A stretch of DNA of 64,000 bases. Origin: Bosea sp. PAMC 26642. GTDB taxonomy: Bacteria > Pseudomonadota > Alphaproteobacteria > Rhizobiales > Beijerinckiaceae. The DNA lies in the NCBI RefSeq assembly GCF_001562255.1, contig NZ_CP014301.1:3866001-3930000 (forward strand), read 5' to 3'. Shown piece after piece: positions 1 through 64,000 of this stretch. Numbering within the stretch: position 1 is the stretch's first letter; each line of letters opens with the position of its first letter. Both the position numbers and the translations under genes were made by a program. The notes below the pieces were generated by a model, which did not search any database, was not told where the DNA came from, and saw only the letters and a program-made list of their open reading frames with translations.

Positions 1-1
1 G

Positions 2-862
2 GACCATCCGGCACCCGATGCGCTGCCTCCGGCGGCAGGCGATGCCCGCGCTCTGTTGACGGTCGGAGGCTGGCGCACGGACCGCGCGCTGATCGATGCC
101 CTGCCGAATCTTGGGCTCATCGCCTGCTACGGCACCGGTATCGAAGGTGTCGACCAGGGATATGTGAAGACGCGCGGCATCCTGCTCAGCAACGCCGCCG
201 ATGCCAATGCGGACGCGGTGGCGGAATTCGCCATGGGCCTGATGCTGGCGAGCGTCCGCAAGATCGGCGCGGGCGACCGCTTCATCCGGGCCGGTCGCTG
301 GAGAAGCAACGCCATCGAACGTATGCCCATCGCGCCTGGCCTCGGCGGCCGCCGGCTCGGCATCTACGGACTCGGCGCCATCGGAGCCCGGATCGCGAAG
401 CTCGCCACGGCCTTCGGCATGGAGATCGGCTACCACAACCGCTCGCAGCGTTCGGAGCTGCCCTACCTCTACCAGGGCAGCCTGCTCGGGCTTGCCGAAT
501 GGGCGGATGTTCTGCTGGTCGCCGTCAGGGCGAGTGCCGAGACCCGCCACGCTGTCGATGCCGGCGTGCTGCGGGCGCTTGGACCGGCAGGCCATGTCGT
601 CAACATCTCGCGTGGCCTCGCCATCGACGAGCAGGCTCTGTGCGACGCGCTCGAAACCGGCACGATCGCCGGGGCGGGCCTCGACGTCTATGAGAGCGAG
701 CCCAACGTTCCCGACCGCCTCAAGGCGCTCGACAACGCGGTCCTGACCCCTCACATCGCCGCCATGGCCGACAGCGCTCAGCTTGCCCAGCAGGACCTCC
801 TGCTGCGCAACCTCGCCGCGTTCTTCTCCGGGAAGCCGTTGCCCTCCGGCGTGCCGCTGTGA
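2..862 (+). CDS. D-2-hydroxyacid dehydrogenase, 5'-truncated by window edge
   Basis: NAD(P)-dependent D-isomer 2-hydroxyacid dehydrogenase; such enzymes reduce 2-oxoacids such as glyoxylate or hydroxypyruvate. The reading frame is open to the first base of the window. The TTG at 56 is therefore probably not the real start, and the N-terminus lies outside. Visible motifs are the Rossmann loop GIYGLGAIGARIAK, the catalytic Arg in NISRGLAIDE, the Glu in LDVYESEP and the His in LTPHIAA, in the usual R-E-H order. The C-terminus is intact. The next gene is convergent, 10 bp away. The substrate cannot be told from the sequence. Confidence 0.9.
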   Translation, partial: DHPAPDALPPAAGDARALLTVGGWRTDRALIDALPNLGLIACYGTGIEGVDQGYVKTRGILLSNAADANADAVAEFAMGLMLASVRKIGAGDRFIRAGRWRSNAIERMPIAPGLGGRRLGIYGLGAIGARIAKLATAFGMEIGYHNRSQRSELPYLYQGSLLGLAEWADVLLVAVRASAETRHAVDAGVLRALGPAGHVVNISRGLAIDEQALCDALETGTIAGAGLDVYESEPNVPDRLKALDNAVLTPHIAAMADSAQLAQQDLLLRNLAAFFSGKPLPSGVPL

Positions 863-872
863 ACCGGTGCCG

Positions 873-1400
873 TCAGGGCAGAACCACGACCGGCGTTCCC
901 ATGCGGACGCGCTCGTAGAGATCGATCACGTCCTGGTTGTGCATCCGGAAGCAGCCATAGGACGCGGCCGACCCGATGGTTCCGGGCATGTTGGTTCCGT
1001 GGATCGCGTATTCGCCGCCCGGTCCGAGCCCGATCACGCGGGCGCCCATCGGGTTGCGCGGCGAACCGCCGGGAATGAGATCGGGCAAGGACGGCTTGTC
1101 GCGCTTCACCGAAGCCGGTGGGCTCCAGGCCGGCTCGACCTGCAGTTCCTCGACGTATTTCACGCCGCGCCACTGCTTGCCGGACTTGCCGACGGCGATC
1201 TGGTAGCGGATCGCCGTGCCCGGCGCATTGACGAAATAGAGCCGGCGCTCGGCCGTCCGGATCACGATCATTCCCGGCTGCCAGCGCGGATCGAGGGTCT
1301 CGACCAGTTCGCGGGCCAGCACGGGATGGCTCACGAAGGCCGCAGCAAACAGCGCAAGCGCTGCGGCGAAGAGCAACCCGATCGGGGCATGGCGTCTCAT
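873..1400 (-). CDS. L,D-transpeptidase (YkuD domain), exported
   Basis: Periplasmic peptidoglycan cross-linking or lipoprotein-attaching L,D-transpeptidase of 175 aa. An N-terminal signal peptide (hydrophobic LLFAAALALFAAAF, cleavage likely near VLA) precedes the catalytic domain. The domain has the family signature HGTNMPGTIG...SYGCFRMHN with catalytic His and Cys. I chose ATG 1400 because GGGAG lies about 9 nt upstream; an in-frame ATG at 1418 would add six residues. It stands alone, convergent with the dehydrogenase to its left. Confidence 0.9.
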   Translation of the reverse strand: MRRHAPIGLLFAAALALFAAAFVSHPVLARELVETLDPRWQPGMIVIRTAERRLYFVNAPGTAIRYQIAVGKSGKQWRGVKYVEELQVEPAWSPPASVKRDKPSLPDLIPGGSPRNPMGARVIGLGPGGEYAIHGTNMPGTIGSAASYGCFRMHNQDVIDLYERVRMGTPVVVLP

Positions 1401-1553
1401 TGCGATGGTCTCCCGCATGGAATGGTTGCGGGAATCTCGCGCCGGCGGGATGAAGCCGCGGTTGAGCGATATGGTGAAGCGCCGATTCAGGATGAATCGC
1501 GGGTAAACCGCCCCAGGGCGCAGCCAGCGCCCGTGCCAGTCATGTGGAGGCGG

Positions 1554-2468
1554 TCAAGCCGACGGGCGTTCCCGGTGCTGCTGCGGCAACAGGAAGGGCA
1601 GGCCATGTGCCGGGGCGCGGCCGAGACTGAGGCCGACCTTGAAAACGTCGGCGAGCAGTCTGTCGCTCAGCGTCTCGGACGGCGCACCCTTGGCGACGAT
1701 GCGGCCCTGATCCATCACCACCAGCGTATCGGCGAAGGTCACGGCGAGGTTGAGGTCGTGCAGCACGATCAGCACCGCGACCCCGCGCGCGGCGACGGTC
1801 CTGGCCATGTCGAGCAAAGCCAGCTGATGGCAGAGGTCGAGACTCGCGATCGGCTCGTCGAGGAACAACGCCTGACGCGCACTCACGCTGCGGCCAGCCT
1901 CGAGCTGACAGAGCACGCGGGCGAACTGGACGCGCTGCTGCTCACCGCCCGACAGCGTCTGGTAAGGCCGGGGCGCCAGGTCGAGGACGCCCGCGGCGGC
2001 AAGACCGTCGGCGACCACCGCCTCGCGGCGCGCCTTTGGCAAAGCCCGGCCGATGCCATCGACCCCCAGCCGTGCCACCTCATAGACGCTGAAGGGAAAG
2101 GCGAGCCGCGCGTGCTGCGCCATCACCGCGCGACGGCAGGCAAGGCTCCAGGGCGGTACGGCGTGGAGCGGCTCCCCCTCGATCGCGATCGTGCCAGCGG
2201 ACGGCTTGGCCTCGCCGGTCATGAGTTTCAGCAAGCTCGATTTGCCGGCGCCGTTGGGGCCGACCAGGACCGTGACGCTGCCCGGCATCAGGTCGAGCGA
2301 GGCCTCCGCGACGAGCGCCCGCCCGCCCGCCATGAAACCGAGACCGCGCGCCGAGACGATTGGATTGATCTCCTGATCCTTCTCATTCGAGTCCTCATCC
2401 TCCAAAACGGCCGCCAAAGCGGCCTCCTCAGGATGACGGCTCGTGGGATTTGGGCCGATCTCAGACAT
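1554..2468 (-). CDS. hmuV: Heme ABC transporter ATP-binding protein HmuV
   Basis: ATPase of a heme importer, 304 aa. It shows Walker A (VGPNGAGKSS), ABC signature (LSGGEQQRVQFAR), Walker B (FLDEPIASLD) and H-loop (VLHDLNLAV). The start is ATG 2468, overlapping the permease stop by 8 bp, so the two genes are coupled. The first ~35 residues, before INPIVSARGL, are acidic and unlike the family; bases 2395-2436 there form a palindromic repeat read in frame. It is the last gene of hmuTUV and lies under the iron-responsive region at 4607-4660. Confidence 0.92.
   Translation of the reverse strand: MSEIGPNPTSRHPEEAALAAVLEDEDSNEKDQEINPIVSARGLGFMAGGRALVAEASLDLMPGSVTVLVGPNGAGKSSLLKLMTGEAKPSAGTIAIEGEPLHAVPPWSLACRRAVMAQHARLAFPFSVYEVARLGVDGIGRALPKARREAVVADGLAAAGVLDLAPRPYQTLSGGEQQRVQFARVLCQLEAGRSVSARQALFLDEPIASLDLCHQLALLDMARTVAARGVAVLIVLHDLNLAVTFADTLVVMDQGRIVAKGAPSETLSDRLLADVFKVGLSLGRAPAHGLPFLLPQQHRERPSA
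2395..2436. repeat. Palindromic repeat element inside hmuV
   Basis: An imperfect 42-bp inverted repeat: outer arms TCATCCT / AGGATGA, inner arms GGCCGC / GCGGCC around a short loop. Its organisation resembles dispersed intergenic palindromes common in Hyphomicrobiales. Here it is read in frame in the HmuV N-terminus, giving residues like HPEEAALAAVLEDE. The length is a multiple of three and contains no stop. Confidence 0.65.
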
Positions 2469-3567
2469 CGAGCGCCGTCGAGCGTCGCAGCAGCAGCCAC
2501 AGAAAGAAGGGCGCGCCGATCGCTGCCGTGACGATGCCGAGCGGGAGTTCGGCCGGTGCCACCATGAGCCGCGCGACGATATCGGCACCGACGAGCAGGG
2601 TCGCGCCGCCCACCGCCGCGAGCGGCAGCAGCAGGCGGTGGTCGGGGCCGATGGCGAGCCGGATCAGATGCGGCACCACGATGCCGACGAAGCCGATCAC
2701 GCCGGCCGAGGCGACGCTCGCGCCGACGGCAAGCGCCACCAGCAGGATGGCCAGCGCCTTGATGCGCTGGACCGGCAGGCCGAGATGCCAGGCTTCGGCC
2801 TCGCCCAGCATCAGGCCGTTGAGCCCGCGCGCCAGAAGCGGCATTGCGAGCAGCATCGGCAAAACGATGGGGGCGACGACGGAGAGCTTGGTCCAGCTCG
2901 CGCCGCCGAGGCTGCCGAGCGACCAGAAGGTCAGGTCGCGCAGTTGGCGATCATCTGAGAGGTAGGCGAGAAGGCCGGTCAGGGCGCCCGCCAGCGCGCC
3001 GAGCGCGACGCCCGCCAGCAGCATGGTAGCAACCGAGGTGCGGCCCTGGCGGGTCGCGATGAGATAGAGGATCAGTGTCGAGATCAGGCCGCCGCAGAAA
3101 GCGCCGACAGGCAGGAGCGCGAAGGGCAGCTTTATCGCCGTGCCTGCGAGGAGCCGGTCGCCGAGCACGATCGTCGCCGCCGCCGCCAAGCCTGCCCCGG
3201 AGGAGACGCCGACGAGGCCAGGATCCGCGAGCGGGTTGCGGAACAGCCCCTGCATGAGTGCGCCCGAGACCGCGAGCGAGGCGCCGACCAGCAGACCGAG
3301 CAGGACGCGCGGCAGCCGGATATTGAGAACGACCAGGGCGTCGCGCCCTTCGAGCAGCGCTGGATCGCCTGTCAGTCTCGCGCTCAGGATCGCGACGACG
3401 CGCTGCGGCGCGATCGCGACCGCGCCCTGGCCGATCGCGATCACAGCGAGCGCCAGGCAGAGCAGGACGAGGCAGCCAACGGCCAGCATGGCCCGCCGCC
3501 GGCGGCCCGCCACGAAAGCGGCAAGCGCGGCGGACGCCATTGCAGCATCAGGATTGGCGGCGAGCAT
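2461..3567 (-). CDS. hmuU: Heme ABC transporter permease HmuU (FecCD family)
   Basis: Inner-membrane permease of the heme importer, 368 aa. FecCD-type features are the conserved RLPRVLLGLLVGASLAVSGA segment and FRNPLADPGLVGVSSGAGL after the second membrane span, with about ten hydrophobic spans overall. The ATG at 3567 shares one base with the hmuT stop (TGATG), indicating translational coupling. A GTG one codon upstream is possible. Confidence 0.92.
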   Translation of the reverse strand: MLAANPDAAMASAALAAFVAGRRRRAMLAVGCLVLLCLALAVIAIGQGAVAIAPQRVVAILSARLTGDPALLEGRDALVVLNIRLPRVLLGLLVGASLAVSGALMQGLFRNPLADPGLVGVSSGAGLAAAATIVLGDRLLAGTAIKLPFALLPVGAFCGGLISTLILYLIATRQGRTSVATMLLAGVALGALAGALTGLLAYLSDDRQLRDLTFWSLGSLGGASWTKLSVVAPIVLPMLLAMPLLARGLNGLMLGEAEAWHLGLPVQRIKALAILLVALAVGASVASAGVIGFVGIVVPHLIRLAIGPDHRLLLPLAAVGGATLLVGADIVARLMVAPAELPLGIVTAAIGAPFFLWLLLRRSTALDV

Positions 3568-4523
3568 CACGGGATGGCGGCTGTCTTCAAAGGCGGGATC
3601 GCGGCGTCGGGATAGATCGCCGCCATCAGGTCGCGGGCCGCCAGGGGCGCGCGCGGGCCGAATCCGAGCAGATAGAGTCCGTCCATGGCGACGAGTGCCT
3701 TGCGGCTCGCAGCCGGCGTCGACGAGAAGGCCGGCATGGCGAACATCACGTCCGGCGTCGTGTTGGGGCTGCCGCTGTTGCGCATCATCAGGACGATGTC
3801 AGGAGCCGCCTCGATGATCGCCTCGTCGGTCATCGGCTTGTAGCCCTCGATCGCGCTGGCGACATTGATCCCGCCGGCGAGACCGATGATGGCATCGGCC
3901 GTGCTGTTGCGGCCGCCGACCATGACGCGGCCGTTCTGCAGCGACAGCACGAAGAGGACGCGGCGGCGTGTCCTGAGCCCGTCGCGCAGGCGCGCCAGCT
4001 CGTCGAAGCGTTCGGTCGTCTGGGCGGCGAGGCGCCGCGCCGGCTCGGCGGCGCCCGCAAGCGTGCCGATCGCCTCGATCTTGGACGCGATGCCCTCAGG
4101 CGTCAGGTCCTCCGGGATTCGGGCGAGCTTCACGCCGGCCTCGCTCAGCAGGGAGATCGCATCCGGCGGACCGGCGCTCTGGATGGCGATGACCAGCGAG
4201 GGCTTGAGCGAGATCACGCCCTCGGCCGACAAGGCGCGCACATAGCCGATGCTGGCCTTGTCGCGCAGGGCGTCGATCGGGAACTGGCTGGTCGTGTCGA
4301 CACCGACGATGCGATCCTGCAGGCCAAGCGCATAGAGAACCTCGGTGATCACGCCGCCGGCCGCGACGATGCGGTCGGGCGTCTGCGCGACGGCGCGGGT
4401 GATGACGGCCGACGGCGCGACGAGACCGGCAACCGCAAGCAGGCTCAGCCCGATCGCGGCGGAGAACTCACGGCGGTCGGGCCGCGAGCGCCGGGCGGTC
4501 GCGGGGATGAATCGGCCTCGCAT
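3567..4523 (-). CDS. hmuT: Heme-binding periplasmic protein HmuT
   Basis: Substrate-binding protein (318 aa) that hands heme to HmuUV. It has a Tat-like leader (DRREF followed by a hydrophobic stretch, cleavage near AVAQ) and a TroA/BtuF-like fold with the RIVAAGGVITEVLYALGLQDRIVGVD opening. ATG 4523 is preferred because GGAGA sits 8 nt upstream; ATG 4550 would add nine residues. First gene of hmuTUV. No TonB-dependent outer-membrane heme receptor is in the window, so the outer-membrane step must be encoded elsewhere. Confidence 0.9.
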   Translation of the reverse strand: MRGRFIPATARRSRPDRREFSAAIGLSLLAVAGLVAPSAVITRAVAQTPDRIVAAGGVITEVLYALGLQDRIVGVDTTSQFPIDALRDKASIGYVRALSAEGVISLKPSLVIAIQSAGPPDAISLLSEAGVKLARIPEDLTPEGIASKIEAIGTLAGAAEPARRLAAQTTERFDELARLRDGLRTRRRVLFVLSLQNGRVMVGGRNSTADAIIGLAGGINVASAIEGYKPMTDEAIIEAAPDIVLMMRNSGSPNTTPDVMFAMPAFSSTPAASRKALVAMDGLYLLGFGPRAPLAARDLMAAIYPDAAIPPLKTAAIP

Positions 4524-4606
4524 GAACGCATCTCCTTCATCGTCCGACATACACCGGCCGCGGTCGAACGGGTGGGTCAGTTTGTGGGTGGTGATGTATT
4601 GGCTAG

Positions 4607-4623
4607 TTTTTAATTATTCAAAA
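4607..4623. promoter_or_regulatory. Irr-box (ICE)-like element in divergent hmu promoter region
   Basis: TTTTTAA-N3-TTCAAAA matches 11 of 14 positions of the Irr consensus TTTAGAA-N3-TTCTAAA. It lies in a strikingly AT-rich island between hmuT (leftward) and the heme monooxygenase (rightward). The match is imperfect; the location supports it. Confidence 0.4.
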
Positions 4624-4645
4624 TAAGCACTTAAGTCAGTAATAT

Positions 4646-4660
4646 TGACGTAGATATTCA
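4646..4660. promoter_or_regulatory. RirA-box (IRO)-like element TGA-N9-TCA
   Basis: TTGACGTAGATATTCAG contains exactly TGA-N9-TCA, the core of the RirA iron-responsive operator. The partly overlapping 4636-4648 also forms a 13-bp dyad (TCA-N7-TGA). It lies in the AT-rich divergent heme promoter region. The remainder of 4524-4868 shows no gene. Confidence 0.4.
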
Positions 4661-4868
4661 GTTTTACTATAGGGGGTCAAGGGCGAGGCCAGCATCGGCA
4701 TAGCCCTCCGCAAGCCAGCGACGCGCACAGCGTTCAGCCAGCCGTCACGTCATTCCGGTCGGGGGGCTGGGTCGATGCATTTGCAGATTATGGGCTTGCA
4801 GCTCCCGACACATGGGATTTGATTCAAGCAGACCCGGCCTGACGGCCAGCCAACCAAAAGGATATCCC

Positions 4869-5216
4869 ATGTTCATCGCCATGAACCGCTTCAAGGTCGT
4901 CAAGGGAGAGGAGGCCGCGTTCGAGACCATCTGGTCGTCGCGCAAGACGCGTCTCGACGAGATGGCGGGCTTCATCGCCTTCCATCTGCTGAAGGGTCCG
5001 GAGAAGGAAGACCACACGCTGTACTCCTCCCACACCACCTGGGCCTCGAAGGATGCCTTCACGGCCTGGACCAAATCCGAGCAGTTCCGCGAATCGCATC
5101 GCAATGCCGGCCAGCCGCGCGCGACGCCGATCTATCTCGGCCATCCCGAATTCGAGGGCTTCGAGACCGTCCTCAGCGAGGCCAATCCGCATACGCCGCG
5201 CCAGGCGGCGGAATAA
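4869..5216 (+). CDS. hmuQ: Heme-degrading monooxygenase, IsdG/HmuQ type (ABM fold)
   Basis: Small (115 aa) antibiotic-biosynthesis-monooxygenase-fold protein. Its opening MFIAMNRFKVVKGEEAAFE, the R...L..M.GF..F.LL pattern and the HTLYSSHTTW strand resemble rhizobial HmuQ/HmuD and IsdG heme oxygenases, which open the heme ring and free iron. ATG 4869 is preceded by AAGGATAT. Divergent from hmuTUV and followed 10 bp later by hutX, so its context is heme iron use. The gene symbol is by resemblance and context. Confidence 0.75.
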   Translation: MFIAMNRFKVVKGEEAAFETIWSSRKTRLDEMAGFIAFHLLKGPEKEDHTLYSSHTTWASKDAFTAWTKSEQFRESHRNAGQPRATPIYLGHPEFEGFETVLSEANPHTPRQAAE

Positions 5217-5226
5217 GGACGTGGCG

Positions 5227-5748
5227 ATGACGACCGCAGAGGCGACGACACGCGATCCGATGGAGCATGTGCGCGAGCTTCTGGCCGCCAAGCCCGACGG
5301 CCTGATCGAGGCGATTGCGCGCGAAGCCGGCGTTTCGACGCGCACGGTCCTCGATCAGCTTCCTGCCGAGCAGCGGTTGCTGATCGCGCCGGAGCGGTTC
5401 GAGGAGCTCTGGCAGAACCTTGCGACCTGGGGGACCGTGCTGTTCCTGATGCACACCCCCGACGTCGTGCTGGAATGCGAGGGCTCGCTGCCTGTCGGCA
5501 GCTTCGGCCACGGCTATTACAATATCCACGGCGACAGCCCGATCGGCGGTCACATCAAGGCTGAAAATTGCCGGGCGATCTATCTCGTCGACCGCAAGAC
5601 GGCACAAGGGCGTCGTGCCTGCTCGGTGCAATTCTACAACGGCGCGGGCGACGTCATGTTCAAGGTCTTCGTCCGGCGTGACAAGGCGCGCGAACTGCTT
5701 GCCGACCAACTCGCTCGCTTCGAGGCTCTGAAGACCTGGGCTGCCTGA
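5227..5748 (+). CDS. hutX: Heme utilization cytosolic carrier HutX
   Basis: 173 aa protein of the HutX/HuvX family, cytosolic heme carriers linked to heme import and degradation. Family features include EAIAREAGVSTRTVLDQLP near the N-terminus, TWGTVLFLMHTPDVVLECEG, the GYYNIHGDSPIGGHI segment and the C-terminal FYNGAGDVMFKVFVRRD. ATG 5227 follows an AAGGA that overlaps the upstream stop. Co-transcription with the heme monooxygenase is likely. Confidence 0.85.
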   Translation: MTTAEATTRDPMEHVRELLAAKPDGLIEAIAREAGVSTRTVLDQLPAEQRLLIAPERFEELWQNLATWGTVLFLMHTPDVVLECEGSLPVGSFGHGYYNIHGDSPIGGHIKAENCRAIYLVDRKTAQGRRACSVQFYNGAGDVMFKVFVRRDKARELLADQLARFEALKTWAA

Positions 5749-5912
5749 ATCGGCGGGTCGCCACAGCCTCAGACGGCACTAGCGGAATCACGCCTTGCAT
5801 TCCTGACGTCGGCTGACGAAGGCTGGTGCTGATGTGCGACGGAACGCGGCGGCCGTCGGCGCGTTCGCCCCGGCAGGCCGCGCCGGAGCGCGACCGTCAG
5901 CCGAGGTGCGCC

Positions 5913-6575
5913 ATGCAGGACGATCTTATCGCCCGGGACGATGCCGTCGTCGCGGAAGCATTGTCGCACTTTGCCGCGCTGCAGGACTGGCGGCGACAGG
6001 TCGTCGACCTCTATGCCGCCATAAGGGCGCTGCCGCCCGCCCAGGGCCTGGCGCAGTGGCGGACCATCCGGGACCGGCTGTTCCGCGAGCATTCACAGTC
6101 GCCGCTTTCGGTGGCGCGACGCGCACAGTTCGGCGGTATCGGCTATTTCCCGCACGATCCGGCCTTGCGCTTCGAGGTCGGGCTGGCAGCCGCGGCGGGC
6201 CGCGAGGCCATCAGGATCGAAGCCGGCAAGGACGGTACGATGACGCTCCTGCCCTATGCCCTGACACAGGGGCTCGCAGCGCCCCTCGGCAGAGAACTGA
6301 CGCTCTACTGGATCGAGGGCTATGGCGGCGGCACGTTCCTGCCCTTCGGCGACGCGACCAATGGCGACGAGACCTTCGCCGGCGGACGCTATCTGCTGGA
6401 CACGATCAAGGGCGCCGATCTCGGCAGGACGCCCGAGGGGAAGCTGATCCTGGATTTCAACTTTGCCTACTACCCGTCCTGTGCCTATTCGGAAGCCTGG
6501 GTCTGCCCGCTTTCGCCATTCGAGAACCGCCTGCCGGCGGCGGTGCGCGGCGGCGAGCGCGATCTCGCTTCGTAG
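5913..6575 (+). CDS. DUF1684 family protein
   Basis: 220 aa cytosolic protein of the DUF1684 family, function unknown. The diagnostic C-terminal motif is LDFNFAYYPSCAYSEAWVC followed by PLSPFENRLPAAVRGGE. An N-terminal helix (DDWRRQVVDLYAAIR-like) precedes the beta-rich core. Start ATG 5913 has GAGGTG upstream. It is followed by a GGCCTGCC hairpin at 6603-6627. Confidence 0.8.
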   Translation: MQDDLIARDDAVVAEALSHFAALQDWRRQVVDLYAAIRALPPAQGLAQWRTIRDRLFREHSQSPLSVARRAQFGGIGYFPHDPALRFEVGLAAAAGREAIRIEAGKDGTMTLLPYALTQGLAAPLGRELTLYWIEGYGGGTFLPFGDATNGDETFAGGRYLLDTIKGADLGRTPEGKLILDFNFAYYPSCAYSEAWVCPLSPFENRLPAAVRGGERDLAS

Positions 6576-6602
6576 TGCGATCCAAGACGAGACATTCGGG
6601 CG

Positions 6603-6627
6603 GGCCTGCCGTATCATAAGGCAGGCC
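6603..6627. terminator. Hairpin after DUF1684 gene
   Basis: Perfect 8-bp stem GGCCTGCC / GGCAGGCC with a 9-nt loop, 28 bp after the DUF1684 stop. There is no T-run, so it may act as a weak or factor-dependent terminator. Confidence 0.35.
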
Positions 6628-6727
6628 AAGCCACGATCGCGCCATGAATGGTGCAGATGAGACCCGGTGACGGGCGTCATCGATCAGAATGTCGCTGGTT
6701 ACCATTTGTTAACCATGCGGGCGCACC

Positions 6728-8200
6728 TTGCCTCTCACTGATCCGCCCAACCTCGTCGAACCTCCTGATCCTCTATCGGCTTCGCCCCGCAGTCGCGAGC
6801 AACGGGAATCCCGCGACGACGCCTTGCCCGACATCCCGGTCCTGGACACGGATTTGTCTGCGCATCTGACCCTGGAAGAAGCCGTCTTTCCAACAGGCAA
6901 GACCGTCCTGCCGGCGGCCGAGCCGATCGAGGCCGGCAATTCCGCGGCATGGCGGACCAGCCTGTCGTCGGGACTGCTCCTCGCCTTGCGTTTCGTCCAG
7001 GCCCGCTTCCTGTCAGTTTGGGGCCTGCTCGCAGCCGCGGCTCTGTGCCCTCCGCAGGTCTTCGCCGATTTCGCCGTGTACTCGGCACTGGCCAATTTCG
7101 TCTCGATCGCCGCGCTGATGCGCTTCGAGGCGGTTTTCTTCCAGAGCTCGGATCAGCTCCGGCTCGGCCGCGCCTTCCGGCTGTCGCTGGCTGTTGGCCT
7201 CGCATTTCTCGTCGCGGCGACGCTTGCCGTCGCTGCCGCCGTGGCCTCCGGCCGAATCCTCGCAAGTTATGGAGCGATGTTCTGCGTCTCGCTGGCCGGG
7301 CGTGCCGTGCTCCGGCTGGTCTCGGCCGAGGCGACGGCGGAGGGTGATTTCGCGACGATCGGCAACTGCAACATCGTCCAGGCGCTGGTGCAGCCGGCCG
7401 TGATGGTCGCGCTGATCTGGCTGTTCGAAGCGACCTCGCTCGCCTTGTTCGCAGCCGATGCCATCGGCCATCTCGTCGCGGCCGGCTATCTTTTCCTCCG
7501 GCGCCGCCGCGCCGTCGGGGGACTGGTCTCGCCAAAGGCATGGTCCTGGGCCGAACTGCGGGATTCCGCCGTGCGCTGGCGCACGGCGCCTCTGATCCTG
7601 CTGCCGTCCGCGCTCCTGTCGTTCGGCTTCATGGTGATTCCGCTGCTGGCTTTGCCGATGACCAGCAACGCCGTGCTGGCCGCCCATGTCGCACTGGCGA
7701 TGCGGTTGCTCGAGGTGCCGACGCAGATGTTCGCCGCCGTCTCGGTACCACTCGCTTTGAGCAGCCTGCGCGCCAGGGAGGGCGAAGCCCGGCAGCGCTG
7801 GGCGCGTCACATCGCCCTGGGCCTGTTTATCGCCGCCGTCGCGCTGTTCACCGCCATCGCGCTCTTCGCGCTCGGTGCCGATTTTTTGCTGGACGATACG
7901 CAATGGGCGGAGATCGGCCAGGTCGTCGCCGCCATGGCCGTGTTCTATGGCGGGATCGCGCTGGTGGCGCCGCTGCACGAGATGGCGTCGCTGTCGCAGC
8001 AGCCCCACCGACAGGTCGCGGCCAATGCCATGGCGCTGGGGGCCGCCATGCTCGCCGTGTTCTCGTTCGGCAGCCTGTCTCCGGCGCTGCTCGGCACGAT
8101 CGGGCTGATCTCGCTGGCGCGGGGAGCGGCGCATCTCCGCTTCGCCTGGACCCGGCTCGGTGCGGAACTCTATGCTGCGGCGCCCCGGACCGTCGGCTGA
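6728..8200 (+). CDS. Polysaccharide flippase-like membrane protein (MOP/Wzx superfamily)
   Basis: 490 aa polytopic inner-membrane protein with about 12 hydrophobic spans after a ~75-residue polar N-terminus. The FADFAVYSALANFVSIAALMRFE region is typical of oligosaccharide flippases of the MATE/MOP superfamily, which move lipid-linked sugars across the membrane. TTG 6728 is the first possible start after an in-frame TAA at 6710. No glycosyltransferase genes flank it, so its substrate is unknown. Confidence 0.75.
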   Translation: MPLTDPPNLVEPPDPLSASPRSREQRESRDDALPDIPVLDTDLSAHLTLEEAVFPTGKTVLPAAEPIEAGNSAAWRTSLSSGLLLALRFVQARFLSVWGLLAAAALCPPQVFADFAVYSALANFVSIAALMRFEAVFFQSSDQLRLGRAFRLSLAVGLAFLVAATLAVAAAVASGRILASYGAMFCVSLAGRAVLRLVSAEATAEGDFATIGNCNIVQALVQPAVMVALIWLFEATSLALFAADAIGHLVAAGYLFLRRRRAVGGLVSPKAWSWAELRDSAVRWRTAPLILLPSALLSFGFMVIPLLALPMTSNAVLAAHVALAMRLLEVPTQMFAAVSVPLALSSLRAREGEARQRWARHIALGLFIAAVALFTAIALFALGADFLLDDTQWAEIGQVVAAMAVFYGGIALVAPLHEMASLSQQPHRQVAANAMALGAAMLAVFSFGSLSPALLGTIGLISLARGAAHLRFAWTRLGAELYAAAPRTVG

Positions 8201-8210
8201 GAGACCGTCG

Positions 8211-8933
8211 TCATTCGCGTCGGATCAGCCGATCCGCGATCAAGGACGAGAAGAAGCCCGGCTTGAACTCGCGCTCCAGCCGCTCCGGATCGTAGCCCTC
8301 GGCGACCCAGGTCAGGAACGGAATATCCTTGGCCAGCCCCTCGTGGCGATAGGCCTCGAAGAAGGCGTCGAGGATGCCGGTCTTGGCGAAACGGAAATGG
8401 CCGTAGCGGAAGGAAAGCTGGGCCGTAGCCTCGTCGAGCGGGCGTTTCTCGTGGATCAGCAGATAGAGTGCGGCGAAGAAACCGGCGCGGTCGGCGCCCG
8501 ATTTGCAGTGGACGAGCATCGGCTCCGCGATGCCCGCGAAGAAGGCCTGCGCGCCCAGGATCGTCTCCCGATCGGGGGCGCCGCGCGAGCGCAGCACGAA
8601 TTCGACGAGGTCGATGCCATGCCTCGCGCAGGCTTCGCGCTCCAGCGGCCAGCCGCCATGCTCGCGCCCGCCACGCAGGTTGACGATGGTCCGCACCCCC
8701 ATCCGTGCGAAGCGGGCGATATCGCGCGGCGTCGGCTGGGCGGTGCGCCAGAGGCCCGGCGTCACCTTGTGGGCATTGAGATAGGCGAGCCGGAAAACGC
8801 CATGATCGACCAGCAGCATGTTGGCCCAGGCGCGCGCACGGTCGAGCCGCCCGGCGATCGGTCGGTCCCAGCGCGCGATGCGCGCCATGCGCCTCGCATA
8901 GCGCTCCTCGTCGGGGCGCAGCCGGTTCAGCAC
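8211..8933 (-). CDS. Tyrosine-protein phosphatase (dual-specificity type)
   Basis: 240 aa cytosolic phosphatase with the P-loop HCKSGADRAG (HCX5R) and the upstream RTIVNLRGG strand typical of DSP/Siw14-like tyrosine phosphatases. GTG 8933 is the assigned start. The frame stays open upstream through basic codons without an obvious ATG, so the N-terminus is uncertain. Convergent with the flippase gene, 10 bp apart. Confidence 0.85.
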   Translation of the reverse strand: MLNRLRPDEERYARRMARIARWDRPIAGRLDRARAWANMLLVDHGVFRLAYLNAHKVTPGLWRTAQPTPRDIARFARMGVRTIVNLRGGREHGGWPLEREACARHGIDLVEFVLRSRGAPDRETILGAQAFFAGIAEPMLVHCKSGADRAGFFAALYLLIHEKRPLDEATAQLSFRYGHFRFAKTGILDAFFEAYRHEGLAKDIPFLTWVAEGYDPERLEREFKPGFFSSLIADRLIRRE

Positions 8934-9026
8934 GGTCTCGTCCGATCGCTTGTCATGCAGCGCCCGATACCAGCGCTTAGGACGCCGCGCAAATCGCCGG
9001 CATTTACCCTCGTGCGAAGGTCGGGC

Positions 9027-9055
9027 TTGGCGTTTCGTATCCGAGCCCGCATAAG
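9027..9055 (+). promoter_or_regulatory. Candidate promoter of ppa
   Basis: TTGGCG-N17-CATAAG, a plausible sigma-70-type match 36 bp before the ppa start codon. Confidence 0.3.
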
Positions 9056-9090
9056 ACGTCGCGGCTTACAATCTCGACAGGTTACGATCC

Positions 9091-9627
9091 ATGCGCCTTG
9101 ATGCCATTTCAATCGGCAAGAATCCTCCCGACGAAGTCAATGTGGTGATCGAAGTCGCCATCGGCGGGGAGCCGATCAAATACGAGATGGACAAGGAAGC
9201 CGGCACGCTCTTCGTCGACCGCTTCCTCTATACGCCGATGCGCTATCCTGGAAATTACGGCTTCATCCCGCACACCCTGTCGGAGGATGGCGACCCGTGC
9301 GACGTGCTCGTCGCCAACACCCGCCCGCTGATTCCAGGCTCCTATATCGCTGTCCGCCCGATCGGCGTGATGATGATGGAGGACGAGGGCGGCGGCGACG
9401 AGAAGATCATCGCCGTGCCGGTGCCCAAGCTGACCAAGCGCTACGAGAATGTCCACAACTACACCGACCTGCCCCAGATCACGCTCGACCAGATCCAGCA
9501 CTTCTTCGAGCACTACAAGGATCTCGAGCCCGGCAAATGGGTCAAGCTGGCCGGCTGGGGCGACGCCAGGAAGGCCAAGGAACTGATCGTCGAGGCGATG
9601 GACCGGGCCAAGGCGGCGAAGGCCTGA
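9091..9627 (+). CDS. ppa: Inorganic pyrophosphatase (family I)
   Basis: Cytosolic Mg-dependent enzyme (178 aa) that hydrolyses pyrophosphate and pulls biosynthetic reactions forward. It has the signature DGDPCDVLV with three metal-binding Asp, the [19 protein letters not shown] segment and the C-terminal [14 protein letters not shown]. Full family length. The stop codon is followed after one base by a composite palindromic repeat that fills the gap to the next, convergent gene. Confidence 0.96.
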
Positions 9628-9628
9628 A

Positions 9629-9776
9629 CCCTTCTCCCCTCGGGGGAGAAGGTGTCGAACGCAGTGAGACGGATGCGGGAAGGGTCGCATCCGCGGCCCT
9701 TTTCTTTTTCGGATGAAGCACTTCCCTTATCCGTCACGGCTTCGCCGTGCCACCTTCTCCCCCGAGGGGAGAAGGG
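9629..9776. repeat. Composite palindromic repeat filling a convergent intergenic gap
   Basis: Two 26-bp arms (9629-9654 and 9751-9776) are exact reverse complements. Each arm is itself a hairpin: CTTCTCCCC paired to GGGGAGAAG. The inner parts are also related in inverted orientation. The element runs from one base after the ppa stop to the base before the stop of the next gene, so it makes up the whole intergenic space and could serve as a bidirectional terminator. Confidence 0.75.
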
Positions 9777-10652
9777 CTAACCCCCGATCGCCTCCGCCAG
9801 CGCGACGACCCGTGTCGCCATCTGAGCATGCAGGCGCTCGACCATGCGGCCGTCGAGCTGGAGCGCGCCCTTGTCGGCGTTCTCGGGCAACTCGAAAGCG
9901 GCGATGATCGCCTTTGCCTGCATCAGCGCCGCCTCGTCGGGCGCGAAGATGGCGTTGGCGGCGGCGACCTGGCCGGGATGGATCAGCGTCTTGCCGTCGA
10001 AGCCGAGATCGCGGGCCTGCTCGCATTCGGCCAGGAAGCCCGCCTCGTCCTTGAGGTTGTTGTAGACCCCGTCGATGATGTCGATGCCATGGGCGCGAGC
10101 GGCCAGCAGCGCCGTCGTCAGCCAGGGCAGCATCGGCGCGCGGCCAGGCACGAAGCGCGCGCGGGTCTCCTTGGCGAGGTCATTGGTCCCCATCACGAAA
10201 CAGGCCAGCCGTGAGGCGGGATCGCGCGCGGCCCGCGCGATGCGTTCGACGTCGAGGATGGCGAGCGGCGTCTCGATCATGGCCCAGAGCCGGATCTCAG
10301 GCGCGGCCCAGAGGCCATGCAGGCGCGAGCCGATCTCGAGCAGCGTCTCGGGGCTGGAGACCTTCGGGATCAGAATGGCATCGGGTTTCGCATCGGCGGC
10401 GGCGGCGAGATCGGCCGCAAACCACGGCGTGTCGAGGCCGTTGACGCGGATGACGATCTCGCGCTTGCCATAGCCGCCGGCCTTCACCGCGGCGCCGATC
10501 TGATCGCGCGCCATGGTCTTGGCATCGGGCGCGACGGCATCTTCGAGATCGAGGATCAGCACGTCGGCCGGGATCTCGCGGGCCTTTTCGAGCGCGCGCG
10601 CATTGGAACCGGGCATGTAGAGGACGCTGCGGCGGGGGCGTATGGTGGTCAT
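9777..10652 (-). CDS. mcl2: CitE-like CoA lyase/thioesterase, probable (3S)-malyl-CoA thioesterase
   Basis: 291 aa HpcH/HpaI-CitE superfamily protein. Motifs are the RSVLYMPGSNARALEKA opening, LILDLEDAVAPD (acidic metal/substrate site), IETPLAILDVERIA and the GFDGKTLIHPGQV C-terminal segment. The family cleaves or hydrolyses malyl-CoA-type esters. Assignment to Mcl2 rather than malyl-CoA lyase rests on length and on mesaconyl-CoA hydratase and sdhCDAB nearby; as I recall, Rhodobacter keeps mcl2, mch and sdh together. ATG 10652 has CAGGAG upstream; ATG 10697 would add 15 residues. Confidence 0.65.
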   Translation of the reverse strand: MTTIRPRRSVLYMPGSNARALEKAREIPADVLILDLEDAVAPDAKTMARDQIGAAVKAGGYGKREIVIRVNGLDTPWFAADLAAAADAKPDAILIPKVSSPETLLEIGSRLHGLWAAPEIRLWAMIETPLAILDVERIARAARDPASRLACFVMGTNDLAKETRARFVPGRAPMLPWLTTALLAARAHGIDIIDGVYNNLKDEAGFLAECEQARDLGFDGKTLIHPGQVAAANAIFAPDEAALMQAKAIIAAFELPENADKGALQLDGRMVERLHAQMATRVVALAEAIGG

Positions 10653-10757
10653 GACGGACTCCTGGCGACACTGACGCCGCTCTTCATTGCACTGCACACT
10701 AGACGTGACGCAGATGCAACGGCAGTTCTTCGAACGGTGGATTGGGAGCGCGCACTG

Positions 10758-12464
10758 ATGATCCGGATCGCTGGCGTGGACGGCTGCAAGGCGGGCTGGG
10801 TAGCGGCCATTTCATCGGGCACGGAACCGCCCGTTCTGCGTGTGGTGCGCCGCTTCGCCGAGTTGTACGACGGGCCGTCTGCGGCCGATATCGTCGCCGT
10901 CGACATGCCGATCGGCCTACCCGAACGCGTGACGGGCTCCGGGCGCGGCCCGGAACAGCTGGTCCGGCCGCTGCTTGGGGCACGACAATCCTCGGTGTTT
11001 TCGATCCCATCGCGCGCGTCGGTCCATGCCGAGGACTATGCGAGCGCCTGCGCTCTGGCGCTGGCGACATCCGAGCCGCCGCGCAAGGTCTCCAAACAAG
11101 GTTTCCATCTGTTTCCGAAAATCCGGGAGATCGATGCCCTTCTGAGGGAACCAAACGGACTCGACGCTCGCATTTTCGAGGTCCATCCGGAGCTGGCGTT
11201 CCAGACCATGCACGGGGCACCGCTGACGCATCCCAAGAAGATCAAGGGTGCGATCAATCCTGCCGGCATGGCCGAGCGCAGGGCGTTGCTGATCGAGACG
11301 GGCCTGCCGGCCGTCGTCGTCAATGCCGCCGCACCGCGCGGTGCATACGCTGACGACGTGCTCGATGCCCTCGCCGCCTTGGTCGTCGCCCGGCACATCG
11401 CCGCCGGGCGTGGACGGCCCTTCCCCGATCCTCCGGGACGCGATAGCCACGGTCTTCCGATCGCGATCTGGAGCTTCCTGCCCGATCGCCCCCCGACGCA
11501 GGAGCCGTCCATGAGCCAGAATCCCGTTCCGCGCGCGATGATCGAGGCTGCCGCCGAGCGGGTCGCCGGCCATGTCCGCACCACGCCGGTGATGCGGCTG
11601 GGCACCGGTGCCTTCGGCTCGCGGGCCGATGTCTCGCTGAAGCTCGAATGCCTGCAGCATGCCGGTTCGTTCAAGACGCGCGGCGCCTTCAACAACCTGC
11701 TCTCCCTGCCGGTGCCTGCAGCCGGGGTCGCCGCAGCCTCGGGTGGCAATCACGGCGCGGCGGTGGCGTATGCGGCGCGCGAGCGCGGGGTCAAGGCGAC
11801 GATCTTCGTGCCGGAGATCTCGCCCGCCGCAAAGATCGAGGCGATCCGTCGCTTCGGCGCCGATGTCCGGATCGGCGGGGCGCAATATGACGACGCGCAG
11901 GCGGCCTGCGACGCCTTCGTCGCGGAGACCGGAGCGCTGAAGATCCATCCCTTCGCGGCGGCCGAGACCATTGCGGGACAGGGCACGCTCGGGCGCGAAT
12001 GGCACGCCCAGGAGCGCGATCTCGACACGGTGCTGGTCGCGGTCGGCGGCGGCGGGCTGATCTCCGGGATCGCGGCCTGGTTCGCCGGATCCGGCGTCAA
12101 GGTGGTGGGCGTCGAGCCGGCGGGCTCGCGCGCCTTGCAGGCGGCACTCGAAGCGAAGGGGCCCGTGGAGGTCAAGGTCGCCTCGGTCGCCGCCGATTCG
12201 CTTGGCGCGCGCAATGTCGGGCCGCTGGTCTATGAGGTCTGCAAGGACACGGTCGATCATGTCGCGCTCGTTCCCGACGAGGCGATCACGCAAGCGCAGG
12301 TGGCGCTGTGGCGCGATTTCCGGCTGGCGGTCGAGCCCGGCGGGGCTGCGGCGCTGGGCGCGCTGCTGAGCGGCGCCTACAAGCCCAAGCCCGGCGAGCG
12401 GCTCGGCGTGCTGGTCTGCGGCGCGAATGTCGATCTCGGCGTTCTCAGGGAGATCGTGGCGTGA
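10758..12464 (+). CDS. In-frame fusion ORF: DUF429 domain followed by threonine/serine dehydratase
   Basis: A single uninterrupted frame of 568 codons. Residues 1 to ~238 are a DUF429 domain (RNase-H-like fold, function unknown): IAGVDGCKAGWVAA, VAVDMPIGLPE, the SVFSIPSRA segment, EVHPELAF, and DDVLDALAAL ending in HGLPIAIW. DUF429 proteins normally stop about there. Here a ~12-residue linker leads straight into a PLP dehydratase starting at residue 252 (ATG 11511), which has its own Shine-Dalgarno. Whether a fusion protein or two products are made is undecided. Promoterless overlap with the next gene (GTGA) ties all three functions together. Confidence 0.7.
   Translation: MIRIAGVDGCKAGWVAAISSGTEPPVLRVVRRFAELYDGPSAADIVAVDMPIGLPERVTGSGRGPEQLVRPLLGARQSSVFSIPSRASVHAEDYASACALALATSEPPRKVSKQGFHLFPKIREIDALLREPNGLDARIFEVHPELAFQTMHGAPLTHPKKIKGAINPAGMAERRALLIETGLPAVVVNAAAPRGAYADDVLDALAALVVARHIAAGRGRPFPDPPGRDSHGLPIAIWSFLPDRPPTQEPSMSQNPVPRAMIEAAAERVAGHVRTTPVMRLGTGAFGSRADVSLKLECLQHAGSFKTRGAFNNLLSLPVPAAGVAAASGGNHGAAVAYAARERGVKATIFVPEISPAAKIEAIRRFGADVRIGGAQYDDAQAACDAFVAETGALKIHPFAAAETIAGQGTLGREWHAQERDLDTVLVAVGGGGLISGIAAWFAGSGVKVVGVEPAGSRALQAALEAKGPVEVKVASVAADSLGARNVGPLVYEVCKDTVDHVALVPDEAITQAQVALWRDFRLAVEPGGAAALGALLSGAYKPKPGERLGVLVCGANVDLGVLREIVA
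11511..12464 (+). CDS. Threonine/serine dehydratase (PLP fold type II), internal start
   Basis: 317 aa, full length for a catabolic-type threonine/serine dehydratase or serine racemase-like enzyme (amino acid to 2-oxoacid plus ammonia). The PLP lysine lies in GSFKTRGAFNN, the asparagine loop is ASGGNHGAAVAYAA and the phosphate-binding loop is VGGGGLISG. No C-terminal ACT domain, so not the feedback-regulated IlvA type. CAGGAG at 11499-11504 sits 6 nt before ATG 11511, supporting independent translation within the longer frame from 10758. The stop overlaps the start of the racemase gene. Confidence 0.8.
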   Translation: MSQNPVPRAMIEAAAERVAGHVRTTPVMRLGTGAFGSRADVSLKLECLQHAGSFKTRGAFNNLLSLPVPAAGVAAASGGNHGAAVAYAARERGVKATIFVPEISPAAKIEAIRRFGADVRIGGAQYDDAQAACDAFVAETGALKIHPFAAAETIAGQGTLGREWHAQERDLDTVLVAVGGGGLISGIAAWFAGSGVKVVGVEPAGSRALQAALEAKGPVEVKVASVAADSLGARNVGPLVYEVCKDTVDHVALVPDEAITQAQVALWRDFRLAVEPGGAAALGALLSGAYKPKPGERLGVLVCGANVDLGVLREIVA

Positions 12465-13186
12465 ACGCGCCGGGCATCGCCAAGGGCGGCAAGGCGATCT
12501 ATGGCGCCCCGCTCGGCATCCTGATGCTGGAGGCGCGCTTTCCGCGCATTCCCGGCGACATGGGCAATGCCGCGACCTGGCCTTTCCCGGTGCTTTACAA
12601 GGTCGTTGCAGGGGCAAGCCCGGAAAAGGTCGTGCTGCAGGGCGCTGCCGGGCTGCTGCCGGATTTCGTGGCTGCGGCGCAAGAACTGGTCCGGCTCGGG
12701 GCCGAGGCCATCACCACCAATTGCGGCTTCCTCTCGCTGTTCCAGGCCGAGCTCGCGGCTGCGGTCGGCGTGCCGGTCGCGACGTCCGCCCTGATGCAGG
12801 TACCCTGGGTGCAGGCGACGCTGCCGCCGGGGCAGCGCGTCGGCATCGTCACGGTTTCGTCGTCGAGCCTGACGCCGGCGCATCTCGATGCCGTCAGCGT
12901 GCCGCGCGACACCCCCGTTACCGGCACGGAAGGCGGCAAGGAGTTCTTCCGCGTGCTGATCAAGGCCGAAAAGGACGACATGGATATCGCGCTAGCCCAG
13001 CGCGACGTGGTCGAGGCCGGCCTGCGGCTCGTCGCGGAGAATCCCGGCATCGGCGCGATCGTTCTCGAATGCACCAACATGCCGCCCTATGCCGCCGCGC
13101 TGCAGGCGGCGACGGGGCTGCCAGTCTACGACATCTATTCGCTGGTGAGTTGGTTCCACGCCGGGCTGAGGCCGCGGAGGTTCTGA
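12461..13186 (+). CDS. Aspartate/glutamate racemase family protein
   Basis: 241 aa protein of the Asp/Glu/hydantoin racemase superfamily. Both expected catalytic cysteines are visible: TTNCGFLSLFQ in the first half and VLECTNMPPYA in the second. GTG 12461 overlaps the dehydratase stop by 4 bp (GTGA) with AGGGAG upstream, so the pair is translationally coupled, pointing to joint catabolism of an amino acid, perhaps a D-isomer or hydroxylated one. Substrate unknown. Confidence 0.8.
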   Translation: MNAPGIAKGGKAIYGAPLGILMLEARFPRIPGDMGNAATWPFPVLYKVVAGASPEKVVLQGAAGLLPDFVAAAQELVRLGAEAITTNCGFLSLFQAELAAAVGVPVATSALMQVPWVQATLPPGQRVGIVTVSSSSLTPAHLDAVSVPRDTPVTGTEGGKEFFRVLIKAEKDDMDIALAQRDVVEAGLRLVAENPGIGAIVLECTNMPPYAAALQAATGLPVYDIYSLVSWFHAGLRPRRF

Positions 13187-13262
13187 GCGGGCGACTTCCC
13201 AATTCGGATTTCGCTGCAGCGTCGGTTCCGGCGCTTCGCAGAACGGGAGAATAGCGCTGGAA

Positions 13263-13406
13263 GAACCCTCTCCCGGAGGGAGAGGGCAGGGTGAGGGGTC
13301 GGCCACTGGCCGTATAGGACGATGGTCTCGGCGAGCGCCTGCCTCAGTGCCGGACTCGCGAAACGGCCGACACCTCACCCTGCCCTCTCCTTACAGGAGA
13401 GGGTTC
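13263..13406. repeat. Large inverted repeat with 42-bp arms
   Basis: Arm 13263-13304 and arm 13365-13406 are near-perfect reverse complements (a few differences in the inner loop), about 60 bp apart. Each arm contains its own CCCTCTCC / GGAGAGGG hairpin. This is a second family of REP-like composite palindrome, different in sequence from the one at 9629. It occupies the 316-bp gap (13187-13502) before mch; nothing else is seen in that gap. Confidence 0.7.
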
Positions 13407-13502
13407 CCTGCGCTGGCTGGTTTGCAGTCGGGACTCGCAGCACTGGACGCAGGCCCTGCCGGCAGCGCACACTCTTGCCGACACCATCTCCGCGAGCCTT
13501 CC

Positions 13503-14567
13503 ATGTTCGAGCCTACCCCCAAGACCAATCCCGGCCGCTTCTTCGAGGATTTCCGGCTCGGCGAGACCATCGTCCATGCGACCCCGCGCACCGTCACCGT
13601 CGGCGACGTCTCGCTGTACACGGCGCTCTATGGGCCGCGCTTCGCGGTGCAGTCCTCGGACGCCTTCGCAAAAGCGATCGGCTATCCGGCCGCCCCGGTC
13701 GACGACCTGCTGGTCTTCCATATCGTCTTCGGCAAGACGGTGCCGGATATCTCGCTGAATGCGGTCGCCAATCTCGGCTATGCCGATGGCCGTTTTCTCA
13801 AGCCGGTGTTTCCGGGCGACACGCTCTCGACGACGTCGGAGGTAATCGGGCTGAAACAGACCTCGGCGGGCGATGCCGGCATCGTCTATGTCCGCTCGAT
13901 CGGTCGCAACCAGCGCGCCGAGATCGTACTGAGCTATGTGCGCTGGGTTCTGGTGCGCAAGCGCGCGCCAGGTACGCCGGCCCATGCCGAGCAGGTGCCG
14001 GATCTGGCCAAGGCCGTGCTGCCGGAGGAACTCGGCGAGGGCTGCCCGACGATCGAGCTTTCGGCCCATGACGACGCGCTGTCGGGCTCGCGCTTCCGCT
14101 GGAGCGACTATGCCGCGGGAGAGCGGATCGACCATGTCGACGGCATGACCGTCGAGGAGGCGGAGCACCAGATCGCGACGCGGCTCTACCAGAACACCGC
14201 CAAGGTCCACTTCGACGCCTACAGCGCGCGCGAGACCCGATTCGGCAAGCGCCTGATCTATGGCGGCCATGTCATAAGCCTGGCGCGCGCACTGTCCTTC
14301 AACGGGCTGGGCAATGCCTTCCACATCGCCGCGATCAATGGCGGGCGGCATGTCGCGCCGCTCTTCGCCGGCGATACCGTCTTCGCCTGGAGCGAGGTGC
14401 TGCAGAGCGCCGAACTGCCGGGACGCGGCGATGTCGGAGCATTGCGGCTGCGGCTGGTGGCGACCAAGAACCGTCCCTGCGGCGAGTTCCCGCTGAAGCA
14501 TGACGGCGACCATTACGACGACGGCGTTATCCTCGATTTCGACTATTGGGCGCTGCTGCCGCGCTAG
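13503..14567 (+). CDS. mch: Mesaconyl-CoA hydratase (double hot-dog MaoC)
   Basis: 354 aa MaoC-like hydratase interconverting mesaconyl-CoA and beta-methylmalyl-CoA, a step of the ethylmalonyl-CoA pathway for acetyl-CoA assimilation. It closely resembles the family: KTNPGRFFEDFRLGETIVHA, SLYTALYGPRFA, DDLLVFHIVFGKTVPDISLN, and the second hot-dog with FDAYSARETRFGKRLIYGGHV. ATG 13503 fits the family length. It sits between the malyl-CoA enzyme block and sdhCDAB. Confidence 0.85.
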   Translation: MFEPTPKTNPGRFFEDFRLGETIVHATPRTVTVGDVSLYTALYGPRFAVQSSDAFAKAIGYPAAPVDDLLVFHIVFGKTVPDISLNAVANLGYADGRFLKPVFPGDTLSTTSEVIGLKQTSAGDAGIVYVRSIGRNQRAEIVLSYVRWVLVRKRAPGTPAHAEQVPDLAKAVLPEELGEGCPTIELSAHDDALSGSRFRWSDYAAGERIDHVDGMTVEEAEHQIATRLYQNTAKVHFDAYSARETRFGKRLIYGGHVISLARALSFNGLGNAFHIAAINGGRHVAPLFAGDTVFAWSEVLQSAELPGRGDVGALRLRLVATKNRPCGEFPLKHDGDHYDDGVILDFDYWALLPR

Positions 14568-14616
14568 CCTGAGTTACAAAATCGATACTCTGTCACTTCG
14601 TCACCTGCGTGTCGCA

Positions 14617-14645
14617 TTGCAGCAAGGGGCCGGTTTCGCTACAGA
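14617..14645 (+). promoter_or_regulatory. Candidate sdhCDAB promoter
   Basis: TTGCAG-N17-TACAGA, a good sigma-70-like match in the 150-bp gap after mch, about 73 bp before the sdhC start. It implies that sdh can be transcribed independently of mch. Confidence 0.4.
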
Positions 14646-14717
14646 CCAGTCACTCTAGAACGATCCCAAATGGATAGACGGGCTTGCTTGCAGGCCCAGC
14701 AGTGTCGGAGAGATGAT

Positions 14718-15113
14718 TTGGCCGAGGTCAAGCCGGTGGCGCGTCCGCTTTCGCCGCATCTGCAGATCTATCGCTGGTCCTGGACGATGGCGATGTCGAT
14801 CGCCCATCGCGTCACGGGATGCGCGCTCTATGCCGGTACGGTCCTGATCGCCGCCTGGCTGGTCGCCGCCGCGTCCGGCCCCGCCGCCTTCGAGACGGCG
14901 CAATGGATAGCGGGCTCGATCCTCGGCAAGCTCGTGATGTTCGGCTATTCCTTCGCGCTGCTGCACCACATGGTCGGAGGCCTGCGCCATTTCGTCTGGG
15001 ACATGGGCCGTGGCTACGACCCGCAGACCCGGATGAATCTGGCGAAATACAGCGTCGCGGTGTCAGGCGGGCTCACGCTGCTCGTCTGGATCCTGGCCTT
15101 TCTGGTGCGCTGA
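14718..15113 (+). CDS. sdhC: Succinate dehydrogenase cytochrome b556 subunit SdhC
   Basis: 131 aa inner-membrane anchor of complex II. Family motif RPLSPHLQIYRWSWTMAMSIAHRVTG (quinone/heme region with SIAHRVTG) and the heme-ligand helix YSFALLHHMVGGLRHFVWD; three membrane spans. TTG 14718 is chosen because the homologous sequence begins there (LAEVKPVARPLSP) and GGAGA precedes it. First gene of sdhCDA-vapD-sdhB. Confidence 0.93.
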   Translation: MAEVKPVARPLSPHLQIYRWSWTMAMSIAHRVTGCALYAGTVLIAAWLVAAASGPAAFETAQWIAGSILGKLVMFGYSFALLHHMVGGLRHFVWDMGRGYDPQTRMNLAKYSVAVSGGLTLLVWILAFLVR

Positions 15114-15125
15114 GGAGTTTTAGCG

Positions 15126-15518
15126 ATGTCGTCCAACTCCTCCATGCGCACGCCGCTCGGCCGGGTCCGCGGTCTCGGCTCCGCCAGATCCGGTACAGGG
15201 CATTTCTGGCTGCAGCGCGTCACCGCCGTCGCCAACGTCATCCTGACAGTGATCTTCCTCGGCGTCGTGATCTCGCTCTTCGGCAAGCCCTATCCGGCGG
15301 CGATGGCCACGCTGTCGCACCCCCTTGTCGCGATCCTGATGCTGCTCTTCATCATCTCGGGTGCGGTCCACATGCGGATCGGGATGCAGGTCGTCATCGA
15401 GGACTACGTCCATGGCGAGGGCCTCAAGATCGCCGCCGTGATGGCCAATACCTTCTTCGCGATCGCGATCGGCGCAGCCTGCGTCTTCGCGGTGCTGAAG
15501 CTCTCGTTTGGAGGCTGA
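15126..15518 (+). CDS. sdhD: Succinate dehydrogenase membrane anchor SdhD
   Basis: 130 aa hydrophobic anchor of complex II with three spans. [13 protein letters not shown] near the N-terminus and [24 protein letters not shown] (heme His plus conserved Asp-Tyr) are characteristic of alphaproteobacterial SdhD. It starts 12 bp after sdhC and ends 4 bp before the sdhA start. Confidence 0.93.
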
Positions 15519-15522
15519 TCCG

Positions 15523-17355
15523 ATGGCGATCACCAGAGCCCGCTCGACCGCGACCTATGCCGGCCCGGCCTATCCGATCACCGACCACACCTTCGACGTC
15601 GTGGTCGTCGGCGCCGGCGGTGCGGGTCTGCGCGCCACCGTCGGCTGCTCGCAGGCCGGCCTGAAGACCGCCTGCATCACCAAGGTCTTCCCGACTCGCT
15701 CGCACACGGTCGCGGCTCAGGGCGGTGTCGCGGCTTCGCTCGGCAATATGGGCAAGGACACTTGGCAGTGGCACATGTACGACACCGTCAAGGGGTCGGA
15801 CTGGCTCGGCGACCAGGACGCGATCGAATACCTCGTCCGCAATGCGCCGGCCGCCGTCTATGAGTTGGAACATTGGGGCGTGCCGTTCTCGCGCACCGAG
15901 GCCGGCAAGATCTACCAGCGTCCCTTCGGTGGCATGACCACCGAATTCGGCGAGGGCCCGCCGGCCCAGCGCACCTGCGCGGCGGCCGACCGCACCGGCC
16001 ACGCCATGCTGCACACGCTTTATGGGCAGGCGCTGCGCTACAATACCGAGTTCTTCATCGAGTACTTCGCCATCGACCTGATCATGGACGAGGACGGCGC
16101 CTGCCGCGGCGTGATCGCGCTCAAGCTCGACGACGGCACGCTGCACCGCTTCCGCTCGAAGATGGCGATCATGGCGACAGGCGGTTACGGCCGCGCCTAT
16201 TTCTCGGCGACTTCGGCCCATACCTGTACAGGCGACGGCAACGCCATGGTGCTGCGCGCCGGCCTGCCGCTGCAGGACATGGAGTTCGTGCAGTTCCACC
16301 CGACCGGCATCTACGGCGCCGGCTGCCTGATCACCGAAGGCGCACGCGGCGAGGGCGGCTACCTGACCAATTCCGAGGGCGAGCGCTTCATGGAGCGCTA
16401 TGCCCCCTCGGCCAAGGACCTCGCCTCGCGCGACGTCGTCTCACGCTCGATGACCATGGAAATCCGGGGCGGGCGCGGCGTCGGCAAGAACAAGGACCAC
16501 ATCTACCTGCATCTCGACCATCTCGACCCGACGATCCTGCACGAGCGCCTGCCCGGCATCTCGGAGAGCGCCAAGATCTTCGCCGGCGTCGACGTGACGC
16601 GCGAGCCGATCCCGGTGCTGCCGACGGTGCATTACAACATGGGCGGCATACCCACGAACTTCCACGGCGAGGTCCTGACCAAGGTCGACGGCAATGCCGA
16701 CACGGTGGTGCCGGGCCTGATGGCGATCGGCGAGGCGGCCTGCGTCTCGGTGCATGGCGCCAACCGGCTGGGCTCGAACTCGCTGATCGACCTCGTGGTC
16801 TTCGGCCGTGCGGCGGGCCTGCGCTGCGCCGAGATCGTGACGCCGGGCGAAAAGCAGCCGGAGCTGCCCTCGACCTCGGCCGATCTGGCCCTGACGCGCC
16901 TCGACAAGTTCCGCAACGCCTCGGGCTCGACCACGACGGCCGAACTGCGCGGGCGCATGCAGAAGACCATGCAGGACAATTGCGCGGTCTACCGCACGGG
17001 TGAGACTCTGGAAGAGGGCCACAAGCTGATCCACGAGGTCTGGGCCGGCGCATCGGACATCGCGACGACCGATCGCTCGCTGATCTGGAACTCCGACCTG
17101 ATCGAGACGATGGAGTTCGACAATTTGATCACGCAGGCCGTGGTTACGATGGATTCGGCGCTGAACCGCCCGGAAAGTCGCGGGGCCCATGCCCGCGAGG
17201 ACTATCCCAACCGCGACGACAAGGACTGGATGAAGCACACGCTCGCTTGGGTCGACGACGAGAAGCGGACGGTGTCGCTGGATGATCGCCCGGTCCACAC
17301 CTACACGCTCTCCAACGACATCGAGTACATCAAGCCCAAGGCAAGGGTGTATTAA
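15523..17355 (+). CDS. sdhA: Succinate dehydrogenase flavoprotein subunit SdhA
   Basis: 610 aa catalytic subunit oxidising succinate to fumarate in the TCA cycle. The FAD Rossmann motif [13 protein letters not shown] is followed by the His that binds FAD covalently (SHTVAAQGG, about residue 61); the substrate site has [20 protein letters not shown], and the C-terminal [18 protein letters not shown] region (here [18 protein letters not shown]). Full length. Unusually, the gene after it is vapD rather than sdhB. Confidence 0.97.
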
Positions 17356-17419
17356 GGGAGAGATCGCGTTCATGCGTCCTTTAGCGACCATTGGACACAA
17401 CCGGGGAGGCGGAGGGCGC

Positions 17420-17719
17420 ATGTACGCGATCGTCTTCGATTTTGACACGCAAACTCTGGAACAGCTTTATCCCAATCAATCCTGGCGGAACGCCTACACG
17501 GATGTACGAAGCTATTTGACGGCTCGTGGTTTCGAATGGAAGCAGGGCAGCACTTATTTTGGAAATGACTCGGTTGATGCAGTGCGCTGCGTCACGGTCG
17601 TCCAAAGACTGGCAAAGAAGTACTCTTGGTTTACGCCTTCGGTCCGGGACATCAGAATGCTTCGGATCGAAGAAAACAACGATCTAATGAGTGCGCTCGA
17701 CGACGAGGACGACGACTAA
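17420..17719 (+). CDS. vapD: VapD-family endoribonuclease inserted between sdhA and sdhB
   Basis: 99 aa. VapD is a Cas2-like ferredoxin-fold mRNA interferase. The signature is clear: MYAIVFDFDT with the catalytic-type Asp 7, RGFEWKQGSTYFG, then YSWFTPSVRDIRMLRIEENNDLM, ending in an acidic tail. ATG 17420 has GGAGG 5 nt upstream; an in-frame ATG at 17372 would add a 16-residue IGHNRGG leader. Hand count of two 60-base lines (17461-17580) gives about 49% GC against 67% for a line of sdhB, pointing to acquired DNA. No VapX-like antitoxin gene is visible beside it. The stop lies 3 bp before sdhB. Confidence 0.85.
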   Translation: MYAIVFDFDTQTLEQLYPNQSWRNAYTDVRSYLTARGFEWKQGSTYFGNDSVDAVRCVTVVQRLAKKYSWFTPSVRDIRMLRIEENNDLMSALDDEDDD

Positions 17720-17722
17720 GTC

Positions 17723-18520
17723 ATGGCCGAATTCAATCTCCCGCAGAACTCCCGCCTCGTCGCGGGCAAGACCTGGCCGAAGCCCGCCAGCGCCGGCAAG
17801 CTGACCGAGTTCAAGGTCTATCGCTGGAGCCCCGACGATACCGAGAACCCGCGCACCGACACCTATTTCGTCGACCGCGAGGATTGCGGACCGATGGTTC
17901 TCGACGCGCTGATCTGGATCAAGTCGAAGATCGACCCGACGCTGACCTTCCGCCGTTCCTGCCGCGAGGGCATCTGCGGCTCCTGCGCGATGAACATGGA
18001 CGGCAAGAACGGGCTCGCCTGCACCACCGGCATCGACGAGTGCGGCGGGACGGGCAAGAATGCGGGACGGGTCGCGATCTATCCGCTGCCGCATATGCCG
18101 GTGATCAAGGATCTGGTGCCGGACCTGACGCAGTTCTACGCCCAGCACGCCTCGATCGAGCCCTGGCTCAAGACCACGACGCCGTCGCCGGAGAAGGAAT
18201 GGGCGCAAGGGAAAGAGGATCGCGAGAAGCTCGACGGTCTCTACGAGTGCATCCTGTGCGCCTGCTGCACCACCTCCTGCCCGAGCTACTGGTGGAACGG
18301 CGACCGCTATCTCGGCCCTGCTGCCCTGCTGCAGGCCTATCGCTGGCTGATCGACAGCCGCGACGAATCGACCGGCGAGCGGCTCGACAATCTGGAAGAT
18401 CCGTTCCGGCTGTATCGCTGCCACACCATCATGAACTGCGCCAATGCCTGCCCGAAGGGGTTGAACCCCGCCAAGGCGATTGCCGAAGTGAAGATGATGA
18501 TGGTGACGCGTCAGGTCTGA
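17723..18520 (+). CDS. sdhB: Succinate dehydrogenase iron-sulfur subunit SdhB
   Basis: 265 aa. It carries electrons from FAD to quinone through three clusters: [2Fe-2S] at [13 protein letters not shown] with the later Cys of GLACTT, [4Fe-4S] at [12 protein letters not shown], and [3Fe-4S] completed by [17 protein letters not shown]. The ATG at 17723 comes 3 bp after the vapD stop. The only purine-rich stretch is GAGGAC inside the vapD acidic tail, 14 nt upstream, so sdhB translation may depend on ribosomes finishing vapD. Confidence 0.96.
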
Positions 18521-18619
18521 CGCATCACCATGTCAATGTCGGCGCACCCGTCTCGTCATGGTCGGGCTCGCATAGAGGCGCGCCAAGACAATTGACGGCC
18601 AGCTGCAGCGACCCATTCG

Positions 18620-20056
18620 TCACCGCACCAGAATATTCCGGAACTGCCACGGATCGCTGGCGTCGATGTCCTCCGGGAACAGCCCCGGACGGCCGTCGAG
18701 TGGGGTCCAGTCCGTATAATAGCCCTTCACCGGACCGAGATAGGGCATCTGGATCTCGAGGCAGCGGTTGAGGTCCATCTCCTCGACTTCGACGATGCCG
18801 GCGCGCGGATTCTCCAGCGCCCAGACCATGCCGGCGAGGATGGCCGACGTCACCTGCAGGCCGGTCGCGCTCTGATAGGGAGCCAGCGTGCGCGTCTCCT
18901 CGATCGAGAGCTGCGAGCCGAACCAGTAGGCGCCCTTCTCATGACCGTAGAGCAGCACGCCGAGTTCGTCGATGCCATCGACGATCTCGTCCTCTTCCAG
19001 GATGTGCTCCTCTTCCTGCGGGCGGCCGGCATTGCCGAACATCTCGTGCAGCGACAAAACCGCGTCGTTGGGCGGGTGGTAGGCGTAGTGGCAGGTCGGC
19101 CGGTAGACGGCCTTGCCGCTCTCGTCGCGGACGGTGAAGTAATCGGCGATCGAGATCGACTCATTGTGTGTGACGAGGAAGCCGTATTGCGGACCGGGCG
19201 TCGGGCACCAGCTCCTGACCTTGGTCTCGGCACCAGCCTGCATCAGATAGATCGCGGCCTGCGAGCCGGTTTCGTGGGTGCGGGCGTTGTCGGGCATCCA
19301 CGTCTCATGCGTGCCCCAGCCGAGTTCGGCCGGCTGCACGCCTTCGGCGATGAAGCCCTCGACCGACCAGGTGTTGACGAAGACGCCCGGCGGCTTGGGA
19401 TTGCGCGACCGCTGCGTGTCACGCTCGGCGATATGGATGCCCTTGACGCCGGCATGTTGCATCAGCGCGGCCCATTCCTCGCGGGTCGTCGGCTGGGGCA
19501 CATTCAAGCGCATATCGGCGGCGAGGTTGAGCAGTGCCTTCTTGGCAAGCCAGGAGGCCATGCCCGGATTGGCGCCGCAGCAGGAGACCGAGGTCGGCGA
19601 GCCGGGCGCGCGGGCGCGCTTGGCGGCGAGCGTCATCTCGCGCAGCGCATAGTTCGAGCGCTCGCCCGGACCCTTGCTCTCGTCGAAATAGAAGCCGAGC
19701 CAGGGCTCGTTGACCGTATCAATATAGAGGGCTCCAAGACTGGAGCAGAATTCCATCAGGTCGCGCGAGCCGGTGTCGCAGGACAGGTTCACGCAGAAGC
19801 CCTGCCCGCCGCCTGCCGTCAGCAGCGGCTCGAGCATCGTCTTGTAGTTGTCGATGGTAACGGCTTCCTGGATGAACCGGATGCCGCGCTCGTCGAGGAG
19901 GTGGCGGTTCAAATCGTCAGGCGCAATGACGACGAAACGGCTCTTGTCGAATTCGAAATGCCGCTCGATCAGCGGCAGCGTCCCGCGTCCGATCGAGCCG
20001 AAGCCGATCATCACGATCGGGCCGGTGATCTTTCCGTATACGGGCCAGTTGCTCAT
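18620..20056 (-). CDS. hss: Homospermidine synthase
   Basis: 478 aa NAD-dependent enzyme forming sym-homospermidine from putrescine, a main polyamine in many Hyphomicrobiales. The N-terminal Rossmann motif is GPIVMIGFGSIGRGTLPLIERH; also family-typical are VNLSCDTGSRDLMEFC, YIDTVNEPWLGFY, SCCGANPGMASWL and GWGTHETWMPDNA. ATG 20056 follows AAGGAG. The ornithine decarboxylase supplying putrescine is encoded on the same strand 5 kb upstream. Confidence 0.94.
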   Translation of the reverse strand: MSNWPVYGKITGPIVMIGFGSIGRGTLPLIERHFEFDKSRFVVIAPDDLNRHLLDERGIRFIQEAVTIDNYKTMLEPLLTAGGGQGFCVNLSCDTGSRDLMEFCSSLGALYIDTVNEPWLGFYFDESKGPGERSNYALREMTLAAKRARAPGSPTSVSCCGANPGMASWLAKKALLNLAADMRLNVPQPTTREEWAALMQHAGVKGIHIAERDTQRSRNPKPPGVFVNTWSVEGFIAEGVQPAELGWGTHETWMPDNARTHETGSQAAIYLMQAGAETKVRSWCPTPGPQYGFLVTHNESISIADYFTVRDESGKAVYRPTCHYAYHPPNDAVLSLHEMFGNAGRPQEEEHILEEDEIVDGIDELGVLLYGHEKGAYWFGSQLSIEETRTLAPYQSATGLQVTSAILAGMVWALENPRAGIVEVEEMDLNRCLEIQMPYLGPVKGYYTDWTPLDGRPGLFPEDIDASDPWQFRNILVR

Positions 20057-20171
20057 TCTCGGGTTGTCTCCTTCTTGGGGGCGCTTGCCGGGGCGGTGGC
20101 TGCGCAAGCCATCTCCGGCTCGTATGGGCGAAGCGTTGCCGCGTCAATCACACCAGGGCCGTATCTCCGGG

Positions 20172-20999
20172 TCAGTGGCTGCCCGGATAGTCCGCGTCAA
20201 GGACGAAGGGGTAGGGGCCAGCGAAACGCTCGACATAGGCGGTATGGGTCACGAAGCCGGCAGTCTGCCGGAACGAATGCAGCAGATAGGCCGGCGGCTC
20301 CATGTGGAACGTCGCAGCACCGTCGTCGCTGAGGTCGAGCGTCACCTGGTGCGTCACGCTGGGCGCGATCTGCGCGATGGTGCCGGCAAAGCGCGTCACG
20401 ATCGGCCGATGATGATGGCCGCACAGGATGCGCTCGATGTTGGGATAGCGCGAGACGATGGCAGCAAAGGCCTCTGCCCCGTCGAGCAACCTGATCGCAT
20501 CCATATGCGCGATGCCGCAGGCGAAGGGCGGATGATGCATGAAGATCGCAACAGGCTGGTCACCTGCCCCCGCCAGCGCCTGATCGAGGAAGGCGAGCCG
20601 CGTCGCGCACAGCGCACCGGCGCTCTGTCCCGGCACGAGCGTATCGAGCCCGATCAGCCGCATAGGCCCGATATCGGCGACGAACTGGACGAAGCCGCCG
20701 TCGAGCACCTGCCTTGGATCCAGGGCAAGGCCTGCGGTCAGCGTCTCGCGCCGGTCATGATTGCCCGGCACCACCAAAACAGGCATGTCGAGCCGGCTCA
20801 GCATCGCCTGCAGGACGGCATACTCCTCGGCCAGGCCGCAATCGGTCAGATCACCGGTGATCACCAGCAGATCGGGGCGGGGCGAAAGCCTGGCGACGAC
20901 ATCCAGCGCGCGTTCGCTCAGCGCATTGGTCTCGGAGACGCGATAGGCGGGTTTGCCGCGCGGGCGGATATGCAGGTCGGTGATCTGGGCGATGAGCAT
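20172..20999 (-). CDS. GpdQ-like class III phosphodiesterase
   Basis: 275 aa binuclear metallophosphoesterase. Metal ligands appear in order: DLH (ITDLHI), GDLTD, GNHDRRE, HHPP and the C-terminal GHHH. Length and sequence match GpdQ/class III phosphodiesterases, which cleave glycerophosphodiesters. It lies downstream of a Ugp-like importer on the same strand, so a role in processing imported glycerophosphodiesters is reasonable. ATG 20999 is chosen by family alignment; an upstream ATG at 21047 lies inside a palindrome. Confidence 0.85.
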   Translation of the reverse strand: MLIAQITDLHIRPRGKPAYRVSETNALSERALDVVARLSPRPDLLVITGDLTDCGLAEEYAVLQAMLSRLDMPVLVVPGNHDRRETLTAGLALDPRQVLDGGFVQFVADIGPMRLIGLDTLVPGQSAGALCATRLAFLDQALAGAGDQPVAIFMHHPPFACGIAHMDAIRLLDGAEAFAAIVSRYPNIERILCGHHHRPIVTRFAGTIAQIAPSVTHQVTLDLSDDGAATFHMEPPAYLLHSFRQTAGFVTHTAYVERFAGPYPFVLDADYPGSH

Positions 21000-21022
21000 G
21001 ATGGGTCTCGGAAATGACAGCC

Positions 21023-21054
21023 GATCGTCATGGCCGGGGCCGAGCATGACGATC
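21023..21054. repeat. 10-bp-arm palindrome upstream of the phosphodiesterase gene
   Basis: Perfect arms GATCGTCATG and CATGACGATC around a 12-nt GC-rich loop. Probably a degenerate copy of a dispersed palindrome; it could form a hairpin between ugpB and the phosphodiesterase gene. The rest of 21000-21203 shows no gene. Confidence 0.45.
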
Positions 21055-21203
21055 CAGCGTATGAAGGCGGCTTCAAGGTCCGGCTCGAAACTCGCTCCGG
21101 TGAGTTGACTGGCGTGGCTTTCGAGAACCGGAGCGGAGCGGACTTTTGTCCGTGAGCACCGGAAGCGCAGAAAGCCGCGTCAGACGGCCACCGGAGTAGA
21201 GTT

Positions 21204-22535
21204 TCAGTTCGTCGGCAGCTTCAGCGCGGTCTGCTCGACATAAGGCCGCATGATCTCATCGGCCTGCTTCTGGGCAGCGACCAGCGCCTCCTTCGGCGTC
21301 TTCTTGGCCGACAGCACCGCGGCGAGTTCGTCCTCGATCGCCTTGCGGACGGGCACGGTCTTGTAGGTGGCGAACCAGGGCTTGGCGAAGGCGAGCTGGC
21401 TGACCGCGATCCCGGCGTCGGGGTTCTTGGCGATGAACTCCTTCATCTCGGGCGTGTCGTAGGCGGCCTTGTTGGGGGCGAAATAGCCGGTGGCGCGGCT
21501 CCACCAGCCGGACTTCTCAGGCGAGGTCATCCAGTTGATCAGCGTCCAGGCGGCCTTGCGACGCTCGCCCTCGACACCGGTCGGGATGACCAGCGAAGCG
21601 CCGCCGATCGGCACTTCGTTGCGGACGTTCTTGGGGACGAAGGCGACCTTGTAGGGGAATTTCGCATTGTTGCGGATATGGGTCAGCGAGCCCGTCGAGA
21701 GCAGCATCATCGAGGCCTGGCCCGACAGGAAGGCGCCGGAAACCGCGCCGCCGGCCTGCACGCCGGCCGGATGAACCTTGTGCTTGGCGACGAGGTCGGA
21801 CCAGAAGGTCAGCGCGCCGAGCATGGACGGGGTGTCGTAATAGACCTCGCCGCCATATTCGGCATTGAACCACTGGCCGCCATTGGAATGGGTCAGGGCC
21901 TGCAGGATCCAGCCGCCGTAATCATAGTTCGAGGGCATCATCATGCCCCAGCGGGTGACGCGGTCGCCGTCGCGCTTGGTCAGCTTCTTGGCGGTGGCGA
22001 CCAGCTCTTCCCAATTCGCGGGCAGCTTGTCGGGGTCGAGGCCGGCTTCCTTGAGGTGATCGGTATTGACGTAGAGCAGCGGCGTCGAGTTGTGGAAGGG
22101 CACGCCATAGACCTGCCGGTCGAGCACGGCGTTGCCATGCAGCGCATCGAAGAACTGGCCCATGAACTGGTCGTTGTTCTTGCCGTCGGCCTTGATGAGC
22201 GCGTCCATCGACTGGATCTCGCCCTCGATCTTGAGGTCGAGCAGGAAGTTGGCGGACATGATCACGGCGGCCGGCGGCTTGCCGGCCTTCATCGCGGCGC
22301 GGGTCTTGATCAGCGTTTCGTCATAGGAGCCGGTATAGACCGGCGTCGCCTTGATCGAGGGGTTCTTTTCGTTGAACTCCTTGAGCAGGGCCGCCATGTC
22401 GCGGGCGAGCTGGCCGTCGACCGGGACCGGGAAGAACAGCTCGATCTCGGTCGGGGCCTGGGCGAAGGCGGGCGAGAGCGCGAAGCTGGCGGCGAAGGCG
22501 GCGCCTGCGAGCAGGCTGCGGCGGGTGGTCGTCAT
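21204..22535 (-). CDS. ugpB: ABC transporter substrate-binding protein, UgpB-like
   Basis: 443 aa periplasmic solute-binding protein (family 1) with an RRSLLAG Tat-like leader cleaved near AFAQ. The mature protein has the EIELFFPVPVDGQLARDM start and GVPFHNSTPLLYVNTDHLKEAG typical of glycerol-3-phosphate (UgpB) type binders. It follows the two permease genes, and the GpdQ-like enzyme follows it. No ugpC ATPase gene is nearby, so a shared ATPase must serve it. Confidence 0.8.
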   Translation of the reverse strand: MTTTRRSLLAGAAFAASFALSPAFAQAPTEIELFFPVPVDGQLARDMAALLKEFNEKNPSIKATPVYTGSYDETLIKTRAAMKAGKPPAAVIMSANFLLDLKIEGEIQSMDALIKADGKNNDQFMGQFFDALHGNAVLDRQVYGVPFHNSTPLLYVNTDHLKEAGLDPDKLPANWEELVATAKKLTKRDGDRVTRWGMMMPSNYDYGGWILQALTHSNGGQWFNAEYGGEVYYDTPSMLGALTFWSDLVAKHKVHPAGVQAGGAVSGAFLSGQASMMLLSTGSLTHIRNNAKFPYKVAFVPKNVRNEVPIGGASLVIPTGVEGERRKAAWTLINWMTSPEKSGWWSRATGYFAPNKAAYDTPEMKEFIAKNPDAGIAVSQLAFAKPWFATYKTVPVRKAIEDELAAVLSAKKTPKEALVAAQKQADEIMRPYVEQTALKLPTN

Positions 22536-22547
22536 GATGGTTTTTCC

Positions 22548-23411
22548 TTACTTGATACCGGAGGAGACGAAGGAGTTGACGAAGGCGCGCTGGAACAGCG
22601 CGAAGGCGAGCAGCAGCGGCGCGCTGACCATCAGGGTGCCGGCAGCGATCACGCCCCAGGCCTGCGCGCCCTCGGCGCCGCGCGTGAAGGAGGCGAGGCC
22701 GACGGTGAGCGGGCGCAGATCGGGCGAGTTGATCACCATCAGCGGCCAGAGGAACTCGTTCCAATGGGCGGTGACCGAGACGATCGAGAAGGCGACGAGC
22801 GAGGGCTTGGCCAACGGCAGATAGATGAAGCCGATGCGCTGGAAGACGCTGGCGCCGTCGATCAGGGCTGCATCCTCCAGCTCGCGCGGGATCGCGCGGA
22901 AGGCCTGGCGCATCAGGAAGGTGCCGAAGGCGGAGGCGAAATAGGGCGCCATCACGCCGAGCAGGCTGTCATAGAGGCCGAGTTTCGCGATCGTCGTCAG
23001 GTTGGGGACGATCAGCACGACGGGCGCCAGCATGAGCTGCAGCAGGAAGAGGTAGAAGCAGAGCGTCCGGCCCGGAAACTCAAGCCTGGCGAAGGCGTAG
23101 CCGGCCAGCGTGATCGTGACGATCTGCACGGCGAGGATGCCGAGGCTGATGATCGTCGTGTTGAGGCCGTAGCGCGGGAAGTCGGCCGAAGCCCAGGCCT
23201 CCCGGAAATTGGCCAGCGTCGGGACATAGGACGGGACCAGCGAGGCCATGCCGGCGCCGATGCTTTCGGGATTGAAGGCCGCGATCAGCATCCAGATGAA
23301 GGGCACCATCCAGAGTGCCGCGATCAGCAGCGTCGCGGCATAGCCGAGCTTCGGCGTGATCTCGCCGGTGGCGACGCCGGTGCTGGCCTGGCTGATGCTG
23401 GCCGCGCTCAT
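22548..23411 (-). CDS. ugpE: ABC transporter permease, UgpE-like
   Basis: 287 aa inner-membrane permease with about six spans. The EAA loop that docks the ATPase is visible as IPRELEDAALIDGASVFQRIGFIYLPLAKPS. ATG 23411 overlaps the ugpA stop (ATGA). It pairs with UgpA in a carbohydrate/glycerol-3-phosphate type importer. Confidence 0.85.
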   Translation of the reverse strand: MSAASISQASTGVATGEITPKLGYAATLLIAALWMVPFIWMLIAAFNPESIGAGMASLVPSYVPTLANFREAWASADFPRYGLNTTIISLGILAVQIVTITLAGYAFARLEFPGRTLCFYLFLLQLMLAPVVLIVPNLTTIAKLGLYDSLLGVMAPYFASAFGTFLMRQAFRAIPRELEDAALIDGASVFQRIGFIYLPLAKPSLVAFSIVSVTAHWNEFLWPLMVINSPDLRPLTVGLASFTRGAEGAQAWGVIAAGTLMVSAPLLLAFALFQRAFVNSFVSSGIK

Positions 23412-24343
23412 GGCTCCTTCTCCCCGAAGGAGCGTTCCAGCGTCCGCAGCGAGGAGGCGGTGACGGCGAGCAGCAGCGCCAGCATGACCAGCGTGCCGGC
23501 CGCAGCGCGTCCGGCGTCGTAGTTCTCGACCGCCTGCTGGTAGACGTAGAACAGCAACAGGTTGGTGGAATCGGACGGGCCGCCTTTGGTCAGGACGAAG
23601 ACATGATCGACCTGGGTGACGACATTGAGCAGCCCGATGACCAGGACGAAGCCGATCGTCGGCTTGAGATAGGGCAGGGTGACATAGCGCAGCCGCTGCC
23701 ACGGCCCGGCGCCGTCGAGGATCGCGGCCTCATAGGCGTCCGCCGGGACGGCCTGGAGGCCGGCGAGGAAGAACAGCATGTAGTAGCCGGCGTTCTTCCA
23801 GATCGTCAGCGCCATGATCGACCAGAGCGCGATGTCGGGATCGCCGAGCCAGTTCGGGCCGGAGATGGCGAGCTTGGCAAGGTGGTAATCGAGCAAGCCG
23901 ACATTGGGCAGGAACAGGAACAGGAAGATCGAGGCGGCGGCGACCAGCGGGATCAGAACGGGCAGGAAGAACAGGGCCCGGAACAGCGCGTTGACGCGGC
24001 TCGATTTCACCAGCGCCATGGCAAAACCCAGCGCCAGCACGAGGCTGGGGATCACCGTGCCAAGCGCATAGACCAGGTTGTTAGCCAGCGCCTTCCGGAA
24101 GGCGGGGTCAGCGAAGAGCTTGAGAAAATTGTCGAACCCGACATAGGCCTGCGGGCCGCCGACGCGGATCTGTCCGTGGAACGACTGCCACAGGACCTGC
24201 ACAACCGGCCAATAGGTGAACAGCGCCAGAAAGAGCAGCGACGGCGCCAGCATCGCGAAGGCGAGCACGGTGGTCTGGCGCGGCCGCCAGCGCGGCGCGC
24301 TCCATTCCCTCGCCCTGCCCGCCGTGATCGTCGCCTGCGCCAT
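23408..24343 (-). CDS. ugpA: ABC transporter permease, UgpA-like
   Basis: 311 aa permease with six spans. The EAA loop is VPADAYEAAILDGAGPWQRLRYVTLPYLKPT, and FVLTKGGPSDSTNLLLFYVYQQAVENYDAG is typical of the MalF/UgpA class. First gene of a ugpA-ugpE-ugpB-phosphodiesterase unit transcribed leftward. Confidence 0.85.
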   Translation of the reverse strand: MAQATITAGRAREWSAPRWRPRQTTVLAFAMLAPSLLFLALFTYWPVVQVLWQSFHGQIRVGGPQAYVGFDNFLKLFADPAFRKALANNLVYALGTVIPSLVLALGFAMALVKSSRVNALFRALFFLPVLIPLVAAASIFLFLFLPNVGLLDYHLAKLAISGPNWLGDPDIALWSIMALTIWKNAGYYMLFFLAGLQAVPADAYEAAILDGAGPWQRLRYVTLPYLKPTIGFVLVIGLLNVVTQVDHVFVLTKGGPSDSTNLLLFYVYQQAVENYDAGRAAAGTLVMLALLLAVTASSLRTLERSFGEKEP

Positions 24344-24454
24344 GCACCCCTACCTTTGGCGGGGGTCATGGCGGGGCAGGACGACGAAGCGGTTACGGAT
24401 CGATGACGGATGCGTGACGGCTCCGGCGATTCGCCGGGGCTGTCGCAGTTATCC

Positions 24455-24991
24455 TTAGGCGGCGCGGCGCGCCGGCTCCGCCAGCGGGGCGGCTTGGTCA
24501 GGACGGCTGGTCGCGACGAGAACCCCGGCGGCACAGGCCAACGCGCCATCGCGCAATTCGAGGCCGAGGAAGCGTTCGCGTTCGACGGGGCCGGGCATGG
24601 CGAGATCTCGGGTCAAGTCGCCGCAAAAGCCGAAGCGCTCGTAATAGGCCGCGTCACCGACCAGCAGCACGGCACCATGACCGCGGCAGGCCGCGCGCCA
24701 GATCGCTTCCCGCATCATGGCGCGGCCGAGGCCCTCGCCCTGAAGCTCCGGCGAAACGGCGAGCGGACCGAGCAGGAGCGCGGCCTTGCCGCCGACCTCG
24801 ACATGCCAGAGCCGGACGGTCGCGACGACGACGCCGTCGCGCTCGGCCGTCAATGCAAGGCCCTCAGCCGGCAAACGACCCGCGCGGAGCCGCTCGCTCG
24901 ACTTCGCGGTGCGGCGCTCGCCCAGGCAACGGTCGAGCAGCGCCTCGCGGGCGGGAATATCGGCAGCGACCTCGTCGCGAATCGTGATCAT
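24455..24991 (-). CDS. GNAT family N-acetyltransferase (YhbS-like)
   Basis: 178 aa acetyltransferase. The acetyl-CoA loop is LLLGPLAVSPELQGEGLGRAMM (the Q/R-x-x-G-x-G/A motif is QGEGLG), and VLLVGDAAYYERFGF is the hallmark of YhbS-type members. The ATG before ITIRDEV is chosen because GGAGGTGCGTC precedes it. Substrate unknown. It lies alone between ugpA and odc; a 9-nt inverted repeat (GGCCTGCCG 25152, CGGCAGGCC 25204) lies between it and the odc stop. Confidence 0.85.
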   Translation of the reverse strand: MITIRDEVAADIPAREALLDRCLGERRTAKSSERLRAGRLPAEGLALTAERDGVVVATVRLWHVEVGGKAALLLGPLAVSPELQGEGLGRAMMREAIWRAACRGHGAVLLVGDAAYYERFGFCGDLTRDLAMPGPVERERFLGLELRDGALACAAGVLVATSRPDQAAPLAEPARRAA

Positions 24992-25225
24992 GACGCACCT
25001 CCGGCCGGAGCGCCCGCTGTCGCGGACCTTCCCGGCGCCGCGCAGGCGCGGCCACAAGACTCAAGGGATGTGTGGAAGAGGGTCCGGCGGGAGCCACGGC
25101 CGCAGCACTCCATTCTGGAGGCTAGGACGCTCCGCCTGAAAACCGTCGGGCGGCCTGCCGATCATGACAGGGCGCTTCGCCGGACCCGATTTGATGCAAG
25201 GGACGGCAGGCCCCTTGAATTCACG

Positions 25226-26371
25226 TCAGATGACGTACTGCCTCAACGGCGGAAAACCGTTGAAGGCGACGGCCGAGTAGGTCGTCGTATAGGCGCCCGT
25301 GCCTTCGATCAGCAGCTTGTCGCCGATCTCCAGGCTGAACGGCAGCATGTACGGGGTCTTCTCGTACATGACGTCGACCGAATCGCAGGTCGGGCCGGCG
25401 AGCACGCAGGGAACCGTCGCATCGCCGTCGCGGGCGCTGCGGATCGGATAGCGGATCGCCTCGTCCATGGTCTCGGCGAGACCGTTGAACTTTCCGATAT
25501 CGAGATAGACCCAGGCGACCTGATCGTCCTTGGCCTTCTTCGAGATCAGGACGACCTCGGTCTCGATCAGGCCGGCATCGCCGACCATGCCGCGGCCCGG
25601 CTCGATGATGGTCTCCGGCAGGCGGTTGCCGAAATGCTTCGACAGCGCCTGGAAGATCGCATCGCCATAGGCCGGGACGCCCGGGATCGGACGCAGATAG
25701 CGCGCCGGGAAGCCGCCGCCGAGATTGACCATCGACAGCGACATGCCGCGCACCGCGCACTCCTTGAACACCGACGAGGCCGAGGCCAGCGCGGAGTCCC
25801 AGGCGTTGATGTTGGCCTGCTGCGAGCCGACATGGAACGAGATGCCATGCGCGGTCAGGCCGAGGCGATGGCCATGTTCGAGCACGTCGGCGGCCATTTC
25901 GGGCACACAGCCGAACTTGCGCGAAAGCGGCCAGTCGGCGCCGGCTCCGTCGCAGAGGATGCGGCAGAAGATACGCACATCCGTCGCGCCGGTCTTGTCA
26001 GCCGAACGGGCGACCTTCTCGACCTCGGCCGTGCAATCGACGGCGAAGAGGCGCACGCCGAGCTCCATGGCGCGGGCGACGTCGCGCTCCTTCTTGATCG
26101 TGTTGCCGAAGGAGATGCGGTCGGCGGTCGCACCGGCGGCCAGCGCGAGTTCGATCTCGACGACCGAGGCGCAATCGAAGCAGGAGCCGAGCTTAGCCAG
26201 CAAAGCGAGCACTTCCGGGGCCGGGTTCGCCTTCACGGCGTAGAACACGCGCGTGTCGGGGAGAGCCCGGGAGAAGGCATGATAGTTCTCTCTGACGACA
26301 TCGAGATCGATGACGACGCAGGGCCCATCCTCACGGCGGGTGCGAAGAAACTCACGGATGCGCTCGGTCAT
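25226..26371 (-). CDS. odc: Ornithine (lysine) decarboxylase, PLP fold type III
   Basis: 381 aa decarboxylase making putrescine (and possibly cadaverine). It has PLP lysine in FYAVKANPAP, HVGSQ, NLGGGFPARY, the phosphate-binding EPGRGMVGDAG, the active-site Cys in GPTCDSVDVMY, and the C-terminal YTTTYSAVAFNGF. ATG 26371 begins MTERIREFLRTRR, matching bacterial ODC length. It provides putrescine for homospermidine synthase. A ~450-nt structured leader precedes it, suggesting polyamine-responsive control. Confidence 0.9.
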   Translation of the reverse strand: MTERIREFLRTRREDGPCVVIDLDVVRENYHAFSRALPDTRVFYAVKANPAPEVLALLAKLGSCFDCASVVEIELALAAGATADRISFGNTIKKERDVARAMELGVRLFAVDCTAEVEKVARSADKTGATDVRIFCRILCDGAGADWPLSRKFGCVPEMAADVLEHGHRLGLTAHGISFHVGSQQANINAWDSALASASSVFKECAVRGMSLSMVNLGGGFPARYLRPIPGVPAYGDAIFQALSKHFGNRLPETIIEPGRGMVGDAGLIETEVVLISKKAKDDQVAWVYLDIGKFNGLAETMDEAIRYPIRSARDGDATVPCVLAGPTCDSVDVMYEKTPYMLPFSLEIGDKLLIEGTGAYTTTYSAVAFNGFPPLRQYVI

Positions 26372-26821
26372 GAGACGCGTCTCCCTCCGGCGCAAGCGGC
26401 GCCGATGCGACATGAAGCCGGCTTGAGTCGATCGAGCGAACCACGGCGCGTTGGAAACGCCGAGATACGCCGAACGAAACGTCCGGACTTTGATAACCGT
26501 CGCTTGGGAGATGAACCCCGCACGCCCGGCAATGAAGGACAAGCCTCTTCGGTGCTGGTCTTTGGAGGACCAGCGAGACCAAAAAAAGCCCGTTCCGTCG
26601 TTGCTTTAAGCTGCGTCCCCCGTGGAGATTCGGGGTTCGCCGGTTTCGCCTCCGGCTGCCAGTCGCTGTTCGGAGAGCAGTTCCCTTGGGAGGAACCGGG
26701 AGGCGTGATTCGAGGGGATGTCCATCCCCCTCCATCCGTCCTCCAACTCCTGGCGGCTGTCCGGCCTCTTGTCCGGATGCCCACCGACTGACACGCGGCC
26801 ACAGGCACGTGCGAATTGGGT
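26372..26821 (-). ncRNA. Long structured 5' leader of odc, speF-motif candidate
   Basis: The mapped promoter implies a leader of about 450 nt with no convincing gene in it. It is full of potential stems: GGGGATG/CATCCCC at 26714-26729, GCTGGTC/GACCAGC at 26554-26574, TCCGG/CCGGA. There is also a run of seven U in the transcript (26581-26587). Alphaproteobacterial odc genes are known to carry a conserved leader (Rfam speF). I infer identity from position, length and recalled similarity; a covariance search was not possible. Confidence 0.55.
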
Positions 26822-26827
26822 AGAGGG

Positions 26828-26856
26828 CATATACGGATTGCGGCCCGGCACTACAA
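26828..26856 (-). promoter_or_regulatory. Candidate odc promoter
   Basis: On the minus strand TTGTAG-N17-TATATG, a near-consensus sigma-70-like promoter. It places the transcript start near 26821, ahead of the structured leader. The A/T-rich runs at 26857-26890 lie just upstream. Confidence 0.5.
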
Positions 26857-26927
26857 GTTTTTTCTGAGCGCAGGACCGGGATTTTTTAGCGAACGCCGGC
26901 CCGGAGAAAGCTCGGCCGACCAACCGG

Positions 26928-27488
26928 CTATCCGCAGAAGCGGATGCGGTTTCCGAACGGATCGGGCACTTCGAGCATACGCCCGCCCGGACCGTCCTCC
27001 TGGATGCCCGGCTTGGAGTAGGAGTAGCGCTTGCCGATCAGCTCGGCGCGATAGGCGTCGACGCCCTTCATCCGCACGAAGACGTTCGAGCCGGGGCTGG
27101 CATCGCCGTGATGCTCGGACAGATGCAGCTTCAGCCCGGAGCGTGAGACCTGCATGTAGATCGGGAAGTTCGGGCCGAAGCGATGGTCCCAGTCCATGCT
27201 GAAGCCGAGGAAGCCGAGATAGAATTCCTGCGCCTTCCCGACATCGAAGATCCGCAGGATGGGAATGCCCATCTCGAGGCTGATGCCGGACGAATCTGAC
27301 TGCGCCTCCCCCACCACGTCACGGTACTCGCCGAAGCTTGCGGAGGCAGTGTTCCAGTCTGCATAGCCAAACTGCCTGGCAACGATTTCCAGGGTTTCGG
27401 AGTGGGACAGCGCGACCTGCCGGGCGGCAAGAGTCTCGCGGAGACTTTTGGCCATCAGTTTCGCATCGCGAAAGCTGCGCATCATCAT
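26928..27488 (-). CDS. Glyoxalase/bleomycin-resistance family protein with N-terminal Glyoxalase_8 domain
   Basis: 186 aa. Residues 1-50 (MRSFRDAKLMAKSLRETL ... LSHSETLEIVARQFGYADWN) match the small N-terminal domain seen in a subgroup of glyoxalase-superfamily proteins. Residues ~75-186 form a VOC fold with PILRIFDVGKAQEFYLGFLGF and the C-terminal LEVPDPFGNRIRF. Such proteins bind drugs such as bleomycin or catalyse lyase/dioxygenase reactions; the substrate is unknown. Three ATGs in a row (27488, 27485, 27482) make the exact start ambiguous; GAAGGA precedes them. Confidence 0.8.
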   Translation of the reverse strand: MMMRSFRDAKLMAKSLRETLAARQVALSHSETLEIVARQFGYADWNTASASFGEYRDVVGEAQSDSSGISLEMGIPILRIFDVGKAQEFYLGFLGFSMDWDHRFGPNFPIYMQVSRSGLKLHLSEHHGDASPGSNVFVRMKGVDAYRAELIGKRYSYSKPGIQEDGPGGRMLEVPDPFGNRIRFCG

Positions 27489-27688
27489 GATCCTTCTCGT
27501 GGAGGACGAAACGATCAGGGCTCGCCTTGCTGATTGCCGTCCGCCGAACGATCGGGATCACGGACGCCGCCGAGGATGCATTCACCATGCCCTGAGGGCG
27601 CGAGCGGCTGGCTGCATCCGGCCATGGGCAAAATGATAGGAAAGCCGCCCGCGGGCTGTCAACGACGTGACGATCCGCATCGCCGAGA

Positions 27689-27735
27689 TTGAACCTCGAA
27701 TCGGATGTGTATATGATCGTCGCTGTCTACACATC
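27689..27735 (+). promoter_or_regulatory. vapBC promoter with overlapping palindromic operator
   Basis: TTGAAC (27689-27694), a 17-bp spacer, then TATGAT (27712-27717). An 8-bp perfect inverted repeat, GATGTGTA (27704-27711) and TACACATC (27728-27735), brackets the -10 box and likely transcript start. It is the expected arrangement for repression by the VapBC complex. Confidence 0.55.
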
Positions 27736-27745
27736 GGAGACGGAG

Positions 27746-27958
27746 ATGCGGACCAACATCGAGATCGACGACGCCCTGCTGAAGGAAGCGATGGAGATCA
27801 CTGGACTTCAGACGAAGAAGGCAACGGTCGAGGAAGCACTTCGCAGAATCGTCAGGAACGCCGATCTGAAGAAGGTGATCGCCGAGATGCATGGCCTCGG
27901 CTGGGAGGGCGACCTCGACCAAATGCGTGAAGGCCGGGTTTTCGATCCGCTGCCATGA
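27746..27958 (+). CDS. vapB: VapB-type antitoxin
   Basis: 70 aa antitoxin. The N-terminal MRTNIEIDDALLKEAMEITGLQTKKATVEEALRR is the ribbon-helix-helix DNA-binding part, and the C-terminal LGWEGDLDQMRE would wrap the toxin. ATG 27746 has GGAGACGGAG upstream. The stop overlaps vapC (ATGA). As in other modules of this type, it would neutralise VapC and repress its own promoter. Confidence 0.9.
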   Translation: MRTNIEIDDALLKEAMEITGLQTKKATVEEALRRIVRNADLKKVIAEMHGLGWEGDLDQMREGRVFDPLP

Positions 27959-28344
27959 TCGTCGTCGACAGCTCGGTCTGGATCGCGCAACTCCGCTCGC
28001 AAGACACCCGCGCAGCGGCAAAGCTCGCCGAAATGGACACGCCTGATTACATCGTGGTGGGCGATCTCGTTCTAATGGAGGTGCTGCGAGGGGCTCGCGA
28101 CGAGAGGCACGCAGATCGACTCGAGCGCTCGCTGCGGCGCTTCAAGGTCCAGCGGATGGTTGATGAAACGATCGCTGTATCCGCCGCTCGTCATGCGCGG
28201 CTCTTGCGCAGCCGGGGCGTCACGATCCGCAAGACGATCGACCTTCTGATCGCAACCTTCTGCATCGAACGAAATTACGAACTCCTCCATCAGGACCGCG
28301 ACTTCGACATGATCGCGCGCCATACCGCCCTCAGGATCGCCTAG
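27955..28344 (+). CDS. vapC: VapC-type PIN-domain ribonuclease toxin
   Basis: 129 aa PIN nuclease. The acidic active-site residues are visible: Asp in MIVVDSSVW, Glu in LVLMEVLRGA, Asp in RKTIDLLIATF and Asp in LLHQDRDFD. Full length. Translationally coupled to vapB by a 4-bp overlap. VapC toxins typically cut tRNA or rRNA; the target here is unknown. Confidence 0.92.
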   Translation: MIVVDSSVWIAQLRSQDTRAAAKLAEMDTPDYIVVGDLVLMEVLRGARDERHADRLERSLRRFKVQRMVDETIAVSAARHARLLRSRGVTIRKTIDLLIATFCIERNYELLHQDRDFDMIARHTALRIA

Positions 28345-28438
28345 CTCCCTGCCCGCCCTAGACCGGCGCCAATTCATCGCCTAAGTCCCTGGACTGAATA
28401 AGCCTTCGCGGCCCGTTACCACTGGATTTCCGTCTCCC

Positions 28439-30022
28439 ATGACAAACACCAACCGCCGCCATCTCCTGGCCGGACTTGCCGCCGCGCTCAGCCTCTCGGT
28501 GGCGCCATCGGCCCTGCTGGCGCAGCAGCCTGCCCCGCAGCCGCCCGCGCCTGCGCCGCCGCAGCCGCGCTTCGGCTTCGAGGATGTCGTGCGTCGCGCC
28601 CGCGAGATCGCGGCCGTGCCATATGAGCAGGGCCCCACTCTGCCCGAGCCCCTGTCGCGGCTGGATTTCGATTCCTGGCGCGACATCCGTTTCCGTCCCG
28701 ATCGCGCGCTGCTGGCCCAGAACGGGTCCGGCTTCAGAATGCAGATGTTCCACCCCGGCTTCCTGTTCACCCGGCCGGTCGTGGTCAATGTCGTGCGCGA
28801 CGGCGTGCCGACGCCGGTACCTTATTCCGCCAGCCTGTTCGATTACGGCCGGGTCAAGTTCGAGAAGCCCCTGCCGGTCAATCTCGGCTTCGCCGGTTTC
28901 CGGCTGCACTATCCGCTGAACGATCCGCGCGTGCTCGACGAGTTGATCTCGTTCATCGGCGCGAGCTATTTCCGCGTGCTCGGGCGCCATCAGCGCTACG
29001 GCCTCTCGGCGCGCGGTCTGGCGATCGGCGCCGGCCTGCCCGCCGAGGAGTTCCCGATGTTCCGGGAGTTCTGGATCGAGGCGCCCGCGGCGAATGCCGA
29101 GCGCGTCACCGTCTATGCGCTGCTCGATTCGGCCTCGGTGTCCGGCGCGTACCGGTTCCACATCTATCCCGACGTCGACAGCGTCATGGATGTCAGCGTG
29201 ACGCTGTTTCCACGCCGCCCGATCGAGAAGCTGGGGCTGGCGCCGCTGACCTCGATGTTCTTCACAGGTGAGAACGACCGACGCTTTCATGAGGATTTCC
29301 GCTCGGAGCTGCATGATTCCGACGGGCTGATGATTCATTCCGGTACCGGCGAATGGATCTGGCGCCCGCTGCGCAATCCACGCCAGCAGGCGGTCTCATC
29401 CTTCGTCGAGCGCAATCCGCGCGGTTTCGGCCTGATGCAGCGCGACCGGACCTTCGAGCACTACCAGGATCTCGACCTCTTCTACGAACTGCGGCCTTCC
29501 TACTGGATCGAGCCGCAGGGCGACTGGGGCGAAGGCGTCGTCGAACTGATCGAGATGCCGACGACGGACGAGACCAACGACAACATCGTCGCGCTCTGGG
29601 CACCGAAGGCGCCGCTCGAACCCGGCCGCGAATTCTCCTTCGGCTACAAGCTGACCGCGATGCTCGACAGCGACGACCTGCATCCGGGCGGGCGCGCCAT
29701 CAACACTTATCAGGCCAGGCCCAAGGCGCTCGGCTCGGGCGAGGCCGTGACGGCGGGCGCGCGCCGCTTCATCGTCGACTTCGCAGGCGGCGACCTCGAA
29801 TACCATCTCAGGCAGCCCGACAAGGTCGAGATCGTGCCCTCGATCGCCTATGGCCGGATCGACCGCGCCTTCATCGTGCCCAACCCCAAGACGATGGGCT
29901 TTCGCGCCTTCATCGACATCGTCGTCGAGCCCGGCCAGCTCGCGGAGATGCGCGCCTTCCTGAAGAGCGGCGACAAGACGCTGACCGAGACCTGGAGCTA
30001 CCCCTGGCGGGCGGAGGCTTGA
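28439..30022 (+). CDS. opgG: Periplasmic glucan biosynthesis protein OpgG/MdoG
   Basis: 527 aa periplasmic protein needed for osmoregulated periplasmic glucan backbone assembly. Tat-like leader NRRHLLAG, cleavage near LLAQ, then a proline-rich linker and the mature RFGFEDVVRRAREIAAVPY. Family segments include FFTGENDRRFHEDFRSELHDSDGL, ERNPRGFGLMQRDR and the GEGVVELIEMPTTDETNDNI stretch. The glucosyltransferase partner OpgH is not in the window. An NdvA-like glucan exporter lies 8 kb downstream. Confidence 0.9.
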   Translation: MTNTNRRHLLAGLAAALSLSVAPSALLAQQPAPQPPAPAPPQPRFGFEDVVRRAREIAAVPYEQGPTLPEPLSRLDFDSWRDIRFRPDRALLAQNGSGFRMQMFHPGFLFTRPVVVNVVRDGVPTPVPYSASLFDYGRVKFEKPLPVNLGFAGFRLHYPLNDPRVLDELISFIGASYFRVLGRHQRYGLSARGLAIGAGLPAEEFPMFREFWIEAPAANAERVTVYALLDSASVSGAYRFHIYPDVDSVMDVSVTLFPRRPIEKLGLAPLTSMFFTGENDRRFHEDFRSELHDSDGLMIHSGTGEWIWRPLRNPRQQAVSSFVERNPRGFGLMQRDRTFEHYQDLDLFYELRPSYWIEPQGDWGEGVVELIEMPTTDETNDNIVALWAPKAPLEPGREFSFGYKLTAMLDSDDLHPGGRAINTYQARPKALGSGEAVTAGARRFIVDFAGGDLEYHLRQPDKVEIVPSIAYGRIDRAFIVPNPKTMGFRAFIDIVVEPGQLAEMRAFLKSGDKTLTETWSYPWRAEA

Positions 30023-30203
30023 GGGCTGCGTCACGCGCTCGACCATGCCGTCGCGCGTTGCCGGGAACCAGATCGCTGCGCCAAGGTTCGCAAATCGGCC
30101 CGGCTGGGCTATCAGGAGCGAGCGATCGCGCTCATGCGCCGTTCAGCCACCACACCGCATGATCGCGCAGGATATGATGGACGATGACCGGAACGGGCGC
30201 AGC

Positions 30204-30881
30204 ATGACGATGAAGACAAATTCCTGGAGCACGGCTTTCAGGGCCGCCGGCCTGATGCCTGTTCTGGTGCTGGCCGCCTGTACCGGTTCGCAGCGCTTCG
30301 ACTCGGCAGGCTACGCGCCGCAGACTTATGGCCAGCCGATGCTGCAGCCGGCGCCGCCGATCGAATCGGCGCCGGTGATGACGCAACCTTTGCCTCCGCC
30401 GGGCGGCTATCCGTCGGCTTCGGCGCCCGGATCCCTGCCGCCTCCGCAGGATCCGTACTACGAGCCGGCTCCGGGCGCGCCGCAGATTTCGACGCCGCCG
30501 CCGGTCGATCGCCCAAGCGACGTCCCGACTTTGCGCGGTGGAGGCGGCCAGATCGCGACGCTGGGTGCGGGCACCGGCAGCGCGCGCGGCGCGGTGTCGT
30601 CGCGCGACGGCGTCATCGGCAACTGGACTGCACGGGAGGCGACAGGAACCTCCTGCCGCGTCCAGCTCTCCAGCGCGCCGAGCCTCGATCTCTATCGCGC
30701 CAATGCCTCGGGCTGCGCCAATCGGGATCTTCAGAAGGTCAATGCCTGGGATTTCCGCGACGGCGAGGTTTATCTCTACCAGCAGGGCGGCTCGGTCGTG
30801 GCGCGGCTGCGGGCCAGCGACGGCGGCGCGATGAACGGCGCCGTGACGAAGTCGGGCGCCGCGCTCTCGCTCAATCGGTAA
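30204..30881 (+). CDS. Omp19/Inh-type protease-inhibitor-like lipoprotein
   Basis: 225 aa lipoprotein. The signal peptide ends in the lipobox LAAC. A proline/glycine-rich linker (about residues 35-120) leads to an AprI/Inh-like beta-barrel (about 135-225): IGNWTAREATGTSCRVQLS, SGCANRDLQKVNAWDFRDGEVYLY. It resembles Brucella Omp19, an outer-membrane-anchored protease inhibitor. Start is uncertain: ATG 30204 fits a compact signal peptide, but ATG 30174 has the better Shine-Dalgarno. Confidence 0.75.
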   Translation: MTMKTNSWSTAFRAAGLMPVLVLAACTGSQRFDSAGYAPQTYGQPMLQPAPPIESAPVMTQPLPPPGGYPSASAPGSLPPPQDPYYEPAPGAPQISTPPPVDRPSDVPTLRGGGGQIATLGAGTGSARGAVSSRDGVIGNWTAREATGTSCRVQLSSAPSLDLYRANASGCANRDLQKVNAWDFRDGEVYLYQQGGSVVARLRASDGGAMNGAVTKSGAALSLNR

Positions 30882-30913
30882 CCTGCCATCGGTTGGAGCG
30901 GCGTGCGACCTTG

Positions 30914-31534
30914 TCAGGCGCGCGACGAACGGCCGAAGAAGGCCGGCCGCCAGAATTTGCGTTGCAGCGAAAGGGCCAGCGTCGCGAAGCCCCGGGCATT
31001 GTCGAACGCCTCGTCGAGGATGGTGAAGGCCGTCGGCCCACCGGTCGAGACGGATCCCTCGACATCGGCATAGCCGCCGACGAGATCGGCCTCGAACTTG
31101 TGCGCGAACCGGCGCATCGCGGCGTTCTCGGGCAGGCAGGTCATGTAGAGCGTACGGATACCGCGATTGCGCCCGGCCGTGATCAGGCGGCTGAACAGCT
31201 GCTCGCCGATGCCCTGGCGCCGCCAGTCCCGTTCGACGCTGAAGGCAGCCTCGCCGGTCTGGGCGACGATGTCCTCAAGCCCGCGCAGCTCGGCTGCGCC
31301 ACGCACTTCGCCGGCTTCGACATAGGCATAGACCAGCCCGCCGACCCCGAACGTGGTCTCGGCGTAGTTGACGAGGAAATCGTCGTTGACGGCCGTGCCG
31401 AAGCGTTCGCGGCGCGTGGTCGCGTCGAGCCGAAGCAGATGTGCCGTGAAGAGGGCGCGCTCCGCGGGCCAGAGCCGGCGGATTTCGCCTGTGCCGGTCG
31501 TTGCGCCGGCCTTTTTGGAATGTGCCAATGTCAT
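30914..31534 (-). CDS. GNAT family N-acetyltransferase
   Basis: 206 aa. The acetyl-CoA-binding motif is FSVERDWRRQGIGEQLFSRLI (RRQGIG) with YMTCLPENAAMRRFAHKFE following. Residues 1-60 (RRLWPAERALFTAHLLRLDATTRRERFG) are common in a subgroup of uncharacterised rhizobial acetyltransferases. Substrate unknown. Convergent with the lipoprotein gene. Confidence 0.8.
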   Translation of the reverse strand: MTLAHSKKAGATTGTGEIRRLWPAERALFTAHLLRLDATTRRERFGTAVNDDFLVNYAETTFGVGGLVYAYVEAGEVRGAAELRGLEDIVAQTGEAAFSVERDWRRQGIGEQLFSRLITAGRNRGIRTLYMTCLPENAAMRRFAHKFEADLVGGYADVEGSVSTGGPTAFTILDEAFDNARGFATLALSLQRKFWRPAFFGRSSRA

Positions 31535-31803
31535 CTCCTGAAACAGCGTGGATCGCTGCGCAACCGACCAGGAGGCGTGTCTTCCCTAACTCTCGTCCCA
31601 GATCGTATGTTGCAGCGCACAATGCAAGAGGCCGGCCTGTGGCAATTCGGCGCTGAGCGTTCGACCTCGCGATTTGTCAGGCCCTGCCCGGCGACGAGAC
31701 TTCGGCTGCCATCCTCGCCCAAAACATGCATGATGCCGCTACGATTTGCCGTGCGACGTTCCGACTTCGAACGGTCGCGCCCATGACCGCCGTGAGACCC
31801 GCC

Positions 31804-34215
31804 ATGTCCGATCCCCGCCTGCCCCAAGACCCCCGTTTGCCGTTCCTGGCCGAGCTCGACAAGAAGATCCTCTGGCTCGCCTCCTGGACGATCCACAACG
31901 CCAACCATCTGCGCCAGAGTACGGACGGCATGAAAGTCGGCGGGCATCAGGCCTCGTCGGCTTCGCTCTGCACGATCATGACGGCGCTCTACATGGCCGC
32001 GCTCAAACCGCAGGACCGTGTCGCCGTGAAGCCGCACGCCTCGCCGATCTTCCACGCGATCAATTATCTGATGGGGCTGCAGACCCGCGAGAAGCTGGAG
32101 AATTTCCGGGGATACAAGGGTGCGCAGAGCTATCCCTCGCGTACCAAGGACATCGACGACGTCGATTTCTCGACCGGTTCGGTCGGCCTCGGTGTCGCGC
32201 AGACGCTATTCTCGTCGCTGACGCAGGATTACGTCCGGGCCCATGGCTGGGGGACCGACAGGCCGGAAGGTCGCATGATCTCGCTGATCGGCGATGCGGA
32301 GCTCGACGAGGGCAATATCTTCGAAGCCCTGATGGAGGGCTGGAAGCACGGCCTGCGCAATACGTGGTGGGTGATCGACTACAATCGCCAATCGCTCGAC
32401 GCCGTTATCCGCGAAGGACTCTACGACCGTTTCGAGCAGATGTTCCGGAATTTCGGCTGGGACGTCGTCACACTGAAATACGGCTCTATCCAGCAGGCGG
32501 CGTTCAAGGAGACAGGCGGTGAGCGTCTGAAGGCCTGGATCGATTCCTGCCCGAACCAGCTCTATTCGGCGCTGACCTTCCAGGGCGGCGCGGCCTGGCG
32601 CAAGCGCCTGATGGACGACCTCGGCGATCAAGGGCCGGTTACGAAGCTGATCGAGGCCCGCTCGGACGCCGAACTCTCGAAGCTGATGTGCAATCTCGGC
32701 GGGCACGATTTGCCCTCGATTCTCGAAGCCTTCGAGGCCATCGACCACGACCGGCCGGTCTGCTTCCTCGCCTACACCGTCAAGGGTTTCGGCCTGCCGC
32801 TCGCCGGCCACAAGGACAACCATGCCGGCCTGATGACCAAGGAGCAGATGGAGGGCTTCAAGAGCGCCAACGCCGTCCGGCCCGGCCATGAATGGGACCT
32901 GTTCGAGGGCCTGTCGCTGCCGGAAGCCGAAATCCGCGGTTTCCTCGACAAAGTGCCGTTCTTCGCCCAAGGCCGGCGCCGCAAGACTGCACCGAAGCTC
33001 CCGGTCCCGGAAAAGCTCGAAGCCGGCATCCAGCCGCACATGTCCACGCAGATGGGTTTCGGCAAGGTGCTGGACGACCTCGCCAAGCGCGGCGGGCCGC
33101 TGGCCGACCGCATCGTCACGACGGCGCCCGACGTCACGGTCTCGACCAATCTCGGCCCCTGGGTGAACCGGCGCGGGCTCTTCGCCAAGGCGGAGATGGC
33201 CGACACCTTCAAGGACGAGCGCATTCCCTCGATGCAGAAATGGGAGTTCTCGCCACAAGGCCAGCATGTCGAACTCGGCATCGCCGAGATGAACCTGTTC
33301 ATCAACCTGTCGGCGCTGGGCCTGTCGCATTCGATCTTCGGCGAGCGTCTGATCCCGATCGGCACGCTTTACGACCCCTTCATCTCGCGCGGTCTCGATG
33401 CGCTAAACTATGCCTGCTACCAGGATGCCCGCTTCATGGTGGTGGCAACGCCGTCCGGCGTCACGCTGGCGCCCGAAGGCGGGGCGCATCAGTCGATCGC
33501 GACGCCGCTGATCGGCATGAGCCAGGACGGGCTCTGCGCCTTCGAACCGGCCTTCGTCGACGAGCTTGCCGTGATGATGCGCTGGTCCTTCGATTACATG
33601 CAGAAGGATGGCGAGGGTGACCCCGACGAGCGCACCTGGTTGCGCGACGAGACCGGCGGCTCGGTCTATCTGCGCCTCTCGACGCTGCAACTCGAACAGC
33701 CCAAGCGCGTGATGACGCCGGAACTCGAAAGCGAGATCATCGACGGCGCCTATTGGCTGAGGAAGCCGGGACCGAACGCCTCGGTCGTCATCGCCTATAC
33801 TGGAGCAGTCGCGGCCGAGGCGATCGAGGCCGTCGGCCTTTTGGGCGAGGATCGGCGCGATGTCGGGCTGCTCGCGATCACCTCGGCCGATCGGCTCAAT
33901 GCCGGCTGGCAGGCGGCCGAACGGGCACGCCAGCGTGGCAACCATCAGGCCACGAGCCATGTCGAGCGGCTGCTCGGAGATCTGTCACGCGATTGCGGCA
34001 TCGTCTCGGTGCTGGACGGCCACCCGGCGACACTGGCCTGGCTCGGCAGCGTGCATGGCCACAGGCAGAAGGCGCTCGGCGTCGAGCATTTCGGCCAGAC
34101 CGGCACGGTCGCCGATCTCTACCGTCATTTCGGCATCGACGCCAACGCGATCGTCCACGCGGCGCAGGCTGCGGCGCCGGGGCGGCCGGTGCGCTATCTC
34201 AAGGCGTTGCCTTGA
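31804..34215 (+). CDS. AceE/transketolase-like thiamine diphosphate enzyme
   Basis: 803 aa protein related to homodimeric pyruvate dehydrogenase E1 and transketolases. The ThDP motif reads GDAELDEGNIFEA ... VIDYNRQSLD; the pyrimidine-domain region has GQHVELGIAEMNLF and the C-terminal domain GQTGTVADLYRHFGID. Usual AceE is ~890 aa. No E2 or E3 gene is adjacent, so assignment to a pyruvate dehydrogenase complex is not supported. Start ATG 31804 or in-frame ATG 31783; neither has a strong Shine-Dalgarno. Confidence 0.75.
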   Translation: MSDPRLPQDPRLPFLAELDKKILWLASWTIHNANHLRQSTDGMKVGGHQASSASLCTIMTALYMAALKPQDRVAVKPHASPIFHAINYLMGLQTREKLENFRGYKGAQSYPSRTKDIDDVDFSTGSVGLGVAQTLFSSLTQDYVRAHGWGTDRPEGRMISLIGDAELDEGNIFEALMEGWKHGLRNTWWVIDYNRQSLDAVIREGLYDRFEQMFRNFGWDVVTLKYGSIQQAAFKETGGERLKAWIDSCPNQLYSALTFQGGAAWRKRLMDDLGDQGPVTKLIEARSDAELSKLMCNLGGHDLPSILEAFEAIDHDRPVCFLAYTVKGFGLPLAGHKDNHAGLMTKEQMEGFKSANAVRPGHEWDLFEGLSLPEAEIRGFLDKVPFFAQGRRRKTAPKLPVPEKLEAGIQPHMSTQMGFGKVLDDLAKRGGPLADRIVTTAPDVTVSTNLGPWVNRRGLFAKAEMADTFKDERIPSMQKWEFSPQGQHVELGIAEMNLFINLSALGLSHSIFGERLIPIGTLYDPFISRGLDALNYACYQDARFMVVATPSGVTLAPEGGAHQSIATPLIGMSQDGLCAFEPAFVDELAVMMRWSFDYMQKDGEGDPDERTWLRDETGGSVYLRLSTLQLEQPKRVMTPELESEIIDGAYWLRKPGPNASVVIAYTGAVAAEAIEAVGLLGEDRRDVGLLAITSADRLNAGWQAAERARQRGNHQATSHVERLLGDLSRDCGIVSVLDGHPATLAWLGSVHGHRQKALGVEHFGQTGTVADLYRHFGIDANAIVHAAQAAAPGRPVRYLKALP

Positions 34216-34242
34216 ACGTTTGACGGTTCGCGCCGACCCATA

Positions 34243-34330
34243 CCGTCATCCCGGACGCAGCGAAGCGGAGATCCGGGATCCATGCCTGAACCGCTCCGAC
34301 ATGGATCCCGGGTCAAGCCCGGGATGACGG
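34243..34330. repeat. Dispersed palindromic repeat (88 bp)
   Basis: Begins CCGTCATCCCGG and ends CCGGGATGACGG, with inner arms GGATCCATG / CATGGATCC. This class of element, built on TCATCCCGG, is widely dispersed between genes in Hyphomicrobiales. It lies just after the thiamine diphosphate enzyme gene and could act as a transcript-end structure. Confidence 0.7.
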
Positions 34331-34376
34331 TCGTGAATTTCAGTACTGTCGAGAATCCTACTTAGCCGATCGCGCC

Positions 34377-34682
34377 TCAGAAGCGCGGCGTCTCGAAGGT
34401 GTCTGCGAAGGGATTGCGGCCCGCACCGATCCGGCCCGGCAGCACGTCCTCGCCATAAAGACCGCCGGTGCTCGCATAGACTGGGGCCGAGGCGAAATGC
34501 TGGCTGGCATAGCGGTTCAGCGAGCCGACGGCGACGACGTTGCCAGCGTCGAAATAGCTGCGCTTCTGGACGATGACGCGAAGTGGGCCACGACGGCTCT
34601 GCGCCTCGGCGACCGAGGCCGCGACGGTCAGCGCCACGAGCGAAAGGCCGAGGCCGGCGGCGAAACGCTGGAAGGAACGCAT
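34377..34682 (-). CDS. Small secreted protein of unknown function
   Basis: 101 aa. A clear signal peptide (MRSFQRFAAGLGLSLVALTV, cleavage near AEAQ) precedes a ~78-residue mature part rich in Gly, Tyr and Arg: VIVQKRSYFDAGNVVAVGSL, GRIGAGRNPFADTFETPRF. I do not recognise a family. ATG 34682 is chosen because the signal peptide begins there. Convergent with the preceding gene across the repeat. Confidence 0.65.
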   Translation of the reverse strand: MRSFQRFAAGLGLSLVALTVAASVAEAQSRRGPLRVIVQKRSYFDAGNVVAVGSLNRYASQHFASAPVYASTGGLYGEDVLPGRIGAGRNPFADTFETPRF

Positions 34683-34802
34683 GACGACTGGTCTCCTGAA
34701 GCGGGCACGCGGCCCATGATCGACGGCTGGCGACGATACTACGCCGTGGTTAACGCTTTGGTGCCGACCATAAACCACACATTCGCGCGACTGACATCGA
34801 AC

Positions 34803-35927
34803 CTACGGGCTGAATACCAGCACTACGAAAACGAAAAATACTGATAAATGCACCGCACCTTCCAGCATCGTCGTGCGGGTGCCCGTGAAGGTCAGCGTGC
34901 TCAAGAGCAGCGTCATCGCCAGAATGATCATGTTGGTGCCGGACAGGCCGAGCACCACCTCCTGGCCCGTGAACAGACCGATCGCCAGCACAGCCGGAAC
35001 CGTCAGTCCAAGCGTCGATGCGGCCGCACCAAGGCACAGGTTTATCGCCCGCTGGAGCTGGTTCGCCGTGATCGCGCGCAGCGCCGCGATGCATTCGGGC
35101 GTGAACACGACCATTGCGATCAGAATGCCGCCGAGCGCGACCGGCGCACCGAGCTTGATGATGCCGAAATCGAGCACGGCCGCCAGACTTTTCGCCAGAA
35201 CGACGATCGGCAGGATATTGGCGAGCAGGAGCGCGACATGCGTCCAGGTCGCGCCGCCCGGATCGTCGTAGCCGTGATCGCTGTCCTCGGAGATACCGTC
35301 TTCTCCGGCAGTCCGTGGGACCGGTGCCTGCTCGCGCGTCGGCTCCTGGAAGAACGAGCGGTGCCGCCCGGTCTGGAGCGCGAGGAAGGCGCCGTAGAGC
35401 GCGAGGGTGAAGACCGAGAAGCTGATCGACTGCAGCGTCGTCAGCGTGCCGTTGCTGGTCGAGGTGGTGAAGTTCGGGAGCACCAGCGGGATGATCGTCA
35501 GAGGTATGATCACCGCCAGATAGGAGGAGGCGCCCTTCATATTGTAGCTCTGCGCGAAATGGCGCTGCCCGCCAAGCAGCAGCCCGATCCCGACGACGCC
35601 GTTGAGCACGATCATCAGCACTGCGAACATGGTGTCGCGCCCCAGGGTCGGCGCACCCTTGGCGCCCAGCATCACCGCTGAAATCAGCGCGACCTCGATG
35701 ATCACGATCGACAGGGTCAGGATCAGCGTGCCGTAGGGTTCGCCGAGCCGCCCAGCGAGCATCTCGGCTTCATGGACCACGCCGAAGGCCGCCCAGATGA
35801 TGACACCCAGCAGCCACAGGAAGATCGCGACCGAGACCAGTGGCGCTCCTAACTGTCCGAGAATGCCGGCTCCGAAAATCTGGAACGAAGCCACGCTTGC
35901 CCATGCGCAGGCGAGGCGGATGATCAT
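34803..35927 (-). CDS. Calcium/cation:proton antiporter, ChaA/y4hA type
   Basis: 374 aa inner-membrane CaCA-family exchanger with about 11 spans in two homologous halves. The alpha repeats contain the ion-binding Glu: GVVHEAEMLAGRLGEPYGTLILTLSIVIIEVALI and MVVFTPECIAALRAITANQLQRAIN. An acidic cytosolic loop (residues ~220-245) separates the halves. It would export Ca2+, Na+ or K+. The start is uncertain: ATG 35927 lacks a good Shine-Dalgarno and the frame is open to an ATG at 36017. Confidence 0.8.
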   Translation of the reverse strand: MIIRLACAWASVASFQIFGAGILGQLGAPLVSVAIFLWLLGVIIWAAFGVVHEAEMLAGRLGEPYGTLILTLSIVIIEVALISAVMLGAKGAPTLGRDTMFAVLMIVLNGVVGIGLLLGGQRHFAQSYNMKGASSYLAVIIPLTIIPLVLPNFTTSTSNGTLTTLQSISFSVFTLALYGAFLALQTGRHRSFFQEPTREQAPVPRTAGEDGISEDSDHGYDDPGGATWTHVALLLANILPIVVLAKSLAAVLDFGIIKLGAPVALGGILIAMVVFTPECIAALRAITANQLQRAINLCLGAAASTLGLTVPAVLAIGLFTGQEVVLGLSGTNMIILAMTLLLSTLTFTGTRTTMLEGAVHLSVFFVFVVLVFSP

Positions 35928-36113
35928 GGTGGGCAAAGGCCTGTCCTGCAAAATGACATGGTTTGGAAAAACGCGAGCAGACACCGGCTGCGCGCCGCCT
36001 GTCGACTGCCAACGCATTGTAGTCGACTTCGTTTCGTCAGGACCAGGCGGGCGAGCATCGGGCGGAACTGAGGAGACGACCTCGTACCATGAGCGGCACT
36101 GACGTCAACGGCT

Positions 36114-36818
36114 TCAGTTCATCCTGCGCTCGCCCTTCGCGAACGGGCTGAGGCCAAGCCACTGGTGGATCGAGCGGGCGATCGTCTGGTCACCGGTCAG
36201 CTGGATATTGCCTGCATCGACCTCGGTGCTGAGCTTCGAAATTCCCATCCAGACCGCCGTCATCGTTCGCAGCGAACTGCGCACGTACAAGTCGATCTCG
36301 TAGCCCGGATTGGTGTGGCACAGATCGACCGTCTCCCCGTCGATCACCAGCCACCACAATCTGCGATCGGCGCTCAGCTCCGGGTAGATGAAGTTGATCG
36401 TGCAGCGTCGGGGCGGCAGCGGCGACGGCTCCAAGCCGCGCCGCATGTCCCACATCAGCAGCGAGGGATCGAGATTCTTCAGCGACATCGACGATTCGAC
36501 CCAGCGCTGCCCCCAGAAGCCGAGCGACATGACGACGCCGCGCAGGTCCTCCCCGGCCTCCGTCAGCCGGTAGTTCATCACGCCGGGCTGGCCGGACGGG
36601 GTCGTCGCGATCACGCCGGCTTCTTCCAGCTCCTTCAGTCGCTTCGAGAGCAGCGACGGCGACATGCGCGGCACGCCCCGCCGCAGATCGTTGAAACGCG
36701 TCGTGCCGCAGAGGAGTTCGCGAAGCACGAGCGCCGTCCAGCGACTGCAGACGATTTCGGCCGCCATCGAAACGGGACAGAACTGGCCGTAGCTTCCACG
36801 ATCGGCTTTGTCGGGCAA
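36114..36818 (-). CDS. HxlR family transcriptional regulator with C-terminal SCP2-like domain
   Basis: 234 aa. The N-terminal winged helix has QFCPVSMAAEIVCSRWTALVLRELLCGTTRFNDL and SPSLLSKRLKELEEAGVI, typical of HxlR/MarR-like regulators. The C-terminal half resembles the sterol-carrier-like extension of a subgroup. TTG 36818 is the only start that keeps the conserved N-terminus. Divergent from an acyl-CoA dehydrogenase gene 200 bp away, which is a likely target. Confidence 0.8.
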   Translation of the reverse strand: MPDKADRGSYGQFCPVSMAAEIVCSRWTALVLRELLCGTTRFNDLRRGVPRMSPSLLSKRLKELEEAGVIATTPSGQPGVMNYRLTEAGEDLRGVVMSLGFWGQRWVESSMSLKNLDPSLLMWDMRRGLEPSPLPPRRCTINFIYPELSADRRLWWLVIDGETVDLCHTNPGYEIDLYVRSSLRTMTAVWMGISKLSTEVDAGNIQLTGDQTIARSIHQWLGLSPFAKGERRMN

Positions 36819-37021
36819 TTGAACCCCCGGATCATGATTGCGCCGGTGAGAACTCCGGACGTAAAACCAGTTGGCATCCTACCCTGTCGCAAAGGCAATT
36901 GCAGCATCTCTTCCGCCGCGACCCGTTTCGATTACGGTGCGCTAGTACAGTTCGTGAACTGGAACGCCGCTTAGCGGCTGGATACCGTCCCCGCCATCGA
37001 AGTTTCATAAGGGAGGACGCC

Positions 37022-38179
37022 ATGAGCACGAGCGCGGCATTGAACATGAAGACGCAGGACCGGCGCAGCGTCGCCGAGATCGCAACCGAACTCGGCGCGA
37101 TCTTCGCAGGACGCGCCGAGCAGGCCGTCGACGAGGACAGCTTCGTCGCCGACAATTTCGCATTGTTGAAAACCTCGGGGCTGGTCGAGGCCGGCGTGCC
37201 GGTCGAACTCGGCGGCGGCGGCGCCGACGTCGACGAACTGGCGGAGATGCTTCGGATTCTCGCCTATCATTGCGGCTCGACCGCACTCGCCTTCTCGATG
37301 CACACCCATCAGGTCGCGGTCCCGGCCTGGCGCTGGACCCATCAGAAGGCCATGCCGGTCGAGCCGCTGCTCAGGCGCATCGCGCAGGAGCGGATCATCC
37401 TGCTGTCGAGCGGCGGCTCCGACTGGATCGGCGGCTCGGGCAAGGCCGAGAAGGTCGAGGGCGGTTATCGCATCACGGCACGCAAGGTGTTCTCGTCCGG
37501 CTCGCCCGCCGGCGATCTCCTGATGACCGGCGCGATTCTCGAGGAGGAGGGCCAGCCTCCGACAGTCCTGCATTTCGGCGTCCCGATGAGCTCGCCGAAC
37601 GTGAAGGTGCTCGACAACTGGCGCGTGCTCGGAATGCGCGGCACCGGCTCGAACGACGTCTCGATCGAAGGCCATGTCGTGCCCGAGACCGCCGTCTCGG
37701 TCAGGCGCAAGGCAGGCGAATGGCACCCGCTGTTCCACATCATCGCGACGATCGCCTTCCCGCTGATCTACTCGGTCTATCTCGGCGTCGCCGAGAGCGC
37801 ACGCGACATCGCCATCGCGGCAGCCAAGCGCCGCCAGCCCAACCAGCACGCAATCCAGCTTGCCGGCCGGATGGACACCGAACTCGCGGCGGCGCGGCTG
37901 GCACGCGACTGGATGCTCGCCGCGGTGCGTCTCAACGCGCCCTCCGCTTCGACCATCAACGACGTGATGATGGGGCGGCAGCTCGTCGCGCGGCACGCTA
38001 TCGCTACGGTCGAGCTGGCGATGGAACTGGCCGGGGGCGCGGGCTTCTTCCGGGCAACCAGACTGGAGCGGCGGTTCCGCGATATCCAGGCCGCACGCTA
38101 TCATCCGATGCAACCGGGACCGCAGGCCCAATATGCGGGCGCGATGGCGCTGGGACTTCCGGTCGAGCAGATCTACTAA
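37022..38179 (+). CDS. Acyl-CoA dehydrogenase family protein
   Basis: 385 aa flavoprotein of the acyl-CoA dehydrogenase superfamily. It has STALAFSMHTHQV in the N-terminal helical domain, LLSSGGSDWIGGSGKAEKVEGGYRITARKVFSSGSPAG in the beta domain, and VLGMRGTGSNDVSIEG. The usual catalytic Glu context is not obvious, so it may be a monooxygenase- or desulfurase-like member (DszC/HsaA group). ATG 37022 follows GGGAGGACGCC. Divergent HxlR regulator upstream. Confidence 0.8.
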   Translation: MSTSAALNMKTQDRRSVAEIATELGAIFAGRAEQAVDEDSFVADNFALLKTSGLVEAGVPVELGGGGADVDELAEMLRILAYHCGSTALAFSMHTHQVAVPAWRWTHQKAMPVEPLLRRIAQERIILLSSGGSDWIGGSGKAEKVEGGYRITARKVFSSGSPAGDLLMTGAILEEEGQPPTVLHFGVPMSSPNVKVLDNWRVLGMRGTGSNDVSIEGHVVPETAVSVRRKAGEWHPLFHIIATIAFPLIYSVYLGVAESARDIAIAAAKRRQPNQHAIQLAGRMDTELAAARLARDWMLAAVRLNAPSASTINDVMMGRQLVARHAIATVELAMELAGGAGFFRATRLERRFRDIQAARYHPMQPGPQAQYAGAMALGLPVEQIY

Positions 38180-38200
38180 TCCTATTGACGAGATAGCTTT

Positions 38201-38226
38201 CTGCGGCGGTTTTCGGGCCGCCGCAG
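38201..38226. terminator. Hairpin between convergent genes
   Basis: Perfect 9-bp stem CTGCGGCGG / CCGCCGCAG with an 8-nt loop, between the stops of the acyl-CoA dehydrogenase and the ABC exporter. No clear T-run on either side, but the location fits a shared terminator. Confidence 0.5.
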
Positions 38227-38242
38227 CACGTCGCGTATTGCC

Positions 38243-40060
<1,818 letters not shown>

Positions 40061-40203
40061 CGGCAGAGCTTTAGCTGACCCGCGCCCGGGCACAAGCATT
40101 CAAACCTTAACGCTTCCTTCAAGGCAGTCTCGCTAAAGTCGCTCGCGGTCTCGCTCCGGTCCTGGCGGCGGGATGATCGCCAGTGCGATATCGGGGTAGT
40201 GTG

Positions 40204-40974
40204 ATGGATATTGCAACTGCCGTAGGTTTGCTCTCCGGCGTCGGCGTGCTCGTCGGGCTCATCATGCTCGATGGCGGCAATTTCAAAGCCTATTACGATA
40301 TTCATGCCGTCATCGTCATTTTCGGCGGTGCGACGGCTGCGACCATGATCCGCTTTCCCTTCTCCGTCATCCTGCACGGCCTGCCGATGGGAATGCGCTT
40401 CGCCTTCACGATGAGCGCGAGCCACCCGCGCGAGCTGATCGAGGAGATCACCCGCGTCGCGGAAGTCGCCCGCAAGAGTGGTCCGGTCGCGCTGGAAAGC
40501 GTCGAGGTCTCCGACATCTTCCTCGCTCAGGGCCTGCGCTACATCGCCGACGGCTACGACAAGGAATTCATCCGCGACACCATGGAGCGCGACCGCGACA
40601 ACTTCCTGCAGCGGCTCGACGAAGGCTCGAAGGTCTACCGTTCGATCGGCGACTGCGCCCCGGCCTGGGGCATGATTGGTACCATTCTGGGCATGGTGAC
40701 GATGTTCGCCAACATGTCAGACCCCTCCAAACTCGGCGGTGCCATGGCGACGGCCCTCTTGGCGACGCTTTATGGCGCGGTCGTCGCCAACATGATCGCC
40801 ATGCCGATCGCCGACAAGCTGCACGTCAAGCTCGAGGAGGAGGAGATCGCCCGCACGCTGATTATCGACGGCGTGCTGCAGATGCGTGACGCCAAATCAC
40901 CCACCCTGATCCGCGAAATGCTGCTCGCCTACATGCCCGCACATCACCGGGCGGAAATGGCGGAAGCAACCTGA
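40204..40974 (+). CDS. motA: Flagellar motor stator protein MotA (short PomA-like form)
   Basis: 256 aa inner-membrane stator subunit with four spans. The C-terminal half has CAPAWGMIGTILGMVTMFANMSDPSKLG and LLATLYGAVVANMIAMPIADKL, the conserved channel helices of MotA/PomA. The length matches short-form MotA. ATG 40204 follows a GTG at 40201. Followed by motB; no other flagellar gene is nearby. Confidence 0.9.
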   Translation: MDIATAVGLLSGVGVLVGLIMLDGGNFKAYYDIHAVIVIFGGATAATMIRFPFSVILHGLPMGMRFAFTMSASHPRELIEEITRVAEVARKSGPVALESVEVSDIFLAQGLRYIADGYDKEFIRDTMERDRDNFLQRLDEGSKVYRSIGDCAPAWGMIGTILGMVTMFANMSDPSKLGGAMATALLATLYGAVVANMIAMPIADKLHVKLEEEEIARTLIIDGVLQMRDAKSPTLIREMLLAYMPAHHRAEMAEAT

Positions 40975-41009
40975 CGGGGGGAGACGGCGCGATGGCCGGG
41001 TTCTGAACG

Positions 41010-41834
41010 ATGGCGAAGAAGAAGCGCGGCGGCCATGGCGGCCATGGCTGGTTCGTGACCTTCGCCGACCTGATGGCGCTGCTGATGAGCTTCTTCGTCA
41101 TGCTCGCGGCCTATTCGAGCCAGGACAAGGCCAAATTGCAGATCGTCGCCGGCTCGATGCGCGAGGCCTTCGGCAACCAGAGGGACATCCGGCTGGCGGG
41201 CATCGTCGAGACCGACGGAGTGCCCACGGGAACCACCGTCAAGAATGCGCGCATCAAGCCGCTCAGCGAGGCGACCGACACGCCCGGCCCCAACAAGACC
41301 ACGCCCAATGACGACGGCCTGACACAGGCGACGCAGGATCGCGGCTTCGCCTTGGCTGCGGCCTCGCTGCGGCAAGCGCTGCGCGACATGCCCGAGATCG
41401 CCGAGATCTCGCGCAACGTTCTGGTCGAGGTCTCGGACACCGGCATCGACATCCAGCTCGTCGATCAGGAGGGCCGCGCCATGTTCGCGGAAGGCTCGAG
41501 CCAGCCCAATGAACGGATGCGCAAGGTTCTGGCGGCGCTGGCACCAACTCTGCGGCGGATGCCCAACAGGATCACGCTGACCGGCCATACCTCGACCCCG
41601 CGCCCGGGCGCCACGCCGGAGGGAGACCCGTGGGTCCTCTCCGTCGGGCGCGCCGCTGCCGTGCGCGAGATTCTGGCCAATACCGGCGTGCCCAACGAGC
41701 GCTTCGCCTCGGTGACCGGCAAGGGCGACACCGATCCGCTGATCAAGGACAATCCCTATCTGCCCTACAACCGCCGCGTCGGCATCGTCCTGAAGGCCGA
41801 TTCGCCACCGCTGCCCTTCGGCGCGAAGCCCTGA
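41010..41834 (+). CDS. motB: Flagellar motor stator protein MotB (OmpA-like C-terminus)
   Basis: 274 aa. The single N-terminal span contains the proton-binding Asp (WFVTFADLMALLMSFF, D20). Residues ~140-270 form an OmpA/MotB peptidoglycan-binding domain: ITLTGHTSTP, LSVGRAAAVREIL, VTGKGDTDPL, YNRRVGIVLKA. It pairs with MotA, 35 bp upstream, to form the torque-generating stator. Confidence 0.9.
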   Translation: MAKKKRGGHGGHGWFVTFADLMALLMSFFVMLAAYSSQDKAKLQIVAGSMREAFGNQRDIRLAGIVETDGVPTGTTVKNARIKPLSEATDTPGPNKTTPNDDGLTQATQDRGFALAAASLRQALRDMPEIAEISRNVLVEVSDTGIDIQLVDQEGRAMFAEGSSQPNERMRKVLAALAPTLRRMPNRITLTGHTSTPRPGATPEGDPWVLSVGRAAAVREILANTGVPNERFASVTGKGDTDPLIKDNPYLPYNRRVGIVLKADSPPLPFGAKP

Positions 41835-41889
41835 GGTGATCGGCTCGGCCTGTCGATGGCTCTGCTCGCCATAACGGCAAGCGTAACAA

Positions 41890-42180
41890 TCACGCACTCA
41901 GCGGCACCGGCGCAAGGCGCAGGCCGAAGGCGTGCATGACCTTGAGAACCGTGCCGAACTCGGGGTTGCCCTCGGCGCTCAACGCCCGATAGAGCGCCTC
42001 CCGACTGAGACCGGTATCCCGCGCGATCTGGGTCATCCCGATCGCACGCGCGACATTGCCGAGCGCGCGCGAGAACAACGCAGGGTCGCCATCCTCCAAG
42101 GCGGCATCTAGATAAGCCGAGATCATTTCCGGCGTATCGAGATGCTCCGAGGTATCCCAAGGCCCGACGTCGATCGTCAT
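41890..42180 (-). CDS. HTH antitoxin of HI1420 type
   Basis: 96 aa addiction-module antidote with an Xre-like HTH: AIGMTQIARDTGLSREALYRALS followed by EGNPEFGTVLKVMHAFGLRL. It belongs to the 'dnstrm_HI1420' antidote class, where the antitoxin gene follows the toxin. ATG 42180 overlaps the toxin stop by 4 bp. It probably binds the palindrome inside the shared promoter. Confidence 0.88.
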   Translation of the reverse strand: MTIDVGPWDTSEHLDTPEMISAYLDAALEDGDPALFSRALGNVARAIGMTQIARDTGLSREALYRALSAEGNPEFGTVLKVMHAFGLRLAPVPLSA

Positions 42181-42482
42181 CGCTCTTCGTCCTTTAGCGA
42201 CCGCGCGATCGTCTTGGCCCTGACGATGTCGCGATCTTGGCTGCTCTTGTCGCCACCACATAGCAGAATGACGACGGTTCGACCGAAACGGGTGAAGTAA
42301 ATGCGATAGCCGGGCCCGGTATCGACCCGCAGCTCGCTGATGCCCTCACCAACCGGCTTTACATCGCCGACATTGCCCTCCGCGACACGATCGAGCCGCG
42401 TCAGGATCCGAGCCTTGGCTTTCAGATCGCGTAGCCCGTTGAGCCACTGCACGAAATCCTGGGTCCGCCGAACGATGATCAC
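42177..42482 (-). CDS. RelE/HigB-like toxin of HI1419 type
   Basis: 101 aa toxin of the RelE/ParE superfamily (Gp49/HI1419 class): the core GISELRVDTGPGYRIYFTRFGRTVVILLCGGDKSSQDRDI is diagnostic, and such toxins usually cleave mRNA on the ribosome. GTG 42482 is chosen because the predicted transcript start falls at or next to it, implying a leaderless message. A TTG at 42488 lies upstream of that point, next to the -10 box. Operon with the antitoxin. Confidence 0.85.
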   Translation of the reverse strand: MIIVRRTQDFVQWLNGLRDLKAKARILTRLDRVAEGNVGDVKPVGEGISELRVDTGPGYRIYFTRFGRTVVILLCGGDKSSQDRDIVRAKTIARSLKDEER

Positions 42483-42488
42483 GCCCAA

Positions 42489-42516
42489 ATCGTAACCTGC
42501 AGGCTACAAATGTCAA
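42489..42516 (-). promoter_or_regulatory. Toxin-antitoxin promoter with palindromic operator in the spacer
   Basis: On the minus strand TTGACA (42511-42516), a 16-bp spacer, then TACGAT (42489-42494). The near-perfect palindrome GTAACCTGCAGGCTAC (42492-42507) fills most of the spacer and reaches into the -10 box. Binding of the antitoxin there would block RNA polymerase directly. Confidence 0.6.
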
Positions 42517-42517
42517 T

Positions 42518-43042
42518 TCACGGCGCCACGATCAGCGCCCAATACACCTGATACTTCGAGCCCGGCGCATAGGCCGTGGCGATGCCCATCCGGGTCGCAC
42601 CCGGCGTTTTCATTACGCGGTCGTGCTGGGGCGAGTCGCGCCAACCCGAGAAGGCCTCGGCCATGCGGCGATAGCCGGCGGAGAGATTGACCTCGGCGCC
42701 GCGCTGGCCCTCGCGCTCCAGCCGTTTTTTGACCGCCTCGGCCGAGCCGGGCTTGTCGGCGGCGGCCATGGCCGCGGCCTCGCTTTCGGCGGCCTGGCTC
42801 AGACCCGGATCGAGCTTGAGAGCCGCCAGCCCCTGATTGAGCCGATAGGCCGAGATGGTCGCGCGTGCCGCCTCTTCGTCGACGCGCGCGGAGGCCGAGC
42901 CGAGATCGCGATAGAAGGCGGGCTGCCCCGTGCGGGCGGGCTCGGTACAGCCGGCGAGGTTCAGCACGGCGAGCGCGCCGGCGAGCAAGGCGGGGCAGGT
43001 CACGCCGAGGGCTTTCGGCGCGACGCGCTTGGTGTCGGGCAT
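42518..43042 (-). CDS. CAP/SCP-domain lipoprotein
   Basis: 174 aa. Signal peptide ending in the lipobox LAGC, then a CAP domain: ISAYRLNQGLAALKLDPGLSQAAESEAAAMA and a C-terminal WRDSPQHDRVMKTPGATRMGIATAY that carries the expected W-x(2)-S-x(2)-H motif. Bacterial CAP proteins are exported and of mostly unknown function. ATG 43042 is 4 bp after the MscS-like gene stop, so they form an operon. Confidence 0.85.
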   Translation of the reverse strand: MPDTKRVAPKALGVTCPALLAGALAVLNLAGCTEPARTGQPAFYRDLGSASARVDEEAARATISAYRLNQGLAALKLDPGLSQAAESEAAAMAAADKPGSAEAVKKRLEREGQRGAEVNLSAGYRRMAEAFSGWRDSPQHDRVMKTPGATRMGIATAYAPGSKYQVYWALIVAP

Positions 43043-43046
43043 CGCA

Positions 43047-45656
43047 TCATTCCTTGTTATCGTCCTTGAACGGAATCTTGTCGGGCTCCTCAGCCGGGGC
43101 CGGCTTTTCCGGCGGTGCAGCGTCCGGCTCCTCGTCATTGATGGACGCCGCCGGGCCGCGCACAGTGATCTTCGACTTCGGAGTCTTGCGCTGGCTGATC
43201 TCGCGCGAAACCGCCTCGGCAATGCTGCCCAGCGACTGCTCGATGCCCTCCAGCCCCTTGACCGTCAGTTCGGCGCCCACCGCGGCCGGCTCCATCTCGA
43301 CCAGACGCTTGTGGATGACGTAGTTCAGGTCGCTTGTGACGCGGGCCACGACATCGACTTCTGCCACGATGCAGATCAGGTCGAAATCCATCGTCGCCGT
43401 GCCGAGCTTCTTGAACAGCACGGTCGGCGGCGGCTTCTGCAGCACGTCGCCATGCGCGGAGGCGGTCTCCGAAAGCATGGCGCGGACCTCGGTGGGATCG
43501 TAGACGCGCGGCACCGAAATCGAGATCAGCACGCGGCCGGTCCGATCGTTGCGGACGCGGTTGCGGACGACGCCGGAGATGAGGTTGGAATTGGGCACGA
43601 TGACCGAGGAGCGGTCGAAGGTCGCGATCTCGGTCGAGCGGACATTGATCTTCTTGACGATACCCTCCGCGTCGCCGACCACGACCTGGTCGCCGACGCG
43701 GATCGGCCGCTCCCACAGCAGGATCAGCCCCGAGACGAAATTCGACACCACCGATTGCAGCCCGAAGCCGATGCCGACGGAGAGCGCGCTGGCGACCAGC
43801 GTCAGCCGTTCCAGGCTCAGGCCCAGCGAAGACACGGCCAGCGCCACCGCCGCGATATGGCCGACATAGCCGGCCGCCGTCGTGATCGAATTGCGCAGCC
43901 CCGTATCGAGCTCCGTCGTCGGCAGGAATTTGTTTTCGAGCCAGCCCTGGAGCGAGCGCGTCGCGGTCAACCCGAGCGCGAACAGCAGTCCGGAGACGAT
44001 GATCGAGGACAGCGAGATGGTGACGCCGCCGAGCTGGAAGCCGAAGAAGGCAGCCCGCAGCGAGCTCGCAAGATCGCCCGATTCGAGCCCCCACGGCGCC
44101 AGCGCGAGCATCCCCATGACAACGATCAGGATGAGCTTGAGGGCGCCGGTGGCGACGACTGCAATCTTCTGCAATGTCGTGGCGCGAATGCCGATCCCGG
44201 CCTTCAGGGTCAGGGCGAGGCGGCCCTTTCCGGTCAGCGCCTGCATCAGGCCGAGATCGACAAGCTGGTAGACCAGCACGAAGAGGCTGACGAGAACCCC
44301 GATCCAGAGCACCTGCTCGGTCAGGAAGGAGGCGAAGACGACATAACCGCTGAGCGCCGCCAGGACGACGACGATGCCGACGATCCAGCCGAGGATGCGG
44401 ACCGGCCCGAGGCTTGCCCCGTCGACCGGCACATAGGGGCCAAGACAAGCCTCCTCTTCGACTTCGTCATCGTCGCGCAGTTGGTAGAGCCCCGCGATCA
44501 GGGTCAGCGCGAAGACGATTGCAAGGATGCCGCGCACGAGGATCGAGACGGCCAGGCCCGCGGCGATCGCCTGCAGCCAGGCCTCCATCACCTTGCCGAT
44601 CGACATCACCAGTGCGAGCGAACTTGCGATCCAGACGACGATGCGCGCGGTCGAATCCATCACGCTGACGAGGCGCCGCTGCGCGTTGCCGGGCGCAAAC
44701 AGCGCATCCGCCAGCGCCTGCACGAAGGCGAAGATGGCAAGGCCCGCAACGACCGCACCGACGACAGGCTGGATGCGCGGCGGCAGCAGACCGGCCGTGT
44801 TCAGCGCGGAATAGATCAGCCAGCTCGCCAGGGCCGGTGGTGCCGCTCCCGCGACGAGATGGGCCAGCGCGATATAGAGGCAGTGCAGGCTGCCTGAATC
44901 CTGTGTCGTACCGACCCGCGCCTTGAAGCGCGGCATATAGCGGAAGCGGGCGATGTAAAGCAGTCCCGCACCGATCAGGGCGAGCGCGACGAGGAAGCCG
45001 CGCGCGCCGAAGAAGGCCTCGGCGACGACGGAAAGCCAGCCGCCGAAGATATAGCCCGAGGCCCGCAGGTCTTCCGGCAGGGTCGAGAGCGCGCTCCCCC
45101 ATGCATCGGGGCTCAGAAGCGACGGCCCGGGAGCGAACAGGGTCTTGGCGAACAGCTCGCGGCGCTTGTCGCTGATCGCGGTTTGCAGCTGCTCGGCCTG
45201 CAGCATCGCCGCGCGCGCGATCTTCATCGTCTCGTCGGCATCGGAGAAGGCCTTGGTCCGGGCCTCGCGTTCGCGGGCGACCTCGGCGCTTTCGGCAGGA
45301 GCAGCGGCATCGGGCTTGGGACCGAGCTGGTCGAGCCTCAGGCGGGCCTGATCGACCCGGGGCCCCTGCTCCTCGACGAGCAGGCGCAGCTGCTCGAGCG
45401 ACGGTTGCAGGCGCAAACGCTGCCGCTGCAGCTCCGCATCGGTCGTACTCGGGGTCGCCAGACTGGTCTCGACCTGCGTCAATTCGGTGCGGATCGTATC
45501 GAGCCGCGCCCGACCCGGATTGGCGGCTGCGTCGGGGGCTTGGGCGAAGACGGCCGTCGAACCGAGGATCACCGCGAGCCAAAGCGCAAGCACGGCCATG
45601 ACCGACAGGCCGAGGCCTCTGATCGAAAGGGGGGCCTTACCCGCGCTCGCTGACAT
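43047..45656 (-). CDS. MscS-family mechanosensitive channel with DUF3772 domain
   Basis: 869 aa inner-membrane channel. Signal/first hydrophobic segment, a periplasmic coiled-coil-rich DUF3772 region (residues ~35-200), about ten spans, then the MscS core: ALSVGIGFGLQSVVSNFVSGLILLWERPIRVGDQVVVGDAEGIVKKINVRSTEIATFD. C-terminal acidic, proline-rich tail. It would open under membrane tension to release solutes during hypo-osmotic shock. ATG 45656 gives a proper signal segment. Confidence 0.88.
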   Translation of the reverse strand: MSASAGKAPLSIRGLGLSVMAVLALWLAVILGSTAVFAQAPDAAANPGRARLDTIRTELTQVETSLATPSTTDAELQRQRLRLQPSLEQLRLLVEEQGPRVDQARLRLDQLGPKPDAAAPAESAEVAREREARTKAFSDADETMKIARAAMLQAEQLQTAISDKRRELFAKTLFAPGPSLLSPDAWGSALSTLPEDLRASGYIFGGWLSVVAEAFFGARGFLVALALIGAGLLYIARFRYMPRFKARVGTTQDSGSLHCLYIALAHLVAGAAPPALASWLIYSALNTAGLLPPRIQPVVGAVVAGLAIFAFVQALADALFAPGNAQRRLVSVMDSTARIVVWIASSLALVMSIGKVMEAWLQAIAAGLAVSILVRGILAIVFALTLIAGLYQLRDDDEVEEEACLGPYVPVDGASLGPVRILGWIVGIVVVLAALSGYVVFASFLTEQVLWIGVLVSLFVLVYQLVDLGLMQALTGKGRLALTLKAGIGIRATTLQKIAVVATGALKLILIVVMGMLALAPWGLESGDLASSLRAAFFGFQLGGVTISLSSIIVSGLLFALGLTATRSLQGWLENKFLPTTELDTGLRNSITTAAGYVGHIAAVALAVSSLGLSLERLTLVASALSVGIGFGLQSVVSNFVSGLILLWERPIRVGDQVVVGDAEGIVKKINVRSTEIATFDRSSVIVPNSNLISGVVRNRVRNDRTGRVLISISVPRVYDPTEVRAMLSETASAHGDVLQKPPPTVLFKKLGTATMDFDLICIVAEVDVVARVTSDLNYVIHKRLVEMEPAAVGAELTVKGLEGIEQSLGSIAEAVSREISQRKTPKSKITVRGPAASINDEEPDAAPPEKPAPAEEPDKIPFKDDNKE

Positions 45657-45904
45657 TCCGGTTCGGTCCCGCTCGGCGTGATTCGGTGCGGGCTCGACCC
45701 TCGCCCCGGGAGCGGCGGCAAGGCAAGGCGTCGGCGGGGAATTACTGATGTCGGGCAAAAATGGAACCTGGCGCGGAGGGATGGGCCGAAGGCGCAAACC
45801 CGCTCATACGACAGAGGTAAGGCCGGCTCCGACCGGCAGGCGTATCGCTGACAAAAAGGACGTCATCAAGGCGTTGAAGCGACGGCGCCGGCCGTCCGCA
45901 CCGA

Positions 45905-46984
45905 TCAGCCCTTGCCCTTCCCTTTCGGCTTGGTCCGGTTCTGGTAGCTCGCATTGCCGAGCCCGGTTCCGATCGTCAGCACGGCCCAACGCTCGACATC
46001 CTGCATCTGTGGCATCTCGCTGAGACCCTGGATCACGGCATCGTTGTGCATCACGACCTGCGTCTCGTGCCCGCCGATCTCCGGCACCATCTCGCGGATG
46101 CTGTCGACAAGGTTGAAACGGCTGCTCTCCCAGTTGCCCGGCAGGTTCTGCGCACCGCGATCGATAGCGCCGTTGGGCTCGATCCACCCCGGACAGCCGA
46201 CCCCGATGAACGGCGCAACGCGCAGCCCTTCCTTTTCCGCCTGCCGGATCTGGGAGTTCAGCATCTTGCCAAGCCGCTTTATCGCGGCATCGCGGTTGAT
46301 CTCTTCCTCGGCGTGGCGCCAGAGTTCGGATTTCCAGACGCGCGCCTTGTCCAGGTCGGGCGCCTTGTCCTGTCGCAGCTCGACGATGCCGGCACGGATG
46401 TTGGAACCGCCGATATCGACCGCCACCAGGCTGTCATAGGCACCGAAGATCCATTTCGGTGCCAGATGCGCGCTGCCGACGAGTCCGGCCTCGTCCGGGT
46501 GATGGCGTACGGGCTTCAGGTCGATTTCAAGCCCTTCGGTGTGCAGGATGATGCCGGCCCGGCCGATCGCCAGCTCGCCGATCCGGCTGTCCCGGAAGCC
46601 GCCGCCGACGACGATCCGCTCGATCTTCGACCACGCCTTCTGCTTGGAAAATCGCCGGATGACGAAGGCCAGCGACTGCGCGAAGCGTTCGATCGCGCTC
46701 AGCACGAGCGCAGCCTCATGCGGTTCGCCCTCGGCCAGCAGTGCATCCAGCGCCTTCTTGCTGATCGCCGCGGTGTCGCCGTCGAGAGGGTCTTCGCCGC
46801 TCTTGCGAAGGTGCTGGCGCAGCGCATCGAGGTGATCGACGAAAGCGCCGCGGCTCGCCTTGTCGCCGATGAAACCATCCTGGTCGCGGATTTCGAGATT
46901 GTAGCTCGTGACGACGACCGATGGCAGTTCCGCTGCCCCGTGAGCCCCATGAGCACCTGTTGTCTTTGCCGCAACGGCCGCCAT
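45905..46984 (-). CDS. ROK-family (ASKHA) protein with apparent circular permutation
   Basis: 359 aa. ROK kinases normally begin with a DxGGT phosphate loop and end with a LDPExIVxGGG segment. Here the order is reversed: the ending-like ERFAQSLAFVIRR ... KIERIVVGGGF is at residues 100-130, while VAVDIGGSNIRAGIVEL is at 188-203. VGCPGWIEPNGAI, QNLPGNW, the catalytic-type HNDA and LTIGTGLGN follow, close to the C-terminus. The zinc motif CxCGxxGC is absent. ATG 46984 has GGAGG upstream. Sugar kinase or regulator activity is possible but untested; the tail is Lys/Gly-rich. Confidence 0.7.
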   Translation of the reverse strand: MAAVAAKTTGAHGAHGAAELPSVVVTSYNLEIRDQDGFIGDKASRGAFVDHLDALRQHLRKSGEDPLDGDTAAISKKALDALLAEGEPHEAALVLSAIERFAQSLAFVIRRFSKQKAWSKIERIVVGGGFRDSRIGELAIGRAGIILHTEGLEIDLKPVRHHPDEAGLVGSAHLAPKWIFGAYDSLVAVDIGGSNIRAGIVELRQDKAPDLDKARVWKSELWRHAEEEINRDAAIKRLGKMLNSQIRQAEKEGLRVAPFIGVGCPGWIEPNGAIDRGAQNLPGNWESSRFNLVDSIREMVPEIGGHETQVVMHNDAVIQGLSEMPQMQDVERWAVLTIGTGLGNASYQNRTKPKGKGKG

Positions 46985-47218
46985 CGCGATCCTCCCTGCT
47001 GTCCTGTCCGAGCAACCCGCCGACCGCCGCCGGGGTTCCCTGTGCGACGCCGTGGCATGGGCGACATCGCCTGATGCATGGGCCGTCTGCGCTGGTCGCA
47101 CCACGCCACGTCACGGCCCTGTTGACCTGTGGGGTGGATATCCGCTCCATGGCAAGCAGCCGGTCCAGCGCGCCGCTGAGGCGCACCGACAAATCGGACC
47201 GGGGCGGTGGGGGACTGC

Positions 47219-47698
47219 ATGTTGGAATTTCTGATCCGCGCGGTGGTCATCGGCGCCGGCGCGACCGCATTGCTCGATATCTGGGGGCAGGTGCTGAAAG
47301 CCACGATCGGCTGGCCCGCGACGAACTGGGCGATGCCGGGGCGCTGGCTGGCGCATCTTTTCCGCGGGCAGTTCGCCCATGACGACATCGGCAAGGCGGA
47401 GCCGGTGCCCAACGAACGCGCGATCGGCTGGGTCTTTCACTACGTGGTCGGCATTCTCTTCGCGGCGGTGCTGCTGGCGATTTGGGGCCTGGACTGGGCC
47501 CGCAACCCGACCTTCCTGCCGGCGCTGATCGTCGGCCTGGTCACGGTCGGCTGCGGCTGGTTCATCCTGGCGCCGGGCATGGGCGCCGGCATCGCCGCTT
47601 CGAAGAAACCCAATGCCAACCGCATCCGCCTGATGAACGTCATCGGGCACATCGTCTTCGCCATCGGGCTCTACGGCTCGGCGCTGCTCACCCGCTGA
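47219..47698 (+). CDS. DUF2938 family membrane protein
   Basis: 159 aa protein with about four membrane spans, of the DUF2938 family (function unknown). Typical segments are ATALLDIWGQVL, IGWVFHYVVGILFAAVLL and GIAASKKPNANRIRLMNVIGHIVFAIGLY. ATG 47219 follows GGGGGA. It lies 40 bp before an amidohydrolase gene and could be co-transcribed. Confidence 0.8.
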   Translation: MLEFLIRAVVIGAGATALLDIWGQVLKATIGWPATNWAMPGRWLAHLFRGQFAHDDIGKAEPVPNERAIGWVFHYVVGILFAAVLLAIWGLDWARNPTFLPALIVGLVTVGCGWFILAPGMGAGIAASKKPNANRIRLMNVIGHIVFAIGLYGSALLTR

Positions 47699-47737
47699 AC
47701 ACCGCGTCACCCACCACAGGATACCGAGAGACAAACC

Positions 47738-48973
47738 ATGGCCAGCACGCTTTTCACCCAAGCCCGCATCGTCGACGGAACGGCCGCCGAGCGCAGCGAT
47801 CCCGTCAGCGTGCTCGTCGAGGGCGGCACGATCAAGGAGGTCGGCAAGACCATCTCCTCAGCCAAGGCCAAGGTGATCGACCTCAAGGGCCGGACGCTGA
47901 TGCCCGGCCTGATCGACGCCCATGTCCATGTCGTCGCCGGCGTCGCCGATCTCGGCAAGAACGCCGTGCTGCCGGATTCGCTCGTCACGGCCCGCTCCTT
48001 CGTGATCATGCGCGACATGCTGATGCGCGGCTTCACCACCGTGCGCGACGTCGGCGGCGCCGATTTCGGCCTGAAGCAGGCGACCGAGGAAGGCCATTTC
48101 CCGACGCCGCGGCTCGTCATCTCCGGCAAGGCACTGAGCCAGACCGGCGGCCACGCCGATTTCCGCGGCCGCTATGACGATGCGACGACCCCGGTGACGC
48201 GTCACCGGCTCGGCGCGCTCGGCCGCATCTGCGATGGGCTCGATCAGGTTCGCCGCGCCGCCCGGGAGGAGATGAAGGGCGGCGCCGACTTCATCAAGAT
48301 CATGGCCAATGGCGGCTGCGCCTCGCCGACCGACCCGATCCATTTCCTCGGCTTCTCGGTGAGCGAGCTTGAGGCGATCGTCGAAGAGGCGAAGATGGCG
48401 GGAACCTACGTCTCCGCCCATGTCTACACCGACGACGCGATCCGCCGCTGCGTCGAGGCCGGCGTGCATTCGCTGGAGCATTGCAACCTGATCGGCCCCG
48501 ACACAGCCAAGCTCGCAGCATCCAGGGGCGCGGTCGCCGTGCCGACGCTCGTTACCTACGACAAGCTCGTCAGCGACGGCCCCAAGCTCGGCTTCCCGCC
48601 GGACTCGGTCGCCAAGGTCGACGTCGTCCGCTCGGCCGGGATGGAGTCGCTGGCAATCATGAAGAAGGCCGGGCTGACCATGGCCTATGGCAGCGACCTG
48701 CTCGGCGAGATGCACCGCTACCAGTCCGAGGAGTTCGTCATCCGCGGCCGCGCTTTGCCGGCCCATGAGGTCATCGCCTCGGCCACCCATATCGCCGCCA
48801 AGCTGCTGAAGCTCGAAGGCAGGATCGGCACGATCGCGCCCGGCGCCCATGCCGACCTGATCGTCGTCGATGGCGACCCGCTGAAGGATCTCTCGCTACT
48901 GACCCGGCAGGGCCGGCACATGCCGCTGATCATGAAGGGCGGCGCCTTCATGAAGCGCGCTAGCTTGAGCTGA
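47738..48973 (+). CDS. Metal-dependent amidohydrolase
   Basis: 411 aa amidohydrolase-superfamily enzyme of the prolidase/imidazolonepropionase-like group. Metal ligands: GLIDAHVHV (HxH), Lys or nearby in FIKIMANGG, His in VSAHVYTDDAI and in GVHSLEHCN, Asp in YGSDLLG. The conserved C-terminal IAPGAHADLIVVDGDPLKDL closes the barrel's beta-sandwich. Likely substrates are peptides or cyclic amides; not identifiable here. Confidence 0.85.
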   Translation: MASTLFTQARIVDGTAAERSDPVSVLVEGGTIKEVGKTISSAKAKVIDLKGRTLMPGLIDAHVHVVAGVADLGKNAVLPDSLVTARSFVIMRDMLMRGFTTVRDVGGADFGLKQATEEGHFPTPRLVISGKALSQTGGHADFRGRYDDATTPVTRHRLGALGRICDGLDQVRRAAREEMKGGADFIKIMANGGCASPTDPIHFLGFSVSELEAIVEEAKMAGTYVSAHVYTDDAIRRCVEAGVHSLEHCNLIGPDTAKLAASRGAVAVPTLVTYDKLVSDGPKLGFPPDSVAKVDVVRSAGMESLAIMKKAGLTMAYGSDLLGEMHRYQSEEFVIRGRALPAHEVIASATHIAAKLLKLEGRIGTIAPGAHADLIVVDGDPLKDLSLLTRQGRHMPLIMKGGAFMKRASLS

Positions 48974-49022
48974 GCGGAAACGACGCTCGAACCGGAGCCG
49001 GGCGAGGTTCCATCGTCCAACT

Positions 49023-49049
49023 GAAAACGCCGGCCCTTCGGGGCCGGCG
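49023..49049 (-). terminator. Rho-independent terminator of bfr
   Basis: Perfect 9-bp stem CGCCGGCCC / GGGCCGGCG with a UUCG-type loop, followed on the minus strand by TTTT. It ends the bfr transcript and also lies 50 bp after the convergent amidohydrolase gene. Confidence 0.8.
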
Positions 49050-49076
49050 CGATAGGACCTTATCGAAACGAAGGGC

Positions 49077-49562
49077 TCAGTGGCCCTCGTCGAGATGGCC
49101 GATATGCTTTTGGGTGTAGAGTTCGATGCCGATGCGGCCGATCAGTTCCAGCTGGGTCTCGAGGAAGTCGATATGGCCTTCCTCGTCCTTCATCAGCGCT
49201 TTGAACAGGTCCTCGGAGGGGTAGTCGCCGACCTCGCGGCAATAGCTGGCCGCTTCCTGGTAGAGCGAACGGGCCTCGATCTCGGCCTTGAGGTCGCATT
49301 CGATGACCTCCTTGACGTTTTCGCCGATCCGCAGCGCATCGAGCGTCTGCATGTTCGGGAAACCTTCGAGGAACAGGATCCGGTCGGTGAAGCGGTCGGC
49401 ATGGACCATCTCCTCGATCGATTCCTTGCGCCAGGTCTTCGCCATCTCCTTCAGACCCCAATTGTCGAGGATCCGGTAGTGCAGCCAGTACTGGCTGATG
49501 GCGGTGAGCTCCGAGCGAAGCCCCTTGTTGAGATATTCGATGACCTTCTTGTCACCCTTCAT
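49077..49562 (-). CDS. bfr: Bacterioferritin
   Basis: 161 aa subunit of the 24-mer iron store. Ferroxidase ligands are in place: E18 (LRSELTAISQ), E51 and H54 (ESIEEMVHADR), with Glu and His again in DEEGHIDFLE. The heme-ligand methionine is M52. Preceded by a palindromic Irr-type box and an independent promoter region, and followed by a strong terminator. Bfd and Irr are encoded immediately upstream. Confidence 0.96.
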   Translation of the reverse strand: MKGDKKVIEYLNKGLRSELTAISQYWLHYRILDNWGLKEMAKTWRKESIEEMVHADRFTDRILFLEGFPNMQTLDALRIGENVKEVIECDLKAEIEARSLYQEAASYCREVGDYPSEDLFKALMKDEEGHIDFLETQLELIGRIGIELYTQKHIGHLDEGH

Positions 49563-49573
49563 GGCGGCGCCCT

Positions 49574-49606
49574 TGCTCTACATTAGAATGATCCTAATGT
49601 AGAGCA
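49574..49606. promoter_or_regulatory. Palindromic Irr-type box upstream of bfr
   Basis: Perfect 13-bp arms TGCTCTACATTAG and CTAATGTAGAGCA around 7 bases. The centre, ATTAGAA-N3-TCCTAAT (49582-49598), matches 11 of 14 positions of the Irr consensus. It lies only 20 bp from the bfr start codon, a position suited to repression when iron is low. Confidence 0.7.
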
Positions 49607-49708
49607 GGCCGCCCTGGAAAGGAAGCGGCAAGTAGCACCCAGCCATGATTATTTTAGGAACCGTCCGTCAGGCGGCGGCGCGGTCGCTGTTGGCGGCGAC
49701 ACCGTCCA

Positions 49709-49954
49709 TCATCTGGCCGACGGAAACATGTACGGCACATTCGATGTCACGGCTGGCGCATGATCGCACTGGCTGGCGCAGGCGGCCCGGGCTTCGGCAA
49801 GGATGCTGCGCACGACCCGCGCGCAACGCCCGCAATTCGGGCTGCAGCCGAGACAGTCATAGGCCTGTCCGGCCGTCGCCGGGCCGCTGCCATCGGGAGC
49901 GATCATGCCCTTGATCTGCCGGCAGGAGATGACGTTGCAGGAGCAGACGATCAC
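49709..49954 (-). CDS. bfd: Bacterioferritin-associated ferredoxin (BFD-like [2Fe-2S])
   Basis: 81 aa. Cluster ligands MIVCSCNVIS (CxC) and the later C..C pattern in LGCSPNCGRCARVV match Bfd, which reduces and mobilises iron from bacterioferritin. It has a ~20-residue C-terminal extension beyond usual Bfd (~60-70 aa). GTG 49954 overlaps the irr stop by 4 bp (GTGA), coupling its translation to irr. Confidence 0.88.
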   Translation of the reverse strand: MIVCSCNVISCRQIKGMIAPDGSGPATAGQAYDCLGCSPNCGRCARVVRSILAEARAACASQCDHAPAVTSNVPYMFPSAR

Positions 49955-50484
49955 GCGTGATGCCCCCCGGCCACGCGCATCTCGGTTTCCTGGCCATCGG
50001 CGCGGCGCAGCCTCACGATCACCTCGACCGAGGAGATCGTCATGCCTTCGGGAGCCTCGGGCAGGCCCGCGACCTGGATCGTCGAGCCGGGAATATCGAT
50101 GACCGTCTCGTCTTCCTCATTGTAGAAATGATGATGCTCGGAGACGTTGGTGTCGAAGAAGGTCTTCGGTCCCGAGACGGAGACCTGGCGCAGCAGCCCG
50201 GCTTCCGAAAACTGGCGCAGCGTATTGTAGACGGTCGCCAGCGAAAGCGGTTCGCGGGCGCGGATCGCCTCCTCATAGAGCATCTCGGCGCTGACGTGAC
50301 GGTCGCCCTTGGCGAAAAGCAGCCAGCCGAGCGCCATGCGCTGGCGGGTCGGCCGCAGGCCGGCGGTGCGCAGCCGGGCCTTGACGGCGCTGATCGGGCA
50401 GGAGGCCGGAGTTTTCTGCGGCCACGGAATATGATCCGCGGCGATGCGGGCCTGGCCGAATTCCTTGACGGACGAAACGCTCAT
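49951..50484 (-). CDS. irr: Iron response regulator Irr (Fur family)
   Basis: 177 aa Fur-family repressor that is controlled by heme in Hyphomicrobiales. It has TAGLRPTRQRMALGWLLF, SLATVYNTLRQFSEAGLLR (DNA-binding winged helix) and the triple-His heme/metal motif SEHHHFYNEEDE. A Cys-Pro pair (PASCPISAV) near the N-terminus resembles a heme regulatory motif. ATG 50484. Its own promoter carries an excellent Irr box, implying autoregulation. Confidence 0.93.
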   Translation of the reverse strand: MSVSSVKEFGQARIAADHIPWPQKTPASCPISAVKARLRTAGLRPTRQRMALGWLLFAKGDRHVSAEMLYEEAIRAREPLSLATVYNTLRQFSEAGLLRQVSVSGPKTFFDTNVSEHHHFYNEEDETVIDIPGSTIQVAGLPEAPEGMTISSVEVIVRLRRADGQETEMRVAGGHHA

Positions 50485-50520
50485 CAACAACGCCTTCCAA
50501 CATGCCGGCTGTCCGGCCAC

Positions 50521-50545
50521 GTAGTTTAGAAAACATCTAAACTAC
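50521..50545. promoter_or_regulatory. Palindromic Irr box at the irr promoter
   Basis: Perfect 10-bp arms GTAGTTTAGA / TCTAAACTAC around 5 bases. The core TTTAGAA-N3-ATCTAAA matches 13 of 14 Irr consensus positions. It lies 37 bp upstream of the irr start. Confidence 0.8.
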
Positions 50546-50643
50546 TGATATTGTTGTTATATTTGTCGGACCGGACGGTGAATGTCAATCGTGCGGGGTG
50601 CGGCAAGAGGTCGTCATGGCCAGTTGGACCATCTCGACAGGTC

Positions 50644-52218
50644 TCAATGTCCCGCACCGGCGGGTGCCGCCGCCGGCGGCTTTCTCATGAAGAGGGCCAG
50701 CAGGACGAGGCTGGCGAAGATAAAGGTCAGGCCGAGGAACACGTCTCCGAAAGCCATGATCAGCGCCTGCTTGTGGGCGCGCTGGTTGATCACGGCGAGC
50801 GCCATCTCCTGCGCCGCGTCGCCATAATCCAGGAAGCGCTGCGCGGTGCTGGCAATCGCCTCCTCCGCCACCTGCCGGCCGGCGGCGACCATCTCGTGCA
50901 ACCTTGTGATGTGAAGGTCGGTACGCGTGTTCAGCATCGTGTTGATCAGCGCGAGCCCGACCGCGCCGCCGAGATTGCGTGTCAGGTTGTAGAGGCCCGA
51001 CGCGTTCTTGAGCTGGCTGGGCGGCAGCGTGCCGAGCGCGAGGTTGTTGATCGGCACCATGCACAGCATCAGCGAGACGCCACGCAGGATCTGCGGGACT
51101 AGCAATTCGTGGAAATCCCAGTCGGCCGTGATGAAATGCGCCAGATAGGTGCCCAACGCGAAGCCGCCGAAGCCGATCATCATCATGAAGCGCGGGTCGA
51201 GCTTCTGCGAGAGTTTGCCCGCGATCGGCGCGGTCAGGAACATGCACAGGCCGGTGATGAACATGGTCTCGCCGATCTGCAGCGCGTCATAGCCGCGGAT
51301 GCGTCCGAGATAGACCGGATAGAGATAGGTCAGTGCGTAGAGCCCGATGCCCATGCAGAACGAGAACAGCGAGCCGAAGGCGAAGTTGCGGTTGGTGAAG
51401 GCATAGAGATCGACCAGGGGGTCGTCGCGCGTCAGCGCCCGCCAGAAGAACAGCGCCGCGCCTGCGATCATGACGAAGGAGAAGAACACGATCTCGTGGC
51501 TCTCGAACCAGTCGAGCCGGGTGCCTTCTTCCAGCACATATTCGAGGCTGCCGAGGAAGGCGGCCATGCTGGCGAGCCCCCACCAGTCGAAGCGCTTGAG
51601 CAGGCCCGGCTGCGGCTTGTCGAAATCGATCAGCGTCCAGGCCGCGATCGAGACGCAGATGCCAGGCACGACATTGACCAGGAAGAGCCAGTGCCAGGAA
51701 AAGGCGCTGCTGAGATAGCCGCCGACCGTGGGTCCGATCGTCGGCGCCAGCGTCGCCACCAGCCCGATGATCGGCGAGACGATCGGCCGCTTCGACGGCG
51801 GGAAGATGGTGAAGGCGGCCGCGAACACGCCTGGAATCATGCCGCCGCCGATGAAGCCCTGCACGGCGCGCCACAGGATCATCTCGTTGATCGAGGACGA
51901 CATGGCGCAGAGCACGCTGGCGACGGTGAAGCCCGCAGCCGCGATCGAGAAGAAGACGCGGGTCGACAGCGCCCGGCTCAGATAGCCCGACAGCGGGATC
52001 ATGATCACTTCCGCGATCAGATAGGCCGTCTGCACCCAGGCGATCTCGTCGGACGAGGCCGACAGGCCGGCCTGGATTTCGGCGAGCGAAGCCGAGACGA
52101 TCTGGATGTCGAGGATCGCCATGAACATGCCGAAGACCATCGCGATGAAGGCGAAGATCCGGCGTCTGGGAATGGCGTCTTCGGCCGGCGAGGCGCCGGA
52201 CAGGGTCGCGGTGGCCAT
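50644..52218 (-). CDS. emrB: EmrB/QacA-type MFS drug efflux transporter (DHA2, 14 TM)
   Basis: 524 aa inner-membrane drug:proton antiporter. Motifs include the DHA2 opening FGMFMAILDIQIVSASLAEI, IAWVQTAYLIAEVIMIPLSGYLSR (motif A region), RAVQGFIGGGMIPG and APTIGPTVGGYL (motif C). About 14 spans. ATG 52218. It follows an EmrA-like adaptor by 13 bp, so the two form a tripartite pump with an outer-membrane channel encoded elsewhere. Confidence 0.9.
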   Translation of the reverse strand: MATATLSGASPAEDAIPRRRIFAFIAMVFGMFMAILDIQIVSASLAEIQAGLSASSDEIAWVQTAYLIAEVIMIPLSGYLSRALSTRVFFSIAAAGFTVASVLCAMSSSINEMILWRAVQGFIGGGMIPGVFAAAFTIFPPSKRPIVSPIIGLVATLAPTIGPTVGGYLSSAFSWHWLFLVNVVPGICVSIAAWTLIDFDKPQPGLLKRFDWWGLASMAAFLGSLEYVLEEGTRLDWFESHEIVFFSFVMIAGAALFFWRALTRDDPLVDLYAFTNRNFAFGSLFSFCMGIGLYALTYLYPVYLGRIRGYDALQIGETMFITGLCMFLTAPIAGKLSQKLDPRFMMMIGFGGFALGTYLAHFITADWDFHELLVPQILRGVSLMLCMVPINNLALGTLPPSQLKNASGLYNLTRNLGGAVGLALINTMLNTRTDLHITRLHEMVAAGRQVAEEAIASTAQRFLDYGDAAQEMALAVINQRAHKQALIMAFGDVFLGLTFIFASLVLLALFMRKPPAAAPAGAGH

Positions 52219-52231
52219 GGCGGCCCGCCTT

Positions 52232-53425
52232 TCAGCGCTGCTCGGCCGGCCGCGGGTCGATCTTGACCACGACGGACATTCCCGGCCGCAGCACATGCCG
52301 GCCGGCCGACTGCGGCGCGATGGCGATGCGCACCGGCACGCGCTGGACGATCTTGGTGAAGTTGCCGGTCGCATTGTCGGGCGGCAGCAAGGTGAAGACC
52401 GAACCGGTACCGCCGGCGATGCCGCTGACCGTACCCTCGAAGACCTGGCCCGGAAGGGCGTCGACCGTGATCGATGCCTTGTCGCCGATCTTCAGCGGCC
52501 CGATCTGCGTCTCCTTGAAGTTGGCGTCGACATAGACCTTGTCGAGCGGGACGATCGACATCAGCCGCTTTCCAGCGCTGACAAGGTCGCCCAGCTGGAC
52601 GTTGGTGTTGGCGACAAGCCCGTCGATCGGCGCATAGACGCGGGTGAAGGAAAGGTCGCGAAGAGCCTTGTCCTCGGCGACCTTGAGCTCGTCGCCCTGG
52701 CGGGCAGCCTCGACCCGCTGGGCCTTCAGCACCTCGACATTCGACTGGGCCGCGGCGACGCCCGCATTGGCGCTGGCCAGGGCGGCACTGGCGCGGTCAC
52801 GCGCGGCAGTGGCGGCGTCGAGCGTCGCCTGCGAGCCATAGGATTTGGCGGCGAGGCTCTTGGCGCGGTCGAAATCGGCCAGAGTGCGGGTCACGTCGGC
52901 CTGGGCGGAGGTCGCCTGAGCCTGCGCCTGAAGCGCGCTGGCGCGGCCCGCCTCGATCTGGCTGTCGATGCGCCCGAGCGTGGCCGTCGACGTCGCGCTC
53001 TTGGCCCTGGCGCTTTCCAGCGCGATGCGCTGGTCGCCATCATCGAGCGCAACCAGCGGCTGCCCGACCCTGACCTCCTGGTTCTGAAACGCCGTCACAG
53101 CCGTGACGTTGGCAGCGAGTTTTGCCGAGATCGTCGCCATTTCGGCGCCGACATAGGCGTCATCGGTCGAGACGATGAAGCGCCCCGTCGTCCACCAGCC
53201 AACGCCATACCAGAGCCCGATACCGACAGCGGCGGTCGCGAGCAGCACCAACCCGCCGCGCTTCATGCGGCTGCGTTTTGCCGTCCTGGCCGCATCGGCG
53301 TCCGCAGCCTGTCGCGCGCCGGCATCCTGCTCCGGACGGGCTCGCGCCGCTGGCGCGGCATCGAGGGCGGGATCGACCAGCCTCAGCCGGTCGCGGCGCT
53401 TGTCGGTGATGATCTCGGCAGACAT
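52232..53425 (-). CDS. emrA: HlyD/EmrA-type membrane fusion protein
   Basis: 397 aa periplasmic adaptor. A cytosolic N-terminus and one span (GGLVLLATAAVGIGLWYGVGWW) precede the EmrA hallmark VSTDDAYVGAEMATIS. Then come a long alpha-helical hairpin rich in Ala/Gln (residues ~120-235), lipoyl and beta-barrel segments (VYAPIDGLVANTNVQLGDLV). Under control of the divergent TetR gene; two operators lie in the shared promoter region. Confidence 0.9.
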   Translation of the reverse strand: MSAEIITDKRRDRLRLVDPALDAAPAARARPEQDAGARQAADADAARTAKRSRMKRGGLVLLATAAVGIGLWYGVGWWTTGRFIVSTDDAYVGAEMATISAKLAANVTAVTAFQNQEVRVGQPLVALDDGDQRIALESARAKSATSTATLGRIDSQIEAGRASALQAQAQATSAQADVTRTLADFDRAKSLAAKSYGSQATLDAATAARDRASAALASANAGVAAAQSNVEVLKAQRVEAARQGDELKVAEDKALRDLSFTRVYAPIDGLVANTNVQLGDLVSAGKRLMSIVPLDKVYVDANFKETQIGPLKIGDKASITVDALPGQVFEGTVSGIAGGTGSVFTLLPPDNATGNFTKIVQRVPVRIAIAPQSAGRHVLRPGMSVVVKIDPRPAEQR

Positions 53426-53447
53426 AATCGGTCCTGACGATGCGAAT

Positions 53448-53465
53448 TCGAACTGATCGGTTCGA
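53448..53465. promoter_or_regulatory. TetR operator copy 1 (emrA-proximal)
   Basis: TCGAAC-N6-GTTCGA, identical half-sites and spacing to the second copy 61 bp away. It begins 23 bp upstream of the emrA start. Confidence 0.65.
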
Positions 53466-53508
53466 TTGCATTTGATTTAGCGCGAGAGATATCGCATATC
53501 AAGAGCAA

Positions 53509-53526
53509 TCGAACCAGCTGGTTCGA
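53509..53526. promoter_or_regulatory. TetR operator copy 2 (tetR-proximal)
   Basis: TCGAAC-N6-GTTCGA inside a perfect 22-bp palindrome (53507-53528), 40 bp upstream of the tetR start. Likely where the regulator represses itself. Confidence 0.7.
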
Positions 53527-53566
53527 TTCTTTTCGACACGGCCGGCCGGCAACCGGGCAAGGGACC

Positions 53567-54232
53567 ATGAGCGACATAGCTGAGCCAATTCTTAAGCCGC
53601 CCTCGCGCAATCGAAGGATCGCGGGCGGGGACCCCGACAAACGCCGCCAGATCCTCGACGGTGCGCTCGACGTCTTCATGGCACGCGGTTTCGACGCAGC
53701 CAGCATGAGCGACATCGCCACCGCGGCGAATGTTTCGAAGGGAACCCTCTATGTCTATTTCGAGGACAAGGAGCATCTCTTTGTCGCGCTGATCGAGCGG
53801 GAGCGCGAGATCCAGCGCATGGGCGCCTTCGAGGCGCTGAACGACGATCCCGACCTCGCCCATGCGCTGACCCGCTTCGGCGAGGGGCTGGTGCGGTTGC
53901 TGGTCAGCGATTTCGCCGTCAGCGCCCAGCGCATCGTGCTCGGTGTCGCCGAGCGCATGCCCGAACTGGGCCGGGAATTCTACGAGCGCGGCCCGATGCA
54001 GGGCACCCAGCGGCTGTCAGCCTATCTGCGGCGCAAGCGGCAGGAAGGGCTGTTGTCGATCGACGACCCCGACCTTGCGGCGGCACAGTTCCTCGATCTC
54101 TGCCAGTCGACCTTGGTGCGGCCGCGCCTGTTCAACGCCGACCGCTTTCCCCCGACGCAGCAGGATATCCGCCGCGTGGTGGCCTCGGCCGTCGCAATGT
54201 TTCTGGCGCGTTACGCGCCGGAGCGGCGATAG
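53567..54232 (+). CDS. TetR/AcrR family repressor of the efflux pair
   Basis: 221 aa. The HTH is DIATAANVSKGTLYVYFEDKEHLF after DKRRQILDGALDVFMARGFDAASM. The ligand-binding C-terminus resembles TetR_C (AefR-like) with FDLCQSTLVRPRLF-like features. Divergent from emrAB, with two identical palindromic sites between; it most likely represses both directions until a drug binds. Confidence 0.9.
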   Translation: MSDIAEPILKPPSRNRRIAGGDPDKRRQILDGALDVFMARGFDAASMSDIATAANVSKGTLYVYFEDKEHLFVALIEREREIQRMGAFEALNDDPDLAHALTRFGEGLVRLLVSDFAVSAQRIVLGVAERMPELGREFYERGPMQGTQRLSAYLRRKRQEGLLSIDDPDLAAAQFLDLCQSTLVRPRLFNADRFPPTQQDIRRVVASAVAMFLARYAPERR

Positions 54233-54248
54233 GCATCCGTCCCGGACC

Positions 54249-55124
54249 TCACCCGCCGGCGAAGCGGACGATGTCGTCGAGCGCGGGCGCGTTGCCGCGG
54301 AAGCTTTTACCCAGGGCCAGCAGGATGCCGGGATGGCCGATGCCGGGATAGGTCTTGACCTCGACGCGCATGCCCGCCGCCTTCACCTTTTTGGCCAGAG
54401 CATAGGTGTTGCGCGGCAGGACGGTGGTGTCGGCATCGCCCGTCGCGACGAAGACGCGCGGGGCGCCGGGGCGCACGAGATTGACCGGCTGCGTCTCGGC
54501 GAGCTTGGGATAGCGGCCGAAGGCCTCGACCGCGCGAGGATCGTCCAGCGGCAGGAAGTCGTAGGGACCGGCGAGTCCCGAGACGCTGTTGATCAGTCCC
54601 GGCCTGACACCGGCCCTGGCGCCGAAGCGCCGGTCGAGCGCGATCATCATGGCGTTGTAGGCGCCGGCGGAATGGCCACTGAGATGCATCCGTGCGGGGT
54701 CGCCGCCGTGGCCGGCGACATTGTCCTGGGCCCAGCGCAGCGCCGCCGCGCAGTCCTGCACGAAATCGGGGAAGCGCGCCTGCGGCACCAGCCGGTAGTC
54801 GGGCACGACCGTGACGAAGCCCCGCGAGGCGAAGGCATGGCCGACGAAGCCGTAATCGTTCTTCGAGCCGTTATTCCAGCCGCCGCCATAGATGAACATC
54901 ATCACCGGGGCGCCGGCCGGCACATTCTGGGGAACATAGACGTCGAGGCGCTGGCGCGGGTCCGGGCTATAGGCGACATCGCGCGCGGCCAGCCTTGAGC
55001 CGCCATCGGCCGGCATCAGCGTGTTGATCGCGGTCAGTGGCGAGCAGGCCGCGAGCGAGCCGGAGCCCAGAGCGGCGAGAAGGCTTCTCCGGCTGAGACC
55101 GGAGGCGGAGAGATGATCTGTCAT
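54249..55124 (-). CDS. Alpha/beta hydrolase (carboxylesterase, BD-FAE/HSL-like), lipoprotein or Tat exported
   Basis: 291 aa. The leader SRRSLLAALGSGSLAAC has both a Tat-like RR and a lipobox. The esterase core shows the oxyanion motif FIYGGGWNNG, nucleophile GHSAGAYN, and the acid and His in ATGDADTTV and PGIGHPGI. Probable short-chain ester substrate. ATG 55124 is chosen to include the leader; an upstream GTG is possible. Convergent with the TetR gene. Confidence 0.85.
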   Translation of the reverse strand: MTDHLSASGLSRRSLLAALGSGSLAACSPLTAINTLMPADGGSRLAARDVAYSPDPRQRLDVYVPQNVPAGAPVMMFIYGGGWNNGSKNDYGFVGHAFASRGFVTVVPDYRLVPQARFPDFVQDCAAALRWAQDNVAGHGGDPARMHLSGHSAGAYNAMMIALDRRFGARAGVRPGLINSVSGLAGPYDFLPLDDPRAVEAFGRYPKLAETQPVNLVRPGAPRVFVATGDADTTVLPRNTYALAKKVKAAGMRVEVKTYPGIGHPGILLALGKSFRGNAPALDDIVRFAGG

Positions 55125-55209
55125 GGACGGCTCGCTTGCAGGGATCACGACCACAACGCCGCCGACGGCCAAACGGATGCATCGGCGAGGCCGATCCGCT
55201 GATTTTATG

Positions 55210-56202
55210 TCAGCCCAGTATCTGCCGCGCCCTGATGCGCTCGCGATGGGCGGTATAGAGGCCTGAAGCGGCGATGACGACCGCGCCGACCAGCGTCCAG
55301 AGATCGGGAAGCGCCGCGAAGATCCAGTAGCCCAGGATCGAAGCCCATAGCAGTTGCAGATAGGAGAACGGCGCAAGCAACGATGCGTCGGCAAAGCGGA
55401 AGGCCGACACCAGCAGCCAGTGGCCGACCGTCGAGGACACGCCGATAAAGAGCCCCATCAGCAGGAACGTCCATGTCAGCGGCTGCCAGACGAAGGGCAC
55501 CCAAAGGCTGGACACGGCAAAGCCGATGATCGCCGAATAGGCGAGCGTCGTCAGCGGGCTTTCCGTCCGGCTCATCATCCGGGTAATGATCATCGCGAAG
55601 GCCCAGGACAGGGCCGAGGCCACCGGCAGGAGCGAAGCCGTCTGGAAACCGCTGCCGCCGGGCCGCACCACGATCAGCACGCCGATCAGGCCGACCAGGG
55701 TCGCCGTCCAGCGCCGCCAGCCGATCGTCTCGCCGAGCATCGGGATCGACAAGGCCGTGACGAAGAGCGGCGCGACGAAGCTGGAGGCCGTCGCATCCGC
55801 GATCGGCAGATGCTGCAGGCCCATCACGAACAGGATCGATGAGACGGTCACGCCGAGCCCGCGCAGGACCTGCAACCAAGGCCGCTGCGTCAGCAGCCGG
55901 CTGCGCCCGCCGGTACGCCAGACCAGCGCGAGCATGATCGCGGTGAAGGTCCCGTAGCGCAGCCAGATCACCTGCAGGGGCGACATCTCCGCCGTCAGCA
56001 GTTTGGAGACGACGTCGGCGGCGTTGAAGAAGATTCCGGTCACCAGCACCAGGCCGATCCCGCGCAGCGGGGCATCGCGCCGCAACGGCAGCGCGGCCCC
56101 TTTCGGCAAGGGAGTCGGTTCGGGGTGCGGAATATTCGGCAAGGAAGCGGCGTTTCCGGACGTCTTGGATTGCGTCGAACGTCTTGGGCGCGTCGACTTC
56201 AA
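55210..56202 (-). CDS. EamA/DMT-superfamily transporter
   Basis: 330 aa inner-membrane transporter with ten spans in two EamA repeats: LVTGIFFNAADVVSKLL and SPLQVIWLRYGTFTAIML, later SALSWAFAMIITRMM and SSTVGHWLLVSAFRFADASLLAPFSYLQLLWA. A ~45-residue Pro-rich N-terminus is predicted cytosolic. TTG 56202 is the first start after an in-frame stop. Substrate unknown; such carriers export amino acids or metabolites. Confidence 0.85.
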   Translation of the reverse strand: MKSTRPRRSTQSKTSGNAASLPNIPHPEPTPLPKGAALPLRRDAPLRGIGLVLVTGIFFNAADVVSKLLTAEMSPLQVIWLRYGTFTAIMLALVWRTGGRSRLLTQRPWLQVLRGLGVTVSSILFVMGLQHLPIADATASSFVAPLFVTALSIPMLGETIGWRRWTATLVGLIGVLIVVRPGGSGFQTASLLPVASALSWAFAMIITRMMSRTESPLTTLAYSAIIGFAVSSLWVPFVWQPLTWTFLLMGLFIGVSSTVGHWLLVSAFRFADASLLAPFSYLQLLWASILGYWIFAALPDLWTLVGAVVIAASGLYTAHRERIRARQILG

Positions 56203-56305
56203 GCGTCACATTAGCCGGACCCGCCTTCTTTCGCCCCGCAAATAACGAACGCCGCTCATGCAACGGCGTGCCGGAGCCGGGGCATCCTGGAAAAGGCGTG
56301 CGCCG

Positions 56306-56336
56306 AAAACAAAAAGGCGGACCGCAAGGCCCGCCT
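56306..56336 (-). terminator. Rho-independent terminator of asd
   Basis: Stem AGGCGGGCC / GGTCCGCCT (one G-U pair) with a 4-nt loop, followed on the minus strand by TTTTTGTTTT. It lies 27 bp after the asd stop. Confidence 0.85.
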
Positions 56337-56362
56337 CGATGTCGTCGGCCGGGTCGAACGCC

Positions 56363-57397
56363 TCAGGCCGCCTTCTGCCGGGGCTGGATCAGCTTGCGGT
56401 TGATCAGCACTTCAGCGATCTGCACCGCGTTCAGCGCCGCGCCCTTGCGCAGATTGTCGGAGACGCACCAGAAGGCCAGGCCGTTCTCGACCGTCGCATC
56501 CTCGCGGATGCGGGAGATATAGGTCGCGTCCTCGCCGGCCGCCTCATGCGGGGTGATGTAGCCCCCAGGCTCGTGCTTGTCGATGACGAGAATACCGGGC
56601 GCCGTGCGCAGTACCTCGCGTGCCTCGTCGGCGGTGACAGGCTTCTCGCACTCGATGTTGACGCTCTCGGAATGGCTGATGAAGACCGGCACGCGCACGC
56701 AGGTCGCGGTCAGCTTGATCTTCGGATCGAGTATCTTCTTCGTCTCCGCCATCATCTTCCACTCTTCCTTGGTGAAACCGTCCTCCATGAAGACGTCGAT
56801 CTGCGGAATGAGGTTGAAGGCGATGCGCTTGGGGAACTTCTTCGTGGTCATCTCGCCGGCGGCGAAGATCGAGCGGGTCTGGTTGAACAGCTCGTCCATC
56901 GCCTCCTTGCCGGCGCCGGAAACCGACTGGTAGGTCGAGACCACGACGCGCTTGATGACATAGCGGTCATGCAGCGGCTTCAGCGCAACGACGAGCTGGG
57001 CGGTCGAGCAGTTCGGATTGGCGATGATGTTCATCTTGGTGAAGCCCGCGACAGCCGCCGCGTTCACCTCGGGCACGATCAGCGGCACGTCGGGGTGCAT
57101 CCGCCAGGCCGAGGAGTTGTCTATCACGACGCAGCCCTGCGCGCCGATCTTCGGCGACCATTCCTTCGAGACCTCCCCGCCCGCCGACATCAGGCAGATA
57201 TCGGTGTCGGAGAAATCGTAATGCTCGAGCGCCTTTACCTTCAGCGTCCTGTCGCCGAAGGAGACCTCCGTTCCGATCGAGCGGGAGGAGGCGAGCGGCA
57301 CCACCTCGCTGGCCGGAAAGGCCCGCTCGGCCAGGATGTCGAGCATTTCGTGGCCCACATTGCCCGTGGCGCCGACAACTGCGACCTTGAAGCTCAT
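56363..57397 (-). CDS. asd: Aspartate-semialdehyde dehydrogenase
   Basis: 344 aa NADP-dependent enzyme of the lysine/threonine/methionine and diaminopimelate pathways. It has VAVVGATGNVGHEML (cofactor loop), the catalytic Cys in NPNCSTAQLV (C130), and the substrate-binding CVRVPVFISHSESV with active-site His. Full length. ATG preceded by AAGGATCATCACG. Ends in a strong terminator. Confidence 0.96.
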   Translation of the reverse strand: MSFKVAVVGATGNVGHEMLDILAERAFPASEVVPLASSRSIGTEVSFGDRTLKVKALEHYDFSDTDICLMSAGGEVSKEWSPKIGAQGCVVIDNSSAWRMHPDVPLIVPEVNAAAVAGFTKMNIIANPNCSTAQLVVALKPLHDRYVIKRVVVSTYQSVSGAGKEAMDELFNQTRSIFAAGEMTTKKFPKRIAFNLIPQIDVFMEDGFTKEEWKMMAETKKILDPKIKLTATCVRVPVFISHSESVNIECEKPVTADEAREVLRTAPGILVIDKHEPGGYITPHEAAGEDATYISRIREDATVENGLAFWCVSDNLRKGAALNAVQIAEVLINRKLIQPRQKAA

Positions 57398-57831
57398 CGT
57401 GATGATCCTTTTGGATGGTAGCGAATGATCTCCCCGGGGGCGCCGGCCCGCCCTTCGAAGGGAGCGGTTCGGCTCTAGCCCCCGCCGGGGGGAGACAACC
57501 CGGAGACGAGGCGACGCGTCAGCGCGGCGTACCGGACAGGCCGGTCGCCGTTTTGGTCGTGCGTTTCGTCGTCCAACGGAGAGTCACAGAGCCAATTCCG
57601 GGAGATCTGGAGCATTCGCGCGCCGCCGGACGGTCGATCCGTCAGGCCAGCCCCCTTCGAAAACACCCGCCGTCGCGAAAAGTCAATCTCCGGCATCGTT
57701 TCCGACGATCGGCCGGCCGCGATTAACCCTGCTTCCTTACCGGCCGTTCACGCTGTTCCGAGCTTGCCCGTCCGCGGTAACCCGGCGGCGACCCGGCCCT
57801 CTTCAAATGGTCCCCGGGTGAGGTCGGCCGC
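57398..57831. other. Intergenic gap, 434 bp
   Basis: Between the divergent asd and unknown-protein genes. It contains GC-rich stretches with small inverted repeats (CCCCCGCCGGGGGG-like near 57480) but no convincing gene, RNA or known repeat. The asd promoter should lie near its left end. Confidence 0.5.
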
Positions 57832-58944
57832 GTGCGGGGATGCGCACGGTCGCTGGGGATGGGTGCGGCCGTGGGTCATTTTGCGTCTTATCGCGTCGAA
57901 CGCCTGTGGCGACGGCTGTTGCCGCAGGTTCCGCTGCCACGCCTGGCTGGCGGCGGGCAGCCTTTTTCAGGCGGGCGCATTAGGCAGCGCCTCGGCGCCT
58001 TCGACGGAGCCGCCGCGCTCATCCGGCTCGCCGATCATATCGAGACCGGCCTTTCCGCCGGCCTGCGCTGGCTCGCCCGCACCTGCGGCCGGCATGGTCT
58101 GGGCTTGACGGCCGGACTGGCCTGGCGCGGTCTTGCTGCGCTGGCCGGCATCGGCATGGCAGCAGCACTGGTCACTGGTCTCTCGGCCGACGGCGACGAC
58201 ACGCGCCGGACAAGCCTGCCCACGGAGACCGGAGCGCAGGGCGCGCAAGATTTGCGCCGTGTCCGCGATGTGCGTCAGGAGCCTCGCGCCATCGCCTTCG
58301 GCAGCGAAGGGTGGGTCAGGATCGCCAAGCCGATCGCGCAGTTCGGACTGGAATCGCCCGAACTCGACCGTCAGCCTCCGACGTATGAGGCCCGACGCAG
58401 CGCCGATGGCGCGAGCCGCGAGGATACCCTCACCTTCGGCGGCTTCACAGAGTCCAGGCCTCATCTGCTGATGCGCCTGCTGACGGGCGGAAGTGATAGC
58501 GAACTCTCGCAACCGTTCATCATCGGGCTGGTGCGCCAGGCGGCGTTGCGCGGCATGTCCGTCCAGCGCAGCGGCGCGCCGACGACGATCGAGACCAAGT
58601 TCGGGCCGGTCGAGACGGCGGATGCGACCCTGAACGACGGCGAGACCAGCCGCGCCTGCATCGGCTTCCGGCATGGCGGTGCGGCGTCGGAACTGGGGCT
58701 GAGCGGCTGGTGGTGCGGCACGGTCCAGCGCCCGGCCGACAGGCAGCAGCTGATCTGTCTGGTCGAACGTCTCGACCTGCTGAGCGCGGGCGACGACCGC
58801 TCGCTGCGCGCGACCTTCGCCCGCACCGAACTCAACCGCCAGTCGGCCTGCCTGCCGCCGCGCCTTTCCAATACCGGCCGCAAGACCTCCTGGCTCGATG
58901 CCGACGGCCGCGCCCCGCCGCTCAAGACGGCCGCGCGGCGCTAG
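57832..58944 (+). CDS. Unknown membrane-anchored protein
   Basis: 370 aa, not recognised. A polar N-terminus with Arg-rich YRVERLWRRLLPQV is followed by one hydrophobic span (about residues 98-118, GLAALAGIGMAAALVTGLSA) and a ~250-residue soluble part: EGWVRIAKPIAQFGLESPEL, FGPVETADATLNDGETSRACIGFRH. The composition (W, C pairs, GLSGWWCGT) suggests an exported domain. GTG 57832 or ATG 57859 could be the start. Codon bias is like the neighbours', so it is probably a real gene. Confidence 0.65.
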   Translation: MRGCARSLGMGAAVGHFASYRVERLWRRLLPQVPLPRLAGGGQPFSGGRIRQRLGAFDGAAALIRLADHIETGLSAGLRWLARTCGRHGLGLTAGLAWRGLAALAGIGMAAALVTGLSADGDDTRRTSLPTETGAQGAQDLRRVRDVRQEPRAIAFGSEGWVRIAKPIAQFGLESPELDRQPPTYEARRSADGASREDTLTFGGFTESRPHLLMRLLTGGSDSELSQPFIIGLVRQAALRGMSVQRSGAPTTIETKFGPVETADATLNDGETSRACIGFRHGGAASELGLSGWWCGTVQRPADRQQLICLVERLDLLSAGDDRSLRATFARTELNRQSACLPPRLSNTGRKTSWLDADGRAPPLKTAARR

Positions 58945-59204
58945 GAGCCGTGGAACTGACTGAAGCCACAAGATTGTCGCGGCGATCGTGACGATAGCGA
59001 GACAGAGTCGCCGAGTGATCGAGATGGCGTGACCGAGACCGTAGCCGAGAAAGTCACGGCAACGTCGTGCACGGGCACAAGTTCGAACTCCCGGATGACC
59101 GTGCTCAGGAAGCGGGTCAACAGATACTCGGCCTGATGGCGCCCGATGCAGTGTCGCGCTCCCGCGCCGAACGGCATGGCGCAAACAACATCAAACCTAG
59201 CCAA
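58941..59204 (-). pseudogene. Cytochrome P450 C-terminal remnant
   Basis: An 87-codon frame carries MPFGAGARHCIGRHQAEYLL, which satisfies the P450 heme-loop pattern FxxGxRxCxG, followed by FLSTVIREFELVP as in the P450 C-terminus. The frame is closed by a TGA just upstream, and no I-helix or ExxR sequence is found before it. This is about the last fifth of a P450, presumably decayed. Confidence 0.7.
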
Positions 59205-59317
59205 AAGCAGGATCGATCAAAGGCGTCTTCATAGACGGCCTCGCTTAGCCCGATTGCGCTATTCTGCGGTCTTACAGATATGTTTGCAGTGACAAGACAA
59301 ATTGGGACGGGCGTCCG

Positions 59318-60292
59318 CTATCCCTTGAGCCCAGCGCCCGCCAATACTGCCGCGGAACCTCTGTATTCCTGCGCGCGTCCCTCAAACGTGGCGGCAGCGG
59401 CGGTTCTGCCTGCCTGAAGCGCGTCAAGCGCCATCTTTTCCATGAGAACCGCCCGCTCCCCGATGACCCGCAGGGCAATTCGCAAGGCCTCGTCGACGGA
59501 GCCCTCCTGCTCGTGAGCCAAGGCCTCGGCGGTGTAGCCATGCCCCACTTGGCAGCGGAAGCGTAGCGGAGAGCGTCTGATCTGCGACAATGTCCCTCCG
59601 CATCCGGGACAATTCAACGGGACCGGATCAGCTATTTCGGCGATGATGGGGGTATCGGACGGCCGTCCCATCGCGATCGCCACTTCAAGCGCGACGTTTG
59701 CGGGCGGAGCCAGCTCCGGTCCGGCCTCCTCTTGGACGAGGCGGATCAGGAGGGCGGCCAGATCACCGGCGGAGGCGCGATAATCCACGTCGCTTGCCAG
59801 TAACGCAGTTCGCGGCATCTCGCCTTCCACGGCATCGAGGGGACTCTGAACGACCGTCACACCCCCGCAACGCTTGAGATCCGCTAACCCGGAGGCGCCG
59901 TCATTCAGCATGCCCGAGAGCAGGACGCCGATCGCCCTGGGGCCAGCGCTGATCCCGGCCGACCGAAACAGGGGGTCGATCGCCGGCCGCGCCATATTCT
60001 CGCGCGGTCCGCTGCCCAATCGGATAAAGCGTCCATCGATCACAAGATGATGATCCGCAGGTGCCACATAGACACGTGCTGCCTGGAGCGGTTCGCCATC
60101 GACCGCGGTGCTTGCTGGAAGCGTTCCCTCGCTGTCCAGAATGCCGGCAAGGAGATTTTGATTGCCGGCTCCGACATGAACCGCGACGAGGACAGAAGCA
60201 TGCAGATCAGCTGGCAACGCGCGGCAGATTTTCCGAATGACCTCGATCGAGCCTGCCGAGCCACCGATTGCGATGACATCGTGCTTTGCCAT
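59318..60292 (-). CDS. CheB-type methylesterase without receiver domain, with C-terminal zinc-ribbon-like tail
   Basis: 324 aa. The methylesterase core has VIAIGGSAGSIEVIRKI (catalytic Ser), VAVHVG and LLSGMLNDGASGL (catalytic Asp). It lacks the N-terminal receiver domain of standard CheB. Residues ~225-324 contain NCPGCGGTLSQIR and CQVGHGYTAEAL, a likely metal-binding or sensory add-on followed by a helical stretch. GGAGGTCAC precedes ATG 60292. Downstream of a response regulator and a CheB/CheR-kinase, it probably acts in a non-flagellar signalling circuit. Confidence 0.85.
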   Translation of the reverse strand: MAKHDVIAIGGSAGSIEVIRKICRALPADLHASVLVAVHVGAGNQNLLAGILDSEGTLPASTAVDGEPLQAARVYVAPADHHLVIDGRFIRLGSGPRENMARPAIDPLFRSAGISAGPRAIGVLLSGMLNDGASGLADLKRCGGVTVVQSPLDAVEGEMPRTALLASDVDYRASAGDLAALLIRLVQEEAGPELAPPANVALEVAIAMGRPSDTPIIAEIADPVPLNCPGCGGTLSQIRRSPLRFRCQVGHGYTAEALAHEQEGSVDEALRIALRVIGERAVLMEKMALDALQAGRTAAAATFEGRAQEYRGSAAVLAGAGLKG

Positions 60293-60374
60293 GTGACCTC
60301 CGCCGGTTGAGCGCGTTAATGGGACATTCAATGCAAAGGCCTGTCGCACCCTGCGGGTCTTTTGGACCTGCCCG

Positions 60375-60752
60375 CTAGACTTGGCTGCCCAGTAATTGCA
60401 GCACCCGATCCTCAAGCTCCTTCATGCTGTATGGCTTCGCCAAACGCGGGCGATCACGATGGCGTTCTTCGACCGCCCAATCGCTGTAGCCGCTGCAGAA
60501 GACGAACGGAATTGCCCTCTCGGCCAGGATATCCGCGACCTGGTAAGTGTTTCCGCCCCGAATGTTGACGTCGAGAATCGCAGCATCGATGGACGCTTCG
60601 GTGGCCAGCTGCAAGGCAGCGTCCAGTCTTGCCGCAGGGCCAATGACCTCGGCGCCGAGGTCAAGAAGCGTTTCCTCGATCATCAGAGCAATGGTCATCT
60701 CGTCTTCCACGACGAGCACCCGACGGCCTTCCGCAATGCGATGATCAGACAT
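60375..60752 (-). CDS. Single-domain response regulator
   Basis: 125 aa receiver domain only. It has VLVVEDEMTIALMIEETLLDLG (acidic pocket), AAILDVNIRGG with the phosphoryl Asp, FVFCSGYSDWAV (Thr/Ser switch) and the conserved Lys in LAKPYSMKELE. No output domain. ATG 60752 follows the kinase stop without a gap (TGAATG), so it is the cognate partner. Single-domain receivers commonly pair with HWE kinases. Confidence 0.92.
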   Translation of the reverse strand: MSDHRIAEGRRVLVVEDEMTIALMIEETLLDLGAEVIGPAARLDAALQLATEASIDAAILDVNIRGGNTYQVADILAERAIPFVFCSGYSDWAVEERHRDRPRLAKPYSMKELEDRVLQLLGSQV

Positions 60753-63700
60753 TCAGTCTTTCGTTGGTGCTGCCGGCAGGAGCTCTCCCACCTCCGAAGT
60801 GAAGGGCAGGACGATTGTGCATACCACGCCGCCTGGCGGAAAGCTGCGGAGCACCTCCGCATCAAACTCGAAACCCAGGGAGCGTTCGATCAAGGTGGTC
60901 CCGAAGCCTCTTCTCGCGGGCGCTCCCGGAACGGGGGGGCCGCCAGATTCGGTCCAGCTCAACCGCAACTGCCTATCGGGACTGCCTGTCACCGACCAGG
61001 AGACGGCAAGTTGGCCCTTGGGGTCCGACAACGAACCGTACTTCGCCGCGTTGCTGGCCAATTCGTGGATCGCCATTGCCACCGAGAGACCAGCCTTCGG
61101 AGTAAGAGCGATGGGGGGGCCGTCGATGCGGAGATCCCGACCTTGGTAAGGCTCCAGTTCGGTATCGACAAGATCGCGAAGAGTTCCGACGCTGCCTGCG
61201 CCGCGATTGGTGAGCAGGCTGTGGGCGCGGGTGATCGCTGCGATGCGGCCCGCGATTGTCTCGCTGAACGCTTCCGGTGAAGGATTTGCCTTGAGGGTCT
61301 GGGCGACGATCGAGGATACGATCGCCAGGATGTTCTTCACGCGGTGATCGAGCTCGCCTAGAAGCAAAGCGGCTCGTTCCTCGGCGCGCTTGCGTTCGTC
61401 GATTCCCAACGTGACCGAGATAACGCTGCTGGCGTGCCCATCGCTGTCACCAAGAACGGTGACGCTGTCATGCACCCACACGGTCGTTCCGTCCACGCGC
61501 CGAATGCGGTATTCGGCCTCAAATGGCTGTCCGTCGCCGGTCGCTTGGTTGAAGCGCTCGGTGATCTCCTTGGCTTCATCGGAATTGATGAGGTCCTGCC
61601 GGCGGAGCCGCTGCAATTCTCCCGCGGACCGACCGGCCATCTTCTCGAACGCTGTGTTAGTCAGAAGAAACTGGCCGGCGGCGTTCGTTTCGGCCACACC
61701 CACCGTAGCCTGGTTGACGATCGCGCTGAAGCGTCTCTCACTGACGCCTCTGGCCCGCTCGGCGTCCTTGCGCTCCGTCACGTCGATGAAGGTAATGACG
61801 ACACCATCGACAACCCGCTCGATACTGCGGTACGGGCGGATGCGCATGACGAACGTTGCACCCCGGTCGTGCAGTTCGAGCTCGCGCTCCATGACGGTGA
61901 GCTCCCGCAGCACCTTCGCCACGTCGCGCCGCAGATCGTCATAGGCCAGCAGGCTGACGATATCCGTCAGAGGTCGGCCCCGATCGTTCTCCCGCAGGCT
62001 GAAGATGTCCGCCATGCCTGGGGTGAAGTTCTTGATCCGGAGATTTTCGTCGAGGAAGATCGTGGCGATTTGCGTGCTGTCCAGCAGGTTCTGCAGATCG
62101 CTGTTGAGGATAGAGAGAAGGTCGTTCTTCGCCATCATCTCGGCGTTGACCGTCTGCAGCTCCTCATTGATCGACTGCATTTCTTCCTTCGAGGTCTGCA
62201 GCTCCTCATTGGTAGACTGCAGTTCTTCGTTGACCGACTGGTACTCCTCAGCCGACGACTTCATTTCCTCGTTCGCTGTTTCGAGATCGCCTATCGTTGC
62301 GTGCAACTGCGCTCTCGCTGAGCGGAGCTCCTCGTCAGCAACCTGGGCTTCCGGGCTTCGCAAGCTCCCGTCTGCAGCCCGCGACGGCTCTACCGCCGCC
62401 GTGCGAATCTCCTGGAACGCAACGACGTAAACCTGTTCGCCGCCGGTGTTTTGCACCGGCTCGACGATAACGTTCAGCATGCGTTGCCGACCCTCGACGA
62501 CAACGGACACGTTGTCGATCACCACCCCTTCTCCGGTCTGCACCACGGACTGCAACGCCGTACGAACCGCGATACGCAGGTTTTTGCGCAGGTTGGAAAG
62601 AAGGCTCAGGCTGGCAACGCCGGCGGAAGGTTCCAGGTATCTGGCAACTTCCCCGCCTGAATAACGCAGGATGTTGCTCTGGCGATCGACGACGAGGAAC
62701 ACGGGCGAGTGCCTCGCCAAGGCAATGCGTACGGCGCGATCGATCCGGTCCCCCGACTCCCGACCAAGGTCGCCGGCAAGGCGGTTCGGGGCGGGCGCCT
62801 GCGAGGGCATTGGCATGGTTGGGAACGCCGCATCCCCGTCCCGGCGCTGGAAGATGTGCGCGGCCTTGTCCCGAAGCGTGAAGAGCTGGGCGTGCGCGCT
62901 TATACCTTCCGATAGCCCAAGAAAAAGCAGGCCATTGGACTTTAGGGCATAGTGAAACGTGCGCAGGACACGATCCTGCAAGTCGACGTCCATGTAGATC
63001 ATGACGTTGCGACAGGAAATGATGTCCAACCTGGAGAATGGTGGATCTTTCGTCACATTGTGGACGGAGAAGATACACATCCCGCGGATTTGCCGGGTCG
63101 GGCGGAACGCACCCTCGTCTTCATAAAACCAACGCTCAAGGCGTTCGGGTGAGATACCGGTGGTGCGCAGGTAGCGCCCCGTCCTGGCAATCTCGATAGC
63201 CTTGTCGTCGATGTCGGTGCCAAAGATCTGCACGTCCACAGGTGTGCCGCGCGCGTCGATTATCTCTCGAATAGTGATGGCGAGGCTGTAAACCTCCTCG
63301 CCGGTCGAACAGGCCGGCGCCCAGACACGCAGGGATTGCGCGCCTCCGTCGAGAATGGCGGCGATGGCCGCCGACAGGCCGTGAAAGGCCTCCGGGTCGC
63401 GGAAGAATTCAGTGACCCCGATGAGCAGGTCCCGGAACAGCAACTCCGGCTCCCCGGGGTCTTCCCGAAGAAACTTGATGTAGGCAGGGACGCTGTCGGT
63501 TTGCAGGACCTGCATGCGGCGCTGGATGCGGCGGGTGACCGTCTTGATCTTGTATTTCGCGAAATCGTGCCCCGTCTTGGCGCGCAGGACCGATAGAACA
63601 GTCGCCAGGTGCTCCGCGGCGTCGGTGCGCGTGCCGTCGCCGTCTTTGCGGTTCGCTACCCGGGTTAGGTGATCGCGGTAATCGATCAACTTGGCTGCCA

Positions 63701-64000
63701 TCTCTTCTACGGGCAGCACATAATCGACAAGACCTGTCGCCACCGCGCTTTGCGGCATGCCCGGCATGGCATGGTGGTCGAATTCAGCTTGCGCGATCGT
63801 CAAGCCGCCGCTTTCCTTGACGGCAGCGAGCCCGGCCGACCCGTCGCTCCCCACGCCCGACAAGATGATCGAAACGGCATTGTCGCCCTGGTCTTTGGCG
63901 AGGGATGCGAAGAAGGAATCGATGGGCCGACGATTTGCCCGTGGTGGCGCGGGTTTGAGAACGCGCAAGTGGCCGGCTTCGATCGTCAAGGTAGCGTCCG
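60753..64000 (-). CDS. CheB-CheR-PAS-HWE histidine kinase fusion, 5'-truncated by window edge
   Basis: At least 1078 aa; the frame runs open past the right edge. Order: the CheB methylesterase C-terminal part (IILSGVGSDGSAGL), CheR methyltransferase (VTEFFRDPEAFHGL, WAPACSTGEEVYSLA, DIISCRNVMIYM), a long Glu/Gln-rich coiled coil (about residues 545-640), two PAS domains, and an HWE kinase with H-box ELDHRVKNILA, HELASNAAKYGSLS and WTESGGPPV. Fusions of this type link receptor-style methylation to phosphotransfer. The response regulator follows directly. Confidence 0.9.
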   Translation of the reverse strand, partial: DATLTIEAGHLRVLKPAPPRANRRPIDSFFASLAKDQGDNAVSIILSGVGSDGSAGLAAVKESGGLTIAQAEFDHHAMPGMPQSAVATGLVDYVLPVEEMAAKLIDYRDHLTRVANRKDGDGTRTDAAEHLATVLSVLRAKTGHDFAKYKIKTVTRRIQRRMQVLQTDSVPAYIKFLREDPGEPELLFRDLLIGVTEFFRDPEAFHGLSAAIAAILDGGAQSLRVWAPACSTGEEVYSLAITIREIIDARGTPVDVQIFGTDIDDKAIEIARTGRYLRTTGISPERLERWFYEDEGAFRPTRQIRGMCIFSVHNVTKDPPFSRLDIISCRNVMIYMDVDLQDRVLRTFHYALKSNGLLFLGLSEGISAHAQLFTLRDKAAHIFQRRDGDAAFPTMPMPSQAPAPNRLAGDLGRESGDRIDRAVRIALARHSPVFLVVDRQSNILRYSGGEVARYLEPSAGVASLSLLSNLRKNLRIAVRTALQSVVQTGEGVVIDNVSVVVEGRQRMLNVIVEPVQNTGGEQVYVVAFQEIRTAAVEPSRAADGSLRSPEAQVADEELRSARAQLHATIGDLETANEEMKSSAEEYQSVNEELQSTNEELQTSKEEMQSINEELQTVNAEMMAKNDLLSILNSDLQNLLDSTQIATIFLDENLRIKNFTPGMADIFSLRENDRGRPLTDIVSLLAYDDLRRDVAKVLRELTVMERELELHDRGATFVMRIRPYRSIERVVDGVVITFIDVTERKDAERARGVSERRFSAIVNQATVGVAETNAAGQFLLTNTAFEKMAGRSAGELQRLRRQDLINSDEAKEITERFNQATGDGQPFEAEYRIRRVDGTTVWVHDSVTVLGDSDGHASSVISVTLGIDERKRAEERAALLLGELDHRVKNILAIVSSIVAQTLKANPSPEAFSETIAGRIAAITRAHSLLTNRGAGSVGTLRDLVDTELEPYQGRDLRIDGPPIALTPKAGLSVAMAIHELASNAAKYGSLSDPKGQLAVSWSVTGSPDRQLRLSWTESGGPPVPGAPARRGFGTTLIERSLGFEFDAEVLRSFPPGGVVCTIVLPFTSEVGELLPAAPTKD

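Follow-up and report, generated by a model that had tools for sequence, protein, structure and literature searches.

A predicted solitary VapD nuclease gene in a recurrently occupied junction of the sdhCDAB operon

In the 64-kb stretch of DNA analysed here (hereafter, the window), the sdhCDAB operon retains its canonical order on one strand, with a single gene inserted between sdhA and sdhB. This gene genuinely belongs to the VapD family and, judging by its sequence and modelled fold, encodes a predicted nuclease; its position is recurrent but sporadic. The protein family is already known; what is new is the tail of the protein, the operon slot and the repeated use of this slot. In the reading that we favour, and to which we give about an even chance, the gene encodes a predicted solitary VapD nuclease of a GHN-tailed alphaproteobacterial subfamily, located in a permissive sdh junction, and its dose would be set by the host operon.

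The inserted gene and its VapD-family product

The features of the locus are listed below by their positions in the window.

14670..15113, + strand: sdhC, Pfam Sdh_cyt PF01127 (E = 4.6e-25)
15126..15518, + strand: sdhD, Pfam Sdh_cyt PF01127 (E = 3.4e-18)
15523..17355, + strand: sdhA, Pfam FAD_binding_2 (E = 2.3e-127) and Succ_DH_flav_C (E = 4.7e-46); start set at ATG 15523, the ORF list having TTG at 15508
17353-17355, + strand: sdhA stop codon TAA, read from the sequence
17356-17722: sdhA-sdhB gap, 367 bp, one gene inside
17357..17437, + strand: RNA hairpin, near-perfect, just past the sdhA stop and spanning both possible vapD starts
17372..17719, + strand: vapD, 115-aa product, with ATG 17372 as the probable true start
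17372..17419, + strand: N-terminal tail MRPLATIGHNRGGGGR with the conserved G-H-N motif
17420..17422, + strand: alternative internal start (MYAIVF...), the usual VapD start, with purine-rich GGGGAGGCGGAGGG immediately upstream
17420-17719, + strand: vapD as read from the internal ATG, 99 aa
17438..17440, + strand: codon of Asp23 (Asp7 of the VapD domain), the catalytic Asp of the family, by alignment to PDB VapD
17549..17551, + strand: codon of Ser60 (QGS motif), second putative catalytic residue, by alignment to PDB VapD
17723..18520, + strand: sdhB, Pfam Fer2_3 PF13085 (E = 8.6e-32), starting 3 bp past the vapD stop

A first-pass annotation, made from the letters of the sequence, had placed a vapD gene in the gap 17356..17722 between sdhA and sdhB, with 3 bp between vapD and sdhB; the coordinates were confirmed, with all genes on the + strand, and the spacing is correct. 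Its assignment of the product to VapD is supported by sequence matches and the predicted fold. The product matched solved VapD proteins with phmmer E values of 1.6e-12 to 4e-9, and a profile search matched VapD structures (E = 2.8e-26 to 1.3e-15) and no other family at E = 0.01. The predicted structure has the ferredoxin-like VapD fold, and the structure search placed the protein in VapD, with Cas2 structures as the next fold matches. The NCBIfam VapD equivalog NF041506, which is narrower than the family, scored 71.3 bits (E = 6.7e-20), below its curated cutoff of 100 bits; five other VapD relatives, including one Campylobacter protein, also miss this cutoff (39.7-67 bits).

The Cas2 models gave 22.2 bits for Pfam CRISPR_Cas2 (cutoff 23.8) and 15.2 bits for TIGR01573 (cutoff 24.5), and those of PADLOC matched weakly, the best at E = 1.9e-11 with a model that shows no cutoff. 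Compared with Cas2, the VapD structures are the better match by both sequence and fold, and there is no cas1 in the sdh operon. We think it unlikely that the protein is no nuclease toxin but a Cas2- or VapD-like one serving some other function, in which the tail would act as a nucleic-acid or protein adaptor. Such a role could be read from the conserved arginine- and glycine-rich tail, from the Cas2 fold and PADLOC matches, and from two sdh-linked VapDs, one without the catalytic Asp (L012) and one without the Ser (L132), so that some copies may be inactive, but the Asp is conserved in 60 of the 65 fetched family members and the Ser (as QxS) in 64 of them. The VapD domain is under purifying selection among relatives, with dN/dS of 0.014-0.087 in the five of ten computed pairs with finite dS; the remaining five, including both with the window's vapD (pS 0.76-0.90, pN 0.13-0.14), are saturated at silent sites. 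The term "mRNA interferase" is unsettled for the family, because PMC11980593 reports SOS induction by VapD toxins from other clades.

A G[HD]N tail, in frame and 5' of the usual VapD start, was detected in 27 of the 28 sdh-linked vapD loci (26 GHN, one GDN), L035 being the sole locus without it. The Gly codons (GGA 8, GGT 7, GGC 6, GGG 6) and His codons (CAC 13, CAT 13) vary while the residues persist, so selection seems to act on the tail peptide. Relatives keep the tail residues at the protein level, which makes 17372 (115 aa) the most likely start in the window, ahead of 17420. The tail was modelled with low confidence (pLDDT 48 for the first block). It is also present in VapDs outside sdh (e.g., in G719 and G729), and thus characterises the subfamily and not its position at sdh. 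In the window genome, the pattern ATHGGNCAYAAY occurs 10 times, versus 3 for the reversed control, and the GHN motif may have a wider use there beyond VapD. A general N-terminal tag was considered and rejected, since most ATHGGNCAYAAY matches are inside long frames, as judged by eye. Two individual matches were recorded: in L214 (G000:C1:800456, + strand), IGHNRG lies ~19 residues into another protein frame, counted from a possible start, and in L221 a match lies 18 codons after a stop.

The window's vapD is single-copy in its genome, the sole other match (E = 0.37) having two internal stops, and no second VapD-like (VapW-type) gene was found there at a credible E value. That no antitoxin is visible, as first noted, is borne out for the adjacent genes: no VapX, VapY or VapW gene adjoins vapD, and the flanking sdhA and sdhB leave no room for one on the + strand. 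The best PHROGs match of vapD had E = 0.37. No mobile element was found near the operon, where the four neighbour proteins scanned between 13.5 and 22.5 kb carry Pfam domains of metabolism or transport (one is mesaconyl-CoA hydratase-like, one saccharopine dehydrogenase-like, one a metallophosphoesterase and one a solute-binding protein), and the direct repeats flanking the insert are of 11-14 nt only. Scans of 14400-18800, which say little in this DNA, gave no promoter-like site and one terminator-like site, within sdhA.

Among known systems, the stand-alone VapD of Helicobacter pylori (HP0315, PDB 3ui3) shares 32% identity with the window protein in the fold alignment; the profile alignment to HP0315 begins at position 11, and the GHN motif is outside the matched part. 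Unlike VapXD of Haemophilus influenzae (PDB 6zn8), the window's vapD has no adjoining antitoxin gene, and unlike the genome with VapD-VapW of Campylobacter jejuni (PDB 9kan; PMC11980593), the window genome has no credible VapD-like partner gene. The gene is solitary like the orphan VapDs described in PMC11980593, where ~50% of the VapD homologues in the set are without an associated gene family. The words sdh, succinate, operon and Alphaproteobacteria are absent from the main text of PMC11980593. No report of vapD or toxin genes at sdhA-sdhB was found in the literature, judged by titles and abstract openings. VapD is mentioned along with sdhA or succinate dehydrogenase in PMC3032703, PMC8935386 and PMC4963859.

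Recurrence of the arrangement and use of the junction

The first-pass annotation described vapD as a feature of this one sdh operon; the gene is indeed present, but the description was too narrow, as sdhA-vapD-sdhB recurs in other genomes and genes of many kinds occupy the junction. In a genome-contig collection, 47 loci encode a vapD relative, with sdhA just upstream in 20 and sdhB downstream in 19 of these; four of the other 27 are alphaproteobacterial by their titles (L019, L020, L042 and L049). The named protein relatives are mostly from Methylobacterium, Rhizobium, Salinarimonas and similar taxa, which suggests that the window genome probably belongs to the Hyphomicrobiales; one protein, P0001, is 95% identical. 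Judged by record titles, sdhA-vapD-sdhB spans several orders (Methylobacterium, Rhizobium, Caulobacter, Rhodobacteraceae). Within the order of the window genome, a vapD homologue was detected at E = 1e-6 in 19 of 397 genomes. Close homologues (at least 53% identity) are encoded by 13 genomes, in 12 of which they are beside sdhA and/or sdhB, and seven distant loci (34-39%) have neither gene inside 1.5 kb; the loci from the genome search span 1500 bp on each side, and absence from sdh was judged inside this limit. At the class level, five of 385 genomes matched at E = 1e-15, those of G000 and G704 being at sdh, and in the genus all four vapD genes, from 67 sampled genomes, are between sdhA and sdhB.

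The tpiA-secG junction is a second core-gene junction that harbours the GHN-tailed subfamily: in L227 (G729; 1465-1863, - strand), the tailed VapD gene is between tpiA and secG with pyrG adjoining, all on one strand. Tailed VapDs were also seen with an SMC-domain gene on one side and a GBBH-like gene on the other (L225 of G719; 1405-1791) and, in a sphingomonad MAG, flanked by genes for an inositol monophosphatase and ArgJ (L019; 938-1270).

The sdhA-sdhB junction tolerates and has repeatedly received extra genes. In the order sample, a gap of at least 150 bp was found at sdhA-sdhB in 33 of 73 loci but at neither sdhD-sdhA nor sdhC-sdhD (0 of 71 each); Fisher tests on these junction counts ignore relatedness. 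The sample comprised 81 loci (23 listed relatives, and 58 picked by hand from ~155 places, best SdhB matches first, mostly one per genus), eight of which have no SdhA beside SdhB and are outside the 73. L203, picked for vapD, and L204, from a genus already represented, were removed before counting, and G153 and G078 were included knowingly, both genomes having a distant vapD elsewhere. Among the 33 gaps, one of 6040 bp is maybe a rearrangement and four of 179-287 bp are maybe non-coding. In the genus, 13 of 64 loci (7/36 plus 6/28) have an insert of at least 150 bp at sdhA-sdhB, and the two sister junctions have a maximum of 45 bp in the 44 and 43 loci measured. The statement that SdhC-D-A-B is normally contiguous therefore holds for most of the genus (51/64 without such an insert) and much less for the order (40/73). 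In another genus (g20), no sdhA was found within ~6 kb 5' of sdhB (L146, L147 and L091, from G196, G168 and G055), so the operon may be split there.

None of the 33 order-sample inserts is vapD, which is thus a minor tenant of the junction. A methyltransferase cluster (~290 aa) was found at the junction in eight loci (L100 being FkbM by Pfam) and a ~145-aa cluster, two members of which are weakly DUF3052-like below the Pfam cutoff, in seven; the order-sample loci of these clusters include L100, L098, L159 and L168. The clustering covered 64 loci, many of them fetched for having vapD, with G224 counted twice and duplicates dropped by hand, and apart from the representatives that were scanned, cluster members take their names from similarity alone. 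In L124 (G020; 3205-4271) and L187 (G370; 6091-6516), the junction holds a gene pair, a PIN protein and a small partner without a Pfam name; the pairs come from two genera and are ~45-47% identical, and the PIN protein of G020 also bears a DUF3775 domain. DUF433 and DUF5615 are together in L121, with single members in L009 and L017. We take both pairs, PIN with its partner and DUF433 with the PIN-like DUF5615, to be of the toxin-antitoxin type. Further cargo includes DUF29, a sulfotransferase and a Kdo hydroxylase, and several insert proteins (e.g., in L101, L095, L062 and L233) matched no Pfam family. PADLOC, run on 10 insert proteins, matched only the FkbM protein, weakly, to mad2 (E = 1.3e-6). 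Six of the 13 genus inserts are toxin-type (four VapD, one PIN in G020, one DUF433/DUF5615 in G004), and the other seven have unnamed genes or no clear ones.

Insertion hot spots flanked by core genes gather diverse accessory genes at one core-gene junction. The sdhA-sdhB junction is like them in hosting diverse accessory genes, and differs in being inside a four-gene enzyme operon and in having inserts of one to few genes. It is quite possible, if somewhat short of probable, that vapD is neutral bystander cargo here, one of many genes gained and lost at a tolerant junction with no tie to SDH. The purifying selection among vapD relatives argues against this, as do the position of vapD at sdh in 12 of the 13 genomes with close homologues and its abutting sdhB in 18 of 28 loci; the varied inserts that share the junction (the methyltransferase cluster with one FkbM member shown, the ~145-aa family, the sulfotransferase, the Kdo hydroxylase), the rare and patchy occurrence of vapD (4/67 in the genus, 19/397 in the order, 0/33 inserts) and the GHN-tailed VapDs at other core genes such as tpiA-secG all agree with it. 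An operon addiction or metabolic tuning function, with loss of vapD penalised or TCA flux adjusted, appears improbable: three toxin-type gene kinds are at the junction in one genus (6/13 inserts) and the vapD-sdhB spacing is tight, but a solitary vapD cannot addict via the classical toxin-antitoxin route, and 51 of 64 congeners are without an insert of at least 150 bp.

Base composition and acquisition of vapD

The GC content of vapD is 0.51 (GC3 0.62), versus 0.65 (GC3 0.90) over the 3'-terminal 900 nt of sdhA and 0.64 (GC3 0.88) for sdhB, so the earlier remark on low GC was correct. Its use as a sign of recent insertion was not borne out: at 27 of 27 sdh loci vapD has a lower GC3 than either neighbour, although the difference is slight at some, and low GC3, being a mark of the gene at all these loci, cannot date the insertion. 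Low GC was rejected as proof of recent arrival on this ground. The other part of the proposal, that vapD is inserted rather than ancestral in the genus, is supported, with four of 67 genomes carrying it. The insert-free congeners have 3-15 bp at sdhA-sdhB, and 94 bp in one case.

To the same question of origin belong the VapD phylogenies. The AU test, based on 102 alignment columns and with the group named after the tree was seen, rejected the four congeneric VapDs as one clade (p = 1.8e-8); a single clade was not rejected for the three without G019 (p = 0.114) or for all 32 sdh-linked VapDs (p = 0.125). G019 and the window share 94% identity in both SdhA and SdhB and 60% in VapD, and the nearest of the compared relatives of the G019 VapD is that of G178, from another family (78%; SdhA of G178, 81%). 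The VapD-versus-Sdh contrast rests on G019, since the SdhA of G026 is about equidistant to the window (82%) and Methylobacterium (83%). In 60-nt steps, the flanks of G019 and the window resemble those of insert-free congeners up to the junction, and no long recombination tracts were seen around the G019 insert. More than one acquisition of vapD within the genus is thus supported, if unproved, by these comparisons of sequences.

We doubt that the sdh association of the subfamily is ancestral, with many losses instead of repeated insertion. The survival of one clade of 32 sdh-linked VapDs in the AU test and the spread of the arrangement across several orders are in line with such a history, but the congeneric VapDs fail to group, the distance of the G019 VapD departs from that of its SdhA and SdhB, and the junctions of the insert-free congeners are short.

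Leader hairpin, gene spacing and a likely mechanism

The leader of the window's vapD is predicted to fold into a hairpin, with inverted repeat arms at 17362-17380 and 17413-17431, in which both vapD start codons and most of the purine-rich leaders are paired. The hairpin has an energy of -48.2 kcal/mol and a z of -7.25 (-7.40 for a 111-nt version of the leader), versus z values of -2.55 to +1.66 for 26 other vapD leaders. Of the 27 leaders folded, only that of the window genome has a strong hairpin, and a conserved riboregulator of the VapD family was rejected because the hairpin is absent from the other 26. When the exact hairpin segment was added to a + strand scan of the 64 kb, it had the second lowest z of 3045 scan windows, and on the regular scan grid the hairpin ranked fourth lowest (17347, z -5.6). 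The lowest z of the scan was at 53446-53529 (-7.6). The raw energy is unremarkable in this GC-rich DNA, with several + strand scan windows at -48 kcal/mol or below. No second copy of the 111-nt stretch was found in the genome (next best 25 nt, 88%, E = 0.08), and no Rfam match at E = 1 in 14000-19000.

The simplest reading of the hairpin is a translational brake that would tie vapD to sdhA translation. It may alternatively be a chance or mutational palindrome and, present in one genome, perhaps neutral.

Of the 28 loci, 18 have the vapD stop -1 to +4 bp from sdhB and four have it 9-20 bp away, and other sequence (447-2590 bp) separates the two genes in the remaining six. The close spacing fits translational coupling, and a ribosome hand-over from vapD to sdhB is proposed because of it. 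A likely mechanism, as far as the sequences allow, is that of a predicted solitary nuclease dosed by the host operon, with neutral cargo in a permissive junction as the nearest rival. In the dosed-nuclease scheme, vapD would be transcribed from the sdh promoter as an operon member, and ribosomes ending vapD would help to start sdhB, which would keep the inserted frame intact. The nuclease dose, with no neighbouring antitoxin, would be kept low by weak translation and perhaps by the tail. Weak translation in the window would come from the hairpin over both starts, opened by ribosomes that end sdhA, and a ribosome finishing sdhA would touch the base of the hairpin. The benefit would be that of similar small nucleases (stress or phage response), and not TCA regulation as such.

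A bolder proposal, which we consider a long shot, is that in alphaproteobacteria the junction, although internal to an operon, repeatedly shelters nuclease toxins, single or in pairs, and that there the host operon, through sdhA ribosomes, the hairpin and the GHN tail, would replace the antitoxin. If this is true, a collapse of SDH expression or translation would change the toxin output, linking the respiratory state to a growth-arrest nuclease.

In the 2025 census of PMC11980593, about half of the VapD proteins lack an associated gene family, which raises the question of how cells tolerate them. The tailed subfamily, which frequently adjoins core genes and frequently abuts sdhB, offers a concrete case where the host operon could set the toxin dose. 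The junction itself, filled in 33 of 73 loci while either sister junction was filled in 0 of 71, amounts to a natural experiment on which sites of a core operon admit foreign genes.
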